This document shows positions 1 to 38,357 of a stretch of DNA of 38,357 nucleotides, one piece after another (within the stretch, counting starts at the first letter, position 1; every line of letters starts with the position of its first letter). The notes beneath the pieces were generated by a model. It worked only from the letters and a program-made list of their open reading frames with translations. It ran no database searches and was not told the DNA's origin. The stretch is taken from positions 1 through 38,357 of the IMG/VR virus record IMGVR_UViG_3300045947_000102; one strand, 5' to 3'. The position numbers and the translations under genes are program-made. The DNA is from a virus.

Positions 1-127
1 GTGGGCGGGAAGCAGGCGGTGCACCGCGTCTCGCTCTTGTCCGCCCAGCCGCAGCCGCCGGCGCAGGCCCGTTCCTCCGTGCAGCCGCACTTCCGGCAGG
101 TCCCGCGCACGGGCTTCCCGGGTTGTG
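1..127. repeat. Terminal direct repeat, left copy (circular overlap)
   Basis: These 127 bases are identical to 38231-38357. An exact repeat of this length at the two ends of a contig is what a circular assembly graph leaves behind, and a ParB-like gene reads unbroken across the join. The sequence is therefore circular, or a circularly permuted or terminally redundant phage genome, cut at an arbitrary point. A true fixed direct terminal repeat is less likely because the join lies inside a coding frame. Confidence 0.95.
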
Positions 128-1709
128 CAGACGTCTGCACGGGCGCGACCTGGTCGAGGATCTTCTTCGCGTCGACGCCGAAGGCGCGGGCGCGCTTCAC
201 CAGCTCGTGCGGGTCGATGACGTCGTCGCTGATGTCCTGCGCCACAATGCGGAAGGCCAGGTGCCGCACCAGGTCCTCTGGCCGGCTCCCGAGGGGGATC
301 GCCTTCAGGACGTCGAGGCCGAGACGGTCCATGCCGCCCTTGTAGAGCCACTCGTCCGCGAACTCGCGCAGGATGCGTCCGAGCTGCGAGGTGGGTCCCA
401 CGGGCGCCTTCCGGACGGCCGCGACGATTGCCGCCATGACGGCTGGGAGCGCCTGGTCGACGCGCTCGCGCTCGGCCTCTGCCTTCCGGGTGTTCTCCTC
501 GCGTCGCGCGGCATCGCGCCTGGCCTGAGCGATCGCCTTCGTGTCGCCGGAGGCCTCGGCTTGCGACCCCTTCTGCCGCTGCTCCCGCGCCTTGATCTCG
601 GCGGCCCAGTGCACCTTGCAGCGCTCCCGCTTGCGGCACATCCGGAACGCCTCGTGCCGGTCCGGACCGATGACGATGACGCCGACCTCGGCGTACTCGC
701 AGGTCTTCGACCCCTCGCGCCCGTCCGCCCGCTTCCACATCCGCTCCCCGAGGACCTTCTCGTCCCGAGCGGCAACGGGCCGGGTGTCGAGCCGCATGAT
801 CGGGATGACCTTCTCGCCGGCGGCCGCCGCCTCGCCGACGAGCGCGGCAGCTTCCGGGAACAGGACGGGGTCGACCTCCGCGCGGTCGGCCTTGACGTTG
901 TGGTCGATCCAGTTCTCGAACTCGCGGACGCTGACGGGCTTGACCGCGAGGTAGGGATCCTTCTTCACCGCCTTGTCGAAGGTGTCGTCATCGAACGGAA
1001 GGCCGCGCTCATCCGAGAACAGCGCCGGCCGGTGGTACACATCGTCGCCGATGGCGATCGCCCGCGCCTGGTCCTTGCTCTCCAGCCTCGCCAGCAGGAT
1101 CGCGTGGCCAGCCGTCATCCGCCCCTCGAGGAAGAGCTTCTGGGCCGGCGGCGTCAGCTCGAGCAGCTTCACGCGGTCGTAGACGTACTTGATCGAGCGC
1201 CCGACCTTCGCCGCGATCTTCGCCACGTCGTACTTCGCCCGGGCGATCAGCGCCTGGTAGCCGGCGGCCTCCTCGAGCGGGTGCAGGTCGTCGCGCTGCA
1301 GGTTCTCGATCGTCTGGCACTCGATGACCTCGACGTCGTCCAGGTCCCGGATGACGGCCGGCATGGCCGGGAGCTCCGCCAGCTGCGCCGCGCGGAAGCG
1401 CCGCTCGCCGGCGACGATCTCGTACGTCCCCGCCTTCCCGTTTCCGCGCGGCCGCACCAGGATCGGCTGCAGCACGCCGCGCACCTTCATCGACTCGGCG
1501 AGCTCCTCGAGCTTCGCCTGGTCGAAGTTCTTCCTGGGGTTCGTGGGCGAGGCCGTCAGCTGCGCGATCGGGATCGAGGCCGTCACCAGCTGGGGCGCCA
1601 GATGCGATCCTTCGGCCGACGCCGCCTTGCCACGTCGCCGCGGTGCGTCCATTGGAGTGTTGCTCTGTACGGTCTCCATCGGCCCCTCCATCAATCTCGT
1701 TGGATTCAT
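1..1709 (-). CDS. ParB-like partition/nuclease-fold protein, split by the window ends
   Basis: DNA-binding protein of the ParB/Spo0J family. The full product is 580 aa when 1709-1 is joined to 38230-38197. The ParB N-terminal domain is clear: TNPRKNF near residue 56, the GERRFRA box II at 101-107 (the nucleotide-binding signature) and ENLQRDDLHPLEEA at 135-148. A helix-turn-helix-like stretch follows at about 160-185. The middle is an Ala/Arg/Glu-rich linker, and the C-terminus holds a Cys-rich knot (CRKCGC...CAGGC...CTAC) that could bind zinc. The ATG at 1709 overlaps the previous stop (ATGA) and follows GAGGGG; an in-frame ATG at 1679 is an alternative start. No ParA is visible, so a role in replication, packaging or gene control is as likely as partition. 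Confidence 0.9.
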   Translation of the reverse strand, partial: MNPTRLMEGPMETVQSNTPMDAPRRRGKAASAEGSHLAPQLVTASIPIAQLTASPTNPRKNFDQAKLEELAESMKVRGVLQPILVRPRGNGKAGTYEIVAGERRFRAAQLAELPAMPAVIRDLDDVEVIECQTIENLQRDDLHPLEEAAGYQALIARAKYDVAKIAAKVGRSIKYVYDRVKLLELTPPAQKLFLEGRMTAGHAILLARLESKDQARAIAIGDDVYHRPALFSDERGLPFDDDTFDKAVKKDPYLAVKPVSVREFENWIDHNVKADRAEVDPVLFPEAAALVGEAAAAGEKVIPIMRLDTRPVAARDEKVLGERMWKRADGREGSKTCEYAEVGVIVIGPDRHEAFRMCRKRERCKVHWAAEIKAREQRQKGSQAEASGDTKAIAQARRDAARREENTRKAEAERERVDQALPAVMAAIVAAVRKAPVGPTSQLGRILREFADEWLYKGGMDRLGLDVLKAIPLGSRPEDLVRHLAFRIVAQDISDDVIDPHELVKRARAFGVDAKKILDQVAPVQTSAQPGKPVRGTCRKCGCTEERACAGGCGWADKSETRCTACFPP

Positions 1710-1945
1710 AGCGCCCCTCGCATGTCTGCCATGCAGACGCCGCTGATGTGATCGCCCAGGCCGTGGCAGCAGTGGCACGGGTCGCACGCCTGGAACTCGT
1801 GAGGCTCGTCGCATCCGGGAATGCAGTCCTCGCCGCCTTCGCAGTCCTGCATCAGCCTCGCCCTGGCGTCTTGTCCTGGCACCTTCGCGTGTTGGGGGCA
1901 GACGATTCCACCTGTCCCGTTGCACGCGCGGCAGCTGAAGGGCAT
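1706..1945 (-). CDS. Small Cys-rich protein with DnaJ-like zinc motifs
   Basis: 79 aa, function unknown. It carries two CxxC knots like those of the DnaJ central domain, CRACNGTGG at residues 5-13 and CDPCHCCHGLG near 54-64, plus further Cys/His pairs, so zinc binding is likely. The ATG overlaps the upstream stop as TGATG, and its own stop overlaps the ParB-like start as ATGA, so it is translated as part of a coupled string. Phages often carry such orphan zinc ribbons next to replication genes, but no specific role can be assigned. Confidence 0.75.
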   Translation of the reverse strand: MPFSCRACNGTGGIVCPQHAKVPGQDARARLMQDCEGGEDCIPGCDEPHEFQACDPCHCCHGLGDHISGVCMADMRGAL

Positions 1946-2400
1946 CAGTCTCGCTGCTCCTGCCTCTCGCTCTCCATCGGCTTCGCCAGGATCCCCTCGA
2001 ACGCCTCGCGCAGCTGGAGGCCTCTCGGGTGGCTCCGGAGGCGCTCCCTGAACTGGTCCTTCAGCGCCTGGCTCGGCGGTGTCTTGCCCTTCCGCGGCCG
2101 GAGTACGCCGGCCCACTCGCCCGCCTCGATGGCGATGCCCGCCCGGCAGTTCTGGCACGGCCTGGTCACCGTGCAGGTCCTGCGGAAGTGGCCCTTGCCC
2201 CGAGGCTCGTCGCGCAGGGTGTAGGCCGCGTCGAGGCAGATCGGGCACTCGTACGTCCGCTCCGGGTCGTCCTCGGCCACGAGACGCCAGAGGATCTCTC
2301 GGGCACGGGTCTCGAAGTCGAAGGCGCCGAAGCCGTGCTTGGCCCGGGCCGCGGCGCACGGCTCGCACGGGCAGTCGTCGGCGTGGACGAAGGCGCTCAT
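1945..2400 (-). CDS. Cys-rich protein of unknown function
   Basis: 151 aa, not recognised. The N-terminus has CPCEPC, then a CPIC...TC...CQNC pattern between about residues 50 and 85 that could hold zinc. The C-terminal half is charged and probably helical. The start overlaps the stop of the replisome organiser (ATGA) and the stop overlaps the next gene (TGATG), so it sits inside the replication operon. Confidence 0.75.
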   Translation of the reverse strand: MSAFVHADDCPCEPCAAARAKHGFGAFDFETRAREILWRLVAEDDPERTYECPICLDAAYTLRDEPRGKGHFRRTCTVTRPCQNCRAGIAIEAGEWAGVLRPRKGKTPPSQALKDQFRERLRSHPRGLQLREAFEGILAKPMESERQEQRD

Positions 2401-3113
2401 CGGAGAATCTCGTCCACGGTGAGGCGGTGCGGCGAAGGGTCGAGCACGTCTTCCCAGCGTTGCGCCCTGAGCCAGGTCGCGGGGTACGGGATGTACCTGC
2501 CCTGAGCCTTGAGCCAGTCTGGCGTCTCGCGCTGGGACTCCACGGCGTGGAGGATCCGGGCGAGCAGCGGGGCATCGGGCTTGAGGGCTGTCCAGGCTTT
2601 GAGGGCGTCTCCCTTGGCGCGTTTCTTGGGGTAGGCCGTCCAGAACTCGGTGAAACCGGACGGCACACCCGAGCGGCGCGAGGGAGCGTGTGGCTGTTCT
2701 CCGTTTCCGACTCCGACTCCGACTCCGACTCCGGCCGCGGATGGCGGCGGCATGACGGCGCGGTGACCGCCGCTTACAGAACAAAGGGGTTGCGGGAACT
2801 TGGATGAAGCAGACCGGAGGCGCTGATATTTCTGCCACGTCGGGCTCATGACGTAGCGGCGACCCTCGACCTCGTAGAAACGGACGAGGCCTCCGGTCTC
2901 CAGCTCCTCGAGGGCGGCCTCGAAACGCTTGAACGTGAGCCCCGGGGTGGGTATCGGGTAGGCCGAGGCGAACAGCACCATCGAGGACCCGTGGTAGCGG
3001 CCGAAGTCGTCGAGGGTCACGATGAGCCGCCAGAAAGTGCGCTCGGCCAGGTCGGACAGGCCGGCGAGGGAAGGACTGGTCTTGGCGGCATCGCGGATGA
3101 TCCTGTTCGGCAA
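2397..3113 (-). CDS. Winged-helix replisome organiser / replication initiator
   Basis: 238 aa phage replication protein. Family members typically begin with MPNRII followed by a winged-helix domain (here about residues 10-95, with the block FGRYHG and then VMSPTWQKYQ). A low-complexity Gly-Val linker follows, then a C-terminal block typical of phage O/DnaT-like proteins (EFWTAYPKKR...YIPYPATWLRAQRWEDVL). By family it should bind the origin and recruit host DnaB helicase. The start is taken as TTG at 3113-3111 because homologues start at this PNRII block, a GAGGA ribosome site lies just upstream and the previous gene stops one base before; longer frames would overlap that gene by about 80 bases or more. 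Confidence 0.85.
   Translation of the reverse strand: MPNRIIRDAAKTSPSLAGLSDLAERTFWRLIVTLDDFGRYHGSSMVLFASAYPIPTPGLTFKRFEAALEELETGGLVRFYEVEGRRYVMSPTWQKYQRLRSASSKFPQPLCSVSGGHRAVMPPPSAAGVGVGVGVGNGEQPHAPSRRSGVPSGFTEFWTAYPKKRAKGDALKAWTALKPDAPLLARILHAVESQRETPDWLKAQGRYIPYPATWLRAQRWEDVLDPSPHRLTVDEILR
2707..2733. repeat. Hexamer tandem repeat (CCGACT)4
   Basis: Four exact copies of CCGACT plus a partial fifth. It lies within the replisome organiser gene and encodes alternating Gly-Val, forming the hinge between the N-terminal winged-helix part and the C-terminal block. Such a repeat can change in length by slippage without breaking the frame. Confidence 0.9.
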
Positions 3114-3114
3114 G

Positions 3115-3372
3115 TCATTCCTCTGGAACGAGGTGGCGTCCTTCTCTCTGGAACCAGGCTTCGGCTTCCTCGCGGCTCGCGTCCCACTCACCATCAATCG
3201 CACGCCTCGCCAGGTCCTCGCGACCAGCGGCTCTGAGGTCTTGGACGAGGTCATAGATCGGCGTCGTGTGCTCTGATTCAAAGTCGTCATACCGGCCCGC
3301 CGCCGCGGCCCCTGACATCGCATGGAGTCCGGCTTCCTTGAGAACAGACGCCAGGCGCTCCTTGGTGCTCAC
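3115..3372 (-). CDS. Small unknown protein upstream of the replisome organiser
   Basis: 85 aa, acidic and probably mostly helical (STKERLASVLKEAG... then DLVQDLRAAGREDLARRAIDGEWD), no recognised domain. The GTG start overlaps the preceding stop as GTGA and the stop lies one base before the TTG of the replisome organiser, implying coupled translation. Position suggests an accessory replication or regulatory role, but this is inference only. Confidence 0.7.
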   Translation of the reverse strand: MSTKERLASVLKEAGLHAMSGAAAAGRYDDFESEHTTPIYDLVQDLRAAGREDLARRAIDGEWDASREEAEAWFQREGRHLVPEE

Positions 3373-4151
3373 CGACTGCCACCTGCCATGACTGCCTCGC
3401 CCTGCGTGCTTGCGTTGCCGTAACGCCGTCGATCATGGAGAGCGCCAGCGACCATCTTCCCGATCGCTTCCTCGATGCTGGCGGCCGCGCAAGAAATCCC
3501 GAAGGTGGCGTCATCGCCGCAGTCCCATGAGTTCTCGCCCTTGCCGGCATGCGGGATGCCCTTGGGGACCTCGATCTTGACTGTGGCCCGGACGTGCGGC
3601 CAGGGCCATCGGGGGCGCTGCCATCGCGCCTCGTAGAGCGTCGCCGTGCCAGCGTAGGAGCCCTCCGGCATGGGGACGAGGATCGATCGGCTTTCGAGGG
3701 CGCGCTCCGAGTAGTTCTGCCGTCCCAGGACCGCATCCGCGAAGTTCAGATGGCCATAGCGCCAGCGCGAATCGGTGCGCCGCCACTCCCCATCGTCCGC
3801 CCAGAGGTGCCACCAGAGAGCGCCGCCATGAAAGGCGAAACCCGTGCGCCTACCATTGCCGTACTTTTGGTCCGGACGGCGGCAGGCGCGGTTGAGCCGA
3901 TCGAGGAAGCCGCGATGCGATACTCCCAGGCCGAGCCATGCGGAAAGGCCGGGGACGGCGAGCCCGACCAGGAAGGTGTCTTCGCTGTCGGGATGCACCG
4001 CCAGCTCGGCCCGGCAATTCCACCGACCGAGCAGCCAGGACCCCATGACGCGAACGCGACCGACATGCCACCAGGCGCGTCCGTGCCGGAGCAGGCTGCC
4101 CTTGTCGTGGCTGACCGGTTTCTCGTCGAGGTTCTGCCAGTGGAACATCAT
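3369..4151 (-). CDS. Conserved phage protein of unknown function, Trp-rich
   Basis: 260 aa. It is very rich in Trp and Arg and contains the block GKGENSWDCGDDATFG near residue 215 and WPWP shortly before. I associate this pairing with a family of uncharacterised proteins in the early regions of many high-GC siphoviruses; the function is unknown. The first of two ATGs (ATGATG) overlaps the previous stop (ATGA), and the stop overlaps the next GTG. No signal peptide or clear enzyme motif is visible. Confidence 0.8.
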   Translation of the reverse strand: MMFHWQNLDEKPVSHDKGSLLRHGRAWWHVGRVRVMGSWLLGRWNCRAELAVHPDSEDTFLVGLAVPGLSAWLGLGVSHRGFLDRLNRACRRPDQKYGNGRRTGFAFHGGALWWHLWADDGEWRRTDSRWRYGHLNFADAVLGRQNYSERALESRSILVPMPEGSYAGTATLYEARWQRPRWPWPHVRATVKIEVPKGIPHAGKGENSWDCGDDATFGISCAAASIEEAIGKMVAGALHDRRRYGNASTQGEAVMAGGSR

Positions 4152-4369
4152 CGGCTCCCCGAGAACTCGCTGGCCTTCGGGCACGTCTTGAAGTGGGACA
4201 CCATGGATTCCTGGTCGCGCTCGATCGTCAGAGAGCCGTCCTCTGCGCGGCTGACGATCCGGTAGACCGGCGCCGAAGGATCGAGCGGGATGCGCTTCCC
4301 GTCGGGCGTGACGCCCCACTGAATCTCTTTCCCGCAGCCCGGCCGGCGGTCGTTCCCGCAGCGGCTCAT
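4148..4369 (-). CDS. Small Cys-containing phage protein
   Basis: 73 aa. The N-terminus MSRCGNDRRPGCGKEIQW followed by TPDGKRIPLDP resembles a common small phage protein in which a CxxC-type ribbon precedes a short beta hairpin. Another Cys lies near the C-terminus (HFKTCP). Function unknown. ATGA overlaps at both ends place it in the same translational string as the SSB-like gene. Confidence 0.75.
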   Translation of the reverse strand: MSRCGNDRRPGCGKEIQWGVTPDGKRIPLDPSAPVYRIVSRAEDGSLTIERDQESMVSHFKTCPKASEFSGSR

Positions 4370-4461
4370 GGTCTCCGGCCCGCTTCGATGAACCTCACGA
4401 CCTCGGCGAAGAAGCGGAACGCCTCGGCGGCGCGGGCGTAGACCTCAGAACGGGATGTCAT
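4366..4461 (-). CDS. Possible 31-aa microprotein between SSB-like gene and zinc protein
   Basis: The frame starts at ATG 4461 inside the end of the SSB-like gene and stops at 4366, overlapping the next ATG as ATGA. The product (MTSRSEVYARAAEAFRFFAE...) would be a single amphipathic helix. Third codon positions are almost all G or C, as in the real genes here, and it fills the only gap in an otherwise gapless operon. A GGGGGA motif lies about nine bases upstream. It is too short to compare with families, so it may simply be spacer. Confidence 0.4.
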   Translation of the reverse strand: MTSRSEVYARAAEAFRFFAEVVRFIEAGRRP

Positions 4462-4876
4462 CGTCCGGATCCCCCGACTTCGCTTCCGACGCCACGCTCA
4501 CCGGCTCTTCCCGGCCGGCGGCCCGGAGCATCTGAGACAACGATCCGATCCGCTTGCGACTGACCGTGCCGGTCGAGATCTTCGCCTTCGTCTGGAGCCG
4601 GCCCTTGTACTCCTCCTCGAAGATCTCGATCGGCACCTGACGCCCGACGAGATAGGAGGTGTTCTCAGACAGCAGGGACAGGTCGTCTCGGTCCACGTCG
4701 AACCCGCACTGCCGGAGCTGGGCCCGGGCCATCCCCGATGCCTTCTCCGTGAGCCAGATCTGCACCGGGAAGGCCGTGCCGTCGATGTTGACCCGCAGGA
4801 AGACGAACTCGGTGCCGCTGCCTGCGGTGCGGATGTCGTTCTCTTCGATGGTGCCGCTGTACTTGCCTGGGATCAC
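4445..4876 (-). CDS. Single-stranded DNA-binding protein-like (OB-fold, acidic tip)
   Basis: 143 aa. The first 100 residues are rich in beta strands and Lys/Arg as expected for an OB-fold. The protein ends in DPDDDIPF, the acidic Asp-Asp-x-Pro-Phe tip with which bacterial and phage SSBs recruit repair and replication proteins. It follows the Sak4-like ATPase with an ATGA overlap, the usual pairing of an annealing or recombination ATPase with an SSB in phages. It probably coats single-stranded DNA during replication and recombination. Confidence 0.75.
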   Translation of the reverse strand: MIPGKYSGTIEENDIRTAGSGTEFVFLRVNIDGTAFPVQIWLTEKASGMARAQLRQCGFDVDRDDLSLLSENTSYLVGRQVPIEIFEEEYKGRLQTKAKISTGTVSRKRIGSLSQMLRAAGREEPVSVASEAKSGDPDDDIPF

Positions 4877-5937
4877 GGCGCCACCTCAGCGGGGACGGCG
4901 AGCTGCCCGGCGAGACGGCGCGCCTCCTCGAGCCCGGCGCGCAGGAGCTTGCTGTCGAGGCTCTCGACCTTCGTCCAGGAGCGCGTCTTGAAGAGCTTGT
5001 TCAGGAGGTCCGACTTGCCGGTCTTGTCGGCGGTCGTCTGCCCCGGGTACATCGTCAGGATGACGCCCTGGATCTCCTCGCACAGGATGGCGCGCTCCCT
5101 CTTCTCCTTCGGCCAGCCGTCATCGTCGACGGGCACCTCGGAGCGCGCCTCGGTATCGACCGGAGCGTGAGCCCCGGGTGTGAGCAGCTCGACGTGCGGG
5201 GCGAAGAAGGCGAAATCCGGGTTGTCGCCCTGCTTCGCGTCGATGACTCCGAACCTGTCCCCGAGGACCGTGGCGCGATGGATGATGGCGCGCTTCCCGT
5301 CGCTCAGCTCCTGGACGCGCTCCATCTCGACGAGCAGGGACGGCTCGAAGCCGAACTCGGACTCGGTCTTCATTTTGATGCCCGTCTTCACCAGCTCGCG
5401 CTTGCCTGTCTCCTCGTTCTCGGTGAAGTCGTACTCGAAACCGGCGCGGCCGCAGATGATGATGTGTAGCGGGGCGTTCAGGTAGAACGCCGTCCACTTG
5501 TCGTTCCAGATCTCCTTGAGCGGGTTCCAGTCCTGGAACTCCAGAGAGAGACGCGGCCCCAGGTTCTTGGCCGCGCGCGCTTTGTTGACCCTGCCGAGAT
5601 ACGAGGCGCAGAGGTCGCGCCAGATGTGCGTGACGGAGTCCACGATCAGGACCGAGACGCCTTCGGCGAGCGCCTCCTTGGACGACGTCACCAGGTCATC
5701 GAAGGACCGGGAGCGGACTCCGATAAGATCGGTCTTCGTCTCCAGCTTGACCCGGGGCGCGATGAACTCGGAACCGCCCTCGGTGTCGAACATGGCGAGC
5801 GGGCCTTTCAGCTTGAAGTGCTTGCGCGTCCCGATCGCCAGGGACGTGGCCGTGAAGGTCTTACCGCTCTTCGGGAACCCGAGGAAGCCGGCCTTGAGGT
5901 AGCCCTGTCCGGTTCCGAACTTCTGCAACAGACTCAT
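4873..5937 (-). CDS. AAA_24/Sak4-like RecA-fold ATPase
   Basis: 354 aa nucleotide-binding protein. The Walker A motif GFPKSGKT is at residues 20-27, DTEGG at 51-55 (typical of AAA_24 proteins) and a Walker B strand VSVLIVD ends at Asp100. This architecture matches Sak4-like phage proteins, single-strand annealing or RecA-like recombinases encoded next to an SSB, as here. The C-terminal third is helical and unassigned. The ATG at 5937 has GGAGG five bases upstream. It probably acts in phage recombination and repair with the SSB-like protein. Confidence 0.85.
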   Translation of the reverse strand: MSLLQKFGTGQGYLKAGFLGFPKSGKTFTATSLAIGTRKHFKLKGPLAMFDTEGGSEFIAPRVKLETKTDLIGVRSRSFDDLVTSSKEALAEGVSVLIVDSVTHIWRDLCASYLGRVNKARAAKNLGPRLSLEFQDWNPLKEIWNDKWTAFYLNAPLHIIICGRAGFEYDFTENEETGKRELVKTGIKMKTESEFGFEPSLLVEMERVQELSDGKRAIIHRATVLGDRFGVIDAKQGDNPDFAFFAPHVELLTPGAHAPVDTEARSEVPVDDDGWPKEKRERAILCEEIQGVILTMYPGQTTADKTGKSDLLNKLFKTRSWTKVESLDSKLLRAGLEEARRLAGQLAVPAEVAP

Positions 5938-6316
5938 GTGAACCTCCCGCCCTCACCGTTGCCGACAAGGGTCGATAAGAACTGCGTTGGACTGCACAGT
6001 CGTAATCCGCCGGATGCACCGCCCCCGAGGGCAGGCAGCGGACATAGCCCGTCAGCGCGTCGGGGACGTGGGCGGGAACGCTGCCCCGTAGCGGCACAGA
6101 GCCGGGGCCACGCTCTTGCTTGCCTCCGCCAAAGCCTAGGGCGGCTGCGGTGCCTTCTACGCCAGTGTCAGGAACGCGCTCCCGTCCTGGCGTCGATATC
6201 ACCTCGTGCCCCTGGGCGCGGTGCTGTTCGGCCTCGTCCGCGTTCAGCGCCGGGAACGTCACCAGCAGTCCGCCGCTGACGACGGCGCAGGAGAGGCACT
6301 CGGCCACGATCAACAT
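5861..6316 (-). CDS. Unknown protein overlapping the ATPase start
   Basis: 151 aa open frame. The first 65 residues look like a real protein (CLSCAVVSGGLLVTFPALNADEAEQH), whereas the last 25 codons run over the start of the ATPase gene, a 77-base overlap that is unusual for this genome. Either the overlap is real or the true gene is shorter through a base error. The ATG lies inside the end of the preceding small frame. Function unknown. Confidence 0.5.
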   Translation of the reverse strand: MLIVAECLSCAVVSGGLLVTFPALNADEAEQHRAQGHEVISTPGRERVPDTGVEGTAAALGFGGGKQERGPGSVPLRGSVPAHVPDALTGYVRCLPSGAVHPADYDCAVQRSSYRPLSATVRAGGSHESVAEVRNRTGLPQGRLPRVPEER

Positions 6317-6387
6317 GGCGTGCAGCCCCAGGGCGAAAACACGGGCGGCTCGGGCTTCGGCGGCGGCTCCGTCCAGAGCAGGCTCAC
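6310..6387 (-). CDS. Possible 25-aa microprotein
   Basis: A short frame from GTG 6387 (overlapping the previous stop as GTGA) to TGA 6310, inside the next ATG region. The product is Pro/Trp-rich (MSLLWTEPPPKPEPPVFSPW) and ends CTPC. Its exact fit between two frames by stop/start overlaps is the only evidence. Confidence 0.35.
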   Translation of the reverse strand: MSLLWTEPPPKPEPPVFSPWGCTPC

Positions 6388-6560
6388 GCGATCACCCCGA
6401 AGAATCGCGCGGCCCACATGGCGCACCGGAAGCAGAGCATCTCGCGCAGGCCTCCGACAGTGGCGCGCCACCGAGGCCCCAGGAGCGCCCGCAGATCCCG
6501 CAGTTGCGAGGGGATGATGTCGAGCCGGGGATTCGTTCCACACACGCGACAGGCGGGCAT
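6384..6560 (-). CDS. Small Cys-rich protein
   Basis: 58 aa with CRVC at residues 4-7 and CFRC near 45, a spacing compatible with a zinc ribbon; the middle is helical (LRDLRALLGPRWRATVGGLREML). The ATG at 6560 is preceded by GGAGG eight bases upstream. The same frame is open further upstream (ATG at about 6620, GTG 6698), so a longer form is possible. Function unknown; it is the first supportable gene after the attP region in the early direction. Confidence 0.55.
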   Translation of the reverse strand: MPACRVCGTNPRLDIIPSQLRDLRALLGPRWRATVGGLREMLCFRCAMWAARFFGVIA

Positions 6561-6993
6561 CAGGCGGCCCTCCGGGCAGGCTGGCGCGCCGGGTCCCACC
6601 TCTGAGCCCCGACGCGCCATGCCGTTCCAAGAACATTCCTGCACGTGCCTGCCCGGTAACGACGCGCGTCGGCCAAACAGTCCCCACTGCGGTGACACGT
6701 GCGCGCGCCGCCTCGACGGTTCCGGTGCTCCCGTTCAGTGCCGGCAGGCCTGTAGGAACTCCGCAGGCCTACCGGGTAGGACCTGATCTCCCTGTCCCCG
6801 TCGTGGTGGGTGTCGGTGCTGCGGACATCGCCTGTTGCTCGGCCCAAAGTGGTCGGGGTGATTCGTTCGGCTGAACTGGTGGCGGTGGGGCCTGTGATGA
6901 AGGCGCACAGGTCATCGCGCTGAGAGGTGGGGAGGGAGGTGAATAGACGCGCGGGACTTGCAGTCCCTGGCGTTAGAGCGCGCTCAGAAAGAG
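6561..6993. other. Stretch without a convincing gene
   Basis: About 430 bases. A minus-strand frame here ends at 6560 in a TGATG overlap with the small Cys-rich gene and has a Cys/Arg-rich end, but it has no in-frame ATG or ribosome site downstream of the tRNA fragment, so I do not call it. A short palindrome GGGACT-TGC-AGTCCC lies at 6953-6967 beside the attP core and may be a protein-binding site. Confidence 0.5.
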
Positions 6994-7053
6994 TGCCGGA
7001 GCCCGGGATCGAACCGGGATGCCCGTTGCAGGGCGCGGGATTTTGAGACCCGT
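6994..7053 (-). other. attP: Candidate attP core: 3' end of a tRNA-Leu(CAA) gene
   Basis: Read on the minus strand, this stretch folds as the 3' part of tRNA-Leu. It holds an anticodon loop CTCAAAA (T33, anticodon CAA, A37) at 7047-7041, a long variable arm (GCCC...GGGC), a perfect T arm CCCGG-TTCGATC-CCGGG and an acceptor 3' strand CTCCGGC with discriminator A at 6994. The 5' half is absent: no D arm and no GCCGGAG partner strand. The 31-39 pair is broken (T/T), suggesting that identity with the host begins in the anticodon loop. A tRNA 3' fragment 270 bases from a tyrosine integrase is the classic attP, which restores the host tRNA after integration. Confidence 0.85.
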
Positions 7054-7128
7054 GGGCACAGGGCATAGCAGTTCTCCGCTAGGTCGGGTCCGAAAGGGGA
7101 GAGAGCACAAAGCGCCGCCCCGAGTGGT

Positions 7129-7239
7129 TCGGTGAACCTGAGCGGCGGGCGTAGTCGGTGAACGACGCAACGTCGTCCCCGGGGCGGCGGTTCCTGATCT
7201 CTGATCGTGGAGCGTCCATTCACCACCTCACCGACTACG
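7129..7239. repeat. Short repeats near attP (possible arm or operator sites)
   Basis: TCGGTGAAC occurs directly repeated at 7129-7137 and 7155-7163. A 12-base perfect inverted repeat, CGTAGTCGGTGA (7150-7161) and its complement (7228-7239), shares the same TCGGTGA core. Three copies of one motif between the attP core and integrase are what arm-type integrase sites or repressor operators look like. The inverted pair also lies just downstream of a possible leftward promoter. Confidence 0.5.
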
Positions 7240-7245
7240 GTGCGA

Positions 7246-7274
7246 ACGTTGCGCCTCAGTCCCGCGTTTGTCAA
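7246..7274 (-). promoter_or_regulatory. Possible leftward promoter in the attP-int gap
   Basis: On the minus strand a perfect TTGACA (7274-7269) is followed after 17 bases by CAACGT (7251-7246), a weak -10. The inverted TCGGTGA motif lies immediately downstream, where an operator would be. It would drive transcription across attP into the early genes. The poor -10 keeps confidence low. Confidence 0.35.
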
Positions 7275-7321
7275 GCCCTTTTTTCGCGTCTCAGATCGTC
7301 TCGCCGTCTCACGTCCGAGTC

Positions 7322-8194
7322 TCACGCATCGCCGTCGTCGGCGCGCGTCGGTTTCGTGGCGCGGGGCGGGCCGAAAAAGCGGGCGCCGTCCTTGAGGTAC
7401 TCAGGGGAGAGGTGGCTGTACCGCTCGGTGAGCGCGATGGTGGAGTGTCCGAGGTACTTCTGGAGCCGCCGCAGGTCGAGCCCCGCCATCGTCGCCCACG
7501 AGCTGAAGGTGTGCCGCAGGGTGTGGAATGTGACGCCCTCGATGTGCGCCTGACGGCAGGCGTGGGCGAATGCCGTGCGCACGCTCCGCAGCGGCGCCTC
7601 GTTCCAGACGAAGACATGCTGATCCGGTCGGCCGCGGCGCAGGCCCGCGAGCCCCAGCCGCAGATCCGCGCTCATCGGGACCGATCGCGTCCGGCGGCTC
7701 TTCGTCGTCTCCCGGCGGAAGGTGACGACGCCGGCGTCGAGGTCGATGTCGGCCCAGCGGAGCGCGAGGATCTCGGAGAGACGGCCGCCGGTGTGCAGCG
7801 CCGTGAGCACGATCGGCTTGAGGTGCGGCGCCGCGGCGAGCAGGAGCCGGTCGGCTTCCTGGGCGCTCAGATAGCGCGTCCGCCCGGCCGACTCCCGGAA
7901 CTTCCGCACGGCGCGCACGGGGTTCGGTCCCGTGGCGTAGCCGCAGGCGATCGCCCAGGTGAAGAACACGGACAGGGCGGCGCGCAGCCGGTTCAATGTG
8001 GCCCGGGCGATCCCGGCCTCCAGCCGCGCACCCATGAAGACCTCGATAGCGTGCGCGTCGATCTCCTGGAGCGGATGCCCATCGAAGTGGCGGCGCAGGA
8101 CCCGGAACTTGTACTCGATCGTGTCGGGGCCGTCGGTGTAGATCCGATGATGGGCAAGGAACTCCCGCGCCGCATCCTCGAACAGGACCGCCAC
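7322..8194 (-). CDS. int: Tyrosine recombinase (phage integrase)
   Basis: 290 aa site-specific recombinase of the phage integrase / XerC-D family. An N-terminal SAM-like core-binding domain covers about residues 1-95. The catalytic residues are all present: Arg138 in HTGGRLSEILALRW, Lys165, His224-x-x-Arg227 in HTLRH, His250 in LGHST and the nucleophile Tyr259 in ERYSHL. No N-terminal arm-binding domain is obvious, so this is a short integrase. The GTG start follows GAGGGGGAG. It lies next to the tRNA-Leu attP and should catalyse integration there; no excisionase is recognised. Confidence 0.95.
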   Translation of the reverse strand: MAVLFEDAAREFLAHHRIYTDGPDTIEYKFRVLRRHFDGHPLQEIDAHAIEVFMGARLEAGIARATLNRLRAALSVFFTWAIACGYATGPNPVRAVRKFRESAGRTRYLSAQEADRLLLAAAPHLKPIVLTALHTGGRLSEILALRWADIDLDAGVVTFRRETTKSRRTRSVPMSADLRLGLAGLRRGRPDQHVFVWNEAPLRSVRTAFAHACRQAHIEGVTFHTLRHTFSSWATMAGLDLRRLQKYLGHSTIALTERYSHLSPEYLKDGARFFGPPRATKPTRADDGDA

Positions 8195-8214
8195 GGGCTC
8201 CCCCTCGTTAGAGG

Positions 8215-8243
8215 AAGAGTGCCGCGAACGCCGCGCCAGTCAA
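8215..8243 (-). promoter_or_regulatory. Possible integrase promoter (weak)
   Basis: TTGACT (8243-8238) stands 17 bases before ACTCTT (8220-8215) on the minus strand, about 21 bases before the GTG of int. The -35 is good and the -10 poor. Because int lies just after the long late operon, a separate promoter would be needed for expression during lysogeny. Confidence 0.3.
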
Positions 8244-8313
8244 CCCTTTTCAGGTGACAAAGAGTGGCAGGAGTGCGGCGCACCCACTGCGGTCGGCGCC
8301 GCTCGACCGGTCG

Positions 8314-8330
8314 CCCAGGAGGGGCCTGGG
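8314..8330 (-). terminator. Short hairpin after the late operon
   Basis: CCCAGG-loop-CCTGGG hairpin (six base pairs, five-base loop) three bases beyond the stop of the barrel-protein gene. No T run follows, so it is at best a weak or factor-assisted terminator separating late transcription from int. Confidence 0.3.
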
Positions 8331-8333
8331 AGG

Positions 8334-8849
8334 TCAGAACCTCATGCCGAAGCCGGCCGTGAGCTCGTCCCGCTCCAGATCGAGCGTGTCCCCGCCGTTC
8401 TCGCCGTAGTGGTAGGGATGGCTGAACCGCGCCCGGAAGAAGGCAGCGTCCCCACCGAACTCCAGGCCGACATAGGGCTCCACCAGGTAGCCCTCAGTGT
8501 CGCTGTCCATCGGGTAGAAGGCTGCGACCCCGAAGTGGAAGCCATCGTGATTCCTGGCCGTGTAGAACGTGAATGTGCCCCCAATCTCGGTCAGACTGAG
8601 ACTCCCGGTATCCTCGGGGTCCGGGTTCACGTCGGCCGAGTAGTAGGAGGCCCTGACGGCCGGCCCCAGGGAGATGAGCCCTGTCACCGGGAAGTTCAGG
8701 TCGACGGTGGCCGACCAGGTGCGGCCGGTCTCGTCCCCGTTCTGCCAAGCCAGGGAGCCCGTCACGGCTGTCGGGGCCTCTGCAGCCAGCGCAGGAGCCA
8801 CGAGAAACAACGAGAGCAGGGCGAGGTAGACGAACGAGCGGAAGCGCAT
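8334..8849 (-). CDS. Exported beta-barrel-like protein (possible outer-membrane conversion protein)
   Basis: 171 aa. A textbook signal peptide (MRFRSFVYLALLSLFLVAPALA) is followed by alternating aromatic beta strands (SLAWQNGD, FTFYTARN, FHFGVAAFYP, YVGLEFGG) and a C-terminal GFGMRF ending in Phe, the pattern of bacterial outer-membrane barrels. ATG 8849 has AGGAGG seven bases upstream and a TGATG overlap with a 29-aa gene. Such a protein is not needed for virions. In a prophage it could alter the lysogen surface or block superinfection; in lytic growth it could act at the outer membrane during lysis. The function is inferred only. Confidence 0.75.
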   Translation of the reverse strand: MRFRSFVYLALLSLFLVAPALAAEAPTAVTGSLAWQNGDETGRTWSATVDLNFPVTGLISLGPAVRASYYSADVNPDPEDTGSLSLTEIGGTFTFYTARNHDGFHFGVAAFYPMDSDTEGYLVEPYVGLEFGGDAAFFRARFSHPYHYGENGGDTLDLERDELTAGFGMRF

Positions 8850-8938
8850 CACTTGTCCTCCTTGGGCGGTTTGGGCTTCGTCAGCCACTCCCACAGCACC
8901 TTGAAGATGTTCCAGCGGGTCTCCCGGCCGACCTTCAT
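8849..8938 (-). CDS. 29-aa microprotein in the lysis region
   Basis: Very short frame (MKVGRETRWNIFKVLWEWLT...) ending KPKPPKEDK. ATG 8938 is preceded by GGAGG with six bases of spacing, overlaps the stop of the holin-like gene (ATGA), and its own stop overlaps the barrel-protein ATG (TGATG). The amphipathic Trp-rich helix plus a basic Pro tail would fit a membrane-peripheral peptide. Its strong ribosome site makes translation likely. Confidence 0.6.
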   Translation of the reverse strand: MKVGRETRWNIFKVLWEWLTKPKPPKEDK

Positions 8939-9291
8939 GGCTGTCCTCCTGTCACCGGCATCTGCTCGGCCGGCGGCTGCTTCTTCGCCCAGGGCGCGAA
9001 CCTGGTCACCAGCTTGTCGAAGGCGGCGTTCGCGAGGGGCGTGGCGAACATTCCGAGCATCAGCACCAGCGCCCAGCCAGCCGGCCCGTCCCCGAAGCTA
9101 TAGAGCCCCGACCAGTGGACGTAGAACAGGCACGCCTGGCCAATGGCCGCCGCGAGGGAGCGTTTCCAGCCGGGCGTCAGCTTGAAGGCCACGTGCTCGA
9201 TGAATCCCCAGACGACCCCCACGATCAGGAGTGCTATTCCGGCAGGCTTCATCAGCGGCGTCAGGATGTCGAGGAACGATTGCTCTTCCAT
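8935..9291 (-). CDS. Small membrane protein, holin-like
   Basis: 118 aa with three hydrophobic segments: about residues 11-35 (PAGIALLIVGVVWGFI), 48-67 (AAAIGQACLFYVHWSGLYSF) and 72-92 (WALVLMLGMFATPLANAAF). The C-terminus is polar and Pro-rich. Size, segment number and position next to the M15-like peptidase and spanin-like gene suggest a holin that opens the inner membrane. Sequence identity to a named holin family is not evident. Confidence 0.6.
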   Translation of the reverse strand: MEEQSFLDILTPLMKPAGIALLIVGVVWGFIEHVAFKLTPGWKRSLAAAIGQACLFYVHWSGLYSFGDGPAGWALVLMLGMFATPLANAAFDKLVTRFAPWAKKQPPAEQMPVTGGQP

Positions 9292-9302
9292 GTTCCGCCC
9301 CC

Positions 9303-9662
9303 CTATCGGTTGATCTTCCCTTCCTTCATCTGCGACTGCACCAGGAGCTGAATCAGGTCGTTCGTGTGCCGGTGACTCTCGGCGGAAGTCATCTCGTGCT
9401 GCCGCATCAGTACGGCCAGGTCCTCGACGGCCTTCTCGATCTTCTCGATCCGCGTCTGCTGGACGGCATCCAGGCGCACGTTGTCGTCGAGTATCTCCAT
9501 CGCCGCCTCGTGCCGGATGAGCATCTGACGGTCGATGACAGCCGCCTCGACGTTCTGCCGCCACCCGGCATACCACCCGACCAGAATGGCCACCCCACCC
9601 AGGAGAGTGGCCCACCCTACCGCCTTGGCCAGTTGAGCCTTCCCGTTCAGCAGGTCAGGCAT
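9303..9662 (-). CDS. Membrane-anchored coiled-coil protein (i-spanin or holin accessory)
   Basis: 119 aa with one N-terminal membrane segment (about 12-31, KAVGWATLLGGVAILVGWYA) and a long charged helix (about 55-115) predicted to form a coiled coil. This is the shape of an Rz-type inner-membrane spanin subunit or a holin-like protein of the lysis cassette. ATGCCTGA overlaps the end of the peptidase gene by eight bases. With the small lipoprotein at 10230-10439 it could form a two-component spanin, although that gene order is not the usual one. Confidence 0.6.
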   Translation of the reverse strand: MPDLLNGKAQLAKAVGWATLLGGVAILVGWYAGWRQNVEAAVIDRQMLIRHEAAMEILDDNVRLDAVQQTRIEKIEKAVEDLAVLMRQHEMTSAESHRHTNDLIQLLVQSQMKEGKINR

Positions 9663-10230
9663 GGAGTCCCCCCGTCGGCCACTGCAGCTCCCCGCCCATC
9701 TCGAGGACCGCCTTCACCTGCGCCAGCGGCCCCACGACGAGCTCCAGGTGCATCAGGTCGTTCTCGCCCCGCTCGAGGTAGACGCGGTCCCCGTCCCAGT
9801 CCATCCCGCTCCGCAGCCCCAGGGCCTGCCCGTGCTCGGCCATACGCTGGTAGCGCGCCAGGTCGGCCCTGGACAGCGCCTCGTGCGGCCCCAGGCCCAG
9901 CAGCGTCCCGGAGGGGTGGCAGCCCTGACAGTAGAGCGCGACGTGCACTGCCAGGCTGGCGGGCACCATCAGGCCGTCATGGGAGCGCCGCCGGAGCTGG
10001 TGCAGCGAGTCCCCGGGCCTCTTCCAGGTCACGACCGCGGCCTTGTCGATCACCTCGCCCGCCGTGTTCCTCCCCTTGGCCCAGGCGACCGCTTGGCCGC
10101 TCTCGTCCCGGTAGGTCTCGATGACCTTCCCGGGGCCCGTGAGAGCGTCGACTGCCAGACGCGGCAGCAGGAGCGCCTCGACAACATGGCGCAGGACGGG
10201 ATGGAGATGATTCAGGTCGCGGTCGGCCAT
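9655..10230 (-). CDS. M15-like peptidase, probable endolysin with altered metal site
   Basis: 191 aa. The frame shows the order of M15 (L-Ala-D-Glu / D-Ala-D-Ala) peptidases: HPVLRHVVEAL at 10-20, ETYR at 38-41, WAKGR at 50-54, a Ser-x-His block at 75-77 and a terminal MHLEL (His161). Normally S-x-H is followed seven residues later by an Asp zinc ligand in the strand AVD. Here about a dozen extra residues are inserted and the strand reads LAVHVAL, with His96 where Asp is expected. It would cleave cell-wall peptides at lysis. Start ATG 10230 has GAGGGGGA upstream and a TGATG overlap. Confidence 0.65.
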   Translation of the reverse strand: MADRDLNHLHPVLRHVVEALLLPRLAVDALTGPGKVIETYRDESGQAVAWAKGRNTAGEVIDKAAVVTWKRPGDSLHQLRRRSHDGLMVPASLAVHVALYCQGCHPSGTLLGLGPHEALSRADLARYQRMAEHGQALGLRSGMDWDGDRVYLERGENDLMHLELVVGPLAQVKAVLEMGGELQWPTGGLHA

Positions 10231-10439
10231 CAGTCCCCCTCGTCTCCCTTGCAGGGCTCGCAGTCCTGACCGTGCCGGCACTTGCCCTTCGGGCACTCGA
10301 CCGGCGGCTTCTCCACCGTCGGCAGGAGGTTGATGATCTCCCGCGTCGTCTTCTTGTCGGCACAGGAGAAGCAGGCCGCGGCCAGGACGAGACCGATGAG
10401 CACCGAGAACAGCCAGCCGATGATGTGATGTCGCTTCAT
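10230..10439 (-). CDS. Small exported, lipoprotein-like protein (o-spanin candidate)
   Basis: 69 aa. The N-terminal hydrophobic segment (IIGWLFSVLIGLVLAAACFSC) contains a lipobox-like LAAAC, so the mature protein could be a lipid-anchored outer-membrane peptide. The rest is Cys- and Pro-rich (CPKGKCRHGQDCEPC). Small Pro-rich lipoproteins beside an endolysin are typically Rz1-type spanins that fuse the membranes at the last step of lysis. GGAGG lies ten bases upstream. Confidence 0.6.
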   Translation of the reverse strand: MKRHHIIGWLFSVLIGLVLAAACFSCADKKTTREIINLLPTVEKPPVECPKGKCRHGQDCEPCKGDEGD

Positions 10440-10753
10440 GGACAGGGATCCTCCGAAGTGTTCCCGGCCTGGTCGACAGCGACCGGGCGGTAGATGTCGA
10501 CGCCTCCGACAGGTGGGACTGGCTGGGCCATCAGGTCGATCCCGGTCTGGTCGGTGAACTCCACCTGGAGCCAGGGCGAGCGGGCATAGACGGGGCACTG
10601 AATGCCCGGCTCGCACTCGTACCAGCCTGAGACCCACACGGCCATGACCAGGATCGCGTAGCCGAGCACGACCTCGGGCCCGCCCTGGCAGTTCGTGACG
10701 ACAGGGTCCCACCGGAGCCAGGCGTGCGTCAGCAGGAAGGGGATCCAGCCCAT
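10436..10753 (-). CDS. Unknown protein between beta-helix gene and lysis genes
   Basis: 105 aa (106 if the adjacent GTG at 10756 is used). An internal hydrophobic stretch (VVLGYAILVMAVWVSGWY) could be a membrane segment or signal anchor. The C-terminal half looks like a short Ig/fibronectin-type strand set ending VAVDQAGNTSE. The start overlaps the stop of the beta-helix protein and the stop overlaps the lipoprotein ATG. It may be a membrane-anchored partner of either neighbour. Confidence 0.6.
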   Translation of the reverse strand: MGWIPFLLTHAWLRWDPVVTNCQGGPEVVLGYAILVMAVWVSGWYECEPGIQCPVYARSPWLQVEFTDQTGIDLMAQPVPPVGGVDIYRPVAVDQAGNTSEDPCP

Positions 10754-13125
10754 CACTGGCTCACCACGGCCCGGCGCCGGATGATCGTCCCGGCGGCGCC
10801 CGTGAACTCGTCTGCGCCGATGTCAACCGTCCCCGAGGCCGCCTGACAGTCGTTGTAGGACGGCAAGCCGTGCGCGCTCGCGAGGCTGTTGCAGATATCC
10901 GTCGTCCTCCCGCTCGGCATCCCGGTCGAGGTGCCGGCGTCCTTCGCCGGGCTGCTGGTGGTCAGGTGGTAGTCGCTGGCCGAGACGAGCGCGAGGTAGC
11001 CGGCGCTCGACGAGCAGAGGCTGTTCGAACAGTTCCCCGAGCAGCCCGACGCGACGCTGGCGCAGTTATACCCGGTCCCGAGCCAGGTCACCGGAGTGGC
11101 GTTGCCTGTCTCCATAGCAGCGTTCGACAGCGTGTTGCCGCTGCCGCTCCCGGGCGCCGCGATGTTGATCGCCTTGAGCGACGACCCGGACAGGAACAGG
11201 TTGTTGCGGATGGTGTTGTTGGAAAAGGCGCCGCTGAACGTGCCGCTCACGATGCCGCCGTTGAGCCCTGGATTGATGCAGGAGTTGTTGTAGTAGGACA
11301 GCGTCGAGATCGTGTTCGTCGTGTTCACGTCCGCGTAGGTGAAGACCTGCGCGCACTCGCGCCCCTGGTCTACGATGAAGTTGTTGTACCACTCTTGCCC
11401 GGAGGAGCTCGCGTTCTTGCATTGGCAGGTGCCGGCGCAGTTCCCCTGCGGCGAGGCGTCGATCGTGAAGCCCTGGTTGTTACCAGCGCGCAGAAGGTAG
11501 TTGTCGTGGACCTTCACCCCCTCGACGCAATGCTCCATGCGAATCCCGTAGGTCGAGGATTGGTCCGGGCGCGCCTTGATGTCCACGATCAGGTTGCCGC
11601 TGATCTCGGAACCGGTCATGTTGCCGCGCGTCGCCCCCGAGTCCTCGGCCGGGTTGCAGGTGATCCCGACCGGGGTCCCGGCCGTCATCGCCGTCCCCAT
11701 CACGGCCTGGTTGCCCTGGTCGTGGATGTGGTTGTTCTGGATCTTGATGACCGAAGCCGTCCCGGTCAGGTAGGAGTTGCAGTGGACGCCCTCGCTGTTC
11801 GTGTAGGCGATCTCGTTCCCGCTGATGGTGGCCCGGTTGGCGCGGTAGAACACCATGCCGTAGTCGCTGCCGCCGGTGTCGCTGTTGAAGAACACCCGGT
11901 TGTCGAGAGCGAACAGGTCGCCGCGGTCGATGGCGTCCTGATCGCCGTCGGAGTAGATCGCCGCGTGACGATGGCAGCGGAAGTCGAAGCCCTGGATCTT
12001 CACCCAGTCGGCTTGCTTCTTGTAGGTGAACCCGGTCCCGGCGCCGGTGTAAGAGACATAAGGCCGCTTCGCCGTTCCTGGCGCCTGAGAGCCGGTGCCC
12101 CACCGGACGTACAGGACGTTGTTCGCCGGGTCGCGGTAGTGGTCGATCTCCGGGGAGACGTTGGCGCTGCACGTCTCGCCGCTCAGGCAGTCGGAGTTCG
12201 TCGTGCACGGCATCCACTTCTGATTGGAGTCGGCGCTGTTGGTGCAGCGGTCGTCGTTGTAGGAGCCGTGCGCGTTTGTCATGTCGAGCAGGCACGTCCC
12301 GGCGTCGGCCCCGGTGCAGCAGGCGTAAGGGTTCCCCGAGCCTACGCACGCCGCGTTGTTGAGGTCGCAGGTCCCCGTCCCGGAGCCGGTGCAGCAGGCG
12401 AAGGGAGAGCCCGAGCCAGAGCACGACGTGTTGAAGCCTCCCGTGCCGTAGGTGATGCTCCCGTCGTCCTTCTGCGCCCACAGGACGTTCGCTGCCGTGC
12501 CCGACTGGAACCCGGTCCCGGCCGTGCCGGCGTCAGTCGTCCACCACGTCTCGGTGCAGGCCGTGGAGTTCGCGGCGCCCACTTGGATATTCTGCCGCAC
12601 CGCGTCGCAGTCGCAGTTCGTCCCGTCCCAGGTGCATTGCTGCCAGGCGCCGGCGGTGCCACTCGTGCCGCACTTCGCTGCGTCGCCCGTCGCGGAGTAG
12701 TCGCAGTTCGTGCCCGTGCAGCCGGAAGGCTTCGGGCATCGTGTGCCGTCGATGTAGACGCGCTCCTGGCCAGCGCCGTAGTTGTGGGGGTTGATAAGGG
12801 GGAAGGTCCCGGAGGCGCAGTCCACGTCGATCGCGTACTCGTTCCCGAAGTACCGGCCATCGAACGTCCCGCTGGCGTGGTTGCTGCTGTCGCTGTGCGA
12901 GGCCGCCGTGTGGACTCCGCGGACGACGTAGGTGTTGCTGCACGCTTCGCTCGGGCCGATGACGCCCTCGATCTTGTTGAAGGGACCGTTGCCGCCGCCG
13001 CTGGAGGCGCAATCGATCGCCGTCCCGTTCCCGTTGTTGTTGCAGCCGCCGTCGATGTAGACGGTCGCCGCCAGTGCGGGTTGCGCCATCAGCAGCGCGA
13101 GCAGGCCCGTGAGGGCTCGCCTCAC
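10753..13125 (-). CDS. Giant exported right-handed beta-helix protein with Cys repeats
   Basis: 790 aa. A signal peptide (MRRALTGLLALLMAQPALA) is followed by a Cys-rich region and then beta-helix turns (SGNEIAYTNSEG, IQNNHIHDQGN, ISGNLIVDI, VKVHDNYLL, SNNTIRNNLF). The end SPAKDAG...GTVDIGADEF is the signature seen at the C-terminus of many bacterial secreted beta-helix ('choice-of-anchor Q' type) proteins. Two tandem copies of a motif CxGSGxP(F/Y)ACCTGx3GTC lie around residues 234-280. The gene takes the place where tail fibre or spike genes usually stand. GTG 13125 overlaps the previous stop. It may be a tail spike that binds or degrades a glycan, or a surface protein of the lysogen. Confidence 0.8.
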   Translation of the reverse strand: MRRALTGLLALLMAQPALAATVYIDGGCNNNGNGTAIDCASSGGGNGPFNKIEGVIGPSEACSNTYVVRGVHTAASHSDSSNHASGTFDGRYFGNEYAIDVDCASGTFPLINPHNYGAGQERVYIDGTRCPKPSGCTGTNCDYSATGDAAKCGTSGTAGAWQQCTWDGTNCDCDAVRQNIQVGAANSTACTETWWTTDAGTAGTGFQSGTAANVLWAQKDDGSITYGTGGFNTSCSGSGSPFACCTGSGTGTCDLNNAACVGSGNPYACCTGADAGTCLLDMTNAHGSYNDDRCTNSADSNQKWMPCTTNSDCLSGETCSANVSPEIDHYRDPANNVLYVRWGTGSQAPGTAKRPYVSYTGAGTGFTYKKQADWVKIQGFDFRCHRHAAIYSDGDQDAIDRGDLFALDNRVFFNSDTGGSDYGMVFYRANRATISGNEIAYTNSEGVHCNSYLTGTASVIKIQNNHIHDQGNQAVMGTAMTAGTPVGITCNPAEDSGATRGNMTGSEISGNLIVDIKARPDQSSTYGIRMEHCVEGVKVHDNYLLRAGNNQGFTIDASPQGNCAGTCQCKNASSSGQEWYNNFIVDQGRECAQVFTYADVNTTNTISTLSYYNNSCINPGLNGGIVSGTFSGAFSNNTIRNNLFLSGSSLKAINIAAPGSGSGNTLSNAAMETGNATPVTWLGTGYNCASVASGCSGNCSNSLCSSSAGYLALVSASDYHLTTSSPAKDAGTSTGMPSGRTTDICNSLASAHGLPSYNDCQAASGTVDIGADEFTGAAGTIIRRRAVVSQ

Positions 13126-14560
13126 TGCTGGCGCCTCAGAGTCACCACCGCCTTGACCAGCTTCGCGCTGTCGTTGTTGCTGTCGCTGGCTCCGTCCCGG
13201 CTCACCCGCAGCGTCAGGTCCTCGCCGGCCGCGCAGCCCGTCGTGGTGATCCCCGTCTGCGTCGCATCGTTGAGGTTGTTCTGAGAGCCGGCCGCGTCGG
13301 TGATGGTCTGGATCGCGTTGAACGCGCCGTCCCAGGACTCGCCCGCCGCGCGGCAGACTGTCGAGAGGTCCCACTCCACGTTCCCGGTCGGGCTCGCGGC
13401 CGTCGTGACGTAGCGCAGCGTCACGTCGATGCTGCCGATCCAGTCCGTCGGGAGCTGCAGCGTGCGCTCCATCGTGTTCACGGCGGAGCCGGAGTAGTCC
13501 GCGCTCGGGCGCTGGATCGCGCCGGTGTCGTTGCAGGCGGCGGTCGGCGTCGTCGCGCCATCGCCAGGGTCATCCCAGGCGCGCGCCGCAGTCGCCGCGA
13601 CGCAGGAGGCGGCGTCCAGGTCGATCTTGGAGACGAGCGTGATGACGTTGCCGGTCGCCTCCGCGTCGATCGTCTTGTTGGTCAGCGTCGCCGTGCTGAA
13701 CGTCTCCGACGTGCTGAGCCAGGTCATCGTCCCAGACGTGGTGATCGCCGCGGGCGAGGTCAGGTCGGAGACCGCCAGCGCGCCGACCGTCTGCAGCAGC
13801 GTGGCCGTGGTGCCCGAGTAGCCCGCCGCCGAGTTGTTGACCTCGATGCTGCTGTGGGCCAGCCGGAACGTCCCGGCGTCCGCCACGACCATCCCGTAGT
13901 CAGTCACGGTCGGGTCGGCCGTGTTGTAGAGCCTGGCCGTGACGTGGTTGAAGGTCGCGTTGTCCTCGAACTCCCCGAGCATGGCGATCGCGGTCAGGGG
14001 GTAGATGCAGGCGTTGTCGTCGCTGGTCCCCGACGGCTGCGTGCCGCGCACGACGATGTTGTTGGTCACACTGACCGCGACGTTGTCGATGAGGGCCTTC
14101 TGGTGCTCGGCCGTGTCCGTGTAGCCGAGGATGCCCGTGATCGTCTGCTGCGCGTTGCACTTGGTCGAGCTGTTGGGCTGCGGGCCGAAGTCGTTGACCT
14201 CGACCTCGATGACGGAGTTCGTCAGCTTGGTGTAGTCCAGGTCCGGCACGGTGTTCTGAGAGATCACCACGCCGAAGTGGAAGCCGGTCGTTTTCCAGTA
14301 GCCGCTAAATCCGGCATTGGCCCTGATGGCGCTCCAGTCGACCTCGTGGCACGGGGCCTCGGTGGCGTTCGGCACGGCGTCGATCTGGTACTGACAGTCG
14401 GCGGTGGGCGTGAAGCCCAGGGCCGTCGTCTGCAGCAGCTTGGTGCTGCCTGCGTAGTCCAGCACCCAAAAGTGGACCGCGACGCCCCCGTTGCAGACGC
14501 CCGCATCGCACGTCCCGGCGCCGGAGCCGGTGCAGCAGCCGAAGGGCGTCCCCGAGCTGG
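12291..14560. repeat. Dispersed Cys-motif DNA repeat, three copies
   Basis: Related stretches of about 50 bases at 12291-12342, 12367-12418 and 14509-14558 all contain GGTGCAGCAG and a CCCGAG or CCCCGAG end, and encode the P(F/Y)xCCTGxxxGTC motif. Two copies are tandem in the 790-aa protein and one lies in the 819-aa protein. They imply duplication or recombination between the neighbouring genes. Confidence 0.7.
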
Positions 14561-15581
14561 TGCACGCGGCGTTGGTCGGCTCGACGATCGTGCCGTGGCG
14601 GCCGACGTAGGCCTCATCCGTTGTGCTGGCCGACGAGTCCAGCGTGAAGTGCGAGCCATCGGCCCCGGTGGTGACGACGGTCAGATAGTTGCCGGCCGTG
14701 GTCGGGTTCCGGTTGGTCACCGCCGTGTCGGTCGTCTCGCAGTAGTTCGTCATCGTGCGGATATAGACGTGGTCAATCGTCAGGTCGACCGCGCCCTTCT
14801 TGGCCACGTTGTCGGTGCCGCCGATGGAGATCAGGTTCGAGACGACGGCCCGCGGGATGCCGGTGGTCGTGTTGCTTTGCGTGCTGTTGCCGAGGAACTG
14901 GATCGTGTCGTGGTTGCCGATCCAGATGCCGCCGGTCACGGTGATGTCGTCCCACTTCGGGGAGGTGTTCGGCACCTCGGTCGAGCCGCTGCCGCCGACT
15001 AGCAGGGCGGCCTCCGGGGAGCTGAACGCGTCGTTGCGGACGAGGCCCTCCGAGGCGATGGTGATCCGCCGGACGATCGTGCTGCTGCTGTTGCCGATGC
15101 GGATCACGCCGCCGTCGATGGAGGTGGCCGACGTCACGGTCGGGACGATCCTGGCGCCGGCCTCGATAGTCAGCTTGATGTCCGTCTTGTCGTTGATCGC
15201 GACGCACTCGTTGTAGGTGCCGGGCCGCACGATGACGTTGTATGGGTTGGACTCCGACGAGTCGGTGATCGCGTTGATGGCGCTGCCGCCGACGCAGTTG
15301 CTGTTGATGACCGAGCAGGTAGCGCCGCAGATGGTCGTGAACTCGCAGCCCGAGGGGCAGACCTCCTTGACCTTGACCGCCGTGCGCGTGAAGGCGCCGC
15401 CGGTGATCTTGAGCCCGGCCCCGAAGGTCTGCAGGGCAGCGAACGTCCAGGTGCGCCCCTGCAGCAGGTACGGCGTGATCGCGTTGAGCACCTGGGCGGG
15501 CGCCAGCGTCCACAGGGTCAGGAGCAGGAGCCCCGTCAAGGCCGAGACCGCAAGGAGACGTCGCATAGGGTTCTGCCTCAC
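13122..15581 (-). CDS. Second giant exported beta-helix-like protein
   Basis: 819 aa. The hydrophobic N-terminus (MRRLLAVSALTGLLLLTLW...APAQ) reads as a signal peptide. The body alternates short beta turns rich in Ile/Val/Asn/Thr (VIRIGNSSSTIVRRITI, VSNLISIGG, LTIDHVYIRT), as in parallel beta-helices. One copy of the Cys motif shared with the next gene (SSGTPFGCCTGSGAGTC) occurs near residue 345. The GTG at 15581 overlaps the upstream stop (GTGA); ATG 15566 is an alternative. It forms an adjacent, probably functionally linked pair with the 790-aa protein downstream. Confidence 0.75.
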   Translation of the reverse strand: MRQNPMRRLLAVSALTGLLLLTLWTLAPAQVLNAITPYLLQGRTWTFAALQTFGAGLKITGGAFTRTAVKVKEVCPSGCEFTTICGATCSVINSNCVGGSAINAITDSSESNPYNVIVRPGTYNECVAINDKTDIKLTIEAGARIVPTVTSATSIDGGVIRIGNSSSTIVRRITIASEGLVRNDAFSSPEAALLVGGSGSTEVPNTSPKWDDITVTGGIWIGNHDTIQFLGNSTQSNTTTGIPRAVVSNLISIGGTDNVAKKGAVDLTIDHVYIRTMTNYCETTDTAVTNRNPTTAGNYLTVVTTGADGSHFTLDSSASTTDEAYVGRHGTIVEPTNAACTSSGTPFGCCTGSGAGTCDAGVCNGGVAVHFWVLDYAGSTKLLQTTALGFTPTADCQYQIDAVPNATEAPCHEVDWSAIRANAGFSGYWKTTGFHFGVVISQNTVPDLDYTKLTNSVIEVEVNDFGPQPNSSTKCNAQQTITGILGYTDTAEHQKALIDNVAVSVTNNIVVRGTQPSGTSDDNACIYPLTAIAMLGEFEDNATFNHVTARLYNTADPTVTDYGMVVADAGTFRLAHSSIEVNNSAAGYSGTTATLLQTVGALAVSDLTSPAAITTSGTMTWLSTSETFSTATLTNKTIDAEATGNVITLVSKIDLDAASCVAATAARAWDDPGDGATTPTAACNDTGAIQRPSADYSGSAVNTMERTLQLPTDWIGSIDVTLRYVTTAASPTGNVEWDLSTVCRAAGESWDGAFNAIQTITDAAGSQNNLNDATQTGITTTGCAAGEDLTLRVSRDGASDSNNDSAKLVKAVVTLRRQQ

Positions 15582-16345
15582 GGAGCGAGAGGACGTTCAC
15601 TCCAGAAGAACGTGGCGTAGTCGATGCGCCAGATCCCGAGGTCGGCGCCGCCCTGGACGACCGAGAAGCACGGCCGCAGGGTTATCGTGTCGGGGACATT
15701 GCTGGAGACGGGGAACCCGCTGATCTGCCCGCCGTCGATGTAGGCGTCTACGGTCAGGGCACTGCCGGTCTGGACGATGTTGAACAGGAACGCGGTCCAG
15801 TTGCCGACGTTGCCGAGGTCGGCGGACGTGGTTCCGGCGCCGCCCTTGTTGACCTTCGCCTTCCACTTGCCGGCGCTGCCGCGGATCACGCCGATGAAGT
15901 CGGTCGTGTCGGTCTGAGCGGTCGTGCCAGTGAATGAGGCGTCCTGCAGGCCGAAGGCGATGTTCGGGGAGTCATCGGTCGTCTTGGCGCGGAACGCCAT
16001 CACCACAGACTGCGTGTTGCTCAGGCGGACCCTCATCTTCTTCGTGGCGGCGAGGATGTTGGAGAACCCCGAGGCGCCCGATGCCGACAGTTCGCAATAG
16101 TGATCCGTCGCGCTGATCGACGGGGCCGTGCCTGTGGCGCCGCCGCTGTCGGAGATCCAGATGTCACCGTCGATGGCCTCGGCCGCGAAGTCGTCGTAGA
16201 TCGCTTGGTCGCTGAAGATCCCGATCGTGCCGAAGAGCTCGTTGAAGTGCCGGTCGTTGTTCCGGAAGTCCGTCATCAGCCCCGTCGTGCCGGGCTTGTT
16301 CGCTGCGATCCGGGCGTCCGTGATGTCAACGTAAGGAGTCGTCAC
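15578..16345 (-). CDS. Tail appendage protein (possible receptor-binding or fibre connector)
   Basis: 255 aa, not recognised. The N-terminus (TDFRNNDRHFNELFGTIGIF) resembles short anchoring segments of tail fibres. The rest is beta-rich with strands of a jelly-roll or lectin-like fold (WTAFLFNIVQTGSALTVDAYIDGG, RIDYATFFWSE). No signal peptide is present, unlike the two genes downstream. GTG 16345 has GAGG six bases upstream. It probably sits at the tail tip and may bind a carbohydrate. Confidence 0.6.
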   Translation of the reverse strand: MTTPYVDITDARIAANKPGTTGLMTDFRNNDRHFNELFGTIGIFSDQAIYDDFAAEAIDGDIWISDSGGATGTAPSISATDHYCELSASGASGFSNILAATKKMRVRLSNTQSVVMAFRAKTTDDSPNIAFGLQDASFTGTTAQTDTTDFIGVIRGSAGKWKAKVNKGGAGTTSADLGNVGNWTAFLFNIVQTGSALTVDAYIDGGQISGFPVSSNVPDTITLRPCFSVVQGGADLGIWRIDYATFFWSERPLAP

Positions 16346-16348
16346 GCT

Positions 16349-18826
16349 CTACCTCGTGATGTAGTAGCCGTCGTCGTTCGCTGCGCCGACCCGGTTGGCG
16401 GCGTTGCCGATGAACCAATAGCGACGCTCCTGCTCGGACGCCGAGTCGTAGTCGGCCGCGATGGTGTTCTCGGCGAAGAAGATCGGGCGGTGCAGGATCC
16501 CGGTGTCGAGCAGGCGGACCTTCATGCGGCCGCCCCCGGGGTCGCGCTCCTTGCGGATCACCTGCATGATCCGGCGTGTGTCCGTGGACCCGTCCGGCTT
16601 CTGGATCTGGTCCGTCGTGACGTAGACGAAGACGCCGAGCTTCACGCTGTCGTCGTCCCGGGCCTCCAGGGCACCGGTCACAATCCGGGCCCCGTCGATG
16701 AAGCGGGCCAGGATGCCGTCGGAGGTCGCCTTCGCCTGGGCGATGTCGGTCGCCCGGATCCACTGGCTCAGGATGATCTTGTCGCGCACGCTCCCGTGGA
16801 ACCCGGGCCCCTCCGTCGTCGGGTCGAGCGCCAGGGCGATCTGCGCGTAGTCCCCGAGCACGTCGCCCCGCTCGCCCGGGATGAGGTCCCAGCCGAGCGC
16901 GACCCGGCTCAGGCGCGCCTCGTTGTCCTGCTCGACCTCGATGCTGTCCTCGAGGAAGTGGGTCGCGTCCGTCAGCTCGACGAGCGTCTCGGTCGGCGCC
17001 GGAGCCGCGAAGATCCGGGTCGTGACGAGCCGGTCCTCGTCCACGTACTGGAACGAGACCAGGTCCCGGTCGATCTCCTGCAGCAGCGTGTCGATGTCCG
17101 TCTGCTCGGTGAGCGTGCGACGGAACAGGATCCCGCTCTGAAGCCCCAGGGTCCGGTCGACGCTGCTGTAGACCCAGGTCGCCCGCTGGTCGAGGATGAA
17201 GGCGCTGTTGATCTGCGCCCAGGGGATGCCCGCCTCGCGATAGAGCGCGAGCTTGATGTCCAGCGGGTTCGCCCCGAGGACCGGGGCCGAGGCGCTCAGC
17301 TGCTCCGTCCCGTACTCCCGGACCTCGCTGAAGACCTCGTTGTCGGCGTGGGCGATCGCCGTCGTCCCCCAGCGGCCGCGCGTCACCGTCAGCGGGTTCC
17401 CCCCGGCGGTCTTAGCCAGGAGCGTCATCTTCTCGGTGCCGAGCTGGAGGACCACGACCCAGTCCGGACCGCCGGTGCGTGCGCCTCCGGAATCGAAGGT
17501 CTCGGCCACGTTGGCGTTCGGGGCCGGGTCGCTGATCTCCGTCGGGTCGTCCACATTGATGGACGTCACGGAGGCGTCGATGGCGCCGACGAGCAGGTTG
17601 TCCTGGCTGATCTTCGAGGGGATCTTCCGCTTCGTGACGTGCAGCCCGTCCCGGCTCTCGATGCTGGCGATCCCGCCGCCGCTGACCTTGACCTCGACGA
17701 TCGGGCCAGACAGGCGCAGCCGGAAGTCGGCCTCGACGACGCCCGAGAAGACGTACCCGGTGTACAGCTTCGCGTAGCCCCGCGGGTTGTCGAAGTTCCG
17801 GTGGATCGCCAGCCACCGGCGCCAGAAGGTCCCGCTGCCGCGCGCCGTGTTGGTCAGCGCGCCCTCGCTGGCCTTCTCCAGGTCGAAGTTCCCCGGGTCG
17901 GCGTCATCCTCGAGGCGGTAGGTCACGCTCTCGTTCCGGGTGACGAAGCCGCCGTGCTCGTTCTCGCTCTTCGCCCCGCGGATGCCGTCGATCTCCTGGG
18001 GGGCCTCGTCGAAGGAGGCGAGCATCGGGCGCATGATGGCGCCCTTGATGGGGAGCGGGGCCTGCTTCAGGCAGAACTTGTATTCGCGCAGCCCTTTGAG
18101 GGCGACCGTCGCCTCGTAGTCGTTCCCCGCGTTGAAGTTCGCGGGGTCCTGGCAGGTCGGTGCCGAGTAGGAGCAGCGCGATCCGTTCCCCGCATCCGCC
18201 GCCTGGCACCGGGAGGCATTGACGGAGAGCGTCTGCGTGATCTCGCCCTCGCGCAGCCGGGTTGGAAACAGGTGTCCCGTCGCCGGTGGCGAGTCGAGGG
18301 CCGGGATCTTCGTCATGTTGGCGCGCCAGACCACGACCTGCGCCAGGTCACCCGCCTCGCGCCGGATGCCGTACCGCCGGACTCCTGTGCCGGGCGCCAC
18401 GTGGACCCAGTCGAAGCGCGTCCAGGTCGTGGTCACGGTGACGACGCTGTCGCTCACCTCGCCGCCGCCGGACTTGTACATCCGGAGCGTGATGGTCCCC
18501 GAGCCAGCCAGCGTGCGGAGCCAGACGCTTCCCGTGTAGGTATCTCCGATCGCCGCCGTGATGCTGAACGTCGGGAGCTGCTCGACGCTGCCCGTGGCTG
18601 CGGTGTAGTCGATCGTGTCGGCTGTGACCGAGCCGTCCGGGGCCTCGGTCGTGTCGGACGTGATGGTGGCGTTTGTCTTCACCCAGTCCGAGTCGGAGAG
18701 CTTGTCGGTCCACTTGATGCCCTGCTCGTAGGTCTTCGCATACCAGTTCTGGCAGATCGGCACGGCCAGGACGAGCAGCGCCTGGGGCGTGCGGCCGAGG
18801 GCGTCCCGTTCCTCGGTGTAGCCCAT
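16349..18826 (-). CDS. Tail tip / central hub protein with N-terminal carbohydrate-binding-like domain
   Basis: 825 aa, the largest tail-tip protein. Residues about 45-165 (DWVKTNATITSD...GSVTADTI..., VSVLR-type strands, TWTRFDW) look like a CBM4/9-type carbohydrate-binding module. Residues about 200-830 look like a tail hub or baseplate protein: a strand-rich core (GYVFSGVVEADFRLRL), the segment VTRGRWGTTAIAHADNE and a helical part (TLLQEIDRDLVSFQYVDEDRL). It follows the distal tail protein with a TGATG overlap, the order seen in siphovirus tips. It likely organises the host-binding end and could carry the adhesion function itself. Confidence 0.7.
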   Translation of the reverse strand: MGYTEERDALGRTPQALLVLAVPICQNWYAKTYEQGIKWTDKLSDSDWVKTNATITSDTTEAPDGSVTADTIDYTAATGSVEQLPTFSITAAIGDTYTGSVWLRTLAGSGTITLRMYKSGGGEVSDSVVTVTTTWTRFDWVHVAPGTGVRRYGIRREAGDLAQVVVWRANMTKIPALDSPPATGHLFPTRLREGEITQTLSVNASRCQAADAGNGSRCSYSAPTCQDPANFNAGNDYEATVALKGLREYKFCLKQAPLPIKGAIMRPMLASFDEAPQEIDGIRGAKSENEHGGFVTRNESVTYRLEDDADPGNFDLEKASEGALTNTARGSGTFWRRWLAIHRNFDNPRGYAKLYTGYVFSGVVEADFRLRLSGPIVEVKVSGGGIASIESRDGLHVTKRKIPSKISQDNLLVGAIDASVTSINVDDPTEISDPAPNANVAETFDSGGARTGGPDWVVVLQLGTEKMTLLAKTAGGNPLTVTRGRWGTTAIAHADNEVFSEVREYGTEQLSASAPVLGANPLDIKLALYREAGIPWAQINSAFILDQRATWVYSSVDRTLGLQSGILFRRTLTEQTDIDTLLQEIDRDLVSFQYVDEDRLVTTRIFAAPAPTETLVELTDATHFLEDSIEVEQDNEARLSRVALGWDLIPGERGDVLGDYAQIALALDPTTEGPGFHGSVRDKIILSQWIRATDIAQAKATSDGILARFIDGARIVTGALEARDDDSVKLGVFVYVTTDQIQKPDGSTDTRRIMQVIRKERDPGGGRMKVRLLDTGILHRPIFFAENTIAADYDSASEQERRYWFIGNAANRVGAANDDGYYITR

Positions 18827-19626
18827 CAGCTCACCGTCTCGCGGAGGGCTTCCTCGAAGGGCAGGGGCGCCAGGAACCGGCTGTAGTTGTTGCCGACCGG
18901 GGCGGAGCGGACGTCGGCATCGTCCGGCACCTTGAGCCAGCGGGCCGGGGCGAAGTCGGTGTCGGCGCTGTCCAGGACGAGGCCGAAGGGCAGGCGCTTC
19001 CGGGCGTGCGTCTGCAGGAACGACGTCCAGTCCGACGTCAGGAAGGCCCGGTCAAGGCCGGCGGGTCCGCCGAACTGGAGGACCCCGCGGCGTAGGACGC
19101 CGCTGTACGTCGCCCCCAGGTGGTGGCCGCCCTGGCTGCGCTCGCTCCTGAGCCCGATGTCGTGCATGAAGGGGTCGAGGTCCGGGCCCGCGTACTCCGG
19201 CATGGTCATCTTCATCCCGAGCAGGATCTCGCCGAGGAAGGGCTTCGACGTGAACGGTGGCGCCGGATCGGAGAACTCGATCCGCCAGTAGCGCTGCGCG
19301 CCGGGTGCGCTGAACGCCTTGTAGTCGCAGACGTCGGACGTCGGGCTGTAAGCGGCCTGGCGCGTCGTCGTCGGAGGGTTGCTGCCGTCGGCCTTGACCG
19401 TCACCTGGCCGGCGTTGGCGACGATGTTGTGGAACACGATCAGGATGCTGTCGGCGTTCGCCCCGCTCACCCCGGTGTCGACCTGGACCCACTGGGGGGA
19501 GGTCAGGACGTTCCCCTGCCAGCCCTGGAACGCCTTGTGGTCGGCCACGTCCCCGGCGCTGTAGCCGGTGTCGGCGCCCGAGCTGGTGATGACGGCCCCG
19601 GTCGTCCGGAAGATGTTTCTCCACAA
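18826..19626 (-). CDS. Distal tail-like protein with discoidin-like domain
   Basis: 266 aa. The first half (WVQVDTGVSGANADSILIVFHN, QVTVKADGSN, YWRIEFSDP) has the strand order of F5/8-type C (discoidin) domains, and the second half (FLTSDWTSFLQTHARKRLPFGLVLD) resembles the globular part of tail-tip connectors. It lies directly before the hub gene. The only start in the frame is TTG 19626, without a visible ribosome site, and it abuts the promoter of the inserted plus-strand gene, so the original start may have been lost or replaced by that insertion. Confidence 0.6.
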   Translation of the reverse strand: MWRNIFRTTGAVITSSGADTGYSAGDVADHKAFQGWQGNVLTSPQWVQVDTGVSGANADSILIVFHNIVANAGQVTVKADGSNPPTTTRQAAYSPTSDVCDYKAFSAPGAQRYWRIEFSDPAPPFTSKPFLGEILLGMKMTMPEYAGPDLDPFMHDIGLRSERSQGGHHLGATYSGVLRRGVLQFGGPAGLDRAFLTSDWTSFLQTHARKRLPFGLVLDSADTDFAPARWLKVPDDADVRSAPVGNNYSRFLAPLPFEEALRETVS

Positions 19627-19655
19627 AAGGATCGGCGCGGCTATGGCTGCACCCC

Positions 19656-19684
19656 TTGACAGAATGCCCGTTCGGGGGTATCCG
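19656..19684 (+). promoter_or_regulatory. Promoter of the plus-strand exported protein
   Basis: TTGACA (19656-19661) and TATCCG (19679-19684) are separated by exactly 17 bases, with transcription expected to start near 19691. The ribosome site AGAGGGGG and ATG 19707 follow immediately. It is one of the few sequences here resembling a sigma70 promoter and the only one on the plus strand. It would give the moron gene expression independent of the late operon, including in the lysogen. Confidence 0.65.
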
Positions 19685-19706
19685 TTAGGAAAGAGGGGGC
19701 TGGACC

Positions 19707-20060
19707 ATGAAGACCCGGATCCTGTTGCTGACGCTCGCTGTCGCTCTGCCCGTGCTCGCCGACGAGAAGCCCTGGCCGCAGAAGGGGGACACGGTGTACG
19801 TGGTCGGGGAGCTGACCGGCCTCTTCGGACTGCCGCCCGCGATCCAGTTCAACAGCATCACGGTCCCCGCCTGCGACCCCGTGACCGTTGCCACGCGGCC
19901 GAAGCCGAACAAGCTCCTGATCAGAAACGAGGCGCGTGGAGCCGCCTTCCAGTTGTGCGCCGGATGGGAGTCCTTGCTCCATCAGAAGCGCGAGGCCTGC
20001 CTCCAGGCGAAGGCCGTCACGTTCGAGAAGAAGCAGGGCTGCTACTCGCCGGTCGAGTAG
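19707..20060 (+). CDS. Exported small protein in opposite orientation ('moron')
   Basis: 117 aa with a clear Sec signal peptide (MKTRILLLTLAVALPVLA, cleavage before DEKPW). The mature part has strands (GDTVYVVGELTG), KPNKLLIRNEARG and three Cys that could form disulfides in the periplasm; no family is recognised. It is the only plus-strand gene and sits between the tape measure and distal tail genes. It has its own promoter and AGAGGGGG ribosome site and ends two bases before the tape-measure stop. Inverted single genes with private promoters inside late operons are typical morons that alter lysogens. Confidence 0.8.
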   Translation: MKTRILLLTLAVALPVLADEKPWPQKGDTVYVVGELTGLFGLPPAIQFNSITVPACDPVTVATRPKPNKLLIRNEARGAAFQLCAGWESLLHQKREACLQAKAVTFEKKQGCYSPVE

Positions 20061-20062
20061 GC

Positions 20063-21409
20063 TCACCGGTTCGTCCTCTCTCCGCGACGCAGCAGGTCCT
20101 CCAGCCAGCGACCGATCGCCGCATCGTTCCCGCCCCCGATGACGCTCCCGTTGACCGTGATGTTGATCGTCCGGCCGCCGCCGGATGGCCCGCCGACTGC
20201 GCCGGCAAGTGCCCCTCCGGATTCTTCTCCCTGACCGCTGACCGCCCGTGCCGCCAAACCTGCGGCAATACCGACCGCGGCGAACTTGGCCGCAGCCTTG
20301 AAGAAGGTCGAAGGCGTGCCGGCCAGGAGAGCCGCTCCGGCGCCCGTCGAAGCCATGATCCCGAACGCCACGTTCATCAGCGCGTAGGTGAAGGCCAGGC
20401 GCGAGAGGGAGGTCAGGATGTCGACGACGGCCTCCCGGAAGCTTGCGCCGGTGCCAGCGATGGCGGACGCCAGCTCCGAGCCCATCTCGTGAGAGGCTAG
20501 GGTCAGGGCCTCGAACTCGAGGTTCGTCATCCTCAGGCTCTGAGCCAGCTCGTCGAACACCGACTTGAACTCGGGGACCGTCTTCGAGAGCTCCGGGATG
20601 TTCTGCACGCTCATCTTCGCCATCTCGTCGTTGATCGACTCGAAGCCGAGAGCGACCTCTTCGATCGGCTGGAACAGATCGACGAGCAGGTCGTGCAGGG
20701 GTCCCAGGGTGTCGAGGCTCTCCGGGATCCGGATCGCCTGGGCGATGTAGGGACCGGGGCGCCGCTTCGCTCCCGGTGCCGCCGGCACGTCCAGGAAGCC
20801 GAGGCCTCCGATGGCGCCAACCCCGGCGCTCCCGAGCGGCGCGCCGCCCGTCTGCGGCCCTCCCGGTCCTCCGACTCCGGCCCGGTTCAGAACCGAGGCC
20901 GTCAGCTCCAGCATCCGCTCGACCTTCCCGATCGGCGTCAGGCCCCACATGAAGCGCCAGAGATTGCCGACGGTCTCGCCGCCGGCGATGCGCTTCACGG
21001 CTTCGACGCCTGTCCGGACGGAGTTCAGGATGGTCGTCAGGCTGTCGAGCGTGCGGCTGGCGCCGATCGCCTGGGCGATGAAGCTGGTCAGGCTGGAGGT
21101 CGCCCCCTGGACGGCGGTCTGGAAGTCCTTGAACCCGGGCGCCGCGCGGTAGATGTCCGCGATGAAGTTCTTCAGTCCCAGGACGAGGCCTCCGAGGGTG
21201 AATGTCCCGAGCAGCGCCACCGCCGCCGTCCGCAGGTTGAACATGCGGGACGTGAGGGCAGCCAGGGGCCCCGCGGCATTCTTCGCTGTCGTCGAGACCT
21301 CGGTCGTCCGCCTCCCCAGGCCGACGAAGGCCTTGTCGACCGCAGCCACACCGGAGACGGCGCCGGAGGCATCGATCGTCAGCTCGGCCAGGACAACGGT
21401 CTCGGCCAT
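20063..21409 (-). CDS. Tape measure protein
   Basis: 448 aa. Long helical, Ala/Gly-rich protein with hydrophobic segments (AAVALLGTFTLGGLVLGL near 62-79; AFTYALMNVAFGIMASTGAGAALLAG near 365) and a Gly-rich C-terminus, as in siphovirus tape measures that span the tail tube and are ejected with DNA. At roughly 1.5 A per residue it predicts a tail of about 65-70 nm. It directly follows the frameshifted tail chaperone genes, the canonical order. ATG 21409 follows the TAA of the chaperone frame with no gap. Confidence 0.9.
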   Translation of the reverse strand: MAETVVLAELTIDASGAVSGVAAVDKAFVGLGRRTTEVSTTAKNAAGPLAALTSRMFNLRTAAVALLGTFTLGGLVLGLKNFIADIYRAAPGFKDFQTAVQGATSSLTSFIAQAIGASRTLDSLTTILNSVRTGVEAVKRIAGGETVGNLWRFMWGLTPIGKVERMLELTASVLNRAGVGGPGGPQTGGAPLGSAGVGAIGGLGFLDVPAAPGAKRRPGPYIAQAIRIPESLDTLGPLHDLLVDLFQPIEEVALGFESINDEMAKMSVQNIPELSKTVPEFKSVFDELAQSLRMTNLEFEALTLASHEMGSELASAIAGTGASFREAVVDILTSLSRLAFTYALMNVAFGIMASTGAGAALLAGTPSTFFKAAAKFAAVGIAAGLAARAVSGQGEESGGALAGAVGGPSGGGRTINITVNGSVIGGGNDAAIGRWLEDLLRRGERTNR

Positions 21410-22128
21410 TTACTTCTCGTCCTTCGTCGCCTCGACATAGAGGCCGTGCAGGTAGACCAGGCGCCGCGCCTTGCCCGACCACTGCTCGCGCGGGACGCCC
21501 TCGATCTGGAAGGCCGCCATGACGGCATCGAGGTTCAGCGCGTTCCCCATGCCGGCGTATTGGCCTATCAGGAGCGAGCCATACATCTCGAGGATCTCCA
21601 GGTTCTCCCGCGCTGCCTCACGCCGCCAGGTCGAGTACGCCGACAGGTCCCGGGGCGGCGCCCCTTCCGCCTGCCGACTCGCTTCGCTCCGCGCCGCCTT
21701 CCCTTCCCCGAGCCAGAGCGGGACGATCTCCCGCAGCTCCCGGTCTAGGCGCTCGGCGCGGGCTCGAAAAAAGCGTCTTCCTCCCCGATGACCTCCATCA
21801 GGCGCTCGAACGCCCGGCGGTAGGCCCCCAGGACCTTCCCCATCGTGTCGACGCTGTACTTCGTCCCCTCGGGCTTGATGTTCCCGCGCCAGTCGAGGAC
21901 GTACATCTCGGCCATCGCGCGGAAGAAGTCCTTCTCCCGGCCCGCGACGACGTCGAAGGGGTTGTCCCGGGTCTCCCGCACGATGCTGTGCTGGAGGAGC
22001 CGGGCGTGAAAGCGGCGCGCCTCCTTCGGGGAGGCCATCTTCACCAGCAGCTCGACGCCCTCGAGGTGCCCGTGCAGGGCGACCCAGCGGCTCCGCGGCT
22101 GCTCTGACTCCAGGTCGTTGAGATCCAT
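21410..22128 (-). CDS. Tail assembly chaperone, -1 frameshift form (gpGT-like)
   Basis: Programmed -1 frameshift product of about 239 aa. At 21772-21766 the minus strand reads GCT TTT TTC; the heptamer T TTT TTC allows both tRNAs to slip back by one base, giving GCT TTT TTT CGA. The new frame is open without a stop for another 118 or so codons and ends at TAA 21412-21410, abutting the tape measure ATG. That second frame has no good start of its own near its beginning, reads as a real helical protein (WRREAARENLEILEMYGSLL, RRLVYLHGLYVEATKDEK) and sits exactly where lambda's T part lies. Confidence 0.85.
21745..22128 (-). CDS. Tail assembly chaperone, short form (gpG-like)
   Basis: 127 aa, helical (EARRFHARLLQHSIVRETRD..., DFFRAMAEMYVLDWRG), ending EEDAFFEPAPSA. 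It lies between the tube protein and the tape measure, where lambda G-type chaperones occur, and has an excellent ribosome site (AGGAGGGGGG) before ATG 22128. Near its end the frame meets TTTTTTC (21772-21766), where a fraction of ribosomes should slip by -1 to make the longer form. Confidence 0.85.
   Translation of the reverse strand: MDLNDLESEQPRSRWVALHGHLEGVELLVKMASPKEARRFHARLLQHSIVRETRDNPFDVVAGREKDFFRAMAEMYVLDWRGNIKPEGTKYSVDTMGKVLGAYRRAFERLMEVIGEEDAFFEPAPSA
21766..21772 (-). promoter_or_regulatory. -1 ribosomal frameshift slippery site TTTTTTC
   Basis: Heptamer of the form X XXY YYZ in the correct phase (GC T TTT TTC) 21 bases before the zero-frame stop. It lies in the tail chaperone gene, where most siphoviruses use such a shift. 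Homopolymers are otherwise rare in this GC-rich sequence. Confidence 0.85.
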
Positions 22129-22157
22129 CCCGTCCCCCCTCCTGTTCGGGAAAAGCC

Positions 22158-23132
22158 CTACGTCTGCACCCAGGACAGCTCGTCGTTCCCGGCGTCCGTG
22201 TTCGCCCGGGGCTGGAACTCGATCGGCGAGATGAGGTAGCCGTCGCGGTCGGCGTGGCCGACCTTCTTGTACTGGACGTTCGGGTAGGTGTCGCTGATCT
22301 GGTTGTAGTTCGAGCCGCTCGAGGGGAAGGTCCCGGTTGCGATCGAGCCGAGCGTGCCGCCGACCCACTCGTTGAACCAGTTCTTCGTGCCGGCGAGCTC
22401 CTCCTCGACGTCGATGGAGCCCGAGGGATCGCGGCCGGTGATGATCGCGGTCAGCAGCCCCGTCGTCGTGTTCGGGTAGGGGCGGTAGGCGATCTTGTTC
22501 CCCAGGTCGAGCGTCATCGCCTTGATCTTCGGGGTCGCGAAGCCCAGCACCGTGAGGGCGGCGCCGAGGAACGGCGGCTCGACCACGGTCGGGTACGTCG
22601 GCACCAGGAGGGAGACGTCGGTCGGGGTGTTGTAGATGCCGGTGAACTCGAACTCCAGCAGGACCGGCGAGCCGACGGTATAGGTCTTCTTGATGTTCCC
22701 GAGAGCACCGTGGATCAGGTACTGCTTCCCGTCCCGGTAGAGGGCGACGGTGGCGGCGAGCTGCGTGGCCGTGGCCAGGCTCGCCGGCGTCACGGTCGTG
22801 ATCTCGTTCGGGCTGCCGCCGGAGACCGCCGCCACGAGGCCGCAGGAGCGCGCGGGGACGATCCAGTCGGGCAGGTTCCCGGGGTCGGTGGGAGCCGTCG
22901 TCGTGCCCCGCTGGAACATCTTGAAGCTGATCTTCGCCATGCGGGATCCGACGACGAAGCCGCGCTGGGAGGGCGAGGCCGTGAGGGCGTTCCGCGGGAT
23001 CATCTCGGGCTCGGCGTCCCATGTCGGCCGCTCGGTGCAGAGGATGACGTTCGCGGCCGCCAGCGTCTCGGCCGTCCCGGGCACCGCTTCCGCCTTGATG
23101 GCGACTTGACAGCGATCGGCGAGCAGGGGCAT
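22158..23132 (-). CDS. Major tail (tube) protein
   Basis: 324 aa. Located two genes upstream of the tape measure and directly before the tail chaperones, the fixed place of the tube protein. The sequence is beta-rich with Thr/Gly loops (QVAIKAEAVPGTAETLAAANVIL at the N-terminus, then FEFTGIYNTPTDV). It is longer than a minimal tube subunit (150-250 aa), so it may carry an extra surface domain. ATG 23132 is preceded by AGGAGA. Confidence 0.8.
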   Translation of the reverse strand: MPLLADRCQVAIKAEAVPGTAETLAAANVILCTERPTWDAEPEMIPRNALTASPSQRGFVVGSRMAKISFKMFQRGTTTAPTDPGNLPDWIVPARSCGLVAAVSGGSPNEITTVTPASLATATQLAATVALYRDGKQYLIHGALGNIKKTYTVGSPVLLEFEFTGIYNTPTDVSLLVPTYPTVVEPPFLGAALTVLGFATPKIKAMTLDLGNKIAYRPYPNTTTGLLTAIITGRDPSGSIDVEEELAGTKNWFNEWVGGTLGSIATGTFPSSGSNYNQISDTYPNVQYKKVGHADRDGYLISPIEFQPRANTDAGNDELSWVQT

Positions 23133-23141
23133 CGGCGTCTC

Positions 23142-23693
23142 CTATCTGACCTCGGCGCGCTCCACGCGCACGGGGAGCGTGGCGGTCCGGACGATGGCCC
23201 CGCCTTCCTGTTCGGTCTCCGGCCCATAGGTGGCCTCGTCCTGCCACCGGCAGACGGTCCTGGAGCCCGGCGACCCCCACTCCGTCGGGTCGCTCACCGT
23301 CTGCAGCCGTTCCTTCATCACGCAGAGGACCCGGGCGGCGCCGGCAATGTAGCGGTGCAGGATCGCCTGCAGGTCGCGCGGGTTGCTGCCCTGGACGTTC
23401 TGCATCGTCGCGTGGAACATCAGATCGATCCGGTGGCTGGCGGTGATGCGCTGCCCGAAGGTGTCCGGCTTCACGTCGATCGGCAGGCTCGAGACCGTCC
23501 TCGCGCTGAAAGCCGGGTACTCCGGGATGAGCATCCGGTCCCAGTCGTTCCAGTAGAGGATGTCGGGGGTCGTGAGCGAGATCCCGCCGTTCGCCGCCTC
23601 GTAGGCGTCGATGAGATCCAGCTCGGCGGGCAGGTAGTCCTGCAGCACGAGGATGATCCGGCCGACGATCGGGCCCATCAGCCGGATCGCCAT
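23142..23693 (-). CDS. Probable tail terminator / neck protein
   Basis: 183 aa, family not recognised. It lies between the gpG-like completion protein and the tube protein, where tail terminators are found. The N-terminus is helical (VGRIILVLQDYLPAELDLIDAYEA) and the rest strand-rich. TGATG overlap with the preceding gene. The role is inferred from position. Confidence 0.65.
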   Translation of the reverse strand: MAIRLMGPIVGRIILVLQDYLPAELDLIDAYEAANGGISLTTPDILYWNDWDRMLIPEYPAFSARTVSSLPIDVKPDTFGQRITASHRIDLMFHATMQNVQGSNPRDLQAILHRYIAGAARVLCVMKERLQTVSDPTEWGSPGSRTVCRWQDEATYGPETEQEGGAIVRTATLPVRVERAEVR

Positions 23694-24307
23694 CAGGTCG
23701 TCCTCGACAGCCGGCCGGCGCCGCGCAGGAACTGACGGACCCTGGCGATGTACCAGGTCCGGAGGGTCTCCCGCATCTCGGCGAGCTGCGCCTCGCTCTT
23801 CGTCACCATGTCGCGGATGGGGAGGCGCTTGGCTCGGCCGCCGAAGACGCTCCGCGCGAGCGCGGACTGCTTGGGGGCCAGGGACGGGTTCCCCTGGAGG
23901 TGGGCGGCGGCGACCGCGCTCCTGGCGCCGAAGCGGAAGACGCCCAGGACGCCTCGGGGGATGAACTGCTGGATGTAGCCCGGGCCCGTTCCGGTAAAGG
24001 CGGCCTTCATGGCGCCCGAGAGCTGGAGGATCTTGCCGCCCCGGAAGAAGCTCCGCAGGCCCACGTCGAAGAAGCGCTTCGAGGCCGCGGCCCCCGCCTT
24101 GCGGGCGGCATAGCGCTGGCTCAGAGGCGCCCACTTCCCGGCGCCGCCGAGGGCTCCTTCGCTATTGAAGATCGCCTCCTGCTGCTTCCGGTGGGTGCGG
24201 CCGAGTGCGCGCAGGAGCGACGGGTCGTCCATGCGCGCCCCGACGCCGCCGCTGATGTCCCGCAGCCTCCGCAGGGCGTCCCGGTTCGGCACCAGGCGGA
24301 TGTCCAT
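23693..24307 (-). CDS. Virion morphogenesis / tail completion protein (Mu gpG-like)
   Basis: 204 aa. Contains the block GKWAPLSQRYAARKA near 57-71, typical of phage virion morphogenesis proteins (W-x-PLS-x-x-Y-x3-K), followed by LQLSGAMKAAF. These proteins act at head-tail joining. The protein is basic and partly helical. Its start overlaps the upstream connector gene and its stop overlaps the next ATG (TGATG). Confidence 0.75.
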   Translation of the reverse strand: MDIRLVPNRDALRRLRDISGGVGARMDDPSLLRALGRTHRKQQEAIFNSEGALGGAGKWAPLSQRYAARKAGAAASKRFFDVGLRSFFRGGKILQLSGAMKAAFTGTGPGYIQQFIPRGVLGVFRFGARSAVAAAHLQGNPSLAPKQSALARSVFGGRAKRLPIRDMVTKSEAQLAEMRETLRTWYIARVRQFLRGAGRLSRTT

Positions 24308-25134
24308 TAGAAGAGCGTCCCCATGCCGATCTGGATCCCGGTGTCGACAGCCTGGACCGCCGGAGCCGCCTGTGTGTCACCGCTCAGGATGTGGTCCGTG
24401 GCGAGGCTGGCGTTCTGCATCACTTCCTTCTCGATGAGGCCGACCGACTCGGTCACGAAGCCAGGCTGGGAGCCGCCGACGTAGTCGGTCCAGAGCTTCA
24501 TGTACAGGTCGATCCGGTCCGATTTCGACGGCTGCACCCGCATCTGCTGCGCGATGGTGTAGTCGAGGGCGGCGCCGATCGCGTTCGCGTCCCGGAGCAT
24601 GTCCTGCAGGCGCGGGTAGGACGCCACCGTCGCCGGCGTCACGTCCAGGCCGTTCCGGACGCAGAGCGACATGAGGATCGCGGCCCTGGTCTCCGCGAAG
24701 GCGGCCGTCTCCAGGTCGGTCGGGTTCGTCGTCGTGTCGATCGCGAACTGCAGCCACCTTTCGACGTCCTGCTCGGAGCAGAAGGCGTTCGTGAAGGACG
24801 GGACGAAGACGGCGCCGGCGGGCACGACGACCCAGCGGAAGTCGTAGACCCGGCCCATCGCCAGTGGGTCCAGCTCCTTCAGGTGCAGGATGTACAGGCC
24901 GTTGTTCTGCGGCGTGACCGTGATCGCGTAGTGCCCGGAGACGGACGTCTCGGCCAGGGCGACGACCTCGCTCGAGGCGACGAAGGTCGCTCCGCTCTGG
25001 CGCCGCAGGCTCAGCTTGAAGTCGGCGTTCGTGAACCCGCCGGCGCCGGATCCTCCGGTCAGGCCCCCGAGCGGATCGGAGTTGAAGTCGAGGACGACCC
25101 ACTCGTCGACGATCTGGCTGCCCGCGATGTACAT
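24307..25134 (-). CDS. Head-tail connector / adaptor protein
   Basis: 275 aa, unrecognised by strong motif. Its first part is strand-rich (VDEWVVLDFNSDPL...FKLSLRRQSGATFVASSEV) and its second part helical (FAETRAAILMSLCVRNGLD, LRDANAIGAALDYTIAQQM), compatible with head completion or adaptor proteins. Position between capsid genes and the gpG-like protein supports a connector role. Confidence 0.55.
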   Translation of the reverse strand: MYIAGSQIVDEWVVLDFNSDPLGGLTGGSGAGGFTNADFKLSLRRQSGATFVASSEVVALAETSVSGHYAITVTPQNNGLYILHLKELDPLAMGRVYDFRWVVVPAGAVFVPSFTNAFCSEQDVERWLQFAIDTTTNPTDLETAAFAETRAAILMSLCVRNGLDVTPATVASYPRLQDMLRDANAIGAALDYTIAQQMRVQPSKSDRIDLYMKLWTDYVGGSQPGFVTESVGLIEKEVMQNASLATDHILSGDTQAAPAVQAVDTGIQIGMGTLF

Positions 25135-26090
25135 CAGGCCATCCCCTGCGTCGATGAGAACGGCGCGTAGTTGTGCGGCTCGTCGTAGGACAGGTTCCCG
25201 GACAGGAGAGTCAGGCGAGCGCCCCCTCCTGCGGACTGCTGGCGCACGCAGCCCTCGAGGCCCAGAAGGTCGCCCGCGGCCCAGGGCGCTCCCGTAAGCG
25301 GGTTGACGCTGAACGTCCGCTCCGCGACGGAGTAGGCAGCGCTCGGGGTGAACAGGCTGGCGCTGTAGCCCTGGATGCCGCCGCGGCTCAGGCCGATCTG
25401 GAGGATGGGGTTCCCGGTGTCGATCTTGGCGCCCGCTCTCACGATGACGGCACTCGGGATCAGCCCCTCGGCCATCTGGAACAGCGGGAAGGAGACGATG
25501 CACTCCGTCAGCAGGAGCACCGGCCGCAGCTCGATCATCGTGACCCGGGGAGACGACGGGGCGACGACGGTGTCGAACTGGACGCAGGTCTGGAGTGCCG
25601 CGATCTTGTCCATCGTCCAGGGCAGGCCGTCGCTCGGATCCGTCGCCCACTCCGAGTCGTTGGTGAAGTAGCCCGGGGCGTCGAAGGTGAAGGGGCTGTC
25701 GAAGTACCGGACGCCGCCGATCGTGAGGCCCACCTTGCCGACGTCGCCGTTGCCGTCCGGGTCCGTCGCGACCCAGCGCACCCGGAGGGCACCGATAGAG
25801 GTGCCGGCTGGGAGCACGGACGAGATGGACTGGTGCGAGAAGTCCTGCGGGGTGCCCTGGACGAAGGAGACGAAGGTCGTGTCCCCGTCGTCGGTGGCCA
25901 GGGCCGCCGTCAGGCAGGTCAAGGAGACAGCGGAGCCGAGAACGTTCTGCATCAGGACGTAGCTCGCGTCGCCGTCGTGGGTCGTGCCATCCGAGTCGTC
26001 CACGGCCTCGAAGGGCAGAGTCGCCCCCACGAGCGAGGTATAGGTCGCCAGGCTCCCGTTGCCCTGGACGGTCAGATCGAGTGACGGCAT
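25134..26090 (-). CDS. Structural protein of unknown role (head-associated)
   Basis: 318 aa, beta-rich, without signal peptide or known motif (PSLDLTVQGNGSLATYTSLVG at the start; IGGVRYFDSPFTFDAPGYFT in the middle). It stands between the major capsid and the connector, and could be a head fibre or decoration protein, or part of the neck. ATG 26090 is used; the frame is open upstream into the hairpin region, but a start there would cross the stems. Confidence 0.6.
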   Translation of the reverse strand: MPSLDLTVQGNGSLATYTSLVGATLPFEAVDDSDGTTHDGDASYVLMQNVLGSAVSLTCLTAALATDDGDTTFVSFVQGTPQDFSHQSISSVLPAGTSIGALRVRWVATDPDGNGDVGKVGLTIGGVRYFDSPFTFDAPGYFTNDSEWATDPSDGLPWTMDKIAALQTCVQFDTVVAPSSPRVTMIELRPVLLLTECIVSFPLFQMAEGLIPSAVIVRAGAKIDTGNPILQIGLSRGGIQGYSASLFTPSAAYSVAERTFSVNPLTGAPWAAGDLLGLEGCVRQQSAGGGARLTLLSGNLSYDEPHNYAPFSSTQGMA

Positions 26091-26109
26091 CTCGTGTTCC
26101 CGGCCCCGA

Positions 26110-26148
26110 GGGGCCCTGGGCGGAGAAGGACGCCACGCCCAGGGCCCC
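26110..26148 (-). terminator. 13-bp perfect hairpin after the major capsid gene
   Basis: GGGGCCCTGGGCG (26110-26122) pairs perfectly with 26136-26148 around a 13-base loop. It is very stable but lacks a T run. It can reduce transcription into the downstream tail genes or protect the 3' end of the capsid message. Confidence 0.6.
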
Positions 26149-26154
26149 AAGAGG

Positions 26155-26174
26155 GAGGGGGCCGCAGCCCCCTC
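26155..26174 (-). terminator. 8-bp hairpin directly after the major capsid stop
   Basis: GAGGGGGC-loop-GCCCCCTC, with a four-base loop, begins seven bases after the capsid stop codon. Together with the larger stem-loop 7 bases further on it makes a tandem hairpin block between capsid and downstream genes. It probably shapes relative expression rather than ending transcription. Confidence 0.55.
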
Positions 26175-26180
26175 AGAGGA

Positions 26181-27146
26181 CTAGGTCACGATGTGACACT
26201 GCACGGCGTGCCACTGCCACGGGATGAACGCCAGGGCCGCCCAGGAGCGCGTGAAGCCCCAGCCGTTGTTCCAGTCATCCGAGGAGTCGTCGCCGATGTT
26301 CGTGTTGAACTGGAAGTCCTCCAGTACGATCCGCGCCATCGCGTACTCCATGGCGTCGGCCGCGAACACGAAGATCCGGTCCATCGTGCCGCTCGGAAGA
26401 CCTGTCGTGGTGGCGTAGGCCGACCCGATCACCTCGACCTTGCCGCGGAAGACCCCCGTCCCGCCGGAGCTGTCCACGGCCTGGTTCGACATGTTCGCGT
26501 CGGTGATGCGCACGAACGGGATCTCCATCGGAGGCGGGCAGAGGACCACGAAGCGGTCCACGCCCTCGTTCAGAGGAGTCCCCTGGTCGTCCACCATGAT
26601 CCGCATCTGACCGATGGCGGATGCGAGCATGAGCTCGGCTTCCGCCCCGGTCGGGATGTAGTTCGTGTTGATGTTGGCGCCCGTGACGAGGTTGCTCTGG
26701 TTCGACCCCGACTCCGGGTGCGCGGTGCTCAGGAGCGGCACGCCGTCGTACCCGTTGATCGTCGTGCTGATGAGGGCCTGGCAGAAGAGACGATCCAGGC
26801 CCTTCATCGCCTTGGCCGCCGTCTGCCGGGTCTTGGCCTGCACCTCGGCGGGATGGCTGACCGCGACGATGCGCCGCCACGGGATGGTCTGCTCGTACTC
26901 CGCGACGGTGCCCCGCACTTCCCAGTCCTTCAGCGCCACGGGCTGGCGCACGCCGCCGCCCGAGACACCCGACAGCTGCCGGATCTCGGGAACCGATCCG
27001 AAGCTCGGGAAGATGGTGGTGATCTCCGTGACTGTCTTGTCCATCGCGAGCTTCGGGTAGAAGCGGTTCTTCTCCGCTCGCTCGACGGCCTCGAAGAAGT
27101 CGATCTGGAGGATGTCCTGCGTGAGAGAGGCGTTCAGAGGCCACAT
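26181..27146 (-). CDS. Major capsid protein, Mu T-like
   Basis: 321 aa. Sequence features match Mu-type major head subunits (gpT family): an N-terminal helical part (LQIDFFEAVERAEKNRFYPKLAM), a block around 75-125 (VRGTVAEYEQTIPWRRI...RQTAAKAMKGLDRLFCQAL), NGYDGVPLLSTAHPESGS near 132-149 and a C-terminal strand region. It is placed after the protease/scaffold and decoration genes as in Mu-like heads. AGGAGA precedes ATG 27146. The shell has an HK97-type fold by family. Confidence 0.85.
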   Translation of the reverse strand: MWPLNASLTQDILQIDFFEAVERAEKNRFYPKLAMDKTVTEITTIFPSFGSVPEIRQLSGVSGGGVRQPVALKDWEVRGTVAEYEQTIPWRRIVAVSHPAEVQAKTRQTAAKAMKGLDRLFCQALISTTINGYDGVPLLSTAHPESGSNQSNLVTGANINTNYIPTGAEAELMLASAIGQMRIMVDDQGTPLNEGVDRFVVLCPPPMEIPFVRITDANMSNQAVDSSGGTGVFRGKVEVIGSAYATTTGLPSGTMDRIFVFAADAMEYAMARIVLEDFQFNTNIGDDSSDDWNNGWGFTRSWAALAFIPWQWHAVQCHIVT

Positions 27147-27159
27147 GGTCGGAGTCTCC

Positions 27160-27615
27160 TTACGCCGTCTCGGCGACGACGGCCTTCTGGCGCTGATCGA
27201 CGTAACCGCTGACAGCGGTCACTTCGATGGCGACGATCCGGCCGAATGCGGACGTGTTCCCGGCGGCGGTCGCCGTGAGGTCCACGGGGTTGTCGGAGTT
27301 GAGCAGCGCGTACAGCAGCGCCAGCCCGGTGGCGGTCGCGATCGCGGCGACACCCGTCAGCCAGACCGTCCCCGTGTAGCAGGGGATGATGTGGGACGAG
27401 GCGCCGGTCGAGGTCGTGCGCTTCTCGACGATGCCGAACGGGATGTCGGTCGTGACCCCGTTCGTCACCTTGATCAGCAGGCCGGCCCCGACCGCGGTCG
27501 TGGCGATGGCGCCACGATAGAACTCGTCCGCGCCGGAGACGGCGGCTTCGATGGTGTGCTCGCTGCCGAGCTGTGTCGCTCGCCAGCCGTGGAAGTTGTC
27601 GGCCAGAGCGGCCAT
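27160..27615 (-). CDS. Head decoration protein (DUF2190-like)
   Basis: 151 aa, rich in Ala/Thr/Val beta strands (GAGLLIKVTNGVTTDIPFGIVEK, LALLYALLNSD) and small. The position between the Mu I-like scaffold/protease and the capsid gene, and the composition, match decoration proteins of the DUF2190 type that stabilise the capsid from outside. Confidence 0.7.
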   Translation of the reverse strand: MAALADNFHGWRATQLGSEHTIEAAVSGADEFYRGAIATTAVGAGLLIKVTNGVTTDIPFGIVEKRTTSTGASSHIIPCYTGTVWLTGVAAIATATGLALLYALLNSDNPVDLTATAAGNTSAFGRIVAIEVTAVSGYVDQRQKAVVAETA

Positions 27616-27618
27616 TGG

Positions 27619-28722
27619 CTATCCCTTCTGCGCGGCTGCCTTGCGCCGCTTGAACTCGGTGTAGGTGGCTGCACCACGCACCTTCGCGAGGAGCTCGGGG
27701 TTCTGTCCACGGGCGCGGATTTGCTCCTGCTGCTCGGGCGTGTAGCCGGAGGCGCCGTCCTCCAGGGGCGATCCCGTGGAGAACGCGCGCCGCATCTCGG
27801 TCTTGGGGAACGTCTTGAGGGCGAACGTCAGCTTGCCCATGTCACCCTCGAAGAGGCTGTTCTTGAACCAGGCGAGGGTCAGGGCGTCCGAGCGGTCGTC
27901 GCCGCCCTCGAAGCCCTTCACCTTGTCGCGGCTGAACTGGCCGCGGTCGACTCCGAGCGAGACGAGCTCGCGGATCTTCCCGGCCAGAACCTGGCGCTGG
28001 AGGCTCTTGTTCTCCTTGAGGGCCAGCTCGAGGTCGGAGTTCTTCTGCCGCTCCTTCAGCTCGCGCTGCAGGTCCTCGTTCGACTCGGCGAGGGAGTCGA
28101 TCTGCTTCTTCGCCTCGGCGAGCAGACCCTGCGCGGCCTCGAGGTCCTCCTTCAGGGTCAGGGTGTCGGTGTCCTTCGCGGGCTCGGCCTCGGCGGCCGG
28201 AGCTGCCTTCTTGTCCTTGTCGGCCACGGGGGCCTCCTTCGCAGCGGTGAGGTAGAGCAGCGACGGCCGTCCGCTTGTCCGGGCACGCGCCGCGAGATTG
28301 GTGTCAGCGAAGAAACCGGCGTTCGTGTAAAGGAGATGGTCGAGACGCCAGCCGACATCGTTCCCGTGCAGATCGGGAGGCTGATAAGCACCGATCGAGC
28401 AGTTGCGGAAGGTGTCGGAACTCACCGCGATCGCCGCCTCGCCGATGAACTTGAGGCGCGTGGCGACGAGGTCCGTCCCGACCCGCTTGATCCCCTCGAC
28501 CCATCCGTCCGCTGGCCTGTCGGCGCGCTCCGGACCGAGAGCGTGATCGCCGCGGAATAGGATCGGCACCTGTCTCGGGTGTTTGGTGAAGTTCTCCACC
28601 ATCTGGTCGATGTCCGTGACCGTGATGTCGAACTCCTGCTCGCCATTGATGAAGTTCTTCCCGGCGTGGGCGATGACGACGTTGTCCTTGTAGACGACGA
28701 TCGGATTCGTCGGATCAGGCAT
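27619..28722 (-). CDS. Head maturation protease and scaffold, Mu I-like
   Basis: 367 aa. The N-terminal about 150 residues (VTDIDQMVENFTKHPRQVPILFRGDH ... WRLDHLLYTNAGFFA) resemble the Mu gpI protease domain. A low-complexity Ala/Lys/Glu stretch follows (about 170-185), then a long coiled coil (about 190-260, LAEAKKQIDSLAESNEDLQREL) as in scaffold segments that are cleaved away after prohead assembly. The ATG overlaps the end of the preceding small gene by eight bases (ATGCCTGA). Confidence 0.8.
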   Translation of the reverse strand: MPDPTNPIVVYKDNVVIAHAGKNFINGEQEFDITVTDIDQMVENFTKHPRQVPILFRGDHALGPERADRPADGWVEGIKRVGTDLVATRLKFIGEAAIAVSSDTFRNCSIGAYQPPDLHGNDVGWRLDHLLYTNAGFFADTNLAARARTSGRPSLLYLTAAKEAPVADKDKKAAPAAEAEPAKDTDTLTLKEDLEAAQGLLAEAKKQIDSLAESNEDLQRELKERQKNSDLELALKENKSLQRQVLAGKIRELVSLGVDRGQFSRDKVKGFEGGDDRSDALTLAWFKNSLFEGDMGKLTFALKTFPKTEMRRAFSTGSPLEDGASGYTPEQQEQIRARGQNPELLAKVRGAATYTEFKRRKAAAQKG

Positions 28723-28948
28723 GGGTCAACCCGTAGAGACACTGAGCGCAGACGGCGTCGAGCGTCTCGTAGCGGAAGCCTCCGAAGGGATGCCAGGACT
28801 CGCGGTACTGGGTCCGGACGGGGTTCTGTGGTGTCGCTTCGCGGTTGCAGCGGAAGCACAGGGGTGCTCTCGGGCGCATCCCGGCCGCAGCCCTGTCGTC
28901 CGGCGTCATCTCCTTCGGCTTCGGGATGCTCGTGAAGATCTGGATCAT
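28715..28948 (-). CDS. Small Cys-rich protein in the head operon
   Basis: 77 aa with CFRCN near residue 31 and CAQC near 67, a typical CxxC...CxxC zinc-ribbon spacing. Not recognised as a virion protein. ATGA overlap with the head morphogenesis gene. Confidence 0.65.
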   Translation of the reverse strand: MIQIFTSIPKPKEMTPDDRAAAGMRPRAPLCFRCNREATPQNPVRTQYRESWHPFGGFRYETLDAVCAQCLYGLTHA

Positions 28949-29412
28949 GCCGCGCTCCGGTAGAGGTAGAGGCCGCGGCACTGCTCCCGCCCGTCGCACT
29001 TGTTGGGCGGCATGTTCTCGAAATACTCGGGGCTGTTGAACTGATAGACCGTGCCGTCGAGGGCCTTGCAGGGATCGCAGGTGTTGGCGTCCAGGACCTC
29101 GCTCCGGACGACCTCGCCGATCTCTCCGGCGCGCGCCTGCGCCTCGAGGTTTCTCCCGAGAGAGAACGCCTCGTGCGTGGCCTCCCGGCCCGCGCGCTCG
29201 ATGGGGACGTCGAACTCGTCCTTCAGGCCGTCGGCGACGGCATCGGCCAGGGCATCGCCTTCGAGGCCCTGCTGCTGCAAGTCGGTCAGGAGCTGCGCGG
29301 TTCTGTTCTGGAGGCGGGTGTAGAAGTCCGAGAGGTCTACCTCGACCCGGACGCGGATCGCTTCATTCGTGACTGAGGGAGCCCTGGGTCCCTGGGGCGG
29401 TTGCTGTGCCAC
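28945..29412 (-). CDS. Head morphogenesis protein, Mu F / SPP1 gp7-like C-terminal part
   Basis: 155 aa, much shorter than usual (about 250-400 aa). The C-terminal block DANTCDPCKALDGTVYQFNSPEY followed by a Cys is the Cys/Asp signature of Mu F / SPP1 gp7 minor head proteins, and the N-terminal part is a helix (LQNRTAQLLTDLQQQGLEG). The usual N-terminal domain is missing; a small frame just upstream (29529-29789) may supply it or be its remnant. GTG start. Confidence 0.7.
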   Translation of the reverse strand: MAQQPPQGPRAPSVTNEAIRVRVEVDLSDFYTRLQNRTAQLLTDLQQQGLEGDALADAVADGLKDEFDVPIERAGREATHEAFSLGRNLEAQARAGEIGEVVRSEVLDANTCDPCKALDGTVYQFNSPEYFENMPPNKCDGREQCRGLYLYRSAA

Positions 29413-29432
29413 GTCCCCGCTCTTTCCAGGGC

Positions 29433-29486
29433 CAACAAAAAACCGGCCCTGCGGGTTTGTGGCCCCACAAGGCCGGTCGTTTGTTG
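29433..29486. terminator. Strong bidirectional terminator
   Basis: Long inverted repeat: ACCGGCC (29442-29448) pairs with GGCCGGT (29471-29477), outer arms CAACAAA and TTTGTTG pair further, and an inner TTGTGG/CCACAA hairpin fills the loop. On the minus strand the GC stem is followed by six T (opposite the A run 29436-29441), a classical intrinsic terminator. It stands inside the head operon, so readthrough or antitermination is needed to express the capsid genes. Confidence 0.8.
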
Positions 29487-29528
29487 CCTGTCAGAGCCGG
29501 GTCCGGAGCGACCTTCGCCGGCGGCGCG

Positions 29529-29789
29529 CTACTGTCTCCCCAACTCCTGCTGGACCTGGCCGCGCCCGAAGAGCTTGGCGCGATCGAGCGTCTCCAGGAG
29601 CTTCATCCCCGCCTGTCGGCGGTACCGGAAGACGCTAGATGTTGGGGCCAATACGGTCCTCACGTCAAGACCTTGAGCGATCTGGCCCTTCAACTGCGCG
29701 ATCTCCTTGTCCTTGAACTCCTGCATCGTGGCCGAGTACCGGGCCTCCAGGGAGTCGAGCGTCAGCTCGATCTCAGCCAGGGCCAGCAC
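29529..29789 (-). CDS. Small helical protein, or -1 extension of the portal
   Basis: 86 aa from GTG 29789, with GAGGAG six bases upstream. It overlaps the end of the portal gene and is helical (LDSLEARYSATMQEFKDKEIAQLKG, LLETLDRAKLFGRGQVQQEL). The same frame is open upstream to an A9 run in the portal gene, where a -1 slip would fuse it to the portal (...EKKNSGRQPTDEERRVLALAEIE). The text resembles the linker between Mu-like portal and F proteins. It may be an independent gene, a slippage extension, or a genuine C-terminus broken by an indel. Confidence 0.6.
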   Translation of the reverse strand: MLALAEIELTLDSLEARYSATMQEFKDKEIAQLKGQIAQGLDVRTVLAPTSSVFRYRRQAGMKLLETLDRAKLFGRGQVQQELGRQ

Positions 29790-31309
29790 GCGCCGCTCCT
29801 CGTCGGTCGGCTGGCGTCCGGAGTTTTTTTTTCACCCCGCAAGCCGAAGGCGCGTCCCATCTCGTCGTCCCGAGGCTCGTTCTTGTCGGTCGGCGTCGGC
29901 GAGTCAGGCCTCCCGCCGAGATTCTTTGGGGCCGCCTCGGCCTTGAGGGAGTCGAACTGCTCCTGGGACAGCTCCGGCACCCCGAGGGCCTTGCGGTTGT
30001 GGTTCTCGACGCTCAGGTCGTGCAGCATCCCGCCCTTCTGCACGGCGTCGCAGATGTTCGGGACGTTGTCGAGCTGCTCGGTCGGGGACACCCGGGACAG
30101 CCGGATCCCGGCCATCGAGCGCGAGGGCTCGAAGTTCGCCAGGAGCAGGTCCTCGACCTCGCCGCGGAGATACCCGGCGCCGTGGTTGATCTGCTCTTCC
30201 AGCCAGCGCACCGTCGCGTCGAGCTGCTGCATGTAGGAGACCATCATCACCGAGGATCCGGCGCGCGACCCGGACGCCGTCTGCCCGGATTGCATGAAGT
30301 CGGTCGAGCCGGCCGAGGCGATGTCCATGTTCTGCTCCTGGATGATCGGCCGGGCGTCGACAATCGCTCCGTTCGTCGTCAGGAACTCGATCTTCTGCCC
30401 GTTCGCCAGGACGATGAACTGCCGCTCCTTGGACCCCTGGCGCAGATCCTTCGTGATCGTCTTCAGCTTCTCCTGGGCCACGGGGCCGTCACCAGGGCCA
30501 AGGGTTCCCATCGGGATCCCGACGCCGCCGTTCATCAGAGCGATCATCGCGATCTTGCTCGCGAGATCCTTGGTGACCCAGTTCCGGTACATCGATCGCA
30601 TGAGGGACTGGCCTTCCCAGTTCTCTCCGGTCATCCACCAGACCGAAGCGCACAGGAGATCGACCGAGATCCGCTCGTCGATCTCAACACTGCCATCCGG
30701 CTTCCGGTACTGCCTATGGATCGCGACGAGCCTGCTCCCGTCCTTGCTCCACTCCCACGCGCCGAGCGGGCCGCCGAGGCTCTTCGGATGGAGATACGTC
30801 AGGCGGCTGAGGATCCGGTATCCGTCGACCGTGTCCCAGGTCTTGCCGTGCAGGGCGAAGCCGTACCGGAGGCACATCATCTTCTCGAGGATGCGCTGCA
30901 GCCACGAGGTCTCGCACCAGAAGCGGGGGTCGCCCCGGCGCAGCAGGTTCTGCTCGATGAGATCGCGCTGCTCCTGGTCGCCGCCCTCGACGGAGGCGCG
31001 CACGGCCGAGAACAGCGGCAGGATGTTCGCCCGCTCCTGGGCCGCGATCTTCGCGTCGGTGCCCATGAGGTCGAAGGCATCGAGGCGCGTCTTCAGCTCG
31101 CGGAACTTCGGGTTGGTGTCCGACTCGATGCGGCCGAGGTTGATCTCGAGGCCGGAGATGAAGCCGCCTCCCGTCCTCTCGGCCTGCAGCTCGGCGTGAC
31201 GCCGGGCGCGCCGCATCAGACGGTGGAGGCCCTTCGTCTCCTCCTTCGCCCGGAGCTTGGCGGCCCGGTGCTTCCTGGCCTTGGCGGCGCCTGCGGCGGT
31301 GCCTCCCAT
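29762..31309 (-). CDS. Portal protein, DUF935 / Mu gp29-like
   Basis: 515 aa. Typical DUF935 portal features: an N-terminal basic region, then LKTRLDAFDLMGTDAKIAAQ..., a central block (MMCLRYGFALHGKTWDTVDGYRILSRLTYLHPK) and the segment MYRNWVTKDLASKIAMIALM...GVGIPMG. The portal forms the dodecameric DNA gate at the capsid vertex and docks terminase. The last 22 codons after the A9 run (PDASRPTRSGACWPW) look out of frame, and the continuation in the -1 frame looks more like a native end. ATG 31309 overlaps the previous stop. Confidence 0.85.
   Translation of the reverse strand: MGGTAAGAAKARKHRAAKLRAKEETKGLHRLMRRARRHAELQAERTGGGFISGLEINLGRIESDTNPKFRELKTRLDAFDLMGTDAKIAAQERANILPLFSAVRASVEGGDQEQRDLIEQNLLRRGDPRFWCETSWLQRILEKMMCLRYGFALHGKTWDTVDGYRILSRLTYLHPKSLGGPLGAWEWSKDGSRLVAIHRQYRKPDGSVEIDERISVDLLCASVWWMTGENWEGQSLMRSMYRNWVTKDLASKIAMIALMNGGVGIPMGTLGPGDGPVAQEKLKTITKDLRQGSKERQFIVLANGQKIEFLTTNGAIVDARPIIQEQNMDIASAGSTDFMQSGQTASGSRAGSSVMMVSYMQQLDATVRWLEEQINHGAGYLRGEVEDLLLANFEPSRSMAGIRLSRVSPTEQLDNVPNICDAVQKGGMLHDLSVENHNRKALGVPELSQEQFDSLKAEAAPKNLGGRPDSPTPTDKNEPRDDEMGRAFGLRGEKKTPDASRPTRSGACWPWLRSS
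29824..29832 (-). promoter_or_regulatory. A9 homopolymer, possible slippage site in the portal gene
   Basis: Nine A on the minus strand, read GAA AAA AAA ACT in the portal frame. Slipping by -1 opens a frame of about 100 codons (the 29529-29789 gene). A-rich heptamers are efficient ribosomal and polymerase slippage sites. It is also the longest homopolymer noticed, so a sequencing indel must be considered. Confidence 0.5.
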
Positions 31310-31503
31310 CAGAGGTCCCGATGCGGCCCGGCGTGATTGATGCCGAGCGCGCAGCCGTCCGCCGGACAATCGAGCGGGTCCTTCTTCCGGGGCGGTGCTA
31401 CCGCGGGAGCGGCCGGGGCCTCCGTGACGATGAGCTCCACCTTCGGCTCCGGTGAGGTCGGCGCCGGCGTTGCTTTCGATCGTCCCTTCGTCTTGCTGAA
31501 CAT
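31309..31503 (-). CDS. Small Pro/Ala-rich protein with Cys motif
   Basis: 64 aa. The first 40 residues are Pro/Ala/Lys-rich and probably disordered; the end CPADGCALGINHAGPH carries Cys and His. GGGGAAG precedes ATG 31503. Unknown function, between terminase and portal. Confidence 0.55.
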   Translation of the reverse strand: MFSKTKGRSKATPAPTSPEPKVELIVTEAPAAPAVAPPRKKDPLDCPADGCALGINHAGPHRDL

Positions 31504-31515
31504 CGTCTTCCCCTT

Positions 31516-31716
31516 TCAGGCCCTCGGGACGGTCAGGAGCGGCTGTCCTTTGGCGGCTCCCTCCGGCTTGGCCATGAACAGCGTCTGCCCGGCTCTGGTG
31601 CGGGAGACGAACAGGACGACACCCCGGCACTTCCGGCAGCGATAGAGCTGGCCCACCGGCTCTCTGCGATCCCCGAAGCGGAGACCGCAGTGCGGGCAGC
31701 GCCAGTAGCAGATCAT
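31516..31716 (-). CDS. Small zinc-ribbon protein
   Basis: 66 aa with CPHCGLRFG at about 7-15 and CRKCRG at about 27-32, a clear CxxC...CxxC ribbon. TGATG overlap with the terminase stop suggests coupled translation. It could assist terminase or act as a nucleic-acid-binding peptide; nothing specific is known. Confidence 0.65.
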   Translation of the reverse strand: MICYWRCPHCGLRFGDRREPVGQLYRCRKCRGVVLFVSRTRAGQTLFMAKPEGAAKGQPLLTVPRA

Positions 31717-33335
31717 CAGTACATCTGCCCCATGATGTTGTTCGGGAGCGCGTCCTCGCTCTCGGGGACCGGCAGCCCTCGCCTCTGGTACAGCGCCGCG
31801 CGGTCGCTGATGGCCCCGCTGTTGAGCGCGTCCAGATCGACGCCACCGCTCTGGGGCGCCAGCTTCAGGCACAGGCCTGCGATCACCTTGCTGATGTCGT
31901 CGTGGCAGCCGCCGCGGCGCGGGGCACCGACAGAGATCAGCTTCCCCGTCGCCTTCTTGTTGGCGATGAGGCTCGTCAGGTCCTTCTTGATGATGCCGTC
32001 GTCCGGGACGCCGTTCACGAGGCACGTCTTCGGCAGCTCCACAAGCCCTCGCCGCATCGCCGCCTTCAGGTTCTTCCAGAACTCGTGATTCGTCTTCTCC
32101 GTCTGCGGCTCGATCGTCAGGACGATCCCGTTCTTTCCGAACTCATTGATCAGCGGGATGTCGCAGAACTGATCGGCATCGGCCTGATCGACCCCATACC
32201 CGAGGAAGAGCTCGCTCGCCTCCCGGGTCACGTCCTCCGGCTCCAGTGGATGCCCCTTGGCGGCGCGCCAGACCTGGATCGCGTCGATGACGACCTTCGG
32301 CCTGTCGCCCGCTCCGTCCGCATGGGCGACGCCGGCGACGAACAGATCGTGCTTGAACGCCGCATCGATCATCCCGGCGTAGTGGACGCCCGACTGCGGC
32401 GGCAGCTCCGCGGGCCGGTTCGTCACCGTGCACCCGTCGACGAGCGCCGCGGGCAGGTACACGAGCCCGCCCTTGATCTTCCCGAACTCGGCGCCGAAGT
32501 CCCGGGCGAAGCCCTCGGGATCGTCGTCCCTGGCCTTGTCAAGGGTCTCCTGCGGGATGCCGGGCCACAGCACCCAGGTCGGGGCATGCACGAAGAGGCG
32601 GCGGGGCGAGACGCCACGCGCCTGGTAATCGTCGTACAGCACGCCCTCTTCCATCCCCGGGGACGAGATCTTGATGAGCCTGGCCGGGTAGCGCCGGAAG
32701 CGCGACCTTATCGCCCGCTGCACCTCGACGTCCTGGTTGTAGGCCCCGTCCTCGGATCGCCACCAGCCCAGCTCGTCCATCGCCGCCGCGATGCAGCCCT
32801 TCGATCGCACGGCCGCCTTCTTGCACGGGAACGTCGCCACCTTCACCCGCTTGGCGAAGCGGATCTCGGTCCCCGTGACGGCGCGCTCCTGGGCGCTCCC
32901 ATGATCGAACATCTCCCAGCCGTGCTCCTCGAGGAGCTCCGCCTTCCCCTGGATGTAGTCCCGGCACTGCTGCGCCCCGAACCGGTCCTGCGCCACGATC
33001 GGCACCCAGGCCCACTCCCCCGGGGCGAGCCACTTCTCCGGCTCGTACACCAGGATCTCGTAGAGCATCACGTTCGCCAGGATCTTGTCCGTCTTCCCGC
33101 TCCCGCAGCCGACGCAGATCGTCGCCTCCCGGTACCCCTCCTTGAGAGGCCTCCGCCCCTCCGTCATGTCGAGGAACGCCTCCGACTCCTGCCGCGACAT
33201 GCGGAGTCCGTAGATCGCCTTGAGGATCGACATCTGCGCGTCGGAGATCGAGGAGTCCCCGAGGTACTCCGAGTCCCGGACCATCACCTCGATGGTCAGG
33301 TCCTTCGGCCTCTCCTGCTGCGCGGCGCGCTTCAT
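31716..33335 (-). CDS. terL: Terminase large subunit
   Basis: 539 aa DNA-packaging motor. ATPase domain: Walker A VGCGSGKT (residues 75-82) and Walker B CIAAAMDEL with Asp187/Glu188. Nuclease domain: acidic strand MIDAAFKHDLF (Asp324) and a second acidic cluster near DQADADQF. ATG 33335 with GGGAG upstream is preferred; an in-frame upstream ATG would lie beyond a strong hairpin. It is the first large late gene. The separate small subunit is not securely identified (see 34573-35043 and 33647-34006). Confidence 0.9.
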   Translation of the reverse strand: MKRAAQQERPKDLTIEVMVRDSEYLGDSSISDAQMSILKAIYGLRMSRQESEAFLDMTEGRRPLKEGYREATICVGCGSGKTDKILANVMLYEILVYEPEKWLAPGEWAWVPIVAQDRFGAQQCRDYIQGKAELLEEHGWEMFDHGSAQERAVTGTEIRFAKRVKVATFPCKKAAVRSKGCIAAAMDELGWWRSEDGAYNQDVEVQRAIRSRFRRYPARLIKISSPGMEEGVLYDDYQARGVSPRRLFVHAPTWVLWPGIPQETLDKARDDDPEGFARDFGAEFGKIKGGLVYLPAALVDGCTVTNRPAELPPQSGVHYAGMIDAAFKHDLFVAGVAHADGAGDRPKVVIDAIQVWRAAKGHPLEPEDVTREASELFLGYGVDQADADQFCDIPLINEFGKNGIVLTIEPQTEKTNHEFWKNLKAAMRRGLVELPKTCLVNGVPDDGIIKKDLTSLIANKKATGKLISVGAPRRGGCHDDISKVIAGLCLKLAPQSGGVDLDALNSGAISDRAALYQRRGLPVPESEDALPNNIMGQMY

Positions 33336-33354
33336 GCTGCTCCCGGAAAAGCGA

Positions 33355-33395
33355 AAGGGGCCCTGACGAGTGTGACGCCCCGTCACGGGCCCCTT
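33355..33395. terminator. Strong hairpin upstream of terL
   Basis: AAGGGGCCC (33355-33363) pairs with GGGCCCCTT (33387-33395); the inner TGACG/CGTCA extends the stem with one bulged base, about 14 pairs in all. On the minus strand it is followed by TTTCGCTTTT. It may be a terminator or attenuator before the terminase gene, or part of a packaging signal, which often lies near terminase genes. Confidence 0.6.
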
Positions 33396-33449
33396 ATCGC
33401 ACCGCCTTCGTCCCTGGCCAGAGACTACAGCGGGATGCTGTCGGTGATT

Positions 33450-33647
33450 CTACTCCTTCACCATGATTCTCACGTGCTTGGCGTTCGGCTCCAGCAGATA
33501 GAAGTGGAACGGCACCATCTCATCCTCGTGCGGCGGCCTCTGGCACCTGGCTCCGTTCCAGGCCACATAGGAGCAGCGTCCCTTCTTCGGAGGATCGGGA
33601 GGCAGGAACAGCCGCCTCTTCTCCACGACCTGGAACGGCTTGACCAT
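33450..33647 (-). CDS. Small unknown protein
   Basis: 65 aa, basic, with one CSYVAWNGARC pair (two Cys nine residues apart) and a His-rich segment (HEDEMVPFHFYLL). ATG 33647 overlaps the preceding stop (TGATG). Ends 55 bases before the hairpin upstream of terL. Confidence 0.6.
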   Translation of the reverse strand: MVKPFQVVEKRRLFLPPDPPKKGRCSYVAWNGARCQRPPHEDEMVPFHFYLLEPNAKHVRIMVKE

Positions 33648-34006
33648 CAGTCGTTCCTCGGCTCCGAGACCGGCCCTGCCGGCTTGAGCACGCCCTTCCC
33701 CGTCGTCATCACCAGCAGGCAGTCGTTCATCGCCGCCACCGCCTGCAAGAGAACGAACTGCGACATCGCCAGCATCCGGATGTCGATCTGCGGCGCCCTC
33801 GCGTTCCCGTCCAGCCCCACGAGCCGCGGCGGGTTCAGGACAGCCCCCAGCTGGTTGGCGAAGTGAATCGCCTGGCTCCCGAACATCCGCATCCGGTCCT
33901 CCAGGAACGGCGACGGCGAACAGCCGGCCTGGCCCTCGACGGAGTCCTGCGACGGCTGACGCGACTGCGTCACCACCTCTGCAATCTTCCGCTCGGCTTC
34001 GGACAT
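33647..34006 (-). CDS. Unknown late protein, possible small-terminase-like position
   Basis: 119 aa, helical (EAERKIAEVVTQSRQ..., MLAMSQFVLLQAVAAMNDCLLVM). The frame stays open upstream to a GTG at 34282, but that longer version would overlap the well-supported Cys-rich gene 34006-34242. ATG 34006 with a TGATG overlap is chosen. It lies one small gene before terL, so a terminase small subunit role is possible but not shown by any motif. Confidence 0.6.
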   Translation of the reverse strand: MSEAERKIAEVVTQSRQPSQDSVEGQAGCSPSPFLEDRMRMFGSQAIHFANQLGAVLNPPRLVGLDGNARAPQIDIRMLAMSQFVLLQAVAAMNDCLLVMTTGKGVLKPAGPVSEPRND

Positions 34007-34242
34007 CAGATCCCTTCCCGTCGATGCTGAACGACCTCGGCCACCGTGTAACACCTCCGGCGATGCCGCTCCTTCAACTCCGTCATCACCAGCGCCCCGC
34101 AGATGGCGCACGCCACCTGATGCCCCATGACGCCACGCAGAACGAACCAGAGATCCTCGCTCGGAGAGGCCCAATACTCCATGCGCAGGATCCTCGTCAG
34201 GAGAATGCCCCCGCACGAACACCGGATCTTTCGGCAACGCAC
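34006..34242 (-). CDS. Cys-rich small protein
   Basis: 78 aa with CRKIRCSCGG at the N-terminus and CAICG...RRRC near 45-64, compatible with one or two zinc sites. GTG 34242 lies seven bases after GAGGGGG. Third codon positions are G/C-biased, unlike the overlapping alternative frame. Confidence 0.65.
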   Translation of the reverse strand: MRCRKIRCSCGGILLTRILRMEYWASPSEDLWFVLRGVMGHQVACAICGALVMTELKERHRRRCYTVAEVVQHRREGI

Positions 34243-34278
34243 CTCCCAACCCCCTCGGCGGCCCCGCGTAGTGGTCGC

Positions 34279-34488
34279 TCACTGTGGCACTCCCTCGTAC
34301 AACACGAGACGCTCCAGACTCTCGAAGAAGAACTCGCGCTCCGCATCCGACAACGACAGCAACGGCACCGAGTCAGAATCGACCGGAGAAATTTCGGGAG
34401 GACTGATGCGCCCGCGGATGCCATCGTCCATAGAGTGCAATACCCTCCGCCCTGGGGGCTGGTGTCCGCGTCGATGCTGTGGTACCAT
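34279..34488 (-). CDS. Small acidic protein, first gene of the late string
   Basis: 69 aa from ATG 34488, eight bases after AGGAG. The C-terminal half (SLSDAEREFFFESLERLVLYEG) is an amphipathic helix and the N-terminus is basic and Pro/Arg-rich. It starts about 30 bases downstream of the AT-rich promoter-like element and is thus the first product of the putative late transcript. Function unknown; regulator or terminase accessory are guesses. Confidence 0.55.
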   Translation of the reverse strand: MVPQHRRGHQPPGRRVLHSMDDGIRGRISPPEISPVDSDSVPLLSLSDAEREFFFESLERLVLYEGVPQ

Positions 34489-34520
34489 GCCGTATTCTCC
34501 TACTCCCACCGCAGGTTGAC

Positions 34521-34549
34521 ATAATACCTGTTATCGGACGCTGGCGCTC
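34521..34549 (-). promoter_or_regulatory. AT-rich late-promoter candidate with operator-like dyad
   Basis: In a GC-rich genome the 14 bases ATAATACCTGTTAT (34521-34534) stand out. On the minus strand they contain TATTAT (34526-34521), a 5/6 match to the -10 box, and they form an imperfect dyad ATAAYA-CC-TRTTAT like a repressor or activator operator. The -35 position (GAGCGC) is poor, as expected for an activator-dependent late promoter. It sits in the only clear gap between the early string and the terminase/head string. Confidence 0.5.
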
Positions 34550-34572
34550 GATGCTGTGACAGCAACGGCCTC

Positions 34573-35043
34573 TCAGCCCTCATGAACTGCGTCCTCGCGA
34601 GGGCTCGGCGCCGCTGCCGGTACCTTCTTCAGCGTCGGCCTATCCCCTTGACCCTTCTTGCGTTGGTTCAGCTTGGCGTCGAGCGCTGTCCACTGAGCCG
34701 CGGCCTTGGAGACGAGCAGGAAGCTCTTGTCGCTGGGGTCCATGTGGAGAAGCTTCTCTTCGGCATGGAGCCAGTTCAACTTGGTGGCGATGCGATGGGC
34801 CTCGTGGCTGGCTACTTCCTGGTCGAGCCAGTCGATGCGACCGAGGCGCTTCTTGACGTCCTCGAGGAGCCTGAGGGCGTGGGTCTGAATCTCAGGGGAG
34901 AGCACCTTCGACGTGGCGATGCGGTGCTTCAGGAGGGTGAGGGCGTTGGTAGCACGACGGGAGCGGCGCTGACGTTCGCGTGCCTCTTCTGAGGCGGCGC
35001 GGCGCCTGTCTGCGTCGTTGTACTTATGAGCCTGGAGAGGCAT
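34573..35043 (-). CDS. Helical, highly charged protein (possible terminase small subunit)
   Basis: 156 aa. A basic N-terminus (RRRAASEEARERQRRSRRA) is followed by helices (HALRLLEDVKKRLGRIDWLDQ, SKAAAQWTALDAKLNQRKKG) and a basic tail. Size and composition fit a DNA-binding small terminase or regulator, and it lies about 1.2 kb upstream of terL, but a promoter-like element separates the two. The ATG 35043 has only a weak ribosome site. Confidence 0.6.
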   Translation of the reverse strand: MPLQAHKYNDADRRRAASEEARERQRRSRRATNALTLLKHRIATSKVLSPEIQTHALRLLEDVKKRLGRIDWLDQEVASHEAHRIATKLNWLHAEEKLLHMDPSDKSFLLVSKAAAQWTALDAKLNQRKKGQGDRPTLKKVPAAAPSPREDAVHEG

Positions 35044-35104
35044 CAGGTGCTCACGTTCTGAGATGCAGTGAGGACGTGCCTACGGCACCCTGGGGCTGTT
35101 GGAT

Positions 35105-35135
35105 GTTCGACCTTAGCGGCCTGCCTTGTTCGACC
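35105..35135. repeat. Direct repeat GTTCGACC, 23-bp period
   Basis: GTTCGACC occurs at 35105-35112 and 35128-35135, two helical turns apart, inside the 134-base non-coding gap before the gene starting at 35043. A pair of sites on one face of the DNA suggests a regulator or initiator binding region. Confidence 0.4.
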
Positions 35136-35177
35136 GGGGCTGAGGGCTGGCAGCATCGGGCCAGCCGCGGCCCCCGG

Positions 35178-35447
35178 CTACGGGTTACCAGGCGTCCGTG
35201 TGGGTACGGACGATCCGACCTGGGGGCACACCTGCGGTCCTGAGCCCGGAGCGGTGACCTGCCCCTGCTTGAGATCCGGTGATTGGGACCCGTCCTGTGC
35301 CGAGGCTTCCTTGGCGGCCTTAGGGTCTGCATGGCGTCTCCGCAGCTTGGCGTACAGCTTGCGGTAGTGCTTCCTGCCGGAGCCGGCGTTGAAGTAGCCG
35401 GTGGCGAGTGTCGGGTACTTCCCTCGTATCGGCCAGACGCGGCTCAC
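35178..35447 (-). CDS. Small basic protein of unknown function
   Basis: 89 aa. The first half is basic and aromatic (GKYPTLATGYFNAGSGRKHYRKLYAKLRRRH), the second Pro/Gln/Ser-rich. GTG 35447; third positions are G/C-rich, which favours this frame over overlapping ones. It may bind nucleic acid. Confidence 0.55.
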   Translation of the reverse strand: MSRVWPIRGKYPTLATGYFNAGSGRKHYRKLYAKLRRRHADPKAAKEASAQDGSQSPDLKQGQVTAPGSGPQVCPQVGSSVPTRTPGNP

Positions 35448-35510
35448 GGCTCACGAGTGTACGCCCGGTTTCCTGTGGCCTTCGGCTCCTGAAGCCCGAC
35501 CGTCGCCTCA

Positions 35511-35738
35511 TCATGCAGGCTGTTTCCCTATGGGAATCCGCAGGTGGGATACGTATCCCACGCCCCCCTTGACACGGCCTCGCTTGGCACGCTTCACGTC
35601 GAGGCAGCCACGGCAGCCGGCGTGATCCTTCTCGGCGGCCCGGATGCCGCAGTAGACGCACAGGCCTCGGGCCTTTCTCTTGAGACGGAGGGCGGCGATG
35701 CGACGGACGGCCTCCTGGCGGCAGGCTGCGCAGGGCAC
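35511..35738 (-). CDS. Small zinc-finger-like basic protein
   Basis: 75 aa with CAAC at 3-6, CVYCG near 27-31 and CRGC near 42-45 in an Arg/Lys-rich context, so a nucleic-acid-binding zinc protein is likely. Its GTG directly follows the stop of the RusA-like gene (TGA-GTG), implying coupling with that recombination enzyme. Confidence 0.65.
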   Translation of the reverse strand: MPCAACRQEAVRRIAALRLKRKARGLCVYCGIRAAEKDHAGCRGCLDVKRAKRGRVKGGVGYVSHLRIPIGKQPA

Positions 35739-36140
35739 TCAGAGGTCCTCCAGCTCGATGTACGTCGCCGGCGCCAGCTCGTGCGCCTCCGCTCTCCGCT
35801 GCACCGGCTTCTCCAGTTCGAGCAGGTCGGGCGTGTCGTCGACCAGGTATCCCTTCTTCGCGACGATGTCGATGATGGCGGCGCAGGAGTAGTAGACGTT
35901 CCCCGTGTCGAAGGGGCGCTCGCGTGTAGTCATGAGCCGGACGATGGTGAGGCGGCGGGCGCCTGTCGCGCGTTGGTGCGGCAGGGCCTCGGGGATGGCG
36001 TGCCACCACTTGCGCTTCACGGCCTGGAAGGCGAAGAAGGCGCGCTTGTCGGGGGAGGGCGTCAGCTCGTTCTTGAGCGGGAGCTTCAGCGGGATCATCA
36101 GGCGGATCCGGGGGGCGTGGGGGACGGCGCTCTCGATCAT
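35739..36140 (-). CDS. RusA-like Holliday junction resolvase
   Basis: 133 aa. The C-terminal half matches the RusA family: an Asp-x-x-Asn block (D78-T-G-N81), Asp91 in IIDIVAKKGYLVDD and the pair Asp101/Asp102, the acidic residues that bind magnesium at the junction. The N-terminal part is the strand/helix region that forms the dimer. It resolves branched DNA before packaging or during recombination. ATG 36140 overlaps the HTH gene stop (ATGA). Confidence 0.8.
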   Translation of the reverse strand: MIESAVPHAPRIRLMIPLKLPLKNELTPSPDKRAFFAFQAVKRKWWHAIPEALPHQRATGARRLTIVRLMTTRERPFDTGNVYYSCAAIIDIVAKKGYLVDDTPDLLELEKPVQRRAEAHELAPATYIELEDL

Positions 36141-36616
36141 CCGCCCGCCACTCCGATCCGCCGCATGGCCTCGTCGACGCGCTGGCTGATGCCGGCGCGC
36201 CCGGTTTCGATGACGGCGACCATGGCGCCGGAGACCCCGAGCTGTGCCCCGAGCTCGCGCTGGCTGACTCCCAGGCGCGCCCGCAGCTCCCGCATGCGAC
36301 GACCGGTGGCCGGTCCCGCTGGATGGACCGCCATCGAGGGCCTTCCGACGGAGCGGCTGCGGCGCGCGGCGCGATTGGTGAGGGAGACCGGAGTCTGAGC
36401 CGGTGCCGTCCTCTCGACGGCCCTCTCAGCCGGGGCGGCCGCAATCGGCGGCAGGGCCGGCCCCAGGTTCGGCATCCCGACGACCCGGCTCGCGGGCTCC
36501 GGCCTCGGGACGTGCTGCGCCCGGAGCAGGTTCTCGATGCTCCGGAGGGTGACCAGGATCTGCGCCAGCACGCCTGCGATGTTGCCCGCGCCTGGCGGGA
36601 GCGCGCCGGGTGTCAT
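36137..36616 (-). CDS. Xre/Cro-type helix-turn-helix regulator
   Basis: 159 aa. A C-terminal HTH_3 domain at about 107-155 (MRELRARLGVSQRELGAQLG...MVAVIETGRAGIS) follows an unusual N-terminal part: a helix (AGVLAQILVTLRSIENLLR) and a Pro/Ala-rich linker. Repressors normally have the HTH at the N-terminus, so this is not a plain CI. It could control early or lysogeny genes, perhaps through the operator-like elements at 7150-7239 or 34521-34534. ATGA overlaps at both ends. Confidence 0.75.
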   Translation of the reverse strand: MTPGALPPGAGNIAGVLAQILVTLRSIENLLRAQHVPRPEPASRVVGMPNLGPALPPIAAAPAERAVERTAPAQTPVSLTNRAARRSRSVGRPSMAVHPAGPATGRRMRELRARLGVSQRELGAQLGVSGAMVAVIETGRAGISQRVDEAMRRIGVAGG

Positions 36617-37203
36617 GCGTCGGGGCCAGCCTGAGCCTCGCGGCCGCGGCGCCGGCGTGGGGTGTCCTCGGCCGAGGCCTCGCCCCCGAGGGGCAGCTCC
36701 CCCTGCGCCTTCTGTAGCCGCACCTGGTTGCCGGCGAGCTTGGCCAGCTCCAGGCCGCCGATCACCTTGGCGCTCACGACCCGCGAGCCTTGCTCCTTGC
36801 CCTCCTTGAGCTTGATCTCCGTGACGTGCCCGAGAACGCGCCGCGCGCCGTTGACCGTCTCGACGTGGACGTCCTGGCCGAACTTCTTGACCAGGTCGCC
36901 GAGGGTCGTGCCTTTCACGTCGATCGTCACGCGGACGCCATCGCCCTCGGTCTCGCCGAAACTGCCGCCGGTGACGCGCATCCCGAGGAGCGGCTTCTCC
37001 TCTGGCGCCTTGCCCTCGACGTTCTCGAAGCCGTCCTTGTCCTTGCCGTTCTCCTTGGCCATCGCTCCTCCCTTCTCGGATTTACAGCAGCAGAGGTTCT
37101 CGCGGTTCGTGGAGTGGTAGCAGGTCTTCCCGAGGTGCTGGTGCTGGCAGTCGGGACAGTTCATCGGGTGCGGCTTCGATGGAGGCGGGGAGGCGATCAG
37201 CAC
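36613..37203 (-). CDS. Unknown protein with N-terminal Cys cluster
   Basis: 196 aa from GTG 37203. The N-terminal 47 residues carry MNCPDC...CYH...CCCK, a probable zinc knot; then a linker and a beta-rich domain (MRVTGGSFGETEGDGVRVTIDVKG..., VHVETVNGARRVLGHVTEIKLKEG). A strong ribosome site (GGGAGG) precedes an internal ATG at 37062, so a 149-aa form without the Cys cluster may be made as well or instead. Function unknown. Confidence 0.65.
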   Translation of the reverse strand: MLIASPPPSKPHPMNCPDCQHQHLGKTCYHSTNRENLCCCKSEKGGAMAKENGKDKDGFENVEGKAPEEKPLLGMRVTGGSFGETEGDGVRVTIDVKGTTLGDLVKKFGQDVHVETVNGARRVLGHVTEIKLKEGKEQGSRVVSAKVIGGLELAKLAGNQVRLQKAQGELPLGGEASAEDTPRRRRGREAQAGPDA

Positions 37204-37646
37204 GACACCTCATGGCACACCATGCACCCGTTACACGCCGCCACGCTGCATCCCTTGAACTGCTTCTGGGCATCGAACATGGCCTCGGCGCAGCGGCAGT
37301 CGTAGCACTTGCCGCTCTTGTCATCGCCCCAGCTCCCCGGCTCTTTGCGGCGACGCGACATCGACTGCTCGGGCTCGAAGCGGACCTCGAGCGGCTCTGC
37401 CAAGTTCCCGCCGCGCTGCGCGATGACGCCGCGGATGGCGTTCTTGACCTGGCCTTGCGTCCAGTCGTCCAGGTGGCGGTTGAGCTTCCGCGCCTGCGGT
37501 CCGGAGACCGCGATGCGCGTCTCGGCCCCAGGCTCCTGGACGCAGACATAGAAGGCGGTATTGGGCGGGAAATCTCGGAGCGGCGCGGCCCCGGCGAGGA
37601 GCAGCGCGCAGCAGGACAGCATGACGGCGACAAGGTATCGGTTCAT
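37197..37646 (-). CDS. Exported Cys-rich protein
   Basis: 149 aa with a signal peptide (MNRYLVAVMLSCCALLLAGA) and a Cys-rich C-terminus (CYDCRC...CSVAACNGCMVCHEVSC). In the periplasm these Cys would form disulfides or bind metal. GGAGG lies six bases upstream. An exported protein inside the early/replication string is unexpected and points to host alteration or superinfection control rather than virion structure. Confidence 0.7.
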   Translation of the reverse strand: MNRYLVAVMLSCCALLLAGAAPLRDFPPNTAFYVCVQEPGAETRIAVSGPQARKLNRHLDDWTQGQVKNAIRGVIAQRGGNLAEPLEVRFEPEQSMSRRRKEPGSWGDDKSGKCYDCRCAEAMFDAQKQFKGCSVAACNGCMVCHEVSC

Positions 37647-38197
37647 GGTGCCTCCTTCAGCTCGGGCTCGAGGAAGATGATGCGCTTGCCGTGTGCCCGG
37701 GCATAGGCCAGCTCGCGCCGCGTGCTCTCCCCGATGTAGCCCCCGACGTTGAGAATCAGGACCTCGTCGGAGAGGTCGATCTTCCTGAGGTGCAGCTCGT
37801 CGAGCGCGGGCTTGTGCACCTGCAGCTCGGCCGAGCGGGCGACGTCGTGTGTGTTGCAACCGATCGTCAGGACGATCTTGCCGGCGAGCGTCTCGCGGAA
37901 CTCCGCTTCGTCGAAGGCGTCGCGGAACCGTCCGGAGCCGCAGAGGGTGACGATGATGGGCTTGATCTGTTTCATTCCGGTGCCAGCGCAACGCGGACAG
38001 CTGATGGGTCTCACGATCCCGGCGAGAACAGCAGCAGACGAATGCAGCGGCAACGAGGTCCATGTCGTCCACGGTTCCTGATCGTCGGTATCGGCGACCT
38101 TGCCACAGCCACCGCATTTCGAGCATGTCAGGCGCATCGACGGCGGTTCCCGGCGCCGCCTGGCCTCCTCGAACTGCTCGTCGCTCGGATAGCCCAT
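37643..38197 (-). CDS. Zinc-ribbon plus nucleoside 2-deoxyribosyltransferase-like protein
   Basis: 184 aa. The first 75 residues carry CSKCGGCGKV and CPRCAGTG, DnaJ-like zinc knots. The rest matches the deoxyribosyltransferase/DUF4406-type fold: IIVTLCGSGRFRDAF at the phosphate/sugar loop, then DEVLILNVGGYIGESTRREL with the Glu-Ser-Thr catalytic-type block and GKRIIFLEP. Family members exchange bases or cleave nucleosides; a role in nucleotide salvage or in counter-defence (NAD or nucleotide signals) is possible. ATG 38197 overlaps the ParB-like stop (TGATG). Confidence 0.75.
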   Translation of the reverse strand: MGYPSDEQFEEARRRREPPSMRLTCSKCGGCGKVADTDDQEPWTTWTSLPLHSSAAVLAGIVRPISCPRCAGTGMKQIKPIIVTLCGSGRFRDAFDEAEFRETLAGKIVLTIGCNTHDVARSAELQVHKPALDELHLRKIDLSDEVLILNVGGYIGESTRRELAYARAHGKRIIFLEPELKEAP

Positions 38198-38357
38198 CAG
38201 CGGCCGCCCTTCTTCGCCCGGCTCTTGAGCGTGGGCGGGAAGCAGGCGGTGCACCGCGTCTCGCTCTTGTCCGCCCAGCCGCAGCCGCCGGCGCAGGCCC
38301 GTTCCTCCGTGCAGCCGCACTTCCGGCAGGTCCCGCGCACGGGCTTCCCGGGTTGTG
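38197..38357 (-). CDS. C-terminal end of the ParB-like protein
   Basis: Continuation of the ParB-like frame that leaves the window at base 1. It encodes the Cys-rich C-terminal knot and a basic tail (LKSRAKKGGR), then stops with TGA at 38199-38197. The stop overlaps the ATG of the deoxyribosyltransferase-like gene (TGATG), which in the circle is transcribed next. Bases 38231-38357 duplicate 1-127, so this is not a separate gene. Confidence 0.9.
   Translation of the reverse strand, partial: QPGKPVRGTCRKCGCTEERACAGGCGWADKSETRCTACFPPTLKSRAKKGGR
38231..38357. repeat. Terminal direct repeat, right copy
   Basis: Second copy of the 127-base end overlap. It should be removed when counting genome length (38,230 bp unique). 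It encodes part of the Cys-rich tail of the ParB-like protein in the same frame as the left copy. Confidence 0.95.

Follow-up and report, generated by a model that had tools for sequence, protein, structure and literature searches.

Results

Two genes with export signals lie in the tail-fibre slot

Why should two adjacent phage genes, placed where tail fibres are usually encoded, each begin with a Sec signal peptide? Textbook assembly of tailed phages is cytoplasmic, and the preliminary description of this locus was right to call such signals odd: ordinary tail fibres are assembled in the cytoplasm and carry none. The window, by which we mean the whole stretch of DNA that was analysed, corresponds to a 38,357-base virus record of IMG/VR. 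By its sequence the phage looks like a temperate siphovirus; it encodes a Mu-like portal, a gpT-like head protein, tail proteins, an integrase and an endolysin. The late genes are carried by the minus strand, where the tail tip is followed by a 255-aa gene, an 814-aa gene, a 790-aa gene, a 106-aa Cys-rich gene, a small lipoprotein-like reading frame (a possible outer spanin) and the endolysin:

9655..10296, minus strand, endolysin (phrog_465, E 2e-6)
10436..10756, minus strand, 106-aa Cys-rich protein, overlapping the 790-aa gene; fibronectin-III-like by eye, no Pfam match
10753..13125, minus strand, 790-aa protein with a signal peptide and 39 cysteines, putatively of beta-helix type (open reading frame; Cys count; weak match to a beta-helix protein of record L130)
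13122..15566, minus strand, 814-aa fibre-like protein with a signal peptide (open reading frame; Shine-Dalgarno site and start read; C-terminal homologs)
15578..16345, minus strand, 255-aa protein without signal peptide, adjacent to the fibre gene on its upstream side; perhaps a lectin-like tail protein, by eye
16349..18826, minus strand, 825-aa tail tip or adhesin without signal peptide (phrog_11439, E 3e-26; NCBIfam GTA_spike_fiber; tblastn to siphophages)

Homologs of the tail-tip protein were found by tblastn in siphophages of Pseudoalteromonas, Marinomonas, Idiomarinaceae and Oceanospirillum. The 814-aa and 790-aa genes both sit between the tail tip (phrog_11439) and the endolysin (phrog_465), and their stop-start overlaps indicate a single late operon running from one to the other. 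The 106-aa gene, coupled to the 790-aa gene, may be another member of the cassette.

Both minus-strand frames of the preliminary description were recovered from the list of open reading frames and by reading the sequence. The gene given there as 819 aa stands, but its start is more likely the ATG at 15566 (814 aa), which has a GAGG 9 nt upstream, than the GTG at 15581. The 790-aa gene starts with the GTG at 13125, 8 nt downstream of a GAGG, and overlaps the preceding stop by 4 nt (GTGA). Each protein begins, as had been claimed, with a textbook Sec signal peptide of n-h-c architecture with an AxA site and no lipobox:

13069..13125, minus strand, Sec signal peptide of the 790-aa protein, MRRALTGLLALLMAQPALA followed by A (read directly; Shine-Dalgarno site)
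15495..15566, minus strand, Sec signal peptide of the 814-aa protein, MRRLLAVSALTGLLLLTLWTLAPA followed by Q (read directly; scored by the script described below)

Judged from these N-termini, Sec export of the two proteins is well supported. Cysteine makes up 2.4% of the 814-aa protein and 4.9% of the 790-aa protein; the tail, portal, terminase and endolysin proteins counted for comparison range from 0 to 1.8%, and the 106-aa neighbour contains 3.8%. A module CxGSGxPxxCCTGxGxGTC is found in both:

12274..12435, minus strand, two copies in the 790-aa protein
about 14490-14576, minus strand, a single copy in the 814-aa protein

The 790-aa protein also gave a sub-threshold match to a Myxococcus Cys-rich repeat (TIGR04201), which may point to the host. 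Neither protein showed a membrane or surface anchor, the sole hydrophobic segment noticed being the signal peptide, and PHROGs and the family libraries revealed no virion-attachment domain in them.

The 814-aa protein ends in a domain found on other phage fibres

Single-sequence searches with both proteins against viral contigs and phages, and with the 819-aa form against plasmids as well, returned no relatives. These were reached only by searching with a DNA pattern that encodes the fibre motif LTNKTxDxExTGN. Most matches were fibre-like proteins without the C-terminal domain, and a few shared the last ~190 residues (L031, 47%); profile searches added further members of this domain from viral contigs and Acidobacteriota MAGs. 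The C-terminal ~190 residues of the 814-aa protein are thus a domain that follows the LTNKT phage-fibre motif and recurs in other phages:

13125..13697, minus strand, LTNKT motif (13671-13685) and C-terminal jelly-roll domain with four cysteines (homologs; AF2; fold match)

AF2 gave a pLDDT of about 90 over residues 641-814, the only confidently modelled part of the protein. This part has the jelly-roll fold of CBM6/35/36 (Z up to 13.8, rmsd 2.3, 123 residues), so the label 'beta-helix' does not hold for the C-terminal domain of the 814-aa protein. Acquisition of host genes by the phage was considered and rejected, the domain being rare in Acidobacteriota genomes (2 of 396). Fibre-type modules, that is the LTNKT motif and the C-terminal domain, were found in the 814-aa protein alone of the pair.

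These modules bear on the earlier suggestion that the proteins coat or decorate the lysogen. They would then be displayed on, or secreted from, the lysogenic cell, as a coat or for superinfection exclusion, in the manner of a soluble lambda Lom. The phage has an integrase, and it is generally known that Sec-exported beta-helix proteins can be substrates of type II secretion. Lom itself is a phage-encoded product with a signal peptide, synthesised in lysogens from a gene that lies between those for the tail spike and the fibre (PMC12309495). However, the stop-start overlaps couple both genes to the late tail genes, there is neither a lipobox nor a known surface anchor, and the modules are of fibre type. 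Lysogenic conversion fits less well with a place in a late tail-lysis operon and with the lack of an anchor, and we regard it as having only a slim chance of being correct.

Signal peptides follow a clade of four-cysteine fibres

Signal peptides were called by a fixed home-made script, not SignalP, and only readable N-termini were counted. They were present in 15 of 17 proteins of the clade that has the four cysteines of the C-terminal domain, versus 3 of 22 in a Cys-free sister clade (Fisher 3.5e-6); the four cysteines are invariant in the former clade only. The two four-Cys proteins not scored by the script are unsure cases: L126 has no start codon just ahead of its hydrophobic stretch, and L137 has a long n-region. 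In the tree the four-Cys proteins form one clade with full support, and the other three signal-peptide fibres, which lack the four cysteines, fall in two places. The signal-peptide state changes at least two to three times on this tree, about three in all, and the members of the main clade therefore cannot be counted as separate gains. We therefore rejected the idea that signal peptides and the four cysteines covary through independent events, since they fall mostly in one clade.

The N-terminal regions of the signal-peptide fibres belong to about 13 unrelated families, which indicates that the signal peptide was kept or regained during domain swapping. Over whole proteins, cysteine is weakly enriched in those with a signal peptide (median 1.26% vs 0.81%, p 0.04). 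An exception to this link is L171, a fibre-like protein of 909 residues that has 36 cysteines and no signal peptide. Two proteins from gut proteobacterial MAGs (L138, L139) have a signal peptide and an LTNKT-like motif without the C-terminal domain.

Whole gene cassettes carry signal peptides

The gene next downstream of the fibre encodes a signal peptide in 12 of 15 four-Cys loci versus 1 of 19 control loci (9e-6), and in the single control locus concerned, L183, the fibre bears a signal peptide too. The script overlooked the 790-aa gene of the window, the frame of which had been over-extended; this gene would be the thirteenth. Chance as the source of these signals was considered and set against the same script's result for the genes two to four places upstream, none of which scored (0/26).

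The pairing of a signal-peptide fibre with a signal-peptide protein of beta-helix type, whose recurrence the preliminary description had proposed to look for, is found again in L129/L142 and in L130. The downstream protein of L129/L142 is beta-helix-like by eye only, and in L130 one further signal-peptide gene lies between the two. In L128 two or three more signal-peptide genes come next, ahead of an endolysin-like gene. The signal-peptide partners of the relatives contain beta-helix, LamG and fn3 domains, the third such protein of L128 being a Pfam fn3 match. Some downstream genes group into families across loci (L135, L136 and L148; L130 and L152), and one such family has a homologous domain, without signal peptide, within a virion gene cluster.

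Several loci have features of their own. At L183:9257-11803 four signal-peptide genes stand in a row around a signal-peptide fibre, in the Cys-free clade, most other members of which have no signal peptide; one of the four, of 149 aa, resembles by eye the partner gene, lacking a signal peptide, beside EBPR siphovirus 2 gp74. In L136 (11286-11933) and L148 (11248-13014) the second signal-peptide gene starts with the ~QNWTTVxAxNITDLNQQ domain that also opens that phage's signal-peptide fibre; the two proteins may dock through it.

For the 790-aa protein itself, the beta-helix label can be kept tentatively, on rungs recognised by eye and a weak match to L130:

10801..10980, minus strand, C-terminal SPAxDAG...DIGADEF end (28% to the L130 beta-helix protein)
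11195..12003, minus strand, at least seven beta-helix-like rung repeats, by eye

The C-terminal end, earlier described as typical of secreted beta-helix proteins, matches the L130 protein together with one rung stretch, weakly (28%, single-comparison E 5e-5); in that partner protein Pfam recognises a beta-helix (PF13229). The AlphaFold model of the whole 790-aa protein (pLDDT 31) was unusable for fold. Pfam, NCBIfam and PHROGs named neither the 814-aa nor the 790-aa protein, none reaching cut-off for the latter, and sequence searches of the PDB were empty or gave chance matches such as a ferredoxin (E 0.3).

It could be argued that nothing is exported, the hydrophobic N-termini being anchors or assembly handles of cytoplasmic fibres, or the true starts lying downstream. 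This explanation would keep to the normal site of fibre assembly, and in-frame start codons do exist downstream, for example the ATG at M20 of the L130 fibre. However, Shine-Dalgarno sites stand ahead of the signal-peptide starts, the n-h-c architecture with AxA sites is repeated on unrelated proteins, the four cysteines are invariant only in the signal-peptide clade, and neighbouring genes bear signal peptides too. We consider it improbable.

In L130 a signal peptide precedes a virion-attachment domain

The record L130 looks like a podovirus and encodes a T7-like tail protein (phrog_376). Its fibre begins with a signal peptide of 25 residues, MKLKSIFLVLALLLATPVFMPPAEA, preceded by a GAGG site and followed by a mature sequence starting IVFFNGIPRNDYTGNGSTTTFAYTF. 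After the signal peptide comes a T7 gp17-type N-terminal domain (PF03906, 28.6 bits for a cut-off of 25.2; phrog_1640, E 7.5e-31), the only PF03906 match in the record. In T7 this domain is what anchors the fibre on the particle. The gp17-type domain of five other phages begins at the predicted mature N-terminus of the L130 fibre or one or two residues from it, so that the 25-residue signal peptide is placed precisely before the attachment domain. No signal peptide was found on the IMG/VR relatives of this domain (L191-L193), and among the signal-peptide relatives only L130 shows a known virion-docking domain.

The L130 fibre is central in weighing virion attachment against its main rival, in which the exported products act free. 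Here the genes would encode late-exported, glycan-binding or depolymerising factors loosed at lysis and never part of the virion; they would strip or mask receptors and polymers so that progeny avoid debris, or clear the matrix around the burst cell. The place of the operon beside the lysis genes agrees with this, as do the glycan-binding-type fold and the beta-helix, LamG and fn3 domains of the relatives' partners, and the tail tip and the 255-aa protein, both without signal peptide, could be the receptor-binding parts of the window's virion. On the other hand, the L130 signal peptide precedes a virion-attachment domain, and both the LTNKT motif and the long shafts of repeats in the relatives are typical features of fibres carried by virions. 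Free action at lysis is in our view unlikely, although less so than the alternatives discussed above.

Discussion

A possible late-exported fibre cassette

We tentatively favour, at a little under even confidence, the reading that the 814-aa and 790-aa genes form a late, Sec-exported receptor-binding/depolymerase cassette whose products fold outside the cytoplasm and join virions at lysis. This distal cassette would be switched on late, together with the genes for tail and lysis, and its products routed via the host Sec system. The signal peptides would be cleaved off at the inner membrane, and the mature proteins would fold, probably with disulfides, outside the cytoplasm. There they would wait until lysis, when they would meet and attach to virions freed from the cytoplasm. 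The 814-aa protein would be a fibre with a glycan-binding jelly-roll tip, and the 790-aa protein a beta-helix spike or depolymerase. The signal peptides, the place in a late operon, the fibre motif, the fold of glycan-binding type and the recurrence of signal-peptide cassettes are seen in the sequences, and we infer cleavage, disulfides, location and docking; attachment of the window's two proteins to virions is suggested by analogy with L130. Among the three guesses of the preliminary description, spikes assembled by an unusual route is thus the best supported, by the fibre motifs and by the attachment domain that follows the L130 signal peptide; the blocking of competing receptors, another of the three, is possible.

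Since related phages carry export signals on whole sets of fibre genes, some phages may export fibre proteins before use. More broadly, some tailed phages, including elements in Acidobacteriota genomes, could divide assembly between two compartments. Heads and tails would arise in the cytoplasm; the fibres and spikes, with their partner proteins, would be exported through Sec and fold oxidatively in the periplasm, and the two sets would be joined only at lysis. We hold this wider proposal to be possible, and would lean against it rather than for it at present. To our knowledge, fibres of other phages can be attached extracellularly in vitro, and this is not known to happen naturally. A search of the open-access literature, in which few subscription papers and preprints were covered, gave no description of tail fibres exported through Sec. 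Late attachment is reasonable, as long tail fibres of T4 can be added to particles that lack them (PMC3004832).

Should entire sets of fibre genes have exported products, the Sec and Dsb systems of the host and its periplasmic chaperones would become phage assembly factors, disulfide-stabilised fibres would be possible, and the annotation rule that a protein with a signal peptide is not a virion protein would be wrong for such phages. If the proteins act free, they would form a class of phage factors, exported late, with glycan-binding or depolymerising activity.

Comparison with known systems

The nearest precedent is lambda Lom, a signal-peptide gene in the same slot (PMC12309495). Lom is an outer-membrane beta-barrel, in contrast to the large fibre- or beta-helix-like proteins of the window. 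Tested for a Lom-type barrel, these gave no family match; the confidently modelled part is a jelly roll, the remaining model being unreliable. Bacterial secreted right-handed beta-helix proteins (SPAxDAG...DIGAxEY end) share with the 790-aa protein the signal peptide, the rung-like repeats recognised by eye and the C-terminal end. The 790-aa protein differs in belonging to a phage late operon and in having no Pfam or NCBIfam model over cut-off. The 814-aa C-terminal domain is homologous to the fibre tips of EBPR siphovirus 2 gp74 and Synechococcus phage S-CRM01, which however have no signal peptide and none of the four conserved cysteines. With CBM6, CBM35 and CBM36 this domain has the jelly-roll fold alone in common, at about 10% identity, and carbohydrate binding by it is putative. 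Finally, T7 gp17-type (PF03906) and LTNKT-repeat fibres resemble the window's cassette in gene slot, fibre motif and a tip of glycan-binding type, with the gp17-type domain itself present in L130. Known members of the gp17 type begin directly with the virion-attachment domain, without a signal peptide. The signal-peptide cassettes can be described as a variant of tail-fibre cassettes, and there is a substantial chance that they reflect a two-compartment route, which would be new for tailed phages.
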